DNA from: Bdellovibrionales bacterium | GTDB taxonomy: Bacteria > Bdellovibrionota > Bdellovibrionia > Bdellovibrionales > UBA1609 | NCBI GenBank assembly: GCA_020850475.1 | Contig: JADZEO010000058.1 | Span: 1 to 36,470 of the forward strand | Direction of reading: 5' to 3' | DNA length: 36,470 nt | Shown here: positions 1 through 36,470 of the stretch, piece by piece | How the letters are laid out: each line of letters begins with the position of its first letter | Numbering within the stretch: position 1 is the first letter of the stretch | Made by a program: the position numbers and the translations under genes | Notes under the pieces: generated by a model | Seen by the model: only the letters and a program-made list of their open reading frames with translations | Told to the model about the DNA's origin: nothing | Database searches by the model: none

Positions 1-388
1 CTGACAACTCCCCACTGGCGATTGCGGTTTTGAGCTCCGGGATTTCGCGTGCGGCGCGGCCGACATTAATAAAATTATAGGCGACGCCTTCGCTGAGTCC
101 CAAAGCCTTGACCGCATACTGAAAGAGTGAGTTGTAACCGTAGCGCAAGTAGCCTTTGTGAGATTCAACTTCATCGAGAACTCGCAGCAATTCAATTTCG
201 GCGGTCTTCCATTTTGCCACCGCCGCCAGAGATTTGGCGTGAAGCTCTTGGATTTTAGGGGGCACCTCGACGTCGGATTGAGAGCCAACTTTAGGATCGA
301 CATTGGAACCACCAACTAAACCCACCGTTGAAATTGAATTCGTCGTTGTGAATTGATCGACAGTAGACATGGCCATTTGCTGATTCAT
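1..388 (-). CDS. HNH endonuclease/DUF222-like protein, N-terminal part only (runs off the window)
   Basis: An open frame starts at an ATG at 388-386 and stays open for 129 codons to the window edge, so only the N-terminus is visible. A GGGGGA ribosome binding site lies about 5 bases before the ATG. The protein opens with a polar, probably disordered stretch of about 45 residues. A helical segment follows with an ELLRVLDEVESHKGYLRYGY-type core, then SLFQYAVKALGLSEGVAYNF and GRAAREIPELKTAIASGELS. From family memory, this pattern (a 'how rough is my chromosome' type helical DNA-binding region) is the N-terminal half of HNH endonuclease/DUF222 proteins, which occur in many copies in Bdellovibrio-like genomes. 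The catalytic HNH part, if present, lies outside the window, so nuclease activity is inferred. The alternative start at codon 7 (ATG) has a poorer ribosome binding site. Confidence 0.62.
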   Translation of the reverse strand, partial: MNQQMAMSTVDQFTTTNSISTVGLVGGSNVDPKVGSQSDVEVPPKIQELHAKSLAAVAKWKTAEIELLRVLDEVESHKGYLRYGYNSLFQYAVKALGLSEGVAYNFINVGRAAREIPELKTAIASGELS

Positions 389-409
389 TTTTCCCCCGAC
401 ACCAAACCC

Positions 410-415
410 TTATAA
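410..415 (-). promoter_or_regulatory. Possible extended -10 promoter of the HNH/DUF222-like gene
   Basis: On the minus strand the sequence reads TGTTATAAG, that is a TGn extension plus TATAAG (hexamer 415-410). It lies about 21 bases before the ATG at 388. No good -35 element is seen at the expected distance, which is tolerated in extended -10 promoters. This would give a leader of about 15 bases that holds the GGGGGA site. Confidence 0.35.
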
Positions 416-735
416 CACGGGGTTTTGCGAGGACCATGATGAGTACCCGACCGACAGTTTGTGATTCGCGTTTTAAAATGCGCAGCCGGCTGACCACAAC
501 GTTGGCGTAGAAAAATTCAAAATTTTTTGAAACAAGACAATGGAACTAAATAGGTCAAGTTTTAAGAATACGATTTTGCTGTCAACCATTTTTTTAAAAG
601 TTTGCCAACCAGTCAGCCAGAAGATGAGCTGATGTTCCTAATCAGAGTCGCTAGCCTAGGCTACGTCAACCTCAGTCCCGCAGCCTCCTGCAAAGGACGT
701 AAGCGCTCGCCGCGAGTTGACCCGGGCCCGGGGAT

Positions 736-755
736 TGCCCCGCGCACGCGGGGCA
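736..755 (-). terminator. GC-rich hairpin after the subtilase gene, possible terminator without T-run
   Basis: A perfect 9-bp inverted repeat (TGCCCCGCG, 2-base centre, CGCGGGGCA) begins 16 bases beyond the subtilase stop codon. In practice it would fold as a 7-bp stem with a 6-base loop. No T-run follows on the minus strand, so intrinsic termination would be weak; it could instead protect the 3' end of the mRNA. Confidence 0.35.
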
Positions 756-770
756 GGCAACAGGAGTTCC

Positions 771-3700
771 TTAGTGAACTTCCACAATCCCGAGTGAAAT
801 TTCCCCGCCACCAAACACTGGCTTCACCACCACTTGCAAACGAGTTCCCGGTTCTTCTTTACTGATCCAAGGGATATCGAGCTGATTCGCTCCAGGTGCC
901 AGTCTCACTTGGGCAGCCGATGCGACCAAAGGTTCCTCCGCCTTTTCAAGCGGACGGCGGTAAAGCTGCCCCACCGCTTTGGTGCGATGCCAGTCACTAC
1001 CGGTATGCGAAAAGGGGCGGCAGACAAAACGCAACTTCCCCCCGACTTTGTCCTTGGAGATCATATAATTGAGGCCCCAAGTTTTGTGCGACTTCAAGTC
1101 GGCACTCACAAATTCAGTCAGACACTCAGTAAAACCAAAACTCATATCACTGGGTTCAACCGTGTTGACCTCGAGCTCGTAGACACCTGGTTCGGTGATC
1201 GCAAATTCCGCGACAAAATCTCCACTGGAATCAAGACCGGTGACCACCGTTCCCGCCGGAGTGGGCGCTCGGAGTAGTTCCACTCGAACTTTCTCGCCCA
1301 CTCGACCGTGGTTGAATACTTTGAGCTTGCCCGTGTCACTGCCTTCGGGTTGGGCCACCACCTGAGTCGCCAGTTGCAATTGCAAGGGTGCCGCTTCGAT
1401 CTCGAGAGGAAACACCGCCTCGGTTCCCACTGCTCGCGCCAGGGTCAGTTGATAATCCCCGGTCTTCGCCGTGGGCATAAAAAACTCTTCCTCGTCCGCC
1501 GGTCCCCAAAAGCTCGGAATTTGGCCAATTCCCATGGGATCAAAAAATTCAAGAGACAAAAAGTTTCTCCTCACATCACTGATGGCGGTCCGAATCCGGT
1601 AGCCCGCAACGCGCGGATCAGCGCCAAGATGAACTCGAACTGCATCGCGAGTCTCTAAATTAAATTGCATTCTGTGGGGGCTGTCCCAGGGGCGATCATC
1701 CACCACAGTGAAGGGAATCGTGTGAAGCCTCAGTCCCGACGACTCATCGATCAGATGGACTTCACCCAAGAACTCCTGACCCGGCCGCGACTGCATTTTT
1801 TCCGCGAGAAATTTGCCGTTCACTCTCACTCCCAGGCGAGCCATCCCCACACTGAGCCAGCCTCGGGCCGGGCCGCTCAGCCACGGAGCTGAGTATTCGA
1901 TCTTGAGTGGTCGCAACAGATTTTCGCCGACGGCCGCTGCCACTTTGGGAGACAAAACGCCGGTGACTCGGACTCTGACTTCGAGATCTTCGGCGACTTC
2001 GCGGGCGTGGAGAAAGGCGCCTCTTTGCGCCAAATCGTCTGGGCCCTTGAGGGGAGCAACCACGGTTTTTACGCGGATGAACTGAAGGCCTGCAATGAGT
2101 TGCCGATAAATCTCGATCGCTTTCGGCAATTTGGGCAGTCCGTAACCTTGATCGACAAAAGCTGTGCCATTGAGCGGCTGTCCGCTCAAGCGCAAGGCAT
2201 GCACAACGGTTTCGGCATCAATGGGAAGACCCAACTGTTTAAGTCCTGAGATTAAGACAACCGCCGCGCCGGCCAAGGCGGGAGATGCGGAACTCGTGCC
2301 ACTAAATGCTTGAAATGCATTTTCGGGACCGGCGTGAGTGAGGCTTGAAAGAGGTGCCAGTAGCAGCGGCCCTCCGCCTCCGTCAGGACCCGGCCCGCGC
2401 GAAGAATAATAAATCACCCGCCCTTGCTCAGGAAGCCCCGTGACCCCATGAACATACTCATCGAGTTCGCGACTCACAAAGGCCCCGGCCACCAAAACAT
2501 TGTCGGGGTATATGCTGCGACGGTTAAGTGAGTTTAGTCCAGGGCCGTTGTTACCCGCCGAAAAGCTGATCACAAAGTTGTACTTTTTAACTAGGGCTGA
2601 AATGGCGGTCGCCATAAACTCTTGCGCCGCCACTGACTCAAAGAAGAGACTGTAGCTGATATTGACCACCTCAACCTTTTGCTCGCCCAACCACTCAAGT
2701 GAGCGGACAAAACTGCCAATCGTGTAAAAGCCATCTTCAAAGTTTTTATCCGGCACCGAAAAGTCGACATCCATCAGTTGAGCGCCTGGGGCCATCCCGT
2801 CAAAGCGCCCTCCAATTTGATGCCCCACCATGACCGAAGCAACGCCTTCGCCGTGGCTATCCCCTGAACTTTCGCCTTCTGACAATCGGACGACGGCGTC
2901 GGCTTCATTGAATTCGGCTACGACCGGCACCCCTTTTTCCCGTCGCCAATATCCATATTCCCCAGTCGCCTTAAAGGACCCAAAACAATCAGAGTCGGAC
3001 TTGTCGTTGGCATCGGCATCAAGACAGATGCGGGTTTGATCGCCTTTCTTGACAACTACGACCGCAATTTTAGTTTGCTTGCCGTCGGCATTGAGATCAA
3101 AAGTTTGCCCGTCATAGCTCTTAAGTGAAGCTTCATCGAGCACTCCTTCCCAAGCTGTATCGTAGCTCTCGGTGACCGTTTGAAAATACGGCGAGGCGGT
3201 TTTGGCATCCGCAATCAACTTGACCTGAGTATCGAGCAAATGGCTCGGCCAATGATGCTGAAGAAACTTGCGTTTACCTTCGGTGGTCCTTTGGAATCCT
3301 GAACCCGATGGCGCTACGCCATCGTCGATCACTCCGGCTAAAACCCCGCGGCCGTCAAAGGTGGGATGATTCTTCAGTAACTCTGGTAGCGCAAAGTCTT
3401 TGCGCGCCAGGTAGTAAACCTGTTCGTCGGGTTCATCGGCGGCCGTTGGTTTTGTAGCTCGCAGGCGAGTCGAAGCCGGCAACCAACGGGCCGAGCGATC
3501 CACACGCAGTCGATTGATTTTGTCATGATCGCCACGGATTTCGAGGACGTGATCACCGCGGACTGCTAAGCCCGCCTCGCGGGCCTGCTTGATTAGCTCC
3601 GCTGCCGAATCGCTGATCATCAAGATCCCGGCTTGCCCTTCGGCCTGAGTCACCGGTCGAACCGACGCCAGTGTGCGGCTGAATTTTTCTTGAGAGGAAC

Positions 3701-3773
3701 AACTAAAAATCAACCCCGGCAGAATCGCCAAGAGTCCCACTCGCCCAGACCACCCCACCCCGATTTTCCTCAT
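771..3773 (-). CDS. Subtilisin-family (S8) serine protease lipoprotein, tripeptidyl peptidase II-like
   Basis: A 1000-residue secreted serine protease. A lipoprotein signal peptide ends in the lipobox IFSC (Cys25). The S8 catalytic triad is complete: Asp150 (GVIDDG), His307 (DSHGEG) and Ser494 (SGTSSASP), with the oxyanion Asn408 in SAGNNGPG. An insert of about 150 residues separates Asp and His, whereas classic subtilisins have about 30. This insert, FDGRGV before the Asp, and the roughly 480-residue beta-rich C-terminal part resemble tripeptidyl peptidase II more than secreted subtilisins. The insert carries Asp-rich DLNADGK and DADANDKSDSD stretches that may bind calcium. The likely site of action is the cell surface or periplasm, degrading host or prey protein. 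The ATG start has GGGGGTAA just upstream. It lies 127 bp downstream of the alpha-2-macroglobulin gene on the same strand and may share its transcript. The protease call is firm; the TPPII subgroup is less so. Confidence 0.88.
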   Translation of the reverse strand: MRKIGVGWSGRVGLLAILPGLIFSCSSQEKFSRTLASVRPVTQAEGQAGILMISDSAAELIKQAREAGLAVRGDHVLEIRGDHDKINRLRVDRSARWLPASTRLRATKPTAADEPDEQVYYLARKDFALPELLKNHPTFDGRGVLAGVIDDGVAPSGSGFQRTTEGKRKFLQHHWPSHLLDTQVKLIADAKTASPYFQTVTESYDTAWEGVLDEASLKSYDGQTFDLNADGKQTKIAVVVVKKGDQTRICLDADANDKSDSDCFGSFKATGEYGYWRREKGVPVVAEFNEADAVVRLSEGESSGDSHGEGVASVMVGHQIGGRFDGMAPGAQLMDVDFSVPDKNFEDGFYTIGSFVRSLEWLGEQKVEVVNISYSLFFESVAAQEFMATAISALVKKYNFVISFSAGNNGPGLNSLNRRSIYPDNVLVAGAFVSRELDEYVHGVTGLPEQGRVIYYSSRGPGPDGGGGPLLLAPLSSLTHAGPENAFQAFSGTSSASPALAGAAVVLISGLKQLGLPIDAETVVHALRLSGQPLNGTAFVDQGYGLPKLPKAIEIYRQLIAGLQFIRVKTVVAPLKGPDDLAQRGAFLHAREVAEDLEVRVRVTGVLSPKVAAAVGENLLRPLKIEYSAPWLSGPARGWLSVGMARLGVRVNGKFLAEKMQSRPGQEFLGEVHLIDESSGLRLHTIPFTVVDDRPWDSPHRMQFNLETRDAVRVHLGADPRVAGYRIRTAISDVRRNFLSLEFFDPMGIGQIPSFWGPADEEEFFMPTAKTGDYQLTLARAVGTEAVFPLEIEAAPLQLQLATQVVAQPEGSDTGKLKVFNHGRVGEKVRVELLRAPTPAGTVVTGLDSSGDFVAEFAITEPGVYELEVNTVEPSDMSFGFTECLTEFVSADLKSHKTWGLNYMISKDKVGGKLRFVCRPFSHTGSDWHRTKAVGQLYRRPLEKAEEPLVASAAQVRLAPGANQLDIPWISKEEPGTRLQVVVKPVFGGGEISLGIVEVH

Positions 3774-3791
3774 GAATTACCCCCAATTGGG

Positions 3792-3811
3792 CCTTCTTAG
3801 CAGAAAGAAGG
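3792..3811 (-). other. Hairpin between the macroglobulin and subtilase genes
   Basis: CCTTCTT, six bases (AGCAGA), AAGAAGG forms a 7-bp stem in the 127-bp gap between the alpha-2-macroglobulin stop (3901) and the subtilase start (3773). There is no T-run on the minus strand. It may attenuate or process read-through from the upstream gene, or be chance. Confidence 0.25.
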
Positions 3812-3900
3812 GGGGCAGTTCACGCCCCATTCATCAGGCTTGTAAAATCTGCCCCTCACTTTACTGCCTCGTGGTGGCCCGCCGAGGATCAGTTGAAGGA

Positions 3901-6900
3901 TTATTGGACCTCAATCAGGTGACCGGCTGAGTAGGCTCCAAATTCGGGCGCATACATGGCCTGAATAACCGCCGGACCCACTCGGAAAACCCCCGCCATG
4001 TTAGCTTTGACCCGATATTTTAGGGTGTACTCGCCCGCCGGTAGCCACTCTATAAAAAAGTGAGTGGCGCTATCGCGAATTTCTTCATAGCGTGCGAGCC
4101 CCAAATCCCAAGCCCATTTCGAAACTGCAATCCCTGGTTCCAGGCCCGCCGCACGTGGATCGCGCAAGTGCACATATTCCATGGCCTGCTTGGATCGCAG
4201 TGAAAGCTGCACTTCGATTTCATCCCCCACTTTGACCTTGGTTCCAGCCGTGAGCGGCGTCAAAACCATTTTTTGGTCTTTCGTGGATCGAACATAATAG
4301 GAACGAGCCACTTGTAGAAAATCCCCATCGCCCTGGGTTGGGAGTTTCTCGGTAGAGAAGTGCCAGGTGGCCGAAACAAAGCCCAGATTGCTGTCGGTTT
4401 TCTCGGCCTGCACGACCGACATTTCTTTAGGCTTGATCAAGTGACCCGGAATCACCCATTGCTTGGATTTTCCGGTGTATTCGTTGGGCTTAAAAATATA
4501 CTCTTGGGTTTCTTTGCCCACCTTGAGTTTAACTCGCTCCTCAACGCCGATGAGCTTTTCCTGCTTGAGGTAATAAGTCAAAGCATACAATACCTCAGCG
4601 GTTGCGCGAGTTGACTTCCAGTGACTGAGTTTTTTATTGAGAAACAGCCACTGCACCAATCCGTCACGCCGCGGGTCCTGGGGATTGAGTTCCGTGAGAG
4701 CTCGGAGCGCGTAGGCATGGCCTTCAATGGTATCGTTGTACCAAAGCCAAGCGCGATCCTCGGCAATCCAAAAAGTGCCTTCGTCTTCGTTGGTTTTGGA
4801 CGAATCCATGATGGAATCCATCAGGAGCTTAGCATCCGCCGCACGTTTGTGGCGCTGCAGAGTCAAAGCCAGCTGAGCCTTAGTCAGCGGAGCAACCTTC
4901 TTCCAGTGAGCAAAGGTGTACTCAAGAATCTTTTGCCTCTCGCCTTCAGAGAAAAAATTCCCGGTCCACGAGGCATCGGGATAAGAACTGGCCACGTAGT
5001 TAAGAAAAACTAAGAACTCAACACCGAGGTCTTCCCACTTGGTGGTGCGCAAATGCTGACCTAAATATCCCCAGGCTTTAACCACCATGTCTTTAGGCAG
5101 CGATCCGCCGAGCTCCGTAATTTTTGAAAACCCGTGAACGACCAACAAAGTCATGTAGGGCGAGGGAGCGCCGCCAGGGTACCAAGGAAATGAACCATTA
5201 GCAGTCTGAGCTTCTTTCAGCTTACGCAACGACGACTCGCGCTGCTGCAACGCCACTTTGGGATCCAAGACCTTGATCAACTCATCCTGTTGGCGCGAAC
5301 CACCCTCGGCATCGGCCATCCACGGACTTTCTTCCAACATTAACAAGCGATTGGGATCGTCGGCCCGCCACTTTTCAAACTGGGTTGAGCGAGACTTGGC
5401 AAACTTGGCGGCCATTTCTTTGACTAAGGGATGAGTCCCAAAAACTTGAGTTAAGATTGCGGTCGAAACAAAGCGATTGAGCGTTTGCTCGATGCACTCG
5501 TAAGGGAAATTAACCAAATAAGGAACGGCCGAGAGCACTGAATACAACAGCTGGGCATCGACCGTCATCACCAGCTGTTTATTGATCAATGAGGAGTCAT
5601 CACCTTTAGCCATATCGGGGAATTTCAGTTCCCGGACTTTGCCCTTTCTTAAGGCCGCAAATCGCGACTGAAGGAGATGCATTCGGCTCGGCAAAATTGG
5701 CAGTGGGCGCTCTTCGCCGTCGGTCATTTGACCCGCTTTTCCTTTGATCGTGACTTTAACCATTCCCAATTGCGGCGGAACCACTAAGTTCAGGGTGGCA
5801 TTGGCCGACCCTTGGGCCGGAACTTTAACGGTCTGTGACCACACTTCGCCTTTGTGGCCAAACTGCGAAAGTACACTCTTTCCTGTCTCCGGGTTTTCAA
5901 TCGTTCCGGTGAGCTCGACCGTCAGGGGCGCCTTGCCCGCATTTTGGACGACAATTTTGAGTGCTGCTCGATCTCCTTCTCGCACAAAGCGGGGCATGTA
6001 GGGACGAACCATCAAGTCTTTGACCGTCTGAACATCCGCCTGGGCTTTGCCGCTTTGTACGCTCGAAGAAAGTGCGTGGGCCCACACTCGCCAGCTGGTG
6101 ACTGAATCAGGAACTTGAAACTCAACACTCACCTGACCTTGGCCGTTCCACTTGAGATGCGGCTGCCAAAAGGCCGTTTCACTAAAATTCGATCGAACAG
6201 GCGCCGGAGCTGGGGGTTGTAAGCCGGCTCTGTTTAATGCGCCCGCCCCAACAACTCCAAATGCGGCCTCCTTGGCGGGTGCGGACTCCTCACTCTTTGC
6301 TAACCTCGCAGCCTTTGCCGAAACGGGGGCTGAGGCGGGTACGGAGGCGTCCGCCTCATAGGCCGCAACTTCGGCCCTGTCGTCCATTTCCATGGGCGCA
6401 CCAGCACTCGACATCATATCATTGCCACCGCGCATCCCAAGTCCACCAATCCCATAATTGGCGAACGACTTTAAAAAATCACCATGAAAGCTCGGTCCCC
6501 CACCACTGTACCAACCGTAGCCCAAAAGAGAAAAACCAGGTGCCATATGCAAGTGAACTTCATCCGGATAGCCATTGTAGGATTTCGTAGGATAATGATC
6601 CAAGGGCGAGCCGGGAAAGTGAGGCGCAAAGGCCTCGAGACTTCGATCATACATGTAGGCTAACAACTCGCCGGCTTGCAACCCACCCGAGTCACTTGGC
6701 GCGCCCACCTTGATCGACCACTTCTCGCGAGCACCAGGCTCCATCTTCTGGCGAATGCGTTCAAATTCAACCTTGAGTTCCTTATTGTCCCAAGGCACGT
6801 GAATATTTAAAGGGATCGTCACTCGTTGGAAATCGCGAATGACCTTCGCGTCGATAAAAAAACCGCCCCGCCACTCCGGCGTCACTTTGAAGTCAAAGAA

Positions 6901-9900
6901 GATTCCTTGCTTGGCGATGCGACGAATTTCGCGCAGGGTCTTGTCCGCTCCATGACCCATTTGGAATTCCAGTGCCTGTTGCGGCATTCCGCTATAGACC
7001 AGCATCCGCGCGGTCTCGCCCACTTTGTAGCTTGATTTTTCAGCGACCACGACGAGGGGCAGTTGCAATTCCAGCCCTTTGCCCACCACCAAAAAGTCAT
7101 GAGTGGTCTTGGCTTCTTTGCCAAAGCGATCATGAGTTTCGTACTCGATGCGATAGGGTCCCGGCGGCAAAGGGTTTAGTTGAATGGCCCCTTTGCCATC
7201 TTTACCGTGATTCACTTTGCCCGATTGCACCATCGCCCCACTCTTCCACTGGAAGAGAACCTGTTGCCAGTTGTAGGTGGTCTCCCAGCGGGCATTGCGG
7301 AAGTCATCGTCATGCAGGTAGCGATGCCGTTCCGGAATCGGCCGCGGAATTTCAGCAGGCATGTTTACTGATTTCGGTTGGTTCAGGCCGACGATTCGGT
7401 AGCGTCCCACGCCTGCTTGCGGATTGCCGTCCAGCGTACTCAAACTCACTTGAAATTGGGCGCGAACTTTACTGTCGAAGAAATTAACTTCACGACTCAC
7501 TTGCGCCTGGACCGCCACAAAGCCCACTTGGAAGCTCTTCGCCCCACTGCGCGTCTCACCGCCCTCGTCAGTGACATCGACATTCACCAGATAAGAATAG
7601 GACATTTGCTTTTTTTCTTCTTCCGGATCGGCTTCCGGGACGAAAGGAATTTTCAAGTCACCGGTGGCCGAAAGACTTCCCTCGCCTGCGGCGATAATTT
7701 GATTTTGTCCCGCCGTGGAATGTCCCCAGTAATACCAACCCCACCACCACGGATAGATCTTTTGCCGCGAGACCGTCCAGCGGAACTTGCCTGCGGTGAC
7801 TGGCAACCCATGGTAGTACTTCACCGAACCCATTACCACCGCAGGCGTGTTCACCCGCATGGGTTTTTCTGATTGGCCAACCGTCACTTCAAAAGTGGGC
7901 CGCTTATACTCTTCCACTCGCAGGCTGGTTTGTCCCACGCGGCTGGGAGTCCGCTGGGCCAGCAGGTTCCACACTCCCAGGAGACGGCCCGCCGGAATTT
8001 CAAACGATCCGCTTGCCGTTCCATATTCGTTGGTTCGGATTTTTTGCTTTTTTACTTCTTTGTAATTCGCGTCTCTGAGTATGACTTCCATCTCGGTGTT
8101 GGCAAAAGGCTTATATTGACCTTGGTTGGGGGGACCATGAAAGGAAACCACCTTCCACATCACCACCTGATTGGGGCGGTAGATGCTGCGGTCGGTGTAG
8201 AGCATATGAACTTCTTGTTCCCCTTCTTTGCCCACCGAATAAAAGCTCATGCCATTGGGAATGACCGCCACGTCCTCGCCCTTTTGGGCGAACAAATAAT
8301 ATGAGCCGCTCGACTCCGACCCTTTGACTCGGGCCTCGCCGTCCTTATTGGTCGAGCTCGTGGACTCAAGCCGATGTCCGGTTCGCCAGTCAAAACGGTA
8401 GAGACGCAATTCGACGTTGCCGAGACGTTCCCCACTGCGGCCGTCAAAGGAGCGCACCCACCAGCTGCCGTCGCGGGTACGTTCGGTGGCCAGAGTCAGA
8501 TGAGTTTGGATAAAATGAACTCCTGACACGCGATTGTTAGTTTGTTCCTCGAAGCTTGGCAGGCTCGAAGCAACGATGAGGTAATAGCCTTTGGCTTTGA
8601 GGGGCGGTACCACCAACCGCCGATGCTCACGGTAGTCTTTGGTCGGCTGAAGATCGACTTCCCATTGCACTGTTGGCTTTTGACTCTTCATCAGGTCCAA
8701 GATTTGTTGGGAATTCGGAAAAAAGTTGTAATCTTTTTCGGCCGTCGCCATTTTTTCCAGATCGACTCGATAAGCCCGCAAATAAAGTTTTTTAAGATTT
8801 TTATATTCAATTTTGATTGACGGCCGCTCCGAGGCATCACTCAACATACTTTGTAATTGATAGCTCGGGTCTCGGATTTCCGCAGCTAAGTGGCGACACA
8901 TTTCAGCTCCGAGAGACTGTGGCGCCACTTTTTGTCCCCTCTCGGCCCAATCAATGGCTTCGACCAAGGCCTCAGGGTCGGTCTCTTGGGAACGCGCTCG
9001 GGCATAGTCGTAAAAGGCCTTGGCCTTCCACGGAACTTGCGGCGCCGACTCCGCCACTTGACGAAGAACCTTCATCACCCGCGTGCGCCGCGAGCCTGCT
9101 TCGTTAAATTGTGATAAGAGCAACAAGACTCTCTGCAAACGGGCTTCGAGAGCGGCTTCCTCACGTTTTTGTTCGTGGTGCCAACTCTCCAAATCACTGA
9201 GTAAACGATTGGCGCGCTCCAATGGGTGCATTTTGAGCCAACCTTCAAATTGGGCAAAGTCGGAGCGATTGGCCTTAAGCTCGGTTGCCAAGTTGATGCG
9301 GTAGACTTCATTACCCTGTGCCGGAGTCCAAAATCCGGAGTCGCGCAAAAATTCCACCCACTGATAGGTGACGAAATCATACCAGGTTGAGCGCACCGAT
9401 TCCGGAAAGCTGTTGCGGGTGATGAATTCCCCGGCCGTACCAAGGGGGGAGTTTCCCCATTGCTTGCGACCTTTCCACAACTCCCAGAGTTGCATTTCAA
9501 TTTCACGGGCAATTCGCTCGAGGCTCCACTGCTTAAGATCCAAATCGCCACCGGTATCGACGGTTTCGCGAGTGCGAATTTCATAAGCATATTGGCCGAC
9601 GTATTGGCGTAAAGCATGAACATAGTAGATTTGGAGCAGGGCCTGAGCTTCGGCCCCCACTGGCCAGGCGGTCGTTCGTAAACTCTTGAGCGCCGTCTCA
9701 TACCCATGGAGTCCCAATTGCAATTGCGTGCGTTTGACTAACAGGCGGGCTTGTTCCAGACCCGTGGCCTTATTGGCTTTGATGGTGTCTTCCAGTTGAG
9801 TCAGTGCCTCTTGGTACTTCTGCTCTCCCGTCAGGCGTTCCACTTGGTCAAACACCGGGAGCTGAGTCGGAGGAAATTTAAGATCCTTAGTCGAGTCCGA

Positions 9901-9975
9901 CAACAACGGCAGCGGCACTAGGGTGATCAACAAAGCTGCAAGTGTTCCAACAAGTCGGTGATGGCAAGAGAGCAT
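3901..9975 (-). CDS. Bacterial alpha-2-macroglobulin family protein (large, thioester type)
   Basis: A secreted protein of about 2024 residues. An N-terminal signal peptide (hydrophobic LVGTLAALLITLVPLPLL) has no lipobox, so the protein should be free in the periplasm or exported. After a helical region (about residues 50-400) come beta macroglobulin domains, including the MG2-type TDRSIYRPNQVV. An Ala/Pro/Glu-rich flexible stretch (about residues 1190-1255) fits a bait region. The thioester motif CIEQ is at 1494-1497 (FPYECIEQT), followed by an alpha/alpha toroid (WYNDTIEGHAYALRAL) and C-terminal macroglobulin domains. Family members trap proteases that cleave the bait and link to them through the thioester. 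It is longer than the 1500-1650 residues usual for E. coli-type members. The ATG at 9975 is chosen over a TTG at 10002 because GAGG sits 9 bases upstream and the signal peptide then begins normally. No pbpC, its frequent partner, is seen nearby. Confidence 0.88.
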   Translation of the reverse strand: MLSCHHRLVGTLAALLITLVPLPLLSDSTKDLKFPPTQLPVFDQVERLTGEQKYQEALTQLEDTIKANKATGLEQARLLVKRTQLQLGLHGYETALKSLRTTAWPVGAEAQALLQIYYVHALRQYVGQYAYEIRTRETVDTGGDLDLKQWSLERIAREIEMQLWELWKGRKQWGNSPLGTAGEFITRNSFPESVRSTWYDFVTYQWVEFLRDSGFWTPAQGNEVYRINLATELKANRSDFAQFEGWLKMHPLERANRLLSDLESWHHEQKREEAALEARLQRVLLLLSQFNEAGSRRTRVMKVLRQVAESAPQVPWKAKAFYDYARARSQETDPEALVEAIDWAERGQKVAPQSLGAEMCRHLAAEIRDPSYQLQSMLSDASERPSIKIEYKNLKKLYLRAYRVDLEKMATAEKDYNFFPNSQQILDLMKSQKPTVQWEVDLQPTKDYREHRRLVVPPLKAKGYYLIVASSLPSFEEQTNNRVSGVHFIQTHLTLATERTRDGSWWVRSFDGRSGERLGNVELRLYRFDWRTGHRLESTSSTNKDGEARVKGSESSGSYYLFAQKGEDVAVIPNGMSFYSVGKEGEQEVHMLYTDRSIYRPNQVVMWKVVSFHGPPNQGQYKPFANTEMEVILRDANYKEVKKQKIRTNEYGTASGSFEIPAGRLLGVWNLLAQRTPSRVGQTSLRVEEYKRPTFEVTVGQSEKPMRVNTPAVVMGSVKYYHGLPVTAGKFRWTVSRQKIYPWWWGWYYWGHSTAGQNQIIAAGEGSLSATGDLKIPFVPEADPEEEKKQMSYSYLVNVDVTDEGGETRSGAKSFQVGFVAVQAQVSREVNFFDSKVRAQFQVSLSTLDGNPQAGVGRYRIVGLNQPKSVNMPAEIPRPIPERHRYLHDDDFRNARWETTYNWQQVLFQWKSGAMVQSGKVNHGKDGKGAIQLNPLPPGPYRIEYETHDRFGKEAKTTHDFLVVGKGLELQLPLVVVAEKSSYKVGETARMLVYSGMPQQALEFQMGHGADKTLREIRRIAKQGIFFDFKVTPEWRGGFFIDAKVIRDFQRVTIPLNIHVPWDNKELKVEFERIRQKMEPGAREKWSIKVGAPSDSGGLQAGELLAYMYDRSLEAFAPHFPGSPLDHYPTKSYNGYPDEVHLHMAPGFSLLGYGWYSGGGPSFHGDFLKSFANYGIGGLGMRGGNDMMSSAGAPMEMDDRAEVAAYEADASVPASAPVSAKAARLAKSEESAPAKEAAFGVVGAGALNRAGLQPPAPAPVRSNFSETAFWQPHLKWNGQGQVSVEFQVPDSVTSWRVWAHALSSSVQSGKAQADVQTVKDLMVRPYMPRFVREGDRAALKIVVQNAGKAPLTVELTGTIENPETGKSVLSQFGHKGEVWSQTVKVPAQGSANATLNLVVPPQLGMVKVTIKGKAGQMTDGEERPLPILPSRMHLLQSRFAALRKGKVRELKFPDMAKGDDSSLINKQLVMTVDAQLLYSVLSAVPYLVNFPYECIEQTLNRFVSTAILTQVFGTHPLVKEMAAKFAKSRSTQFEKWRADDPNRLLMLEESPWMADAEGGSRQQDELIKVLDPKVALQQRESSLRKLKEAQTANGSFPWYPGGAPSPYMTLLVVHGFSKITELGGSLPKDMVVKAWGYLGQHLRTTKWEDLGVEFLVFLNYVASSYPDASWTGNFFSEGERQKILEYTFAHWKKVAPLTKAQLALTLQRHKRAADAKLLMDSIMDSSKTNEDEGTFWIAEDRAWLWYNDTIEGHAYALRALTELNPQDPRRDGLVQWLFLNKKLSHWKSTRATAEVLYALTYYLKQEKLIGVEERVKLKVGKETQEYIFKPNEYTGKSKQWVIPGHLIKPKEMSVVQAEKTDSNLGFVSATWHFSTEKLPTQGDGDFLQVARSYYVRSTKDQKMVLTPLTAGTKVKVGDEIEVQLSLRSKQAMEYVHLRDPRAAGLEPGIAVSKWAWDLGLARYEEIRDSATHFFIEWLPAGEYTLKYRVKANMAGVFRVGPAVIQAMYAPEFGAYSAGHLIEVQ

Positions 9976-10015
9976 AGGCAAAACCTCACGGTGTAGGGAC
10001 AAGTCGTAGCCAATT

Positions 10016-10044
10016 ATTAGATCCTAGGCTTTTGGATTTGCCAA
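10016..10044 (-). promoter_or_regulatory. Sigma-70-type promoter of the alpha-2-macroglobulin gene
   Basis: On the minus strand TTGGCA (10044-10039) and TCTAAT (10021-10016) are separated by exactly 17 bases. Each hexamer matches the consensus at 5 of 6 positions. The start codon lies about 40 bases downstream of the -10 hexamer, giving a leader of about 34 bases. Confidence 0.6.
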
Positions 10045-10087
10045 CCGCTTGTGGAGGGAATGTGAACGGCGAGAGAACCCCGCCCGA

Positions 10088-10109
10088 CGCCCGTTTGGGT
10101 CAGAGGGCG
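10088..10109 (-). terminator. Weak hairpin after the PilZ gene
   Basis: CGCCC and GGGCG pair across a 12-base loop in the space between the PilZ stop and the macroglobulin promoter. The stem is only 5 bp and has no T-run, so a terminator role is tentative. Confidence 0.2.
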
Positions 10110-10140
10110 AATCGAGAACGAAAATTTGAGTTGCTCTGCA

Positions 10141-10806
10141 TTAGAGGAGCATCATCGGACGCTGTTCGGCGCCTTCCATAAAGCGCAAACCCACGCGGCG
10201 AGTTTTCGGGTCTTGCCAGCGGACTTCGGCGCGAACCGTCGTCGGATGGGGACGGTGTGAACTGCGCACATGGAGCAGCACAGTGTCATCATAGATCGCC
10301 TCTAAATCACGCAGTTCTAGTTGGACTCCACCTTGTGAGATATTGATCAAGCGAACGCGGCTATGGCTACCCAAGTTGCCGGCGATCTCGCCAGTTTGAT
10401 GGGTCCGATAGCGGCAGTGAGCGCGGTGAAACACTGGCTCCCCATTTCCTAATTTGCCGACAACCGCACTCACATCGGCAATCTCAAAGCGACTGTCGAG
10501 AATGCGAATGTTGTCAAACGAGCACTTGGAGAGCTCAAAGCGCAAATCGTCGGGAATCCGCGGGGCAACCAGCAGAAGCGGAACACTTCGAAAGTTACTA
10601 TCGATAAACTCGAGTTGTTTCATTTGGGCACGCCCAAGGGCGTCTAGCGAAAAAACGATCGCCGACAGTCCGTACTTGTCGATGGCCTCAAGCATTTGGC
10701 CCGGACTGGAGTATGTCAGTAAATGATACGTTGGATTGGTTTGAAGCGTTTTACTGAGCTGAAAACGTAATGGACTTGGTTTGCCGACTATAGCGATTTG
10801 GTACAT
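10141..10806 (-). CDS. Pseudo-receiver plus PilZ domain protein (likely c-di-GMP responsive)
   Basis: A 221-residue cytoplasmic protein. The N-terminal 120 residues have the alternating beta/alpha pattern of a response-regulator receiver (MYQIAIVGKP, then SAIVFSLDAL). The acidic pocket after strand 1 is replaced by GK, and the phospho-acceptor position appears to be Ser53, so phosphorylation is unlikely. The C-terminal PilZ domain keeps both c-di-GMP motifs: RxxxR as RAHCR (128-132) and [D/N]xSxxG as NISQGG (155-160). The domain ends with the typical VRWQDPKTRRVGLRFM strands. The ATG at 10806 has GGGGG about 5 bases upstream; a longer reading frame from 10902 lacks this and adds 32 unlikely residues. 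The gene lies downstream of the fadE terminator, so it probably has its own promoter. Its output partner is unknown; the GGDEF protein encoded 5 kb away could supply the ligand. Confidence 0.8.
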   Translation of the reverse strand: MYQIAIVGKPSPLRFQLSKTLQTNPTYHLLTYSSPGQMLEAIDKYGLSAIVFSLDALGRAQMKQLEFIDSNFRSVPLLLVAPRIPDDLRFELSKCSFDNIRILDSRFEIADVSAVVGKLGNGEPVFHRAHCRYRTHQTGEIAGNLGSHSRVRLINISQGGVQLELRDLEAIYDDTVLLHVRSSHRPHPTTVRAEVRWQDPKTRRVGLRFMEGAEQRPMMLL

Positions 10807-10946
10807 ATTTCCCCCGCAGATTTCCCCTACCCAGAACATCTGCAAAGGCTGTGCAACGCGCGGAACCAATCCATCATCGACCGAACCGCGAAGATCTGAC
10901 AATTTCCAATTTTTCGGTTAACAGTTCGACAAGAACTCAGATTGAG

Positions 10947-10974
10947 AAAAAAAAGGAGCGCTCGTTGGCGCTCC
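10947..10974 (-). terminator. Rho-independent terminator of fadE
   Basis: On the minus strand a 7-bp perfect stem (GGAGCGC/GCGCTCC, 6-base loop; arms at 10974-10968 and 10961-10955) is followed by eight T residues (10954-10947). It lies 28 bases past the fadE stop and separates fadE from the PilZ gene. Confidence 0.9.
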
Positions 10975-11001
10975 CTCTTTTGAGACATCTCGAATTAAGA
11001 A

Positions 11002-13596
11002 TCAGGTGGGGCGGGTAGCGGTGGGACTAGAGCCACTCGTCTTAACCGGACTTGTGGTGGCCGGGCGACCCGTGCCGTTGCCTCCGCCACTAGAACCGGT
11101 ATCTCCACCCTCAGAGAGATGGAAGTCATGGCGGGTTGCGGGAATTCCCCTTGCCGCCTTAAACTCCTCGTCAGAAAAGTCATCGACTTGCACATAATCC
11201 AGTCTGAGACGTTCAGCTTCCTGCATGATTTTGTATTCGCTCGCATCTATGAGACCCTGCTGCTTGGCTTGCTCCACCAAGTAACGCATCGATTTTTTCT
11301 TCGGCAACTGCTTGGCTTTGACGGCCTTTTTGATTTTCTTCTCCACCGCTTCCGCCTTATTGACCGCAGTAAACGCCGCTTCTAAGCGTCCCATCGCTTC
11401 CTGCTCTTCTTTCGGAATGTAGATATTGTCGGTCAAACGGTCGCGCTGTTCACCTTCGGTCTGAATCAAGCGCGCCACTTTTTGCCCGAGGCGATCATCA
11501 GGCCCCATGGTAAAGAAGTTGAGGCGCGACCACCACCTCATCGGGCGAGTGAAGAACCAGGAAAGACCCGGCACCGTCATGTTGCCAAAAATGCCATCAA
11601 AGGCCTGTTGAATCTCACCAAGACAATGTCTCATCGAGTAATGCACAAACGGCAAATCCTCTTTGCGACAGCCCTCAGCTTCCCATCGGCGTAAGACTGC
11701 AGTCCCGATAAACATCCAACTGAGAACATCGGCAAAGCGTCCCGTGAGGCGCTCTTTCACTTTGAGTTGCCCACCCAAGGAACCCATGGCGATGTCGGCC
11801 ATGATCGCAAATGAGGCTGATGCCCAGGCCAGCTTTTGAGCATAGCGACGAACCGGCGCGGGCCGTCCCGTCATCGCGAGGCGACCTCGCGTGACACTCA
11901 AGACCACTGAGCGGAACAAATTGCGCACGATATGACCAATGTGGCCCCAGAAGGCCGCATCAAACTCTTTGACGTCGCCTTTTTCAACCGCATCCACTTC
12001 GCGGAAGGCAAATGGGTGAGCCCGCATCGCACCCTGACCAAAAATAATTAGCGTTCGGGTGAGAATGTTAGCGCCTTCCACGGTGATGCTGATGGGGGCC
12101 CCCATGTAGGCGATGCCAATGAGGTTGCGCCCGCCGAGAGAAATCCCCTGGCCGCCCATGATGTCCATGCCATCATTGAGGGCCTTGCGCATTCCTTCGG
12201 TCGCATTGTACTTGGCCATTGCGGTCACAACAGGCGGTTTCACACCCTGATCTAAGGCGCTGAGCACATATTTGCGCATGGCCTCAAGGTAATAGGCCGC
12301 ACCCGCAATACGCGCCAAGGGTTCCTCGATGCCTTCAAACTTACCAATGGAAATTCCAAATTGGCGACGAACCACCGCATGGGCCGATGCCACTCGAGCC
12401 GTGTATTTGGTCCCCACCGTGCCTTGTGCAGGCAGCGATACTCCGCGCCCCGCGGCCAGCGATTCCATGAGCATGCCCCAGCCATGGCCGGCCTTTTCGA
12501 GGCCACCGATGATGCAGTCCTCGGCGTTAACGACCACGTCGTGTCCTTCCATCGGACAGTTATGAAAGGGAATCGTCAGCGGATCATGGCGTCGCCCGAC
12601 CACCACACCCTTGGTCTTAGTCGGAATCAGCGCACAAGTAATACCAACATCTTCGCCTCGACCCAAAAGATTGTCAGGATCGCGCAGCTTAAAGGCCACG
12701 CCTAGCACCGTGGCAATCGACGCCAAGGTAATCCAGCGCTTCTTCCAGGTCACCCGTACATAAATTTTGCCGTCGTCACCTTTGAACAACACACCCTCAG
12801 ACAGAATCGAGCCCGCATCGCTGCCGGCGGTCGGTTCCGTCAGTCCGAAGCATGGAATTTCTTCGCCGCGAGCGAGCCGCGGCAGATAATAGTCTTTTTG
12901 TTTTTTAGTTCCGTAGTGATTCAGCAACTCGGCAGGACCCAAAGAATTGGGGACCATCACGAAAATCGCCAGCGCGCTCGAGCGGGACGACAGTTTATGA
13001 ATCACCTGACTGTGAGCATAGTGTGAAAAACCCAGTCCATCGTATTCTTTAGGAATAATCATACCCAAGAACTTGTGCTTTTTGCAGTAATCCATCGCCG
13101 ACTGAGGAATGTCGCGCTCCTTCCAAACTTTCCAGTCATCGACCATTTTGCAGACTTCTTCGACAGGTCCGTTAAGAAAGTCTTCTTCTTCTTTGGTCAA
13201 TTTTGGATAAGGCTGATCCATCATCAGCTTAAAGTTCGGGTTTCCCGAAAACAGTTCCTTTTCCATCCACACCACGCCCGCTTCAAGGGCCGTACGTTCG
13301 GTGGGACTGATCTTCGGAATGATCTTGAGCGCCTTCATGGTTTTCATGATCGGGCCCGACAAGACGAGTTTTCGAATCGGCTTGATCACCCCAATGGCGG
13401 CCACCACCAACAGGGCAAGGCACAACCAAACAGGTGCGCCAAAGCCAAAAACCGCTCCGAGGACTACCACCGACCATAGCCAAAAGGGCGATCCAAAATA
13501 TCCCACCATCACCAGGACCAAAACGGTGGCTAAGACCACCAACATTCTTGGCTCCTGAACCGCCAAAATTCCATAAATTGAATCAAGTGCTCCCAC
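11002..13596 (-). CDS. fadE: FadE-type membrane-anchored acyl-CoA dehydrogenase
   Basis: The first step of beta-oxidation: FAD-dependent dehydrogenation of acyl-CoA to trans-2-enoyl-CoA at the inner membrane. The protein has 864 residues, against 814 in E. coli. Three hydrophobic helices lie at about 18-34, 38-53 and 55-70, then the acyl-CoA dehydrogenase fold. Long stretches agree with E. coli FadE from memory: GPVEEVCKMVDDW, VPNSLGPAELLNHYGT, YYLPRLARGEEIPCF, GITCALIPT, KFEGIEEPLARIAG, and VEGANILTR with the conserved Glu507. The C-terminal 50 residues are Gly/Ser/Thr/Pro-rich and absent from E. coli FadE. The start is the GTG at 13596, because AGGAGG sits 9 bases upstream; a longer frame to 13686 would run across the promoter and operator. 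It is divergent from a TetR gene that probably represses it, and ends with its own terminator. Confidence 0.94.
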   Translation of the reverse strand: MGALDSIYGILAVQEPRMLVVLATVLVLVMVGYFGSPFWLWSVVVLGAVFGFGAPVWLCLALLVVAAIGVIKPIRKLVLSGPIMKTMKALKIIPKISPTERTALEAGVVWMEKELFSGNPNFKLMMDQPYPKLTKEEEDFLNGPVEEVCKMVDDWKVWKERDIPQSAMDYCKKHKFLGMIIPKEYDGLGFSHYAHSQVIHKLSSRSSALAIFVMVPNSLGPAELLNHYGTKKQKDYYLPRLARGEEIPCFGLTEPTAGSDAGSILSEGVLFKGDDGKIYVRVTWKKRWITLASIATVLGVAFKLRDPDNLLGRGEDVGITCALIPTKTKGVVVGRRHDPLTIPFHNCPMEGHDVVVNAEDCIIGGLEKAGHGWGMLMESLAAGRGVSLPAQGTVGTKYTARVASAHAVVRRQFGISIGKFEGIEEPLARIAGAAYYLEAMRKYVLSALDQGVKPPVVTAMAKYNATEGMRKALNDGMDIMGGQGISLGGRNLIGIAYMGAPISITVEGANILTRTLIIFGQGAMRAHPFAFREVDAVEKGDVKEFDAAFWGHIGHIVRNLFRSVVLSVTRGRLAMTGRPAPVRRYAQKLAWASASFAIMADIAMGSLGGQLKVKERLTGRFADVLSWMFIGTAVLRRWEAEGCRKEDLPFVHYSMRHCLGEIQQAFDGIFGNMTVPGLSWFFTRPMRWWSRLNFFTMGPDDRLGQKVARLIQTEGEQRDRLTDNIYIPKEEQEAMGRLEAAFTAVNKAEAVEKKIKKAVKAKQLPKKKSMRYLVEQAKQQGLIDASEYKIMQEAERLRLDYVQVDDFSDEEFKAARGIPATRHDFHLSEGGDTGSSGGGNGTGRPATTSPVKTSGSSPTATRPT

Positions 13597-13657
13597 GTAA
13601 AACAACCTCCTGTTCCGGTTGACCGAAAGTCGTCTTGCTCGACGGCCCTCAGATCTA

Positions 13658-13686
13658 ATTTTAGGACAGCTCCAACCCCTTTTCAA
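13658..13686 (-). promoter_or_regulatory. Sigma-70-type promoter of fadE
   Basis: On the minus strand TTGAAA (13686-13681) and TAAAAT (13663-13658) are 17 bases apart, each a 5-of-6 match to consensus. The -35 element overlaps the end of the perfect palindrome at 13682-13699, so a protein bound there would block RNA polymerase. Confidence 0.65.
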
Positions 13687-13699
13687 TCATTTGATTGAA
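13682..13699. promoter_or_regulatory. Operator 1: perfect 8-2-8 palindrome, likely TetR-family binding site
   Basis: TTCAATCA-TT-TGATTGAA is a perfect inverted repeat. It sits between the divergent fadE and TetR genes and overlaps the fadE -35. Short palindromes in such a divergent space are the usual targets of the adjacent TetR-family regulator; binding itself is inferred. Confidence 0.65.
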
Positions 13700-13723
13700 T
13701 TGTTCAATCTTTTGATTAATACT
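13695..13723 (+). promoter_or_regulatory. Probable promoter of the TetR-family gene
   Basis: TTGAAT (13695-13700) is separated by 17 bases from AATACT (13718-13723), the core of a TAATACT sequence. The ATG at 13733 would begin 2-4 bases after the transcription start, so the mRNA may be nearly leaderless, in line with the lack of a clear ribosome binding site. Confidence 0.4.
13703..13720. promoter_or_regulatory. Operator 2: imperfect copy of the palindrome, 21 bp from operator 1
   Basis: TTCAATCT-TT-TGATTAAT repeats most of operator 1, with 15 of 18 positions identical. Start-to-start spacing is 21 bp, two helical turns, so two dimers would sit on the same DNA face. It covers the probable TetR-gene promoter. 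Confidence 0.55.
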
Positions 13724-13732
13724 AAGACGCGT

Positions 13733-14431
13733 ATGCCAAGAATTCGTGAAAATCCCTCAAATCGCGCGAAAAAACGAAAGACACGGTCTCAATCTGAGAC
13801 AAAAAGCCGATCTGGTCCTCGTCCTTTGAGAGCGAATGACCCATCCACCCGCCAAACCCTCTTGCTCGCTGCAAAAAAGCTGTTTGCCCGGCGCGGCTTA
13901 GGCGGAACCTCCATTCGCGATATTGCTCAAGAAGCCAAGATGAACTCAAGTATGATCAGCTATTACTTTGATGGCAAGGACGGACTCTATCGGGCTTGTC
14001 TCGAAGAGATTGCGACGACGCGCCTGCAGTTTACTCGCGAAATCCTGTCGAGGCCTAAGACTTTGGAAGAGTATCGCCTCCGACTCAAGATGTTCGCCGA
14101 AAGTCTAGTTCAGCTGTTTCTCGACGACCGCGACACCGGCCTCATCGTGATTCGCGAATATGACCGGATCAACTCGCCGGCCGAACGGGTTTTTATGGAA
14201 AATTTCCTGAAGCTCTACGAAATGATCATTCAATTCTTTCAGGATGCGCAAAAGCGGAACTATATCAGTACCAAGCTCGATCCCTTTACTCTGGCGAGCT
14301 TGTTCTTTGGCGCACTCACCAGCCAATTGCGACTCGACCACATCAAGGAGAAGGCTTACAACCGCAGCCTCAAACGGGCCGATGAGCGCGAGAAGATTTG
14401 CGCTCATTTGGTCACCTTGTTTTCAAGTTAG
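13733..14431 (+). CDS. TetR-family transcriptional regulator, probable repressor of fadE
   Basis: A 232-residue DNA-binding protein. A basic N-terminal tail of about 35 residues (RAKKRKTRSQ and similar) precedes a TetR_N helix-turn-helix domain at about 38-85: RQTLLLAAKKLFARRGLGGT, then SIRDIAQEAKMNSSMISYYF. The YYFDGKDGLY motif is classic for TetR_N. The rest is an all-helical ligand/dimer domain with less conserved sequence. An acyl-CoA or fatty acid ligand is inferred only from its divergent position to fadE. The ATG at 13733 is the best start; the frame extends upstream to 13619, but that part would cross the operators and promoter. The long basic tail is unusual and may add DNA contacts. 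Confidence 0.87.
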   Translation: MPRIRENPSNRAKKRKTRSQSETKSRSGPRPLRANDPSTRQTLLLAAKKLFARRGLGGTSIRDIAQEAKMNSSMISYYFDGKDGLYRACLEEIATTRLQFTREILSRPKTLEEYRLRLKMFAESLVQLFLDDRDTGLIVIREYDRINSPAERVFMENFLKLYEMIIQFFQDAQKRNYISTKLDPFTLASLFFGALTSQLRLDHIKEKAYNRSLKRADEREKICAHLVTLFSS

Positions 14432-14460
14432 TGATATCGCCTCAGGATCAGCAAAACTCA

Positions 14461-14490
14461 TTGAAACGCTGACTCAATTTATGGAATAAT
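14461..14490 (+). promoter_or_regulatory. Promoter of the secreted protein gene at 14516
   Basis: TTGAAA (14461-14466) and AATAAT (14485-14490), both 5-of-6 matches, are 18 bases apart. The ATG follows 25 bases later, behind AGGAGG. Confidence 0.5.
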
Positions 14491-14515
14491 AGAGGCACTC
14501 GACCAGGAGGCAACC

Positions 14516-15655
14516 ATGAAGCGCATCCGGATTTTTCTGGTATTGGTCATTGGGCTCGCACACTGGGCTACGGCGCAGGCGGCCGCAATGGACGAGTGGC
14601 TGTTCCGCTCCAAATACGACAATTTCAAGATTGAAAGGCGCGACGGCCAGTACTTCATTGGAAGTTCCACGGTTAAACTCGATGCCCTGAAAGATTTCCT
14701 GCCATTTTTTACCGCCGGCATTGAGGGCGACTGTCCCGACGATCTTCCCGGTAAACCCGATGTCGTCATCACTGGGACCCGCGGTAAGACCAGCGTCGAG
14801 CGGCGATTTTATCTTCTCGCCAAGAAGGTGCAAGATGGCAAGGCCTGCGCGGACATGGGTGGCGAAGGCATTTTCTATTTGCCCCTGCATCGGTCCTGGT
14901 TTGTCGGACCACCGACTGATGGCATTCCTCTGGGGCGTTCGCTGAAGGTCACCAAAGATGAGACCGTTTTTGTCGAGTTTAAAAAAACGGGCGACAAATG
15001 GGAAAATGCCGACGCCGGCTTTTTCACCGACTGGGACTTTTTTAATCAGTTCATCGCCGCGCTGGAAAAGTTCGAGGTCTCGGGCCGCATTCATCCTTTG
15101 GCCGGAGATGGCAAGATGCAATTTCAAGTGGTCACGAGTGGGAAGTCCTATGAGTTCTACAAAGTGGCAAACAATCTTTGGGGAATCAAGAGGCCCGAGC
15201 GGGATTGGCTGATGACTTCCCCCAGCTTTGCCTTTTTGTTTGATATGTCAACGGACCTTTGGCGCGACCGTCATGCCATGAGCTTGGCGACCCTCAAGGA
15301 TACCACCCAACCGCCAGAGAATCGCATCAAAGCCACCCAACAATTGGGAGCTTCTTGGTCGAATTCGATCAAAGCCGTTTTTCACACGATTCTGCTGAGT
15401 GCCGATGACCATCCGCGAGTCAAAGAAGAAGTGGCGGAGTCCATGAAGCGCAAGCCCACTGATGAGAACTTTGGCGTGTTGGTAAAGGCCTTGGACAAAA
15501 CTGAAGACCTCCAATTGCTGGCAGCACTCACCAAAATTCTGCGCATTGCCAACCGCAAAGGGCCAACACTGGAACTCACTTCGAGTCCTGAAGAAATCGA
15601 AAAGGCCATTCGCGAGTGGAAAACTTGGTGGCGCACCAAAAAAGACGACAAGTGA
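14516..15655 (+). CDS. Secreted protein of unknown function with HEAT-like C-terminal helices
   Basis: A 379-residue protein not recognised as a named family. A signal peptide (IRIFLVLVIGLAHWATAQA, cleavage near 20-24) sends it to the periplasm. The middle (about 30-250) is rich in aromatic and charged residues with beta-strand character, has two Cys near 78 and 110, and contains WLFRSKYDNFKIERRDGQYF and FVEFKKTGDKW. The C-terminal 110 residues look like helical repeats (SMKRKPTDENFGVLVKALDK, TEDLQLLAALTKILRIANRK) of HEAT type, ending in a basic tail. A strong AGGAGG site lies 7 bases before the ATG. It ends 4 bases from the stop of the convergent GGDEF gene, with no terminator between them. 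No partner gene in the area suggests a role. Confidence 0.8.
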   Translation: MKRIRIFLVLVIGLAHWATAQAAAMDEWLFRSKYDNFKIERRDGQYFIGSSTVKLDALKDFLPFFTAGIEGDCPDDLPGKPDVVITGTRGKTSVERRFYLLAKKVQDGKACADMGGEGIFYLPLHRSWFVGPPTDGIPLGRSLKVTKDETVFVEFKKTGDKWENADAGFFTDWDFFNQFIAALEKFEVSGRIHPLAGDGKMQFQVVTSGKSYEFYKVANNLWGIKRPERDWLMTSPSFAFLFDMSTDLWRDRHAMSLATLKDTTQPPENRIKATQQLGASWSNSIKAVFHTILLSADDHPRVKEEVAESMKRKPTDENFGVLVKALDKTEDLQLLAALTKILRIANRKGPTLELTSSPEEIEKAIREWKTWWRTKKDDK

Positions 15656-15659
15656 TGAC

Positions 15660-16601
15660 TTAGGGCTTAGCTGAGGTGGAAGAAAATTCCACCCAGCGAT
15701 TGCGGCCTTGCTCCTTAGCTTGATAAAGGGCGTGGTCGGCGCTGCGGACCAGGGTTCGGGCATCAATACTGTTTTCGCCACCTGTCAGCGCGTAGCCCAA
15801 ACTGATCGTCAAGCGAATTTGACTCCGCTCACTGGCAAAAACGTGGCTTTCGATGCGAGCCCGTAAGCGTTCGCAGAACACTTTTGCTCCGTCGCGATCC
15901 ACTTCGGTCAAGATCACTAAGAATTCATCGCCGCCGTAGCGAGCGGCCAAATCAGTTCCCCGGACATTCTGAGCCAGAATCTTACCCATTTCGCCCAGAA
16001 CAAAACTGCCAAACAAGTGGTCGTTTTGATCATTTACGGTTTTGAAGTGATCCATATCAATCATGACAGCCGCAACTTGGCGGCTGTACCGGCGCGCCCG
16101 CGCCAACTCAAAGTCAATTCGCTCATACATCGTGCGCATATTGTAGAGTCCCGTCAGATAATCGCGGTCCACCATTTCCTGTAACTTTTCGTTGGCCCGG
16201 CGTAACTGAACGTGAACTTCTTTGGTGCGCAAACAATTGCGAATTCTGGCGATGAGTTCCTCAAACCGAAAGGGCTTGCGAATGTAATCGTCGGCGCCAA
16301 TCTCAAGAGCCTCGCAGACGGTCCTGAGGTCGCTGCGGCCCGAAATAAAAATTACGCTCACGTAATTTTCGTTCTTCCGCAGCTGCGATAGCATGTCGAG
16401 CCCCGTCATGTGGGGCATATCGTGATCCGATAAAACCAGATCGGGTTGAAACTCGCCGATCTTGGCAAAGGCCTCGTGCGCTGAAGTCGCCACGGCCGTT
16501 TCAAATCCCGCCTGGATCAAAGCCTCGTTGACGACTTCGAGGACGGGTTGGTCGTCTTCGACGACGAGAATTTTCTTTTTAGATATTTTCGCGGGACTCA
16601 C
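15660..16601 (-). CDS. Receiver-GGDEF response regulator, active diguanylate cyclase
   Basis: A 313-residue cytoplasmic signalling protein that should make c-di-GMP from two GTP. The receiver domain (about 8-125) has the acidic pair VVEDD, phospho-acceptor Asp59 (LVLSDHDMP), Ser88 (FISG) and Lys109 (RKPF). A short coiled-coil linker (about 126-145) leads to the GGDEF domain with intact signature GGDEF at 223-227 and the inhibitory I-site RxxD (RGTD, 214-217), exactly 5 residues before it. Activity probably depends on phosphorylation by an unseen kinase and on product feedback. The start is the GTG at 16601; the ribosome binding site is weak and a promoter ends 6 bases upstream (see that entry). 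It converges with the 14516 gene and diverges from the FecR-like gene. Confidence 0.9.
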   Translation of the reverse strand: MSPAKISKKKILVVEDDQPVLEVVNEALIQAGFETAVATSAHEAFAKIGEFQPDLVLSDHDMPHMTGLDMLSQLRKNENYVSVIFISGRSDLRTVCEALEIGADDYIRKPFRFEELIARIRNCLRTKEVHVQLRRANEKLQEMVDRDYLTGLYNMRTMYERIDFELARARRYSRQVAAVMIDMDHFKTVNDQNDHLFGSFVLGEMGKILAQNVRGTDLAARYGGDEFLVILTEVDRDGAKVFCERLRARIESHVFASERSQIRLTISLGYALTGGENSIDARTLVRSADHALYQAKEQGRNRWVEFSSTSAKP

Positions 16602-16607
16602 TCTTTT

Positions 16608-16637
16608 ATTCTAGCCTTCTCACTCCCCGATTGGCAA
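16608..16637 (-). promoter_or_regulatory. Promoter giving a possibly leaderless GGDEF gene mRNA
   Basis: On the minus strand TTGCCA (16637-16632) and TAGAAT (16613-16608), both 5-of-6 matches, are 18 bases apart. Transcription would start about 6-8 bases later, at 16602-16600, that is, on the GTG start codon itself. Confidence 0.45.
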
Positions 16638-16714
16638 TGTGGCCTGCCCCGTCCTTAGGTCCAGTTTGAAAACGCTCAATCAGCTGAAAGTAAAAAAATT
16701 CCGAAGAGATAGGC

Positions 16715-19204
16715 GTGGATCGCAAACTTCTTATTGGGGCTCTCGCCCTCTTATTTATAGAGATCACCTTGCTCCTCGGAGACCTCGGCGTTCTCCCCTT
16801 TGATCCACTGCACCTGCGACCAACACCCGCGCTCACTCGCGAAATTGGGCGAGTCGTTAACGTGAACCAAAGCGTCCGCCGCAAAGTGCAGGGCTCGCTC
16901 ATTTGGGAGAACTCCACCGCCGATGATCAGCTCTACGCCTTTGATTCGATTCTCACCTTGACCAACAGCTCAGCAAAAGTGCAACTGCAAGGCGACGTTC
17001 AACTCCAGCTCAACGAAAACACTCTGGTGGTGCTGGAACCTCTCAGCCAAGATCGGCTCGATCATCTGCGACTTCGATTCACTCGAGGAACCTTGCGCTC
17101 ACGCGCCGGCCAGAAAAATCTCCAACTGGCCACGGGGGAATGGACCTTGGACGCCCAAGCTGGTTCCGAAATCAGCTTGCGCACGCTTGATGATGGAAAG
17201 CTGGAGTTAGAAGTCAGCGCCGGGCAAGTGGCCCTCAACCGAGGGGCAAAAGATCCTGCAGCCCAATCCTTTGCCTCCGGTGATAAGCTCACCCTAAGTG
17301 AAAACGCCGTACAGGAAGTACTCAGAGTATCACCCGATCTCAAGTGGCAAATGACGGGGGAATACTTGCGGATCTATTCTTATCAATTTCCAGCCTTCAT
17401 CCACTTGCGGTGGCAAGGCAGCGCGCAACAACTGCGCACCGTCACTCAGAGCGGCGACGTCTCCACTCTTAAGCTGACTGCCGAGCAAAGAGAGCTCACT
17501 CTCCCGCTCTCAACCGGGACCCACTACCTCAGTTTGCAAGATCAAACTCAGACGTCTTCGACCTTTCCGGTTTCGGTGTGGCCTGCTGAAGGCTTGCATT
17601 ACCTCTCCCCTCTTCCACGAGATCGCTTACCGCTGAGCCAAGATTACACTTTTTCGTGGTCCCCCTCGGATCAGGCCCGCAGCTATCGCCTGCAAATTGC
17701 GGCTAATGAAGATTTCAGCTCAGTGCTCAGTGAACAGCCCAGTGACGTCAATCAAGTTAATCTCAGCCTCCCGACTCCGGGAAGTCTTTACTGGCGCGTG
17801 GTGGGAGTCGATAGTGAAGGTTTTTTGATTCCTCCTCTGTACGCCCAGCAATTTTACGTCGTTGACCGTCCGCTGGCGGCGCCCAAGTTGAGGGCGCCAA
17901 GCTCACGGCTGCCCGCCTCGAAAAAGCAAAACACCGAAACCGCTCCGCCTCAAGTTGCACCTCCGCCCCCTGCTGCCCCCACCGTGCCACCGGCCGCGCC
18001 CACCGTGCCGCCCGGACAACCTGGTGCGCGCCTCAAGTGGCAAAAACTTTGGCAATGGCTCTTTCCCACCGCCCACGCCCAAACCGACATGGCCGATCAA
18101 GCGAAGGCCATTGCCCAAGAGGCGGCTAAATCCGCCAAGACCAAAGCGCGCTCGCAGTCACCGACCGCCAAGCAACAGGTGGTCTTCAGCTGGTATCCTG
18201 TTCCCGAAGCCGAGTACTACATCATAGAAATTTCGGCTACCCCCGATTTTGCTAAGCCCGTGGTGGCCGAAAAAATCTCGAAAGAAGAATTCGTGTGGTC
18301 CCAGTTTGAAAGGCGGCCTTACTATTGGCGAGTGGCCGCGGGCCAAGAAAACGGACGAATGGGCTTGTTCAGTGAGGCGTCCGAAGTTGATCTGGCCCGC
18401 TTAAGCGATACCAACTTGTCAGAGCTGGCCCCGGGGGTCAGTGTGGTGTCGACTCCTGCGCCACCGCCCAAGCCCGCGCCAACCACCCCACCGCCGCCGC
18501 CAACCCAGCAGCAGCTGGCAGACCCCAAACCGACTCCTTCACCGGCTCCGACTCCGGTGGCGATCGAGTCACCTCCCGTTCCGCTTCGCAAGGTGGAGCA
18601 AGAACATTCCTTTCGATTTGTATTTGCCCCAGAGAGTGCCCAACTCAAACACCAAAACAAGAATCAAGTCGAGGGGCAGCTCAATGGCTCCTCGCAGGTG
18701 ACCGTGGAAAGCGAAGTCAGCACTCCCCTTGAAGAAAAAGGGCGGCTGGTGTTTCATTTTCGTTTGAGCAGTTATGAATGGGAACCCCAAACACCGACCC
18801 AGGTGCCGCTCCAAGAAAGTCTCGCAAGCTGGAACTTGCGTTCGCGCTTCATGCACTTTCCGGCCCGGCGAAATTGGGGCTACGGAGTGGCGGTCCACCG
18901 CTCGGCGCTGCTCGAACGCGACGAACTAGAAACGGTTCGCTTTAAGGAACACCTCACTTATGGTGGCAGTCTCGCCTACCTGGGTTCACTGGGCGAGCGG
19001 AGTCAGTGGGAGGTGGGGTTGTGGTTGACCACCGGAGACTCCATCCTCGCCACACAACTTACCAACCATCTCGATTATCGCTATCCCGCCTGGGGGATTT
19101 TGGCGGTGATCGGCTTGGGAATCGATGGCATTCTTGAAACGGGTTCTAAAGACGTTAAAAACAGCGGCGGCACCGTCAGTGTACGCTTGGGTTTCGAGTG
19201 GTAG
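16715..19204 (+). CDS. FecR-domain envelope protein with Pro-rich linkers and barrel-like C-terminus
   Basis: An 829-residue envelope protein. One hydrophobic helix near the N-terminus (5-23) anchors it or acts as a signal. A FecR-like beta domain (about 50-200) follows, with VRRKVQGSLIWENSTADDQLYAFDSILT and a Ser/Gly-rich beta pattern. Next are two fibronectin-like units ending in SLYWRVVGVDSEG (about 360) and PYYWRVAAGQENG (about 535), separated by a Pro/Ala linker with a tandem PTVPPAA repeat (about 415-435) and an AHAQ sequence resembling a signal peptidase site at about 455. A second Pro-rich linker covers 575-625. The last 195 residues alternate polar and hydrophobic and end in LGFEW, as outer-membrane barrel strands do. 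This suggests an envelope-spanning protein, but the barrel is inferred. The start is GTG with a weak GAAGAGA site; it diverges from the GGDEF gene. Confidence 0.82.
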   Translation: MDRKLLIGALALLFIEITLLLGDLGVLPFDPLHLRPTPALTREIGRVVNVNQSVRRKVQGSLIWENSTADDQLYAFDSILTLTNSSAKVQLQGDVQLQLNENTLVVLEPLSQDRLDHLRLRFTRGTLRSRAGQKNLQLATGEWTLDAQAGSEISLRTLDDGKLELEVSAGQVALNRGAKDPAAQSFASGDKLTLSENAVQEVLRVSPDLKWQMTGEYLRIYSYQFPAFIHLRWQGSAQQLRTVTQSGDVSTLKLTAEQRELTLPLSTGTHYLSLQDQTQTSSTFPVSVWPAEGLHYLSPLPRDRLPLSQDYTFSWSPSDQARSYRLQIAANEDFSSVLSEQPSDVNQVNLSLPTPGSLYWRVVGVDSEGFLIPPLYAQQFYVVDRPLAAPKLRAPSSRLPASKKQNTETAPPQVAPPPPAAPTVPPAAPTVPPGQPGARLKWQKLWQWLFPTAHAQTDMADQAKAIAQEAAKSAKTKARSQSPTAKQQVVFSWYPVPEAEYYIIEISATPDFAKPVVAEKISKEEFVWSQFERRPYYWRVAAGQENGRMGLFSEASEVDLARLSDTNLSELAPGVSVVSTPAPPPKPAPTTPPPPPTQQQLADPKPTPSPAPTPVAIESPPVPLRKVEQEHSFRFVFAPESAQLKHQNKNQVEGQLNGSSQVTVESEVSTPLEEKGRLVFHFRLSSYEWEPQTPTQVPLQESLASWNLRSRFMHFPARRNWGYGVAVHRSALLERDELETVRFKEHLTYGGSLAYLGSLGERSQWEVGLWLTTGDSILATQLTNHLDYRYPAWGILAVIGLGIDGILETGSKDVKNSGGTVSVRLGFEW

Positions 19205-19216
19205 AGTTCAGAACTC
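19204..19216. terminator. Short hairpin between the convergent FecR-like and LCAD-like genes
   Basis: GAGTTC-A-GAACTC is a perfect 6-bp inverted repeat with a 1-base centre. It begins at the last base of the FecR-like stop codon and ends 6 bases before the LCAD-like gene's stop codon on the other strand. There is no T-run, so any termination would be weak. Confidence 0.25.
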
Positions 19217-19222
19217 GAAGAG

Positions 19223-20374
19223 TCAATCCTTACCCAACAATTCGCGGGCAATCAGCTCTTTCATAATTTCGTTGGCGCCACCATAGATTCGTTGCACGCG
19301 CGCATCCACGTACTGCCGAGATATTGGATACTCAGTCATGTAGCCGTAGCCGCCAAACAGCTGCAAGCAACGATCAGCAACTGAACTCTGCGTATCACTG
19401 ATCCAGTACTTGGCCATACTGACTTCGCCCATCAACTTCTCGCCGGCCAGGTGTCGCGGAATGAGGTCATCCAAAAACGAATACGCCAACTGCACTTGGG
19501 TCGCACACTCGGCCAAGGTAAAACGCGTGTGTTGTTGATTCGCCAAAGGTTGGCCGAACACCTGTCGCTCTTTGACATAATCCCGAGTCATCTGCACACA
19601 CGAGTCGGCAGCAGCGGCGGCCCCAATTGCTAAGACCAATCGTTCCTGCTGGAGATTCTCCATTAAATAACGCCAACCTTCACCCTCGGCACCCAAAAGA
19701 TTTTCCTTGGGAATCACACAGTCCTCAAAGGCCAACTCAGAAGTATCTTGAGCATGAAAGCCGATCTTCGGTAAATTGCGCCCCCGCCTAAATCCGGGAC
19801 GATCACTCTCAATCACAAACAAGCTGATACCTCGATGTGGCTTGGCTGGGTCAAAGGAAGTTCGCGCTGCCACCACAAAGAGATCGGCAATTTGCCCATT
19901 GCTAATGAACGTCTTAGTGCCATTCAAGATATACTGGTTGTTTTTGAGCTCCGCCTTGGTTCGCAAGGCTGCGAGATCAGAGCCAGCGTCCGGCTCGGTC
20001 ATTGCAATGGCCAAAATGTGCTCGCCCCTCACACAACCGGGGGCCCATTTGGCGAGCTGTGCTTGGTTGCAAAACTTTTCCAAGTAAGGAAAGACGATAT
20101 CACTATGGAGCGGGAAAAACACCCCGGGTACCGAGTGAAAGTAAAGTTCCTCGGCGACGATGGCCGCAAATCGAAAGTCAGCCTCAGCGCCGCCCCATTT
20201 TTCAGCTGCCGTTGGACACAAAAACCCTTGTGCTCCGGCGCGCTGGTAGATTTCCCTCGGCACCTGACCTTGCTTTTGCCACTCTTCATAGTGACCGAGA
20301 ATTTCGTCCTCAATAAAGCGACGAAAGGTTTCGCGAAAAGCCTCGTGACTCTCATCATACAATCGCCGCTTCAT
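19223..20374 (-). CDS. Acyl-CoA dehydrogenase of the long-chain (LCAD-like) type
   Basis: A 383-residue soluble flavoprotein that oxidises acyl-CoA to enoyl-CoA, a second dehydrogenase beside FadE. Typical motifs are AMTEPDAGSDLAALRT (about 124-139, flavin contact), GTKTFISNGQIADL, QERLVLAIGAA and the C-terminal LFGGYGYMTEYPISRQYVDARVQRIYGGANEIMKELIAREL. The last part and QQERL closely match mammalian LCAD from memory. There the catalytic Glu is the one in QERL, here Glu244, and not in the C-terminal YGG motif. Electrons would pass to ETF, whose genes are not in the window. The ATG at 20374 is chosen because it overlaps the end of the upstream fusion gene by 20 bp and has a purine-rich AGAGAAAGAG site; a longer frame adds 56 residues that overlap it entirely. 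Third gene of the beta-oxidation operon. Confidence 0.9.
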   Translation of the reverse strand: MKRRLYDESHEAFRETFRRFIEDEILGHYEEWQKQGQVPREIYQRAGAQGFLCPTAAEKWGGAEADFRFAAIVAEELYFHSVPGVFFPLHSDIVFPYLEKFCNQAQLAKWAPGCVRGEHILAIAMTEPDAGSDLAALRTKAELKNNQYILNGTKTFISNGQIADLFVVAARTSFDPAKPHRGISLFVIESDRPGFRRGRNLPKIGFHAQDTSELAFEDCVIPKENLLGAEGEGWRYLMENLQQERLVLAIGAAAAADSCVQMTRDYVKERQVFGQPLANQQHTRFTLAECATQVQLAYSFLDDLIPRHLAGEKLMGEVSMAKYWISDTQSSVADRCLQLFGGYGYMTEYPISRQYVDARVQRIYGGANEIMKELIARELLGKD

Positions 20375-22475
20375 GAAAACTCTTTCTCTTCCGCACCGAT
20401 TCCGGAAGTTTAAAGCTGTCTCCGTACTGGCGCGCCAAGCGATCACATTCAGCGCCAAAGGCCTCAATACCCAGAGAGTCGATGTAACTGAAAATTCCGC
20501 CGGTGTGAGGGGCAAAGCCCCAACCCAGTATGGATCCCACATCGCCCGCCACCGCCGAACGAATCACCCCTTCTTCCCAGGTTCGCACGGCTTCCACTGC
20601 TTGCGCGAGCAACAAACGTTTTTTGACCTCTTCAACACTTGGTTGTTGGGCCAAAGGTTTAAAGTGCTCTCTTAACTTCGGCCACAAACGTTTTTTGCCC
20701 TCGGCCGGATAATCATAAAAGCCTCCCCCTGATTTGCGCCCCAATCGGCCCAGCTTTTTTACCAAGAGCTCGGCGACTGCGGTTGCATCTGGCGCCAGAT
20801 CCTTTCCCGTGTCCTTTAGCGTGGCTAGTGAAATGTGATACACCAAATCCAAACTCACCTCATCGGCCACCGCGAGCGGGCCCACCGGCATCCCCGCCAT
20901 CTTACCCGCATTTTCGATCAACGCCGGCGCCACTCCCTCACGCAACAAAGTGCATCCTTGATTGACGTAGCTCTTAAACACTCGGCTGGTGAAAAAGGCT
21001 CGACCGTCGTTAACCACAATGGGAGTCTTCTTGAACTGCCGAACTAAATCCAAACAGCGGGCGATGGCTTCTGGTGAGGACTTTTCGCCGCGAATAATTT
21101 CGACCAATGGCATCTTGTCCACGGGTGAAAAAAAGTGCAGTCCAGCAAACTTTTCCGGTCGCTGACAGTACTCCGCCAAACTCGAAATCGGCAAGGTCGA
21201 GGTGTTGGAAAAAATAAACGCCGACGAGGGAAGGACCCGATCAACCGCCCCAATCACCTCAGCCTTAATTTTTCGATCTTCAATCACCGCTTCAACCACG
21301 GCTTCACACTCGGCAAAGGGTTGGTATTGATCCACAGGATGAATCAGCGCCAAGATCTTTTGCGCTTCCGCTTCCGTCATCTGTCCGCGCTGCACTCGAG
21401 TTTCGAGAAGACGTTGAGAGTAGCTTTTGCCTTTTTCGGCCGCCGCCAAGCTCATGTCTTTCAAAAAAACTTTGACCCCTGCCATCGCAGCGGAGTAGGC
21501 AATCCCTCCGCCCATCATCCCCGCCCCCAAAATTCCCAAACATCGAATCGGTTGGGCCTCAATGCCGGGCGGACGCTCAAGCCCCCCTGCTAAGGCATTC
21601 ACTCCTAAAAACAAGGTCCGCACCGTGTGGGCCGCCTCCGGCGAGCGCAAGCATTGTTCAAAATACCTTTCTTCAACCTGCAAACCCTGGTCGAGTGGCA
21701 ATTGCAGTCCTTCATAAACACAACTCATCACCGCCTCGACGGCCGGAAAATTTCCGTAAGTTTTTTTCCGCAAGTGAGCATTGCCAGCGGTAAAAGTCAT
21801 GTACACCGAGGGCGTTAAAACCCCTCCGCCGGGAATTTTAAACTTCTTGTCGTCCCACGGCTGGCGAATCTCTGCCTGGGCCAAGCAAAACGTCTCGGCC
21901 TTCTGCAGTAGTTCTTCGGGCGTCGCGGCTAGCGCGTCTACGAGTCCGGCCTCCAAGGCACGGCGGGGATCCAAGGTTTTTCCCTCGGCCAAAAGCGGCA
22001 ACGCCTTAATGATTCCGATCATCCGCGGCAAGCGTTGAGTGCCGCCAGCCCCTGGCAGCAATCCCAACTGGACTTCCGGCAGACCAATTCTGATTTTATC
22101 GTTGACCAAGGCAAGGCGATGGTTGCAGGCCAAACACAATTCATAGCCACCGCCCAAGGCAGAACCATTGATCGCAGCCACCACGGGTTTGGACCAAAGC
22201 TCAAGCTCTCTGAATGAGCGATTGAGGTCGCGCACCAAGGGTAAATTGCGCTGCACATCGGCCAAGGGCACCAGGGCCTTGAGATCAGCCCCTGCTAAGA
22301 AATCCTTGCGCGCACTGATAAAGATCGCGCCTTTTAACGAGGAATCTTGCGTCAGCTGCCGCACCAGTTTCTGGAAGGCTTCGATCGAATCTCGATTCCA
22401 AACATTGACCGGCTGACCCGCTTGATCGATGGTGACAATGGCGATGAAATTTTTATTTATATTGATCGTAAACAT
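20355..22475 (-). CDS. FadJ/FadB-type enoyl-CoA hydratase/3-hydroxyacyl-CoA dehydrogenase
   Basis: A 706-residue bifunctional enzyme for the second and third steps of beta-oxidation: hydration of enoyl-CoA, then NAD-dependent oxidation of 3-hydroxyacyl-CoA. The crotonase domain (1-190) keeps both catalytic glutamates, Glu112 (GGGYE) and Glu134 (GLPEVQLG). A linker leads to the dehydrogenase domain with NAD-binding GAGMMG at 317-322 and catalytic His447 (GLHFFSPVDKMP). The C-terminal dehydrogenase parts (about 490-690) include GRAFFTSRVF and LGRKSGGGFYDYP. The length fits FadJ (714). The gene order thiolase then fusion matches fadIJ of E. coli rather than fadBA, but this does not decide the subtype. 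The ATG has GGTGAGG 7 bases upstream, inside the end of the thiolase gene region; the gap to the thiolase stop is 8 bases, so translation is probably coupled. Confidence 0.93.
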   Translation of the reverse strand: MFTININKNFIAIVTIDQAGQPVNVWNRDSIEAFQKLVRQLTQDSSLKGAIFISARKDFLAGADLKALVPLADVQRNLPLVRDLNRSFRELELWSKPVVAAINGSALGGGYELCLACNHRLALVNDKIRIGLPEVQLGLLPGAGGTQRLPRMIGIIKALPLLAEGKTLDPRRALEAGLVDALAATPEELLQKAETFCLAQAEIRQPWDDKKFKIPGGGVLTPSVYMTFTAGNAHLRKKTYGNFPAVEAVMSCVYEGLQLPLDQGLQVEERYFEQCLRSPEAAHTVRTLFLGVNALAGGLERPPGIEAQPIRCLGILGAGMMGGGIAYSAAMAGVKVFLKDMSLAAAEKGKSYSQRLLETRVQRGQMTEAEAQKILALIHPVDQYQPFAECEAVVEAVIEDRKIKAEVIGAVDRVLPSSAFIFSNTSTLPISSLAEYCQRPEKFAGLHFFSPVDKMPLVEIIRGEKSSPEAIARCLDLVRQFKKTPIVVNDGRAFFTSRVFKSYVNQGCTLLREGVAPALIENAGKMAGMPVGPLAVADEVSLDLVYHISLATLKDTGKDLAPDATAVAELLVKKLGRLGRKSGGGFYDYPAEGKKRLWPKLREHFKPLAQQPSVEEVKKRLLLAQAVEAVRTWEEGVIRSAVAGDVGSILGWGFAPHTGGIFSYIDSLGIEAFGAECDRLARQYGDSFKLPESVRKRKSFHEAAIV

Positions 22476-22483
22476 GATTTACC

Positions 22484-23698
22484 TCACCCCACCCGCTCGA
22501 TGATGGTCGCAATCCCCATTCCGCCGCCAATACAAAGGGTCGCTAAGCCGCGGCGTTTTCCGGTTCGCTCCAGCTCATCAAGCAAGGTCATTAAAATGAT
22601 CGCGCCACTCGCCCCCAGAGGATGCCCCAGTGCGATGGCTCCACCGTTGACGTTGACCCGATCATGAGACACTTGTAGCTCTCGCATGTAATTCATCACC
22701 ACCGCTGCAAAAGCTTCGTTGACTTCAAACAAGTCAATGTCGGAAGCCTTGAGCCCAGCCTTGGCCAACACCTTTCGCGTGACCGGAACCGGCCCCGTGA
22801 GCATGATCGTCGGATCGGCAGCGGTTACCGCGCAAGCTCGAATGACGGCCCGAGGTTTGAGCCCCAATTTTTTGCCAGCCTCTTCGCTCCCGATAAGCAG
22901 AGCTGCGGCCCCATCAACGATGCCACTGGAGTTTCCGGCGGTATGGACGTGTTCAATCATTTCCAATTGCGGATATTTTTGTAGAGCTACGTAATCAAAA
23001 GCTCCCTCCTCACCCATCTGGGCAAAGGAAGGTTTGAGTTGGCCCAGCCCCTCAAGAGTCGTGTCGCCCCGCATGTGCTCATCGTGCTCGAGCAAAATCC
23101 TGCCGTTGAGATCTCGGAAAGAGACCATCGACTTGGCAAAACGCCTCTCCTCTTGAGCCCGCACCGCGCGCTGTTGCGAAGTCAGGGCAAACTGATCCAC
23201 CTGTTCGCGGGTAAATCCTTGCAGAGTCGCGATGAGGTCCGCAGAAATCCCTTGTGGAACAAAGTGGGTCTTAATTGCCAAACGCGGATCCGCTGCCCAG
23301 GCCCCACCGTCGGAGCCGATCGGGACATGGGACATGGACTCCACCCCACCGGCAATCAGTAAGGGTTCAATTCCTGCTGCAACTCGTGCCGCCGCTTGAT
23401 TGACAGCCTCAAGGCCTGATCCACAAAATCGATTGACGGTAACCCCGGCGACCGTCTCAGGCAATCCGGCTTCCATCGCCGCCGATTTGGCCACGTTAGC
23501 ACCCTGATCTCCAATCGCGGTCACACATCCCAAAATGACGTCTTCAATTTCATCGCCTTGCAAGCGGTTCCGTTGGCAAAGTTGAGTCAGAGTGGTGGCC
23601 GCCAACTCCACGGGCCGCACCGTGCTGAGCGCTCCTCCGGCTTTGCCCCGCCCTCGCGGTGTGCGAACTCCATCGAAGATCAGCGCGCTCAGTCCCAT
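22484..23698 (-). CDS. Acetyl-CoA acyltransferase (thiolase)
   Basis: A 404-residue thiolase for the last step of beta-oxidation, cleaving 3-ketoacyl-CoA with CoA to acetyl-CoA and a shortened acyl-CoA. The catalytic residues are all visible: nucleophile Cys92 (NRFCGSGLEA), His359 (NGGAIALGHPLGASGA) and the second Cys389 (LCIGGGMG). The VNEAFAA and HTAGNSSGIVDGAAAL signatures are also present. It is the first gene of the beta-oxidation operon: an ideal AGGAGG site sits 6 bases before the ATG at 23698. A longer frame to 23728 lacks support. It diverges from the CoA-transferase-like gene across 150 bp. No copy of the fadE operator palindrome is seen in that space, so regulation may differ. Whether its chain-length preference is FadA, FadI or AtoB-like cannot be told from motifs. 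Confidence 0.94.
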   Translation of the reverse strand: MGLSALIFDGVRTPRGRGKAGGALSTVRPVELAATTLTQLCQRNRLQGDEIEDVILGCVTAIGDQGANVAKSAAMEAGLPETVAGVTVNRFCGSGLEAVNQAAARVAAGIEPLLIAGGVESMSHVPIGSDGGAWAADPRLAIKTHFVPQGISADLIATLQGFTREQVDQFALTSQQRAVRAQEERRFAKSMVSFRDLNGRILLEHDEHMRGDTTLEGLGQLKPSFAQMGEEGAFDYVALQKYPQLEMIEHVHTAGNSSGIVDGAAALLIGSEEAGKKLGLKPRAVIRACAVTAADPTIMLTGPVPVTRKVLAKAGLKASDIDLFEVNEAFAAVVMNYMRELQVSHDRVNVNGGAIALGHPLGASGAIILMTLLDELERTGKRRGLATLCIGGGMGIATIIERVG

Positions 23699-23727
23699 GA
23701 ACAGCCTCCTTGGACAAATTGGAGTCA

Positions 23728-23733
23728 ATATTA
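23728..23733 (-). promoter_or_regulatory. Possible -10 element of the beta-oxidation operon
   Basis: TAATAT on the minus strand (23733-23728) lies 29 bases before the thiolase ATG, in an A/T-rich patch. No clear -35 element is seen 16-18 bases upstream, so an activator may be needed or this may be the wrong element. Confidence 0.3.
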
Positions 23734-23848
23734 TTTCGCTAAGATTTCAAGACGTCCAGGCGCATTCGCGAATCTGGACTCGCGGTCTGCGCGCGACCAG
23801 GTATGCTCATCATCAGGTTCTCAAGATTTTTGCGTGAGGTCGCAAAAC

Positions 23849-24703
23849 GTGACAAATCTGCCCAAGCTGCGTGAACTTCACCTGGTCTCTCTGGCCAGTA
23901 ATCTACCAGGTCCCGTCGCCTTAGCCCGGCTCGTGAATTTTGGCGTACAAGTTACAAAAATCGAACCCCCGTGGGGCGACCCTTTGGCTCACCACTGCCC
24001 GGGCTGGTATCGCGAGCTAACCCAAGGGCAACAGATTCTTAATCTGAACTTAAAAGAAAAATCCGACCGACAACACTTGGACGAGGTGCTGAAAAAGTCC
24101 CACCTACTGGTGAGTTCGTTTCGCCCTTCCGCCCTTTATTCCCTCGGTCTCGACTGGGGTTCGCTTCAAAAAAAGTCGCCGCATTTAAATTTGGTTGAGA
24201 TCGTCGGCTTTGCTGACGACCCAGAACTTCCAAGCCACGACCTCAACTATCTCGCTCGGGCGGGAGTCCTTGCGCCACCGACCTTACCTTTGTCTACGTA
24301 TGCCGATTTGCTCGGGGCCGAACAAACCGCGACGCAAGTGATTGCCACATTGTGGAAGAGCCTCAGTGAAGGAAAGGGCTTTCATTGCCAAGTGAGCCTC
24401 GGGTTGGCCGCGCAAGATCTCGCTCGCCCTCTGCAAGAGGGACTTTGTCGCAGCGGCGGTCCCTTGGGCGGGGGCCTTCCACTTTATGGGATTTACCGCT
24501 GCCAAGATGGATGGCTCGCCCTCGCGGCCCTCGAGCCTGAGTTTGTATCCACCTTACGCAATTTGCTGGGGTGCCAAGAACTTTCAGCCCAAGATCTCGC
24601 AACTTTTTTTAGGACTCAGCCCACCGCTTATTGGCGAAACTGGGCCAAGCAACACGATTTGCCTCTAACGGCGGTTGAAAATTGCTTGGCACCAAGCCCT
24701 TAA
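23849..24703 (+). CDS. Short class III CoA-transferase (CaiB/AMACR-like), C-terminally truncated
   Basis: A 284-residue protein related to alpha-methylacyl-CoA racemase and CaiB/BaiF CoA transferases. It keeps the LPGPVALARLVNFGVQVTKIEPPWGDP opening, catalytic-type His130 (SHDLNYLARAGVL, matching GHDINY) and Asp153 (YADLLGAEQ, matching GDFGGG). The later YRCQDGWLALAALEPEF also fits AMACR. Family members usually have 360-400 residues. Here the stop follows where AMACR has about 60-80 further residues, and no continuation is visible in other frames. It may be a minimal enzyme or a decaying one. If active, it would racemise 2-methyl-branched acyl-CoA and so feed branched lipids into the adjacent, divergent beta-oxidation operon. 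The start is the GTG at 23849 with GAGG 9 bases upstream; the upstream frame covers the promoter region. Confidence 0.78.
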   Translation: MTNLPKLRELHLVSLASNLPGPVALARLVNFGVQVTKIEPPWGDPLAHHCPGWYRELTQGQQILNLNLKEKSDRQHLDEVLKKSHLLVSSFRPSALYSLGLDWGSLQKKSPHLNLVEIVGFADDPELPSHDLNYLARAGVLAPPTLPLSTYADLLGAEQTATQVIATLWKSLSEGKGFHCQVSLGLAAQDLARPLQEGLCRSGGPLGGGLPLYGIYRCQDGWLALAALEPEFVSTLRNLLGCQELSAQDLATFFRTQPTAYWRNWAKQHDLPLTAVENCLAPSP

Positions 24704-24729
24704 ACTTTTCCACCAGTAAAAGTGCGGGA

Positions 24730-26559
24730 TCAGTGCAGTCCGAGGCGGGGACGGCTTCGAGAGTGCCCTCGTGCCCGGAGAACCACCACCAACAGCAAGG
24801 GCAATCCCCAGAGGAACATAAATACGCCGAGTTGCCTGGAGCGGAAAAACTCAGGAAGTTTTGGCCGTCCGGGATTCAATGTCGCGGTCGGAGGGGCGGT
24901 GAGCTCAGCCACAGAGGCGCAACTGGCCGTAAAGGCAAAGTCATTTTGCTGATGTCCAGAATAATCAAGAGTGACCGCATCAACAATCGCCGGAGAATTC
25001 GCGTCTTGATTGTCCACCGTCAAACGATATCGCACAAAACGCTTGAGAGGTTGACCGACGAGTGAGGAAGCCGTCACCCACAGACTCGTGGGATCAAATC
25101 CCGTTTGGTCACTGGTCGCGATTTCGCTGGTAATACTACTGCCACCACTGAGCGATGCCGTGACTGAAAACGAATTCAGCACCGGTGCGGTGTTGCGCAA
25201 ATCGATTTCCCTCGATACCACGGAAAAGGCAGAAATCACGGAGCGCACATAACCCTCATCGACTCCCAAAAACGGGGGGTTTTCGCCCGCCGGACAAGTC
25301 GCTCCGTTACACTGATCGTTGTCGGTGATCCAGGTGCGGCCATCGCCGCCGTCGCCACCTTTGCCTTGCTCGGGGTTGTCGCCCGTTGGGGCGTCAGCCA
25401 CATCAATTCCCGAAGCTCCGCCACTACCACCCATTGCCGAAATCACGCCACTTAATGGGAAACTCAAATTGCGGCCGGCCCAAACGCCGATGGTACCACC
25501 ACCGCCGCCTCCCCCAGCGCCAGCGCGCAAGGTTCCCGTGGTGCCACCGCCATTCCCGCCGTTGGCAAGAACACTTCCACTCACCGTGATGTCGCGAAAG
25601 GCCGAGAGCAGCACCACACCCCCACCGCCAGCTCCTCCGCCACCACTTGAGTGATTGGCCACGTCGGTGCCGCTGTAGGGTTTTCCGCCCCCGCCGCCCG
25701 AGCCGCCACCCACTTCTGAAAAACCCTGGTCATCAAAATTCCCACCCTCGCTGTCCCAAATTACCGCCGCTTGGCTGTAACCCTCTTCGGCTCCCGTCGC
25801 CACTTGGCTGTAGCCGCCTCCCCCGCCACCACCGGCGGCACCAACGTTGTTCGCAGCCGGCGACGCATTGGCGGTGTTGGCCCCGAGCCCGGCGCGAGTC
25901 AGAGAAGTTCCACCGAGTGTTCCATTCGTGGCTTCCGTCACAATCGATCCGCCATTTCCTCCGCTACCGCCGCCGCAACGACCGGTTCCGCCACTGGACA
26001 CCACGGTGTTATTGGAGTTCATCGCCGTGCCATCGGCCCCACTGCAATTGATAGTACCGGCGACAATGATGTCCGTGAGACTGCGAATCTCGAGGGGCTT
26101 TGCACCCGTCCCAATCAAAGTGGTACCAGCCGCCAGATTAAAGCTCGTCACTTGCAGAGGGCAACTCGCATCGCTGGGACTCTGACAGAAATCCTCGGTA
26201 TTGATTGTGACCGTTGATCCCACGACGGTGCCAAAGCGAGAGTAAGTGGTCGAATCAAAAGCCCCGTGCCGACCGTCGCCAAAGTCAAGATTCGTGACTT
26301 GGCCACCCGAGCCCAAGTTCCAGCCCTGGATCTGCACGGTGGGATACAAAACGCCGGTGGCCGCATTGAACTTCATGGTCGTGGTTTCGATCAGCGAGGT
26401 CGAGGTGAAATCGTCGCTCCAAGTCGCAGCCTTAGTCGACCAGCCCCCTGCGCAAAACGCCAGTAGAGCCAGGCTCGACAAGAACCGGCGAAGCGACCAA
26501 CACCACCAATGAGGCGACAAACTCCAATTAGCCTGTCGCTTGCGTCCCACCGCCTTCAT
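24730..26559 (-). CDS. Glycine-rich secreted protein with C-terminal membrane anchor
   Basis: A 609-residue surface protein not assigned to a known family. A long N-region and hydrophobic SSLALLAFCAGGW segment (about 27-42) form a signal peptide. The front part (about 45-165) is a beta-rich domain containing EDFCQSPSDASCP. Residues about 170-420 are rich in Gly and Ser with many runs of GGGGG, separated by strands such as LSAFRDITVSGSVLANGG, like a beta-helix or stacked sheet. A beta-sandwich-like region (about 430-555) follows. The tail is Pro-rich, then one transmembrane helix (LGVFMFLWGLPLLLVVVL) and a basic Arg-rich end, similar in layout to sortase/exosortase tails but without a recognised motif. 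The ATG at 26559 lies inside the CheY-like gene, overlapping it by 32 bp, but its ribosome site is poor (G-rich bases next to the ATG), so a later start is possible. Confidence 0.75.
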   Translation of the reverse strand: MKAVGRKRQANWSLSPHWWCWSLRRFLSSLALLAFCAGGWSTKAATWSDDFTSTSLIETTTMKFNAATGVLYPTVQIQGWNLGSGGQVTNLDFGDGRHGAFDSTTYSRFGTVVGSTVTINTEDFCQSPSDASCPLQVTSFNLAAGTTLIGTGAKPLEIRSLTDIIVAGTINCSGADGTAMNSNNTVVSSGGTGRCGGGSGGNGGSIVTEATNGTLGGTSLTRAGLGANTANASPAANNVGAAGGGGGGGYSQVATGAEEGYSQAAVIWDSEGGNFDDQGFSEVGGGSGGGGGKPYSGTDVANHSSGGGGAGGGGVVLLSAFRDITVSGSVLANGGNGGGTTGTLRAGAGGGGGGGTIGVWAGRNLSFPLSGVISAMGGSGGASGIDVADAPTGDNPEQGKGGDGGDGRTWITDNDQCNGATCPAGENPPFLGVDEGYVRSVISAFSVVSREIDLRNTAPVLNSFSVTASLSGGSSITSEIATSDQTGFDPTSLWVTASSLVGQPLKRFVRYRLTVDNQDANSPAIVDAVTLDYSGHQQNDFAFTASCASVAELTAPPTATLNPGRPKLPEFFRSRQLGVFMFLWGLPLLLVVVLRARGHSRSRPRLGLH

Positions 26560-26956
26560 CCCACCCCATCACTTGCCAAATTTTTTCTTTCAATACATCA
26601 CAGGTGAATGGCTTGATGATATAGGCATTCACCGCCCACTGGGCTGCCTGCGTGATCTTAAATCTCTCCATCGATCGCTGGCTGGTAATCATGATAAACC
26701 GGGTCCCTTTGCGTCCCGGATTCTTGCGCAAGGCCTTGAGCAAAACGAGTCCACTCACACCCGGCATCTCCCAGTCGGACAACACCAGGCCTAAAGGAAA
26801 TTTGCTGTTTTGAATGAGCTTCAACCCATGTTGCGAATTCTTGGCCTCGAGGATGTTTGAAAAGCCGAGGTCTTTAAGGTACTCGACCACCACGCCCCGA
26901 ACCATCGCATCGTCATCAACGACTAAGATTGGAAGGTCAAATAGTGGCTTACCCAT
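26528..26956 (-). CDS. Stand-alone CheY-like receiver
   Basis: A 142-residue single-domain response regulator. Asp14-Asp16 (VVDDD), phospho-acceptor Asp61 (LVLSDWEMPG), Ser93 (MITS) and Lys115 (YIIKPF) are all in place, and the whole sequence resembles CheY (DWEMPGVSGLVLLKALR, KPFTCDVLKEKI). It has no DNA-binding or enzymatic output domain, so it probably acts by binding a target protein or as a phosphate relay. The ATG overlaps the stop of the upstream REC-histidine kinase gene by 8 bases (26949-26956), with GAGGG 6 bases before it, so translation is coupled. The likely phosphate donor is one of the two kinases in this operon. Its own 3' end overlaps the start of the glycine-rich protein gene. 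Confidence 0.92.
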   Translation of the reverse strand: MGKPLFDLPILVVDDDAMVRGVVVEYLKDLGFSNILEAKNSQHGLKLIQNSKFPLGLVLSDWEMPGVSGLVLLKALRKNPGRKGTRFIMITSQRSMERFKITQAAQWAVNAYIIKPFTCDVLKEKIWQVMGWDEGGGTQATG

Positions 26957-28235
26957 ATTGGCCCTCGCCGTCGACTGGAATGCGAATAATGACCTCTAAA
27001 CCTTTGACTGGATGATTAACGACTTTGAGTTGACCCCGGTGTTCCATCTCAACAATTTCCCGCGAAATCGACAGTCCGAGGCCCGTGCCCTTTTTGCCCT
27101 TGGTAGTAAAGAACGGTTCCAGCACCTTGTCCAACAGCTCACGCTTAATTCCAGGCCCGTAGTCCCGCACGCGCAGCTCGACCCATTTGCCGTCATTGAC
27201 AATGGCATAATCAATTTGCCCGGAGTTACCCATGGCATGAACAGCATTGATCGAAAGATTGACCAACACCTGAAGTAAACTCGTCGCATTGGCTCTCACC
27301 TTCACCAGATCACGCTTAATAATTGTCACCTTAACGTTGGCCGTTTTAAGTTGATGTTCGAGTAAGTCGAGGGCTTCATCCAGAACGTGGTGAGGGAAAA
27401 CCCAATCCTTCTGATTGTGCCCTTCGCCTGTACCAGACAGATTTTTAAACTTTTCCAAGATTTCGTTGGCTCTTTGCGAAGCCTCAAGAATGCGTTCCAG
27501 CCCCGCCTTCATTTCTTGAGGCTCCTTTTTGCGACAGAGATCGGCCTTGCCCATGATCTGCATCAAAATATTGCCAAACTCATGGGTGACGCCCCGAGCG
27601 ACGGCCGCCACCGACGCCATTCTTTCCCCTTCCATCAGTCGCGCCTGAGCCTCCGCGAGCTGAGCGGTTTTAAGTTCGCCTTCCTTTTCCAAATTCCACA
27701 GCGTAATAAAGTTGCGCGCCTTCTGGAGGATCTCACCTTGGGTGAAAGGTTTGTTGAGATAGTCCCAGCGGTCGACTTTTTTGGCACCCAAATGACTATT
27801 GATCGACTCAATCGTGCGATCGTTGTAGGCGGTCACAAACACCGCGTACAAATCAGGGTTGAGATTATGCATTTCCTTGACCAAGTCATAGCCGTCTTTC
27901 TCCGCCCCCAACATCACATCAAAAAATCCCATGGCAAAGGGGCGTCCGTCTTTTTGGGCCTTTTGAAAGGCCTCCCAGGCCGTATCATAGGAATCACAAA
28001 TCGTGACTTCAAATTCATACCCTGGATCAGCTTCATTCGGCGGCCGACTCAGAGTTCGAGTGGAGCGCAACGGTAAGACGTTTTTCTTGGGTGCCAGAAT
28101 ATCCGCATAGCTTTCGCAAATTCCCGGCTCATCATCCACCACCAAAATGCGCTTATTCCAGTTGTGAGCCACCCCGATCAGCGCACCTGAATCATCACCG
28201 GTCTGGGGGCTTAGTTTTTTGGCTGTATTCTTCAT
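26949..28235 (-). CDS. Receiver-histidine kinase (REC-HisKA-HATPase), cytoplasmic
   Basis: A 428-residue soluble kinase with an N-terminal receiver. After about 27 residues the receiver has VVDDEPG (Asp34-Asp35), probable phospho-acceptor Asp106 (MGFFDVMLG), Thr135 (FVTA) and Lys162 (LNKPF). An insert between strands 1 and 2 (about 49-75) is longer than usual. A coiled-coil linker leads to the dimerisation domain with His218 (GVTHEFGN). The ATPase domain has the N-box NLSINAVHAM, the DYGPGI Mg/ATP site and the FFTTKGKKGTGLGL lid. There are no membrane segments. The order REC then kinase suggests it takes a phosphate (or a signal) from the membrane kinase encoded just upstream. The start ATG overlaps that gene's stop by 4 bases (ATGA), a translational coupling signature. 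Confidence 0.93.
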   Translation of the reverse strand: MKNTAKKLSPQTGDDSGALIGVAHNWNKRILVVDDEPGICESYADILAPKKNVLPLRSTRTLSRPPNEADPGYEFEVTICDSYDTAWEAFQKAQKDGRPFAMGFFDVMLGAEKDGYDLVKEMHNLNPDLYAVFVTAYNDRTIESINSHLGAKKVDRWDYLNKPFTQGEILQKARNFITLWNLEKEGELKTAQLAEAQARLMEGERMASVAAVARGVTHEFGNILMQIMGKADLCRKKEPQEMKAGLERILEASQRANEILEKFKNLSGTGEGHNQKDWVFPHHVLDEALDLLEHQLKTANVKVTIIKRDLVKVRANATSLLQVLVNLSINAVHAMGNSGQIDYAIVNDGKWVELRVRDYGPGIKRELLDKVLEPFFTTKGKKGTGLGLSISREIVEMEHRGQLKVVNHPVKGLEVIIRIPVDGEGQYG

Positions 28236-30340
28236 GCTGACACCTTTTCTCCGCTTTCATTTACCACCAGAGGCAACTCCACGACAAACAGCGTGCCTTT
28301 GCCGAGTGTCGACGAGCCGAGCCGAATGTCGCCACCAAAGGCACGAATGAACCGACGACTGATGTTGAGTCCCAAGCCGGTTCCTTCGTCGTGTGATTTG
28401 GTCGAAAACTGCGACTCAAACAGGCGCTTCTTGTTCGACTCTTCAATCCCCACTCCATTGTCCAACACGCCGATTAATACTTTTTCTTTTTCCGCTTGAA
28501 CCGAGATCTCCACCTTACCGACATACTTGCCGCCGCGTGACTGTTCTGCCTCGGCCCGGGCTCTGGTCGCCTGCAAGGCATTGCGCAAAAGGTTGGTCAT
28601 GCTTTGCAAAAACTCGTCAGCATCCACCATCACCGTTAGATTTTTATCAATCTCGTCCATGGTGATTTCGGCATTCATTTGTGTGGCCAAGTCCGCCATT
28701 ACGTGCATCGATTCCCGTACCAGTTTGCCGATTAAATGAGGCTTGGGCTCACCCTTCATCACCGTCAGTGACCGCATCGACTGGACGATGCGATTGATGC
28801 GTTGACATTCCTTCATCAAAAAATTGAGGTCATTCTTTAAGGCGCCCATTTCGCCGGTTAGTGAATCACTCACTGCTTTAATGTTCGTTAGGTCTTCGTC
28901 AAAGAGAGTGGCGCCCGGCATGACGCCCGAAGGAGTTTTCCAACTGGTGACAAGTCCCTCGAGTCCTTGCCCGCTCACTTCTTTTTCCCAACTTTGCAAA
29001 ATTTCACGCAGCACCTGAGCCTCTTCGCCTTCATGAGCGCTGATTCGACTTTGTACTTTTTGAATTCGCGAAAGAATTCCCGTCAACGGATTAAGGACCT
29101 CATGCGCCGCCCGACCGGCGATTTCACCCACCGCCGCCAGACGCGTGGTGCGCAGCAAAGCCTCCTGGGCCTTTTTAACCGCCTGGTTCTGAATTTCCAA
29201 TTGGTGCGTCCGCTCCTTCACTTTGTTTTCGAGCTCGGCATTGATGTGCTCAAGCTCTTGGCGCGAGTGCTTGAGATCGCGAATCATGTCATTGAATGAC
29301 CGAGCCAACACCGCAATCTCGTCCCGAGTGCTCACGGCAATTTGCGTCTCCAAATCGCCGTCGGCGACATTTTTCATTCCGCCCATTAAGGTCTCAAGGG
29401 GGCGAGTGAGTGAGCGCGAAAACAAGATCGCCGCAATAAAAGCGGCAGTCACGACAATCAAGGCAAAGAACAAACTGCGATAGATCAGGTGATAGACCAC
29501 CGCAAAAGCTTTGTCTTCGCTGACTCGCGAAACCACCAAGATCTTTTTGTTGAAGGCCTTGGAAAAGGCGCCCAGCACGCGTTGGCCGTTGACTTCGGCC
29601 GGCAGCACGCTGGTGTTCATCGGATGACTGAGGGCCTTTTCGATGAGTGCATCGGGAGCGGATGACTGCGCCATACGGGCCATTTCGGAGTGAGCCAACA
29701 GCTCCCCCGCCGCGTTGGTAATAAAAACTTCGTTGAGAGTGCCTCGGCCCAAGGCGGTGATCAATTTGTCGGCCCGTAAAAAACTAATCACTGCGTATTG
29801 CCGGACCGGAATTCCCGCGTCAGTTTCTTCAACCACACTTCGGCCAAAGCCAATCAAGGGAGGGCCGTCAGCAATCGTGGCATTCCATACCGCTTCGCCA
29901 TCAATGCGAATTCGATCGAACGGAATTGGGCGTTTCTCCAGCAGTTCGGCCCGAAAGTAATCTTCCTTGATGCCGTAAGTTTCAAGATACTTAGTGTTGG
30001 TATACAAACTGCGATCCAGATTCTTAAAACCGTCACTGCCGCCGACAAAGACCGTTTCTTCGTCACTATCCAGGAGTTCGCGCATCAGCCGTTCCGACCG
30101 CTCTTGCCGCTCGTTAAAGAAAAACGCCACCAAGCGGACCTTGTCGGCCATCCCCTGAAAAAAGGTCTCGATGTCCGAGGCAATGTTGGTCACGGCCGAG
30201 CGATTGTAGTCGTACACCAACTCCATTTTGTCGCCCTTAAGAATCTTGGCCGCCAAACCCAAGTAAGCTCCCACGCACAACACGAGGAGTAGCGTGGTGA
30301 CGAATAAAAATTTATAGCGAATCGAAAACAGCGACTTCAT
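28232..30340 (-). CDS. Membrane sensor histidine kinase (sensor-HAMP-HisKA-HATPase)
   Basis: A 702-residue inner-membrane kinase and probable head of the relay. TM1 (about 10-32) is followed by a 250-residue periplasmic region of double-Cache character (includes LVYDYNRSAVTNIASDIETFF and LNEVFITNAAGELLAHS). TM2 is at about 287-308, then HAMP (309-360), a coiled coil (360-400), and the dimerisation domain with His413 (AAHEVLNPLTG). The distance from His413 to the second DHp helix (INRIVQSMRSL, about 515) is about 100 residues, against a usual 50-60, so about 45 extra residues are inserted. The ATPase domain has NLLRNALQA, LDNGVGI and DEGTGLGLNISR. GGGGA lies 8 bases before the ATG. It heads a chain of genes with 4- and 8-base overlaps. 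The ligand is unknown. Confidence 0.93.
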   Translation of the reverse strand: MKSLFSIRYKFLFVTTLLLVLCVGAYLGLAAKILKGDKMELVYDYNRSAVTNIASDIETFFQGMADKVRLVAFFFNERQERSERLMRELLDSDEETVFVGGSDGFKNLDRSLYTNTKYLETYGIKEDYFRAELLEKRPIPFDRIRIDGEAVWNATIADGPPLIGFGRSVVEETDAGIPVRQYAVISFLRADKLITALGRGTLNEVFITNAAGELLAHSEMARMAQSSAPDALIEKALSHPMNTSVLPAEVNGQRVLGAFSKAFNKKILVVSRVSEDKAFAVVYHLIYRSLFFALIVVTAAFIAAILFSRSLTRPLETLMGGMKNVADGDLETQIAVSTRDEIAVLARSFNDMIRDLKHSRQELEHINAELENKVKERTHQLEIQNQAVKKAQEALLRTTRLAAVGEIAGRAAHEVLNPLTGILSRIQKVQSRISAHEGEEAQVLREILQSWEKEVSGQGLEGLVTSWKTPSGVMPGATLFDEDLTNIKAVSDSLTGEMGALKNDLNFLMKECQRINRIVQSMRSLTVMKGEPKPHLIGKLVRESMHVMADLATQMNAEITMDEIDKNLTVMVDADEFLQSMTNLLRNALQATRARAEAEQSRGGKYVGKVEISVQAEKEKVLIGVLDNGVGIEESNKKRLFESQFSTKSHDEGTGLGLNISRRFIRAFGGDIRLGSSTLGKGTLFVVELPLVVNESGEKVSA

Positions 30341-30359
30341 CTATATATTCCCCAACTTT

Positions 30360-30387
30360 TTATCGGTGAAGGCGCGGTCGGAATTCA
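30360..30387 (-). promoter_or_regulatory. Weak FliA (sigma-28)-like element before the kinase operon
   Basis: On the minus strand ACCGATAA (30367-30360) matches 7 of 8 bases of the sigma-28 -10 element GCCGATAA, and TGAATTCC (from about 30387) gives a 4-of-8 match to TAAAGTTT at 1 base over the usual spacing. No good sigma-70 promoter was found in this space. Tentative. Confidence 0.2.
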
Positions 30388-30479
30388 GGGCCTGACCCAA
30401 AATGAGCCGCTCCGGACCCGAGTTCTCCACCTAGGTCCAGAGCCAAGCGGCCGCAATGTGCGAGTACAGACCGCGATGC

Positions 30480-31616
30480 TTACCGCTTAGTGCGCACTAA
30501 TATGGGAGACGACTCGGTCGAAAGTCCCGACGAAGAAGCTGAAACCGCTTTAACACTGTAAGTGGTGTTGGCTTCCAGCCCGCTGATCGTCACGAGGTGA
30601 CTCAAACGAAATCCCCGCACCGTGGTCGAAAATACCTCACCGGTGCCCACGTTGGTCCACTGCACTTCGGTGGTGGCCGCCCGATCAGTGGCCCACGACA
30701 CCGTCAGAGTGGTTTGTTGCACGTCGGTCACCATAAAATCCTCAATGACTGGCGCCGGCTCGTTGCACGGATTTTCCACTGGCTGCTCAAGCCGATAGTG
30801 GGCCGGACTCACCACTTGCCAACCGCGATCAAGGAGCCCCTGATAGGCTGCCTTGGGCGTCGGAGGATCCTGCGTATAATCAAAGTATCGAGAGTTGCCC
30901 GACCGACCACATTCGGCATCGGCGGCCGAGCCATTCCACGGCCTCCACATAACGATCAACGAAATATGGTAGCGAGGACCTTGGTAATAATCCACTTCGA
31001 TGGGAAGGTACTGACCTTGCTGCACTTCCACGGGGAAGGTTCCACATCCCATGCGAGTCGGATGGGTGCCATCGTTGTTGACGATCTCCACCCAATTGCC
31101 GCTGCTGTCTTTCATCCGCATCACCGCGCCATCGTCTGAGAGAATGGCAAACTGGTAGAGACCAGAAGGCTCCTCGGGCGCCAAAGTAAAATGACTCTGA
31201 AAGTGAATCCCAAAGTATTCATACAACGTGTCGCCTTGCGGAGTTGTAATCACCTCTCCGGAGCGAGTCACAAAGCCGCGATCCCAAGGGCGCGTCGGAA
31301 TATTCAACTGATTGAAAAACAGGCTCACTTCTTCCACGGGGCGCGCATAATTAATGTAATCCACCGCGCGGGTGTAATTGGGGTCCCCGGGCAAAGTGTA
31401 ATAGAGTTTTCCCACTAAACCTTGGGTTCGATCCCCAAGTTCTTCTGAACCATCGAAGGGATTGCAAACATAGGTACTCGGGTCGGGGGGCATATAGGGC
31501 GCAACGACATCCACGTCAGTGCCGCCACCGGCATCAACCGAATCCCCTTCTCTGCAAGCGGTCAATCCCGCCACAAGAAGGACCATAAGGGCGAACAAAC
31601 GAACCGTGACCCTCAT
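30480..31616 (-). CDS. Lipoprotein with PA14-like and fibronectin III domains
   Basis: A 378-residue lipoprotein. The signal peptide ends in lipobox LTAC (Cys21), followed by a Gly/Asp-rich spacer. Residues about 60-235 have PA14-like character: GLYQFAILSDDGAVMRMKD, then FPVEVQQGQYLPIEVDYYQGPRYHISLIVMW, the usual pattern for a carbohydrate-binding or adhesion beta-barrel. A C-terminal fibronectin III domain (about 290-378) has TTLTVSWATDRAATTEVQW and ANTTYSVKAVS. There are several Cys (for example CNPF near 51 and MGCGTF near 190) that may pair. AAGGAG sits 7 bases before the ATG. It is likely surface or periplasmic and may bind sugars or host/prey surfaces. It stands alone between the kinase operon and the divergent S4 gene. 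Confidence 0.83.
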   Translation of the reverse strand: MRVTVRLFALMVLLVAGLTACREGDSVDAGGGTDVDVVAPYMPPDPSTYVCNPFDGSEELGDRTQGLVGKLYYTLPGDPNYTRAVDYINYARPVEEVSLFFNQLNIPTRPWDRGFVTRSGEVITTPQGDTLYEYFGIHFQSHFTLAPEEPSGLYQFAILSDDGAVMRMKDSSGNWVEIVNNDGTHPTRMGCGTFPVEVQQGQYLPIEVDYYQGPRYHISLIVMWRPWNGSAADAECGRSGNSRYFDYTQDPPTPKAAYQGLLDRGWQVVSPAHYRLEQPVENPCNEPAPVIEDFMVTDVQQTTLTVSWATDRAATTEVQWTNVGTGEVFSTTVRGFRLSHLVTISGLEANTTYSVKAVSASSSGLSTESSPILVRTKR

Positions 31617-31651
31617 AAACTCTCCTTAGACCGATCTTCACAACCTTTCCC

Positions 31652-31657
31652 AGTATA
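31652..31657 (-). promoter_or_regulatory. Possible -10 element of the PA14 lipoprotein gene
   Basis: TATACT on the minus strand, inside the palindrome CAGTATACTG (31651-31660), 36 bases before the ATG. No recognisable -35 element. Confidence 0.3.
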
Positions 31658-31850
31658 CTGCCGAACTTTTTAACATGCTGAAAATACTTGATTTTTGTCG
31701 AAATTTGGGACGCTTATGCGATTCCATTTGAGACTTTCCGTGTCCCAATTTGGCGGTTTGATTCAAGCTCCTGATATTGTGGGGATTTTTTAACCATTCC
31801 TACAAGGTCGCGAAATTGATTGGCTTTTCGCACCTTTTGGCAAAAGTCCG

Positions 31851-31879
31851 TTGATGTTTGAGATTTTTCTTAGTATACG
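31851..31879 (+). promoter_or_regulatory. Promoter of the stand-alone S4 gene
   Basis: TTGATG (31851-31856) and TATACG (31874-31879) are 17 bases apart, each a 4-of-6 match. The S4 ATG lies 38 bases downstream, behind GAGG, giving a leader of about 32 bases. Confidence 0.45.
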
Positions 31880-31917
31880 AGTCCATTCTGGTTCCACTGC
31901 AAAAATGAGGTTTTGGA

Positions 31918-32550
31918 ATGGCAAAAAAAGTGGGTAAGATCGCTCGCTATCGGATTCAACGTCGCCTGGGAGTTGAACTTCCTGGTTTGGGAAAGGCTGG
32001 CGCCTTAGAACGACGCCCCTATCCTCCCGGTCAAAACGGTAATCGCCGTCGCAAATATTCCGACTTTGCGCTTCGCCTTGAGGAGAAACAAAAAATCCGT
32101 TGCAACTATGAGTTGCGCGAGAAGCAACTTCGTCGCTTCATTCGTGATTCTAAACGCGGATCTGGAACTAACTGGGTGGCTAAACTCGCAGGACTCCTTG
32201 AGAGCCGCTTAGATTCAGTGGTTTTCCGTTTGGGTTTTGCGCCAAGCATTCGCTCTGCTCGCCAGTTGGTAAGCCATGGCCATGTTTTGGTTGACGGCAA
32301 GGTTTGCAATGTTTCCTCTGCAACCCTGAAGCCCGGTACCAAGATCAGCTTGAAACCAAAGGCTTATGAAAATCAAATTGTGCTTCGTGCTCAACAAGCC
32401 CCCCGCCTTGAACTTCCCGACTTCCTTCGCAAAGAAGATGAAGGCGGCGTTCAAGTTGGTGTTGTTCAGGCCGTACCTGGTGTCGAACACATCCCCTTCC
32501 AATTTGATGCGGGATTGTTCACTGAGTACTACGCCGCTCGTAAGGCTTAA
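31918..32550 (+). CDS. rpsD: 30S ribosomal protein S4
   Basis: A 210-residue ribosomal protein (E. coli 206). It binds 16S rRNA early in assembly and lines the mRNA entry path. S4 family signatures: KIARYRIQRRLGVELPG, the RPYPPGQNGNRRRKYSDF stretch, EKQKIRCNYELREKQLRR, and the S4 RNA-binding domain LESRLDSVVFRLGFAPSIRSARQLVSHGHVLVDG. The four zinc-binding Cys of the C+ form are missing, so it is a C-minus S4. It stands alone, with its own promoter and terminator. In most bacteria S4 sits with rpsM, rpsK and rpoA; none of these is nearby, so this may be a second copy or a relocated gene. GAGG lies 8 bases before the ATG. Codons look different (more T-ending) from the neighbours, as expected for a highly expressed gene. 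Confidence 0.96.
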   Translation: MAKKVGKIARYRIQRRLGVELPGLGKAGALERRPYPPGQNGNRRRKYSDFALRLEEKQKIRCNYELREKQLRRFIRDSKRGSGTNWVAKLAGLLESRLDSVVFRLGFAPSIRSARQLVSHGHVLVDGKVCNVSSATLKPGTKISLKPKAYENQIVLRAQQAPRLELPDFLRKEDEGGVQVGVVQAVPGVEHIPFQFDAGLFTEYYAARKA

Positions 32551-32590
32551 TTGCCTGAGTCGGCTGGCGCCAAAGAATCAACGCCAAATA

Positions 32591-32621
32591 AAAAGCCTCC
32601 CCAATTCGGGAGGCTTTTTTT
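32591..32621 (+). terminator. Bidirectional Rho-independent terminator after rpsD
   Basis: A 7-bp stem GCCTCCC/GGGAGGC (32595-32601 and 32608-32614, loop CAATTC) is followed by seven T (32615-32621) and preceded by four A with more A/T beyond. It can end both rpsD and the convergent secreted-protein gene at 32662. Confidence 0.93.
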
Positions 32622-32661
32622 ATGAGAAATCACTGATTCCTCTTGGATCTACAGGTCGACC

Positions 32662-33105
32662 CTAGATGCTCAAATCATTATGCAAGTAAATGACCTGACC
32701 TTTGATTTTCTTCTGTCCCGGCTCTAATGAATTAACAATATCAATACAGGTGCCGCTTAAAACTTGGCGGCCTTCGGAACGCAACTTTTCGGCGATGCGA
32801 TCAATTCGCTCCTGACAAGCGCGTTTGATGTCAGCTGAATACTGAGTGCCTAACACGAAGTCGATGGAAAAAAGAGGTTGGCCGGTGAGTCCGTGGGTAC
32901 GAAACCGCAGCTCAATCCCTGGCGGCAGATCTTCAAAAATTTGGAGAAGCCACGGGCGTCCCGCCAAGTAATCACGCTCCTCTTGAGTCAAGGTGGATTT
33001 AATCGGCGGAAAATTGGGGGGAAAAGTTGAGGCACGCGCCACACCCAACAAAATCCCAAATCCCACTAAGAAGCCCAACATCAAATGAATCAAATTGCGT
33101 TTCAT
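32662..33105 (-). CDS. Small secreted protein of unknown function
   Basis: A 147-residue protein with a clear signal peptide (LIHLMLGFLVGFGILLGVARA, cleavage after Ala25). The mature part is about 122 residues with two Cys (97, 120) that could form one disulphide. It contains FPPNFPPIKSTLTQEERDYLAG and an alpha/beta-type mix. No known family was recognised. AGGAGT lies 7 bases before the ATG. It converges on rpsD and shares its terminator; the next gene at 33369 is divergent. Confidence 0.78.
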   Translation of the reverse strand: MKRNLIHLMLGFLVGFGILLGVARASTFPPNFPPIKSTLTQEERDYLAGRPWLLQIFEDLPPGIELRFRTHGLTGQPLFSIDFVLGTQYSADIKRACQERIDRIAEKLRSEGRQVLSGTCIDIVNSLEPGQKKIKGQVIYLHNDLSI

Positions 33106-33368
33106 ATCCAGTACTCCTAAAAGACCATTTTGCCGTAGAACATTGCTTGTTCTCGGGCCCTGAAGTGCAAGAGTAGTACCTCGCTTGCGCCCAAAACCAA
33201 TCCCAAGGGAGCATAAATTTTCCAGTCCCGGGCGCTCATTTTTGTCACCGAGAGCCTTTTAACGGACACTTAGAGCGATCAGTACGAAGTGCTTTTTACT
33301 CGGTTGTTCAAGTTTGCGGCACGGAGGTTGCTGATCGAGGGGAGTGCATTTGGCGAAGGAGAAGCCCC
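33106..33368. other. 263-bp divergent intergenic region
   Basis: It must hold promoters for two divergent secreted-protein genes, but no convincing -35/-10 pair was seen. The inverted repeat at 33137-33153 is the only structure noted. Confidence 0.4.
33137..33153. promoter_or_regulatory. Inverted repeat AGAACA-N5-TGTTCT upstream of the small secreted gene
   Basis: A 6-bp perfect inverted repeat with a 5-base centre, 32 bases before the ATG of the gene on the minus strand. It could be an operator; nothing else supports that. Confidence 0.2.
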
Positions 33369-33893
33369 ATGATTCGATCCTTAGGCATCATTGTCGCTCT
33401 TTTGATTCTATTGCTGGCGATCCCAGCCCACGCGGTTAAAGTGAAAGATCAGGTCGTCCGGCGCAAGGCCTTTTTTACTCCGGAGAATGGCACCGGGCTT
33501 TATACCCCTCTGGATCTTAAGAGCAAGCGCTACACCTTTACTCCCACCGATCATGAAATCTGCGGGCGGGCCTTGGTGCGCGATCAAGAAAATCTCGCCT
33601 ACTCTTGCACCCTCGAGCTCCCCGTGCGCTCAAGCCTTGGTCGCTTGCGCGAGCACGAAAGCGATCGCGAGATCAGCGTTAATTTTGGTGGAGTCCTCAA
33701 GAAAGTCCAGGTCCGCGTTTCCGCCGACGGCCGTTACGTCACCTTCTCCACCCGTTTCGATCAAACGGGTCTTGATTTTGACACCGCCGAATTCAACGAG
33801 GAGTTCTTTCAAATTTACGCCAAGACCGCCCAGCTCGTCATCGGCGAAGCCATGAACAACCAACCTTTGCGTATCAAGGTATTGGAAAACTAA
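33369..33893 (+). CDS. Small secreted protein of unknown function
   Basis: A 174-residue protein. The signal peptide (IIVALLILLLAIPAHA, cleavage after Ala22) is clear. The mature domain seems mostly beta (FTPTDHEICGRALV, SLGRLREHESDREISVNFGG, VQVRVSADGRYVTFST), with Cys65 and Cys80 that may pair. It was not recognised. AAGGAG lies 8 bases before the ATG. It ends 7 bases from the stop of the convergent beta-helix gene, and no terminator separates them. Confidence 0.78.
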   Translation: MIRSLGIIVALLILLLAIPAHAVKVKDQVVRRKAFFTPENGTGLYTPLDLKSKRYTFTPTDHEICGRALVRDQENLAYSCTLELPVRSSLGRLREHESDREISVNFGGVLKKVQVRVSADGRYVTFSTRFDQTGLDFDTAEFNEEFFQIYAKTAQLVIGEAMNNQPLRIKVLEN

Positions 33894-33900
33894 GGCTCGG

Positions 33901-35238
33901 CTACAGGGCCTGGAACCGATCCATTATCGCATTCAAGCAGTTGTTGGTGCTACTCCCGCCGTATTCAATGGCGCCCGCTTCGGTGGTGGCCGATCGACTT
34001 TGGCCGCAATAGTCGCTGACCACTTGTCCGTCTCGAGCGGCGCCCATAATGGTCGACTGCCCTGAAGTGGTAAGATGAAAATCTCCGGCCGAATAATTGT
34101 CGAATAGATTCTGACCGTCGATGATTTGATTGTTGACCTTCTGAGTGATCGAACCCCCATCAAAGGCCGAGATATTATCAGACACAATGTTACTCCGAAT
34201 TTGCGCCGTCGAACCGGGGCCCATCACATAAACGCCCGTTGTTCCGACAATGGTGTTGTGTACAACTTGAGTATTGGCGGCTTTGTTGAGTCGAATTCCA
34301 TCCTCACTGCACTCGGTAACGAGGTTGTTGCGGATAAATCCGTTGGTGTGTTCCAAAGTGCAGTCCATGGCCTCGCACTGCTGGGCCGAGGACGCACCCG
34401 CTCCACCCAGGGAGATCCCCACGCGCTGGCCCGAAGCAATGTGCCGAGAGCAAGCCAAGAGGTTTGACTCAATCAGGGCCTCACGAGAATTGCCGCCGAC
34501 CAAGATCCCATAGCTCAACTTATCACCAAAGTTTTTGACAAAGTCGTACATAAAATTGCGGCGAATGGTCCAGCGCGCTCCGCCGAGAACTTCAATCATC
34601 GCCACTTGTCCAGTCGTCTCCCGCGCCGAGACATTATGAAACTTATTGCCCTCGATGATGACATCGTCGGGAAACTCAAATGGATTGCCGTTAACCCCAG
34701 CACCCGAGCCGCGAATTCCCACGTTAAATTCCGAAAGCACACTATTGCGCACGATCACGTGATTGGCTCCGCCCATGATGTGAATGCCCGTCTCGCACTT
34801 GGTATGATCGGTGATTCCGCAGTCGCCACGCAAAACAAGGTTCTCGATAATTACAAAGGGCGACTTAATGACCAAACCTTGACTCACCGACGAGCCTGGA
34901 ATCATGGTAAAGAGTGAGTCTCCGGCATAGACCGAGCGAATGCGGATACGATCGTACATCGAGCCAGGCCGCGAGATTAAAACATCGCCTTCGAAATTGT
35001 AGGTGCCAGGTTTTACGACGATATCATCGCCCGGTTCGGCGACCGACAAAGCGGCCTTGAGTTGGGTCACGCTGGTGACTTCAACGAGTCGCTTGAATTT
35101 GAATTCCGTCGGTATCGAAGGTGTGCCCTGGCTCTGGCTGTTCCCGCCGGCTTGGCGAGCGGCAAAACCAGATCCGCAGCCTGAAAGCATCAGGATGAGA
35201 AGTAACATCAAAAGGTGAACCATTCCTGCGTGTTTCAT
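33901..35238 (-). CDS. Right-handed parallel beta-helix lipoprotein (PL6/chondroitinase B-like start)
   Basis: A 445-residue lipoprotein. The lipobox is LSGC (Cys21). After a Gly/Ser/Gln-rich spacer, VTSVTQLKAALSVAEPGDDIVVKPGTYNFEG resembles the opening of polysaccharide lyase family 6 and other beta-helix proteins. Many short strands with N-x-I/V repeats follow (for example VIVRNSVLSEFNVGIRGSG, VIIEGNKFHNVS, GFIRNNLVTECSEDGIRLN, QVVHNTIVG), typical of parallel beta-helix coils (PbH1). Catalytic Lys/Arg of PL6 could not be placed, so lyase activity is unproven; adhesion or polysaccharide binding are alternatives. GGGGA lies about 9 bases before the ATG; an ATG 5 codons later has worse spacing. 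It faces the convergent small secreted gene. Confidence 0.82.
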   Translation of the reverse strand: MKHAGMVHLLMLLLILMLSGCGSGFAARQAGGNSQSQGTPSIPTEFKFKRLVEVTSVTQLKAALSVAEPGDDIVVKPGTYNFEGDVLISRPGSMYDRIRIRSVYAGDSLFTMIPGSSVSQGLVIKSPFVIIENLVLRGDCGITDHTKCETGIHIMGGANHVIVRNSVLSEFNVGIRGSGAGVNGNPFEFPDDVIIEGNKFHNVSARETTGQVAMIEVLGGARWTIRRNFMYDFVKNFGDKLSYGILVGGNSREALIESNLLACSRHIASGQRVGISLGGAGASSAQQCEAMDCTLEHTNGFIRNNLVTECSEDGIRLNKAANTQVVHNTIVGTTGVYVMGPGSTAQIRSNIVSDNISAFDGGSITQKVNNQIIDGQNLFDNYSAGDFHLTTSGQSTIMGAARDGQVVSDYCGQSRSATTEAGAIEYGGSSTNNCLNAIMDRFQAL

Positions 35239-35525
35239 TTTCGAACGATCCCCGCCCCATTCGTGGAGGCCGCCATCAATATGATGTGCAAGAACAACTC
35301 CCGCCGTTTACCCACCGATTGCTTCTGAGCGTCCATGGAGTGAATAGCCCCTTCACACTGATCAAAAGCTATCTACCGGAACCGCGCCCAAGGCGTTTAA
35401 ATTCTAGACAGCGACCGGCAATTTAGAGCCCGCGGCCCTTGGCCAACCGCTCAAAATCATTTGGCTTAATCTGAGACTTTAAATCGAGGCACAGGGATTG
35501 AAAATCTCCCTCATGGCGGTGAAGA
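35239..35525. other. 287-bp divergent intergenic region
   Basis: It lies between the beta-helix lipoprotein gene (minus) and the last secreted-protein gene (plus). No good promoter pair, hairpin or small gene was identified. A minus-strand frame across 35423-35608 overlaps the plus-strand gene and has no supporting site. Confidence 0.4.
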
Positions 35526-36290
35526 ATGATCGTTCGATGTTTCATCATTTTGGCGTTTTTGCTCGAGACCGGTTCGGCCCATGGCGTGCTCCCGTCTGCG
35601 GCTCTCAACGCCCTGGCGATGGTACTTCAGCGCCAACTCACCATCACCATGTGCTCCAATCCTCAAGTGTTCCTCATACCAACCGAAATTCTTCTCCCCA
35701 ATTACGAGTCCCAGTTACAAAAGGCTCTCGATAACGAAAGGGTCGCCACCCTCGTAGGATTGGTTCGCAAAACTGATCTGCAGTATGAAACCTTTCAACA
35801 TCTTCACCTCTTGATGGAGTTGGCGGCCTTACTAGGAAAAACGGGAGACGTGGCGCTGTTAGCTCAGGTGCGATTTCGCACCTGCCAAAACCTCGAGACC
35901 CTCGATGCGGCGGTGGCCCAGCGGACGGACCAGATGCAGAGCAAATGCTATTTGCAGTCTTTCATTGGAGCCTATCCCATGTTGGCTGCCGAGATGTCTC
36001 AACGAGCCCTGCACCAACTACATCAAGCGGCCACACGATTTCCCAACGCCAAACCCCCGCGCTTGCGCCCAGACACGGTGCTGGTGTTGAACTTTGCACT
36101 CGAATTTAACGGCCTAAAACCCTTGCCGCCCAACAATAGCCCGCCGCTGGAGGAGTTAGTTTGGAGTGAAACCAACCGCTTTACTTCAATAGAAAACAAC
36201 GTTTACTTTGTTCCCGATCGCAGCTTTCGCTACCATCGGGATTGGATGGATGAGTGCTCTCTCAATCGGCCCGCTCCTGTGACCAAATAA
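35526..36290 (+). CDS. Secreted protein of unknown function, Cys-containing, mainly helical
   Basis: A 254-residue protein with a signal peptide (IVRCFIILAFLLETGSAHG, cleavage near 20). The mature part is mostly helical up to about residue 180 (ALNALAMVLQRQLT, ATLVGLVRKTDLQYETFQHLHLLMELAALLG) and has four Cys (43, 120, 141 and one near 245) that may form two disulphides. A Pro-rich stretch (about 195-215) comes before a final region with NRFTSIENNVYFVPDRSFRYHRDWMDEC. It was not recognised as a family. The ATG has only a weak GAAGA site. There is no adjacent gene to suggest a role. Confidence 0.72.
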   Translation: MIVRCFIILAFLLETGSAHGVLPSAALNALAMVLQRQLTITMCSNPQVFLIPTEILLPNYESQLQKALDNERVATLVGLVRKTDLQYETFQHLHLLMELAALLGKTGDVALLAQVRFRTCQNLETLDAAVAQRTDQMQSKCYLQSFIGAYPMLAAEMSQRALHQLHQAATRFPNAKPPRLRPDTVLVLNFALEFNGLKPLPPNNSPPLEELVWSETNRFTSIENNVYFVPDRSFRYHRDWMDECSLNRPAPVTK

Positions 36291-36470
36291 GTTTACACCC
36301 AAGGTAAAAACTTGGCTCCTCGGCTCTTCTCCGACCAATCAATATTGATCCTAATCAAGTTTGGTTTTGTTTTGCTTCACTTTGGAGCAAAGAAAAAGAA
36401 AATACTCGGAGTTTATCAAGAGGTCGTGTAGACTCAGTCAAAACAGCTGTGAACTCACACAAGCGACTTC
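36291..36470. other. 180-bp end region with no gene seen
   Basis: The window ends in a non-coding region. It holds a weak hairpin CCAAG-N7-CTTGG (36299-36315), with no T-run, and a perfect 12-bp palindrome ATCAATATTGAT (36338-36349). It may be upstream of a gene beyond the window. Confidence 0.4.

Follow-up and report, generated by a model that had tools for sequence, protein, structure and literature searches.

Within the 36,470-nt stretch of Bdellovibrionales DNA analyzed here (the window), the 136-bp gap (13597-13732) between a fadE gene and the divergent gene of a TetR-family regulator carries a palindrome that, going by its conservation in related loci and its loss from most relatives without the neighboring regulator gene, is very probably the docking site of that regulator and an off-switch for both genes. 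The explanation that best accounts for our observations, and in which we place considerable confidence, is that the adjacent TetR protein uses the palindrome as its operator, would repress both its own gene and fadE and would be released, most likely, by acyl-CoA. The site itself, TTCAATCATTTGATTGAA at 13682-13699, is a perfect 8-2-8 palindrome of 18 bp, and an imperfect copy with three mismatches, TTCAATCTTTTGATTAAT, occupies 13703-13720, the two being 21 bp, or two helical turns, apart from start to start; an earlier note on this DNA had described the same pair of elements between the two genes, and we treat them here as the predicted primary operator and the predicted secondary, degenerate one. 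Dinucleotide-preserving shuffles of the 136-bp gap gave a perfect 8-2-8 palindrome 64 times in 20,000 and never one accompanied by a second copy with at most three mismatches, while shuffles of the whole window yielded two such matches (palindrome plus three-mismatch copy) in 3 of 100.

On the reverse strand, fadE (11002-13596) encodes a long bacterial-type acyl-CoA dehydrogenase of 864 aa, as seen from its C-terminal ACDH_C domain (PF09317, E 5.8e-96) and a score of 1009 bits against the NF007000 cut-off of 600. Its start is most likely the GTG at 13596, because a GGAGG Shine-Dalgarno element lies at 13606-13610 (reverse complement) and the predicted N terminus, VGALDSIYGIL, is similar to that of the L012 ortholog. 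On the forward strand, the regulator gene (13733-14431, ATG at 13733) encodes 232 aa with an N-terminal TetR helix-turn-helix at residues 43-89 (PF00440, E 3.5e-13, 49.5 bits vs. a gathering score of 24), a recognition helix around NSSMISYY and an all-helical TetR fold in the AlphaFold2 model (pLDDT 89.8).

Among 59 relatives searched, 13 other genomes, Bdellovibrionales metagenome-assembled genomes, have an ortholog of this TetR gene divergent from fadE, with 41-58% identity in pairwise matches, and throughout these orthologous loci the adjoining gene codes for an acyl-CoA dehydrogenase. Absence of the palindromes beside such orthologous pairs was what the earlier note had named as speaking against its reading; instead, every one of the 13 gaps has the pattern wTCAATCr-N2-yGATTGAw, as do L117 (in G063) and L084, which brings the number of loci to 16 with the present one. 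In an alignment of 14 orthologous loci, all of which keep the primary site, no variation is seen at 13 of the 16 arm positions, a further one is kept in 13 of 14 and the two outer ones are kept in 11 of 14 (A/T), with most flanking columns near random; these loci share ancestry, so that such counts do not represent independent events. The spacing of the second copy is conserved as well: averaged over 15 loci, the position weight matrix (PWM) score of a second site is highest at exactly +21 (z 5.9), and 10 of 14 loci have their next-best match within 120 bp at +21. In L021, L023 and L024 the second site has been lost or can no longer be recognized.

Outside the pair, the motif is rare and mostly found in coding sequence. 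Its strict form occurs in 19 of 141 genomes of the order and only once in most of the family genomes that have the pair; the extra strict matches that were checked all lie inside open reading frames except one, that exception (L120) being one of four strict matches in family f8, the other three of which are in reading frames. The match at L120 1501-1518 (G087:C85:7181), ATCAATCACCTGATTGAA, is located outside long open reading frames in a genome of another family. In the genome of the window itself, 45 places match with up to three mismatches, and about 17 of these were checked besides the present pair, all being inside open reading frames with the exception of L006, where a different palindrome is found; a wider regulon was rejected on these grounds. 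The L006 element (1501-1518; G000:C10:75901), TTCATTCAAAAGAATGAA, is a perfect intergenic palindrome with a different half-site. Since the strict matches elsewhere lie inside reading frames, the regulator appears to be essentially local. A relaxed pattern run on 16 genomes returned four more intergenic matches, one of them before a thiolase gene: in G017 a strong copy, GTCAATCAATCGATTGAA, is placed just upstream of that gene and divergent from a malic-enzyme gene (L184 1511-1528; G017:C303). The orthologous thiolases that were checked are without a site of this type, and the G017 copy may have been added in that lineage or have arisen by chance. Likewise, no operator was found upstream of the β-oxidation cluster at 19223-23728 of the window, which encodes an acyl-CoA dehydrogenase, a FadB-like protein and a thiolase.

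We infer acyl-CoA as the ligand of the regulator from the nature of the target and by analogy with other TetR regulators of β-oxidation, which acyl-CoA releases from DNA (PMC6449355). It is possible, although we think it unlikely, that the same TetR protein binds the palindrome and represses but answers to a different effector, for instance a free fatty acid or other lipid signal, or else a small molecule of an unrelated kind. Attempts to name the protein through NCBIfam models failed and leave room for such a ligand, as its scores are far under the cut-offs of both the Bacillus-type FadR equivalog (NF053878; 23.7 bits vs. 200) and the Vibrio PsrA one (NF053516; 36.4 bits vs. 300), and the fold search on the AlphaFold2 model singles out no ligand class: the match to Bacillus FadR (3whb_B; Z 18.3, rmsd 3.0, 184 residues aligned) is tied with those to HapR and RutR, TetR proteins of quite different ligands. 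Weighing against an effector other than acyl-CoA, in turn, are the published precedent, the acyl-CoA dehydrogenase gene that adjoins the regulator throughout the orthologous loci and the thiolase gene that carries the site in G017.

That the adjacent TetR protein is the main reader of the palindrome is suggested by how the two are distributed. In the family, fadE was detected in 41 of 47 genomes, and among the 30 fadE loci read, 14 have an adjacent TetR ortholog and 16 do not. A strong site stands before fadE in all 14 of the former, each scoring at least 24.7 on the PWM, whereas among the latter it is absent in 14 of 16, with a single strong site (G007, PWM 23.1) and a single relic (G067, PWM 14.4) in the remaining two. 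Furthermore, genera g4, g23 and g25 each include genomes with both elements and genomes with neither an adjacent TetR gene nor a strong site at fadE, a joint absence that speaks for a shared history. The fadE-linked TetR orthologs form one clade (support 94/93); related TetR proteins outside it are associated with other palindromes, several of the form TTCAAA...TTTGAA, and their recognition helix mostly begins with NVS or NIS in place of NSS, differences that are in keeping with this TetR recognizing the site. The G007 exception is a full one, with both sites preserved 21 bp apart before fadE (PWM 23.1 and 19.9; L154 3437-3475, G007:C73), a response-regulator GGDEF gene in the position of tetR and no TetR ortholog detected beside fadE or elsewhere in that genome. 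It is the observation that favors a regulator acting in trans as reader of the palindrome, with the neighboring TetR in a lesser role, which we nevertheless consider improbable: any such protein would need to share the distribution of a site that is essentially single-copy and located at this pair, and the regulator gene and the site are absent together in the three genera just named.

The left arm of the palindrome supplies the predicted fadE -35 element (TTGAAA, 13681-13686, reverse strand), 17 bp from a -10 of TAAAAT (13658-13663, reverse strand), and the right arm supplies the predicted tetR -35 element (TTGAAT, 13695-13700, forward strand), likewise 17 bp from its -10, AATACT (13718-13723, forward strand), which lies under the right end of the secondary operator. 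The earlier note had the first palindrome overlapping the fadE -35, as it does, and missed that it overlaps the tetR -35 as well; its placement of the second over the tetR promoter is borne out, this copy covering the spacer and the -10. Its description of both promoters as well-formed σ70 types holds for fadE, which matches the consensus at 10 of 12 positions with a 17-bp spacer in a promoter scan, and not by the same scan for tetR (TTGAAT-17-AATACT, 8 of 12), although the spacing, the A at position 2 and the T at position 6 of the tetR -10 are fixed in all 14 aligned loci. The operator/-35 overlap and the 17-bp spacing are conserved across the orthologous loci, and on the fadE side 14 of 15 loci have -10 hexamers that match at three of six positions or better with a spacing of 16-18 bp. 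With the palindrome located at the -35 of both promoters, it is not expected in the transcript of either gene, and a reading of it as an RNA hairpin was dropped. A separate perfect and GC-rich palindrome, GCCCCGCGCACGCGGGGC, at 737-754 of the window, just beyond the 3' end of a subtilase gene (771-3773), is possibly a terminator. The tetR start codon follows its -10 after 9 nt (13718-13735), and an in-frame start codon 6-9 nt past the -10 recurs in 10 of 15 loci; because of this proximity the tetR mRNA is predicted to be leaderless.

This promoter geometry supports repression of both genes. That the TetR protein activates one of the two promoters, or regulates it in both senses, has precedent in the family, FasR being reported to activate (PMC7382501), yet it is very improbable here, where the operator holds both -35 elements and its second copy the tetR -10, so that a protein bound there would normally block the polymerase. 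As for the notion that the symmetry merely reflects back-to-back promoters with mirrored TTGAA hexamers and no protein site, each arm does hold a -35 match in its TTGAA, but promoter function does not account for the conservation of the inner TCA/TGA of each arm or of the second copy at +21, and most fadE genes that have no TetR lack the site in front of them, making it hardly credible.

In light of these results, we return to the palindrome as operator of the adjacent TetR autorepressor and fadE repressor. A TetR dimer would sit on the 18-bp palindrome, and since its mirrored TTGAA ends are the predicted -35 elements of both promoters, a single bound dimer could block RNA polymerase at both. 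Two turns away, over the tetR spacer and -10, the weaker copy may hold a second dimer that tightens autorepression, and an effector, most likely an acyl-CoA of the kind FadE would act on, would free the dimers and let fadE and tetR rise together. Binding and repression at the operator are predictions from sequence, and the gap shows what is expected of a divergently autoregulated TetR repressor, namely a palindrome that overlaps both promoters and is conserved together with the regulator; it has also been reported that TetR genes less than 200 bp from a divergent neighbor tend to regulate that neighbor (PMC3511530). The G007 sites without a TetR gene, the tie of FadR, HapR and RutR in the fold search and the fadBA-type genes of the window without a site all count against it.

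Searches of the literature with the letters of the palindrome returned primers and unrelated papers only, those combining Bdellovibrio with TetR and fatty-acid regulation returned nothing relevant, and no description of this fadE/TetR pair or motif was found in the literature searched. The mechanism is ordinary, an autoregulated TetR beside a β-oxidation gene being well known as a principle: as far as the literature was searched the operator sequence is new, and the kind of switch is known. Only tentatively would we go further and propose that this is a TetR switch particular to the lineage and distinct from FadR, PsrA and FadP: a single palindrome would combine the operator with both -35 elements, the repressor mRNA would be leaderless and a near single-gene regulon would gate β-oxidation at FadE in answer to a lipid signal new for the class. 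Throughout a family represented here by metagenome-assembled genomes alone, this TetR protein now has a predicted DNA code and a predicted target, and a single short DNA fragment would be enough for a direct test of how fatty-acid oxidation is controlled in these Bdellovibrionales.

Several known systems share parts of this design. Bacillus FadR, a TetR-family, acyl-CoA-released repressor of fatty-acid degradation, resembles the present regulator in its TetR fold, its linkage to an acyl-CoA dehydrogenase gene and its palindromic operator, and differs in the NCBIfam score given above, in the essentially single target site found here and in its half-site, which we take to be TGAATGA and which departs from TTCAATCA. 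The Thermus thermophilus FadR is again of the TetR type, controls fatty-acid genes and has a short palindrome as its site, but its operator consensus is the 15-bp TTRNACYNRGTNYAA (PMC5597230), as opposed to the 18-bp TTCAATCA-N2-TGATTGAA here, and its inner ACY-N-RGT is missing from our palindrome; the claim of the earlier note that the motif is unlike FadR, PsrA or FabR sites holds against this consensus, the one published site with which it was compared. Sulfolobus FadRSa, another regulator of the TetR family, has operators in the divergent gap next to its own gene, binds with two stoichiometries and is released by acyl-CoA (PMC6449355), although it is archaeal and controls a 30-kb cluster, whereas the strong sites here are confined to fadE/tetR. 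PsrA and FadP are proteobacterial members of the TetR family with a regulatory role in fatty-acid degradation, yet their regulons are multi-target, averaging 11 and 18 genes per genome, respectively (PMC5343134). The low score against the PsrA model also sets the present protein apart from PsrA. In tetR/tetA-type pairs, finally, the repressor gene is divergent from its target and the operators between them overlap both promoters. The fadE/tetR pair follows the same plan, except that both of its -35 elements come from one palindrome and its second site is found on the tetR side only.
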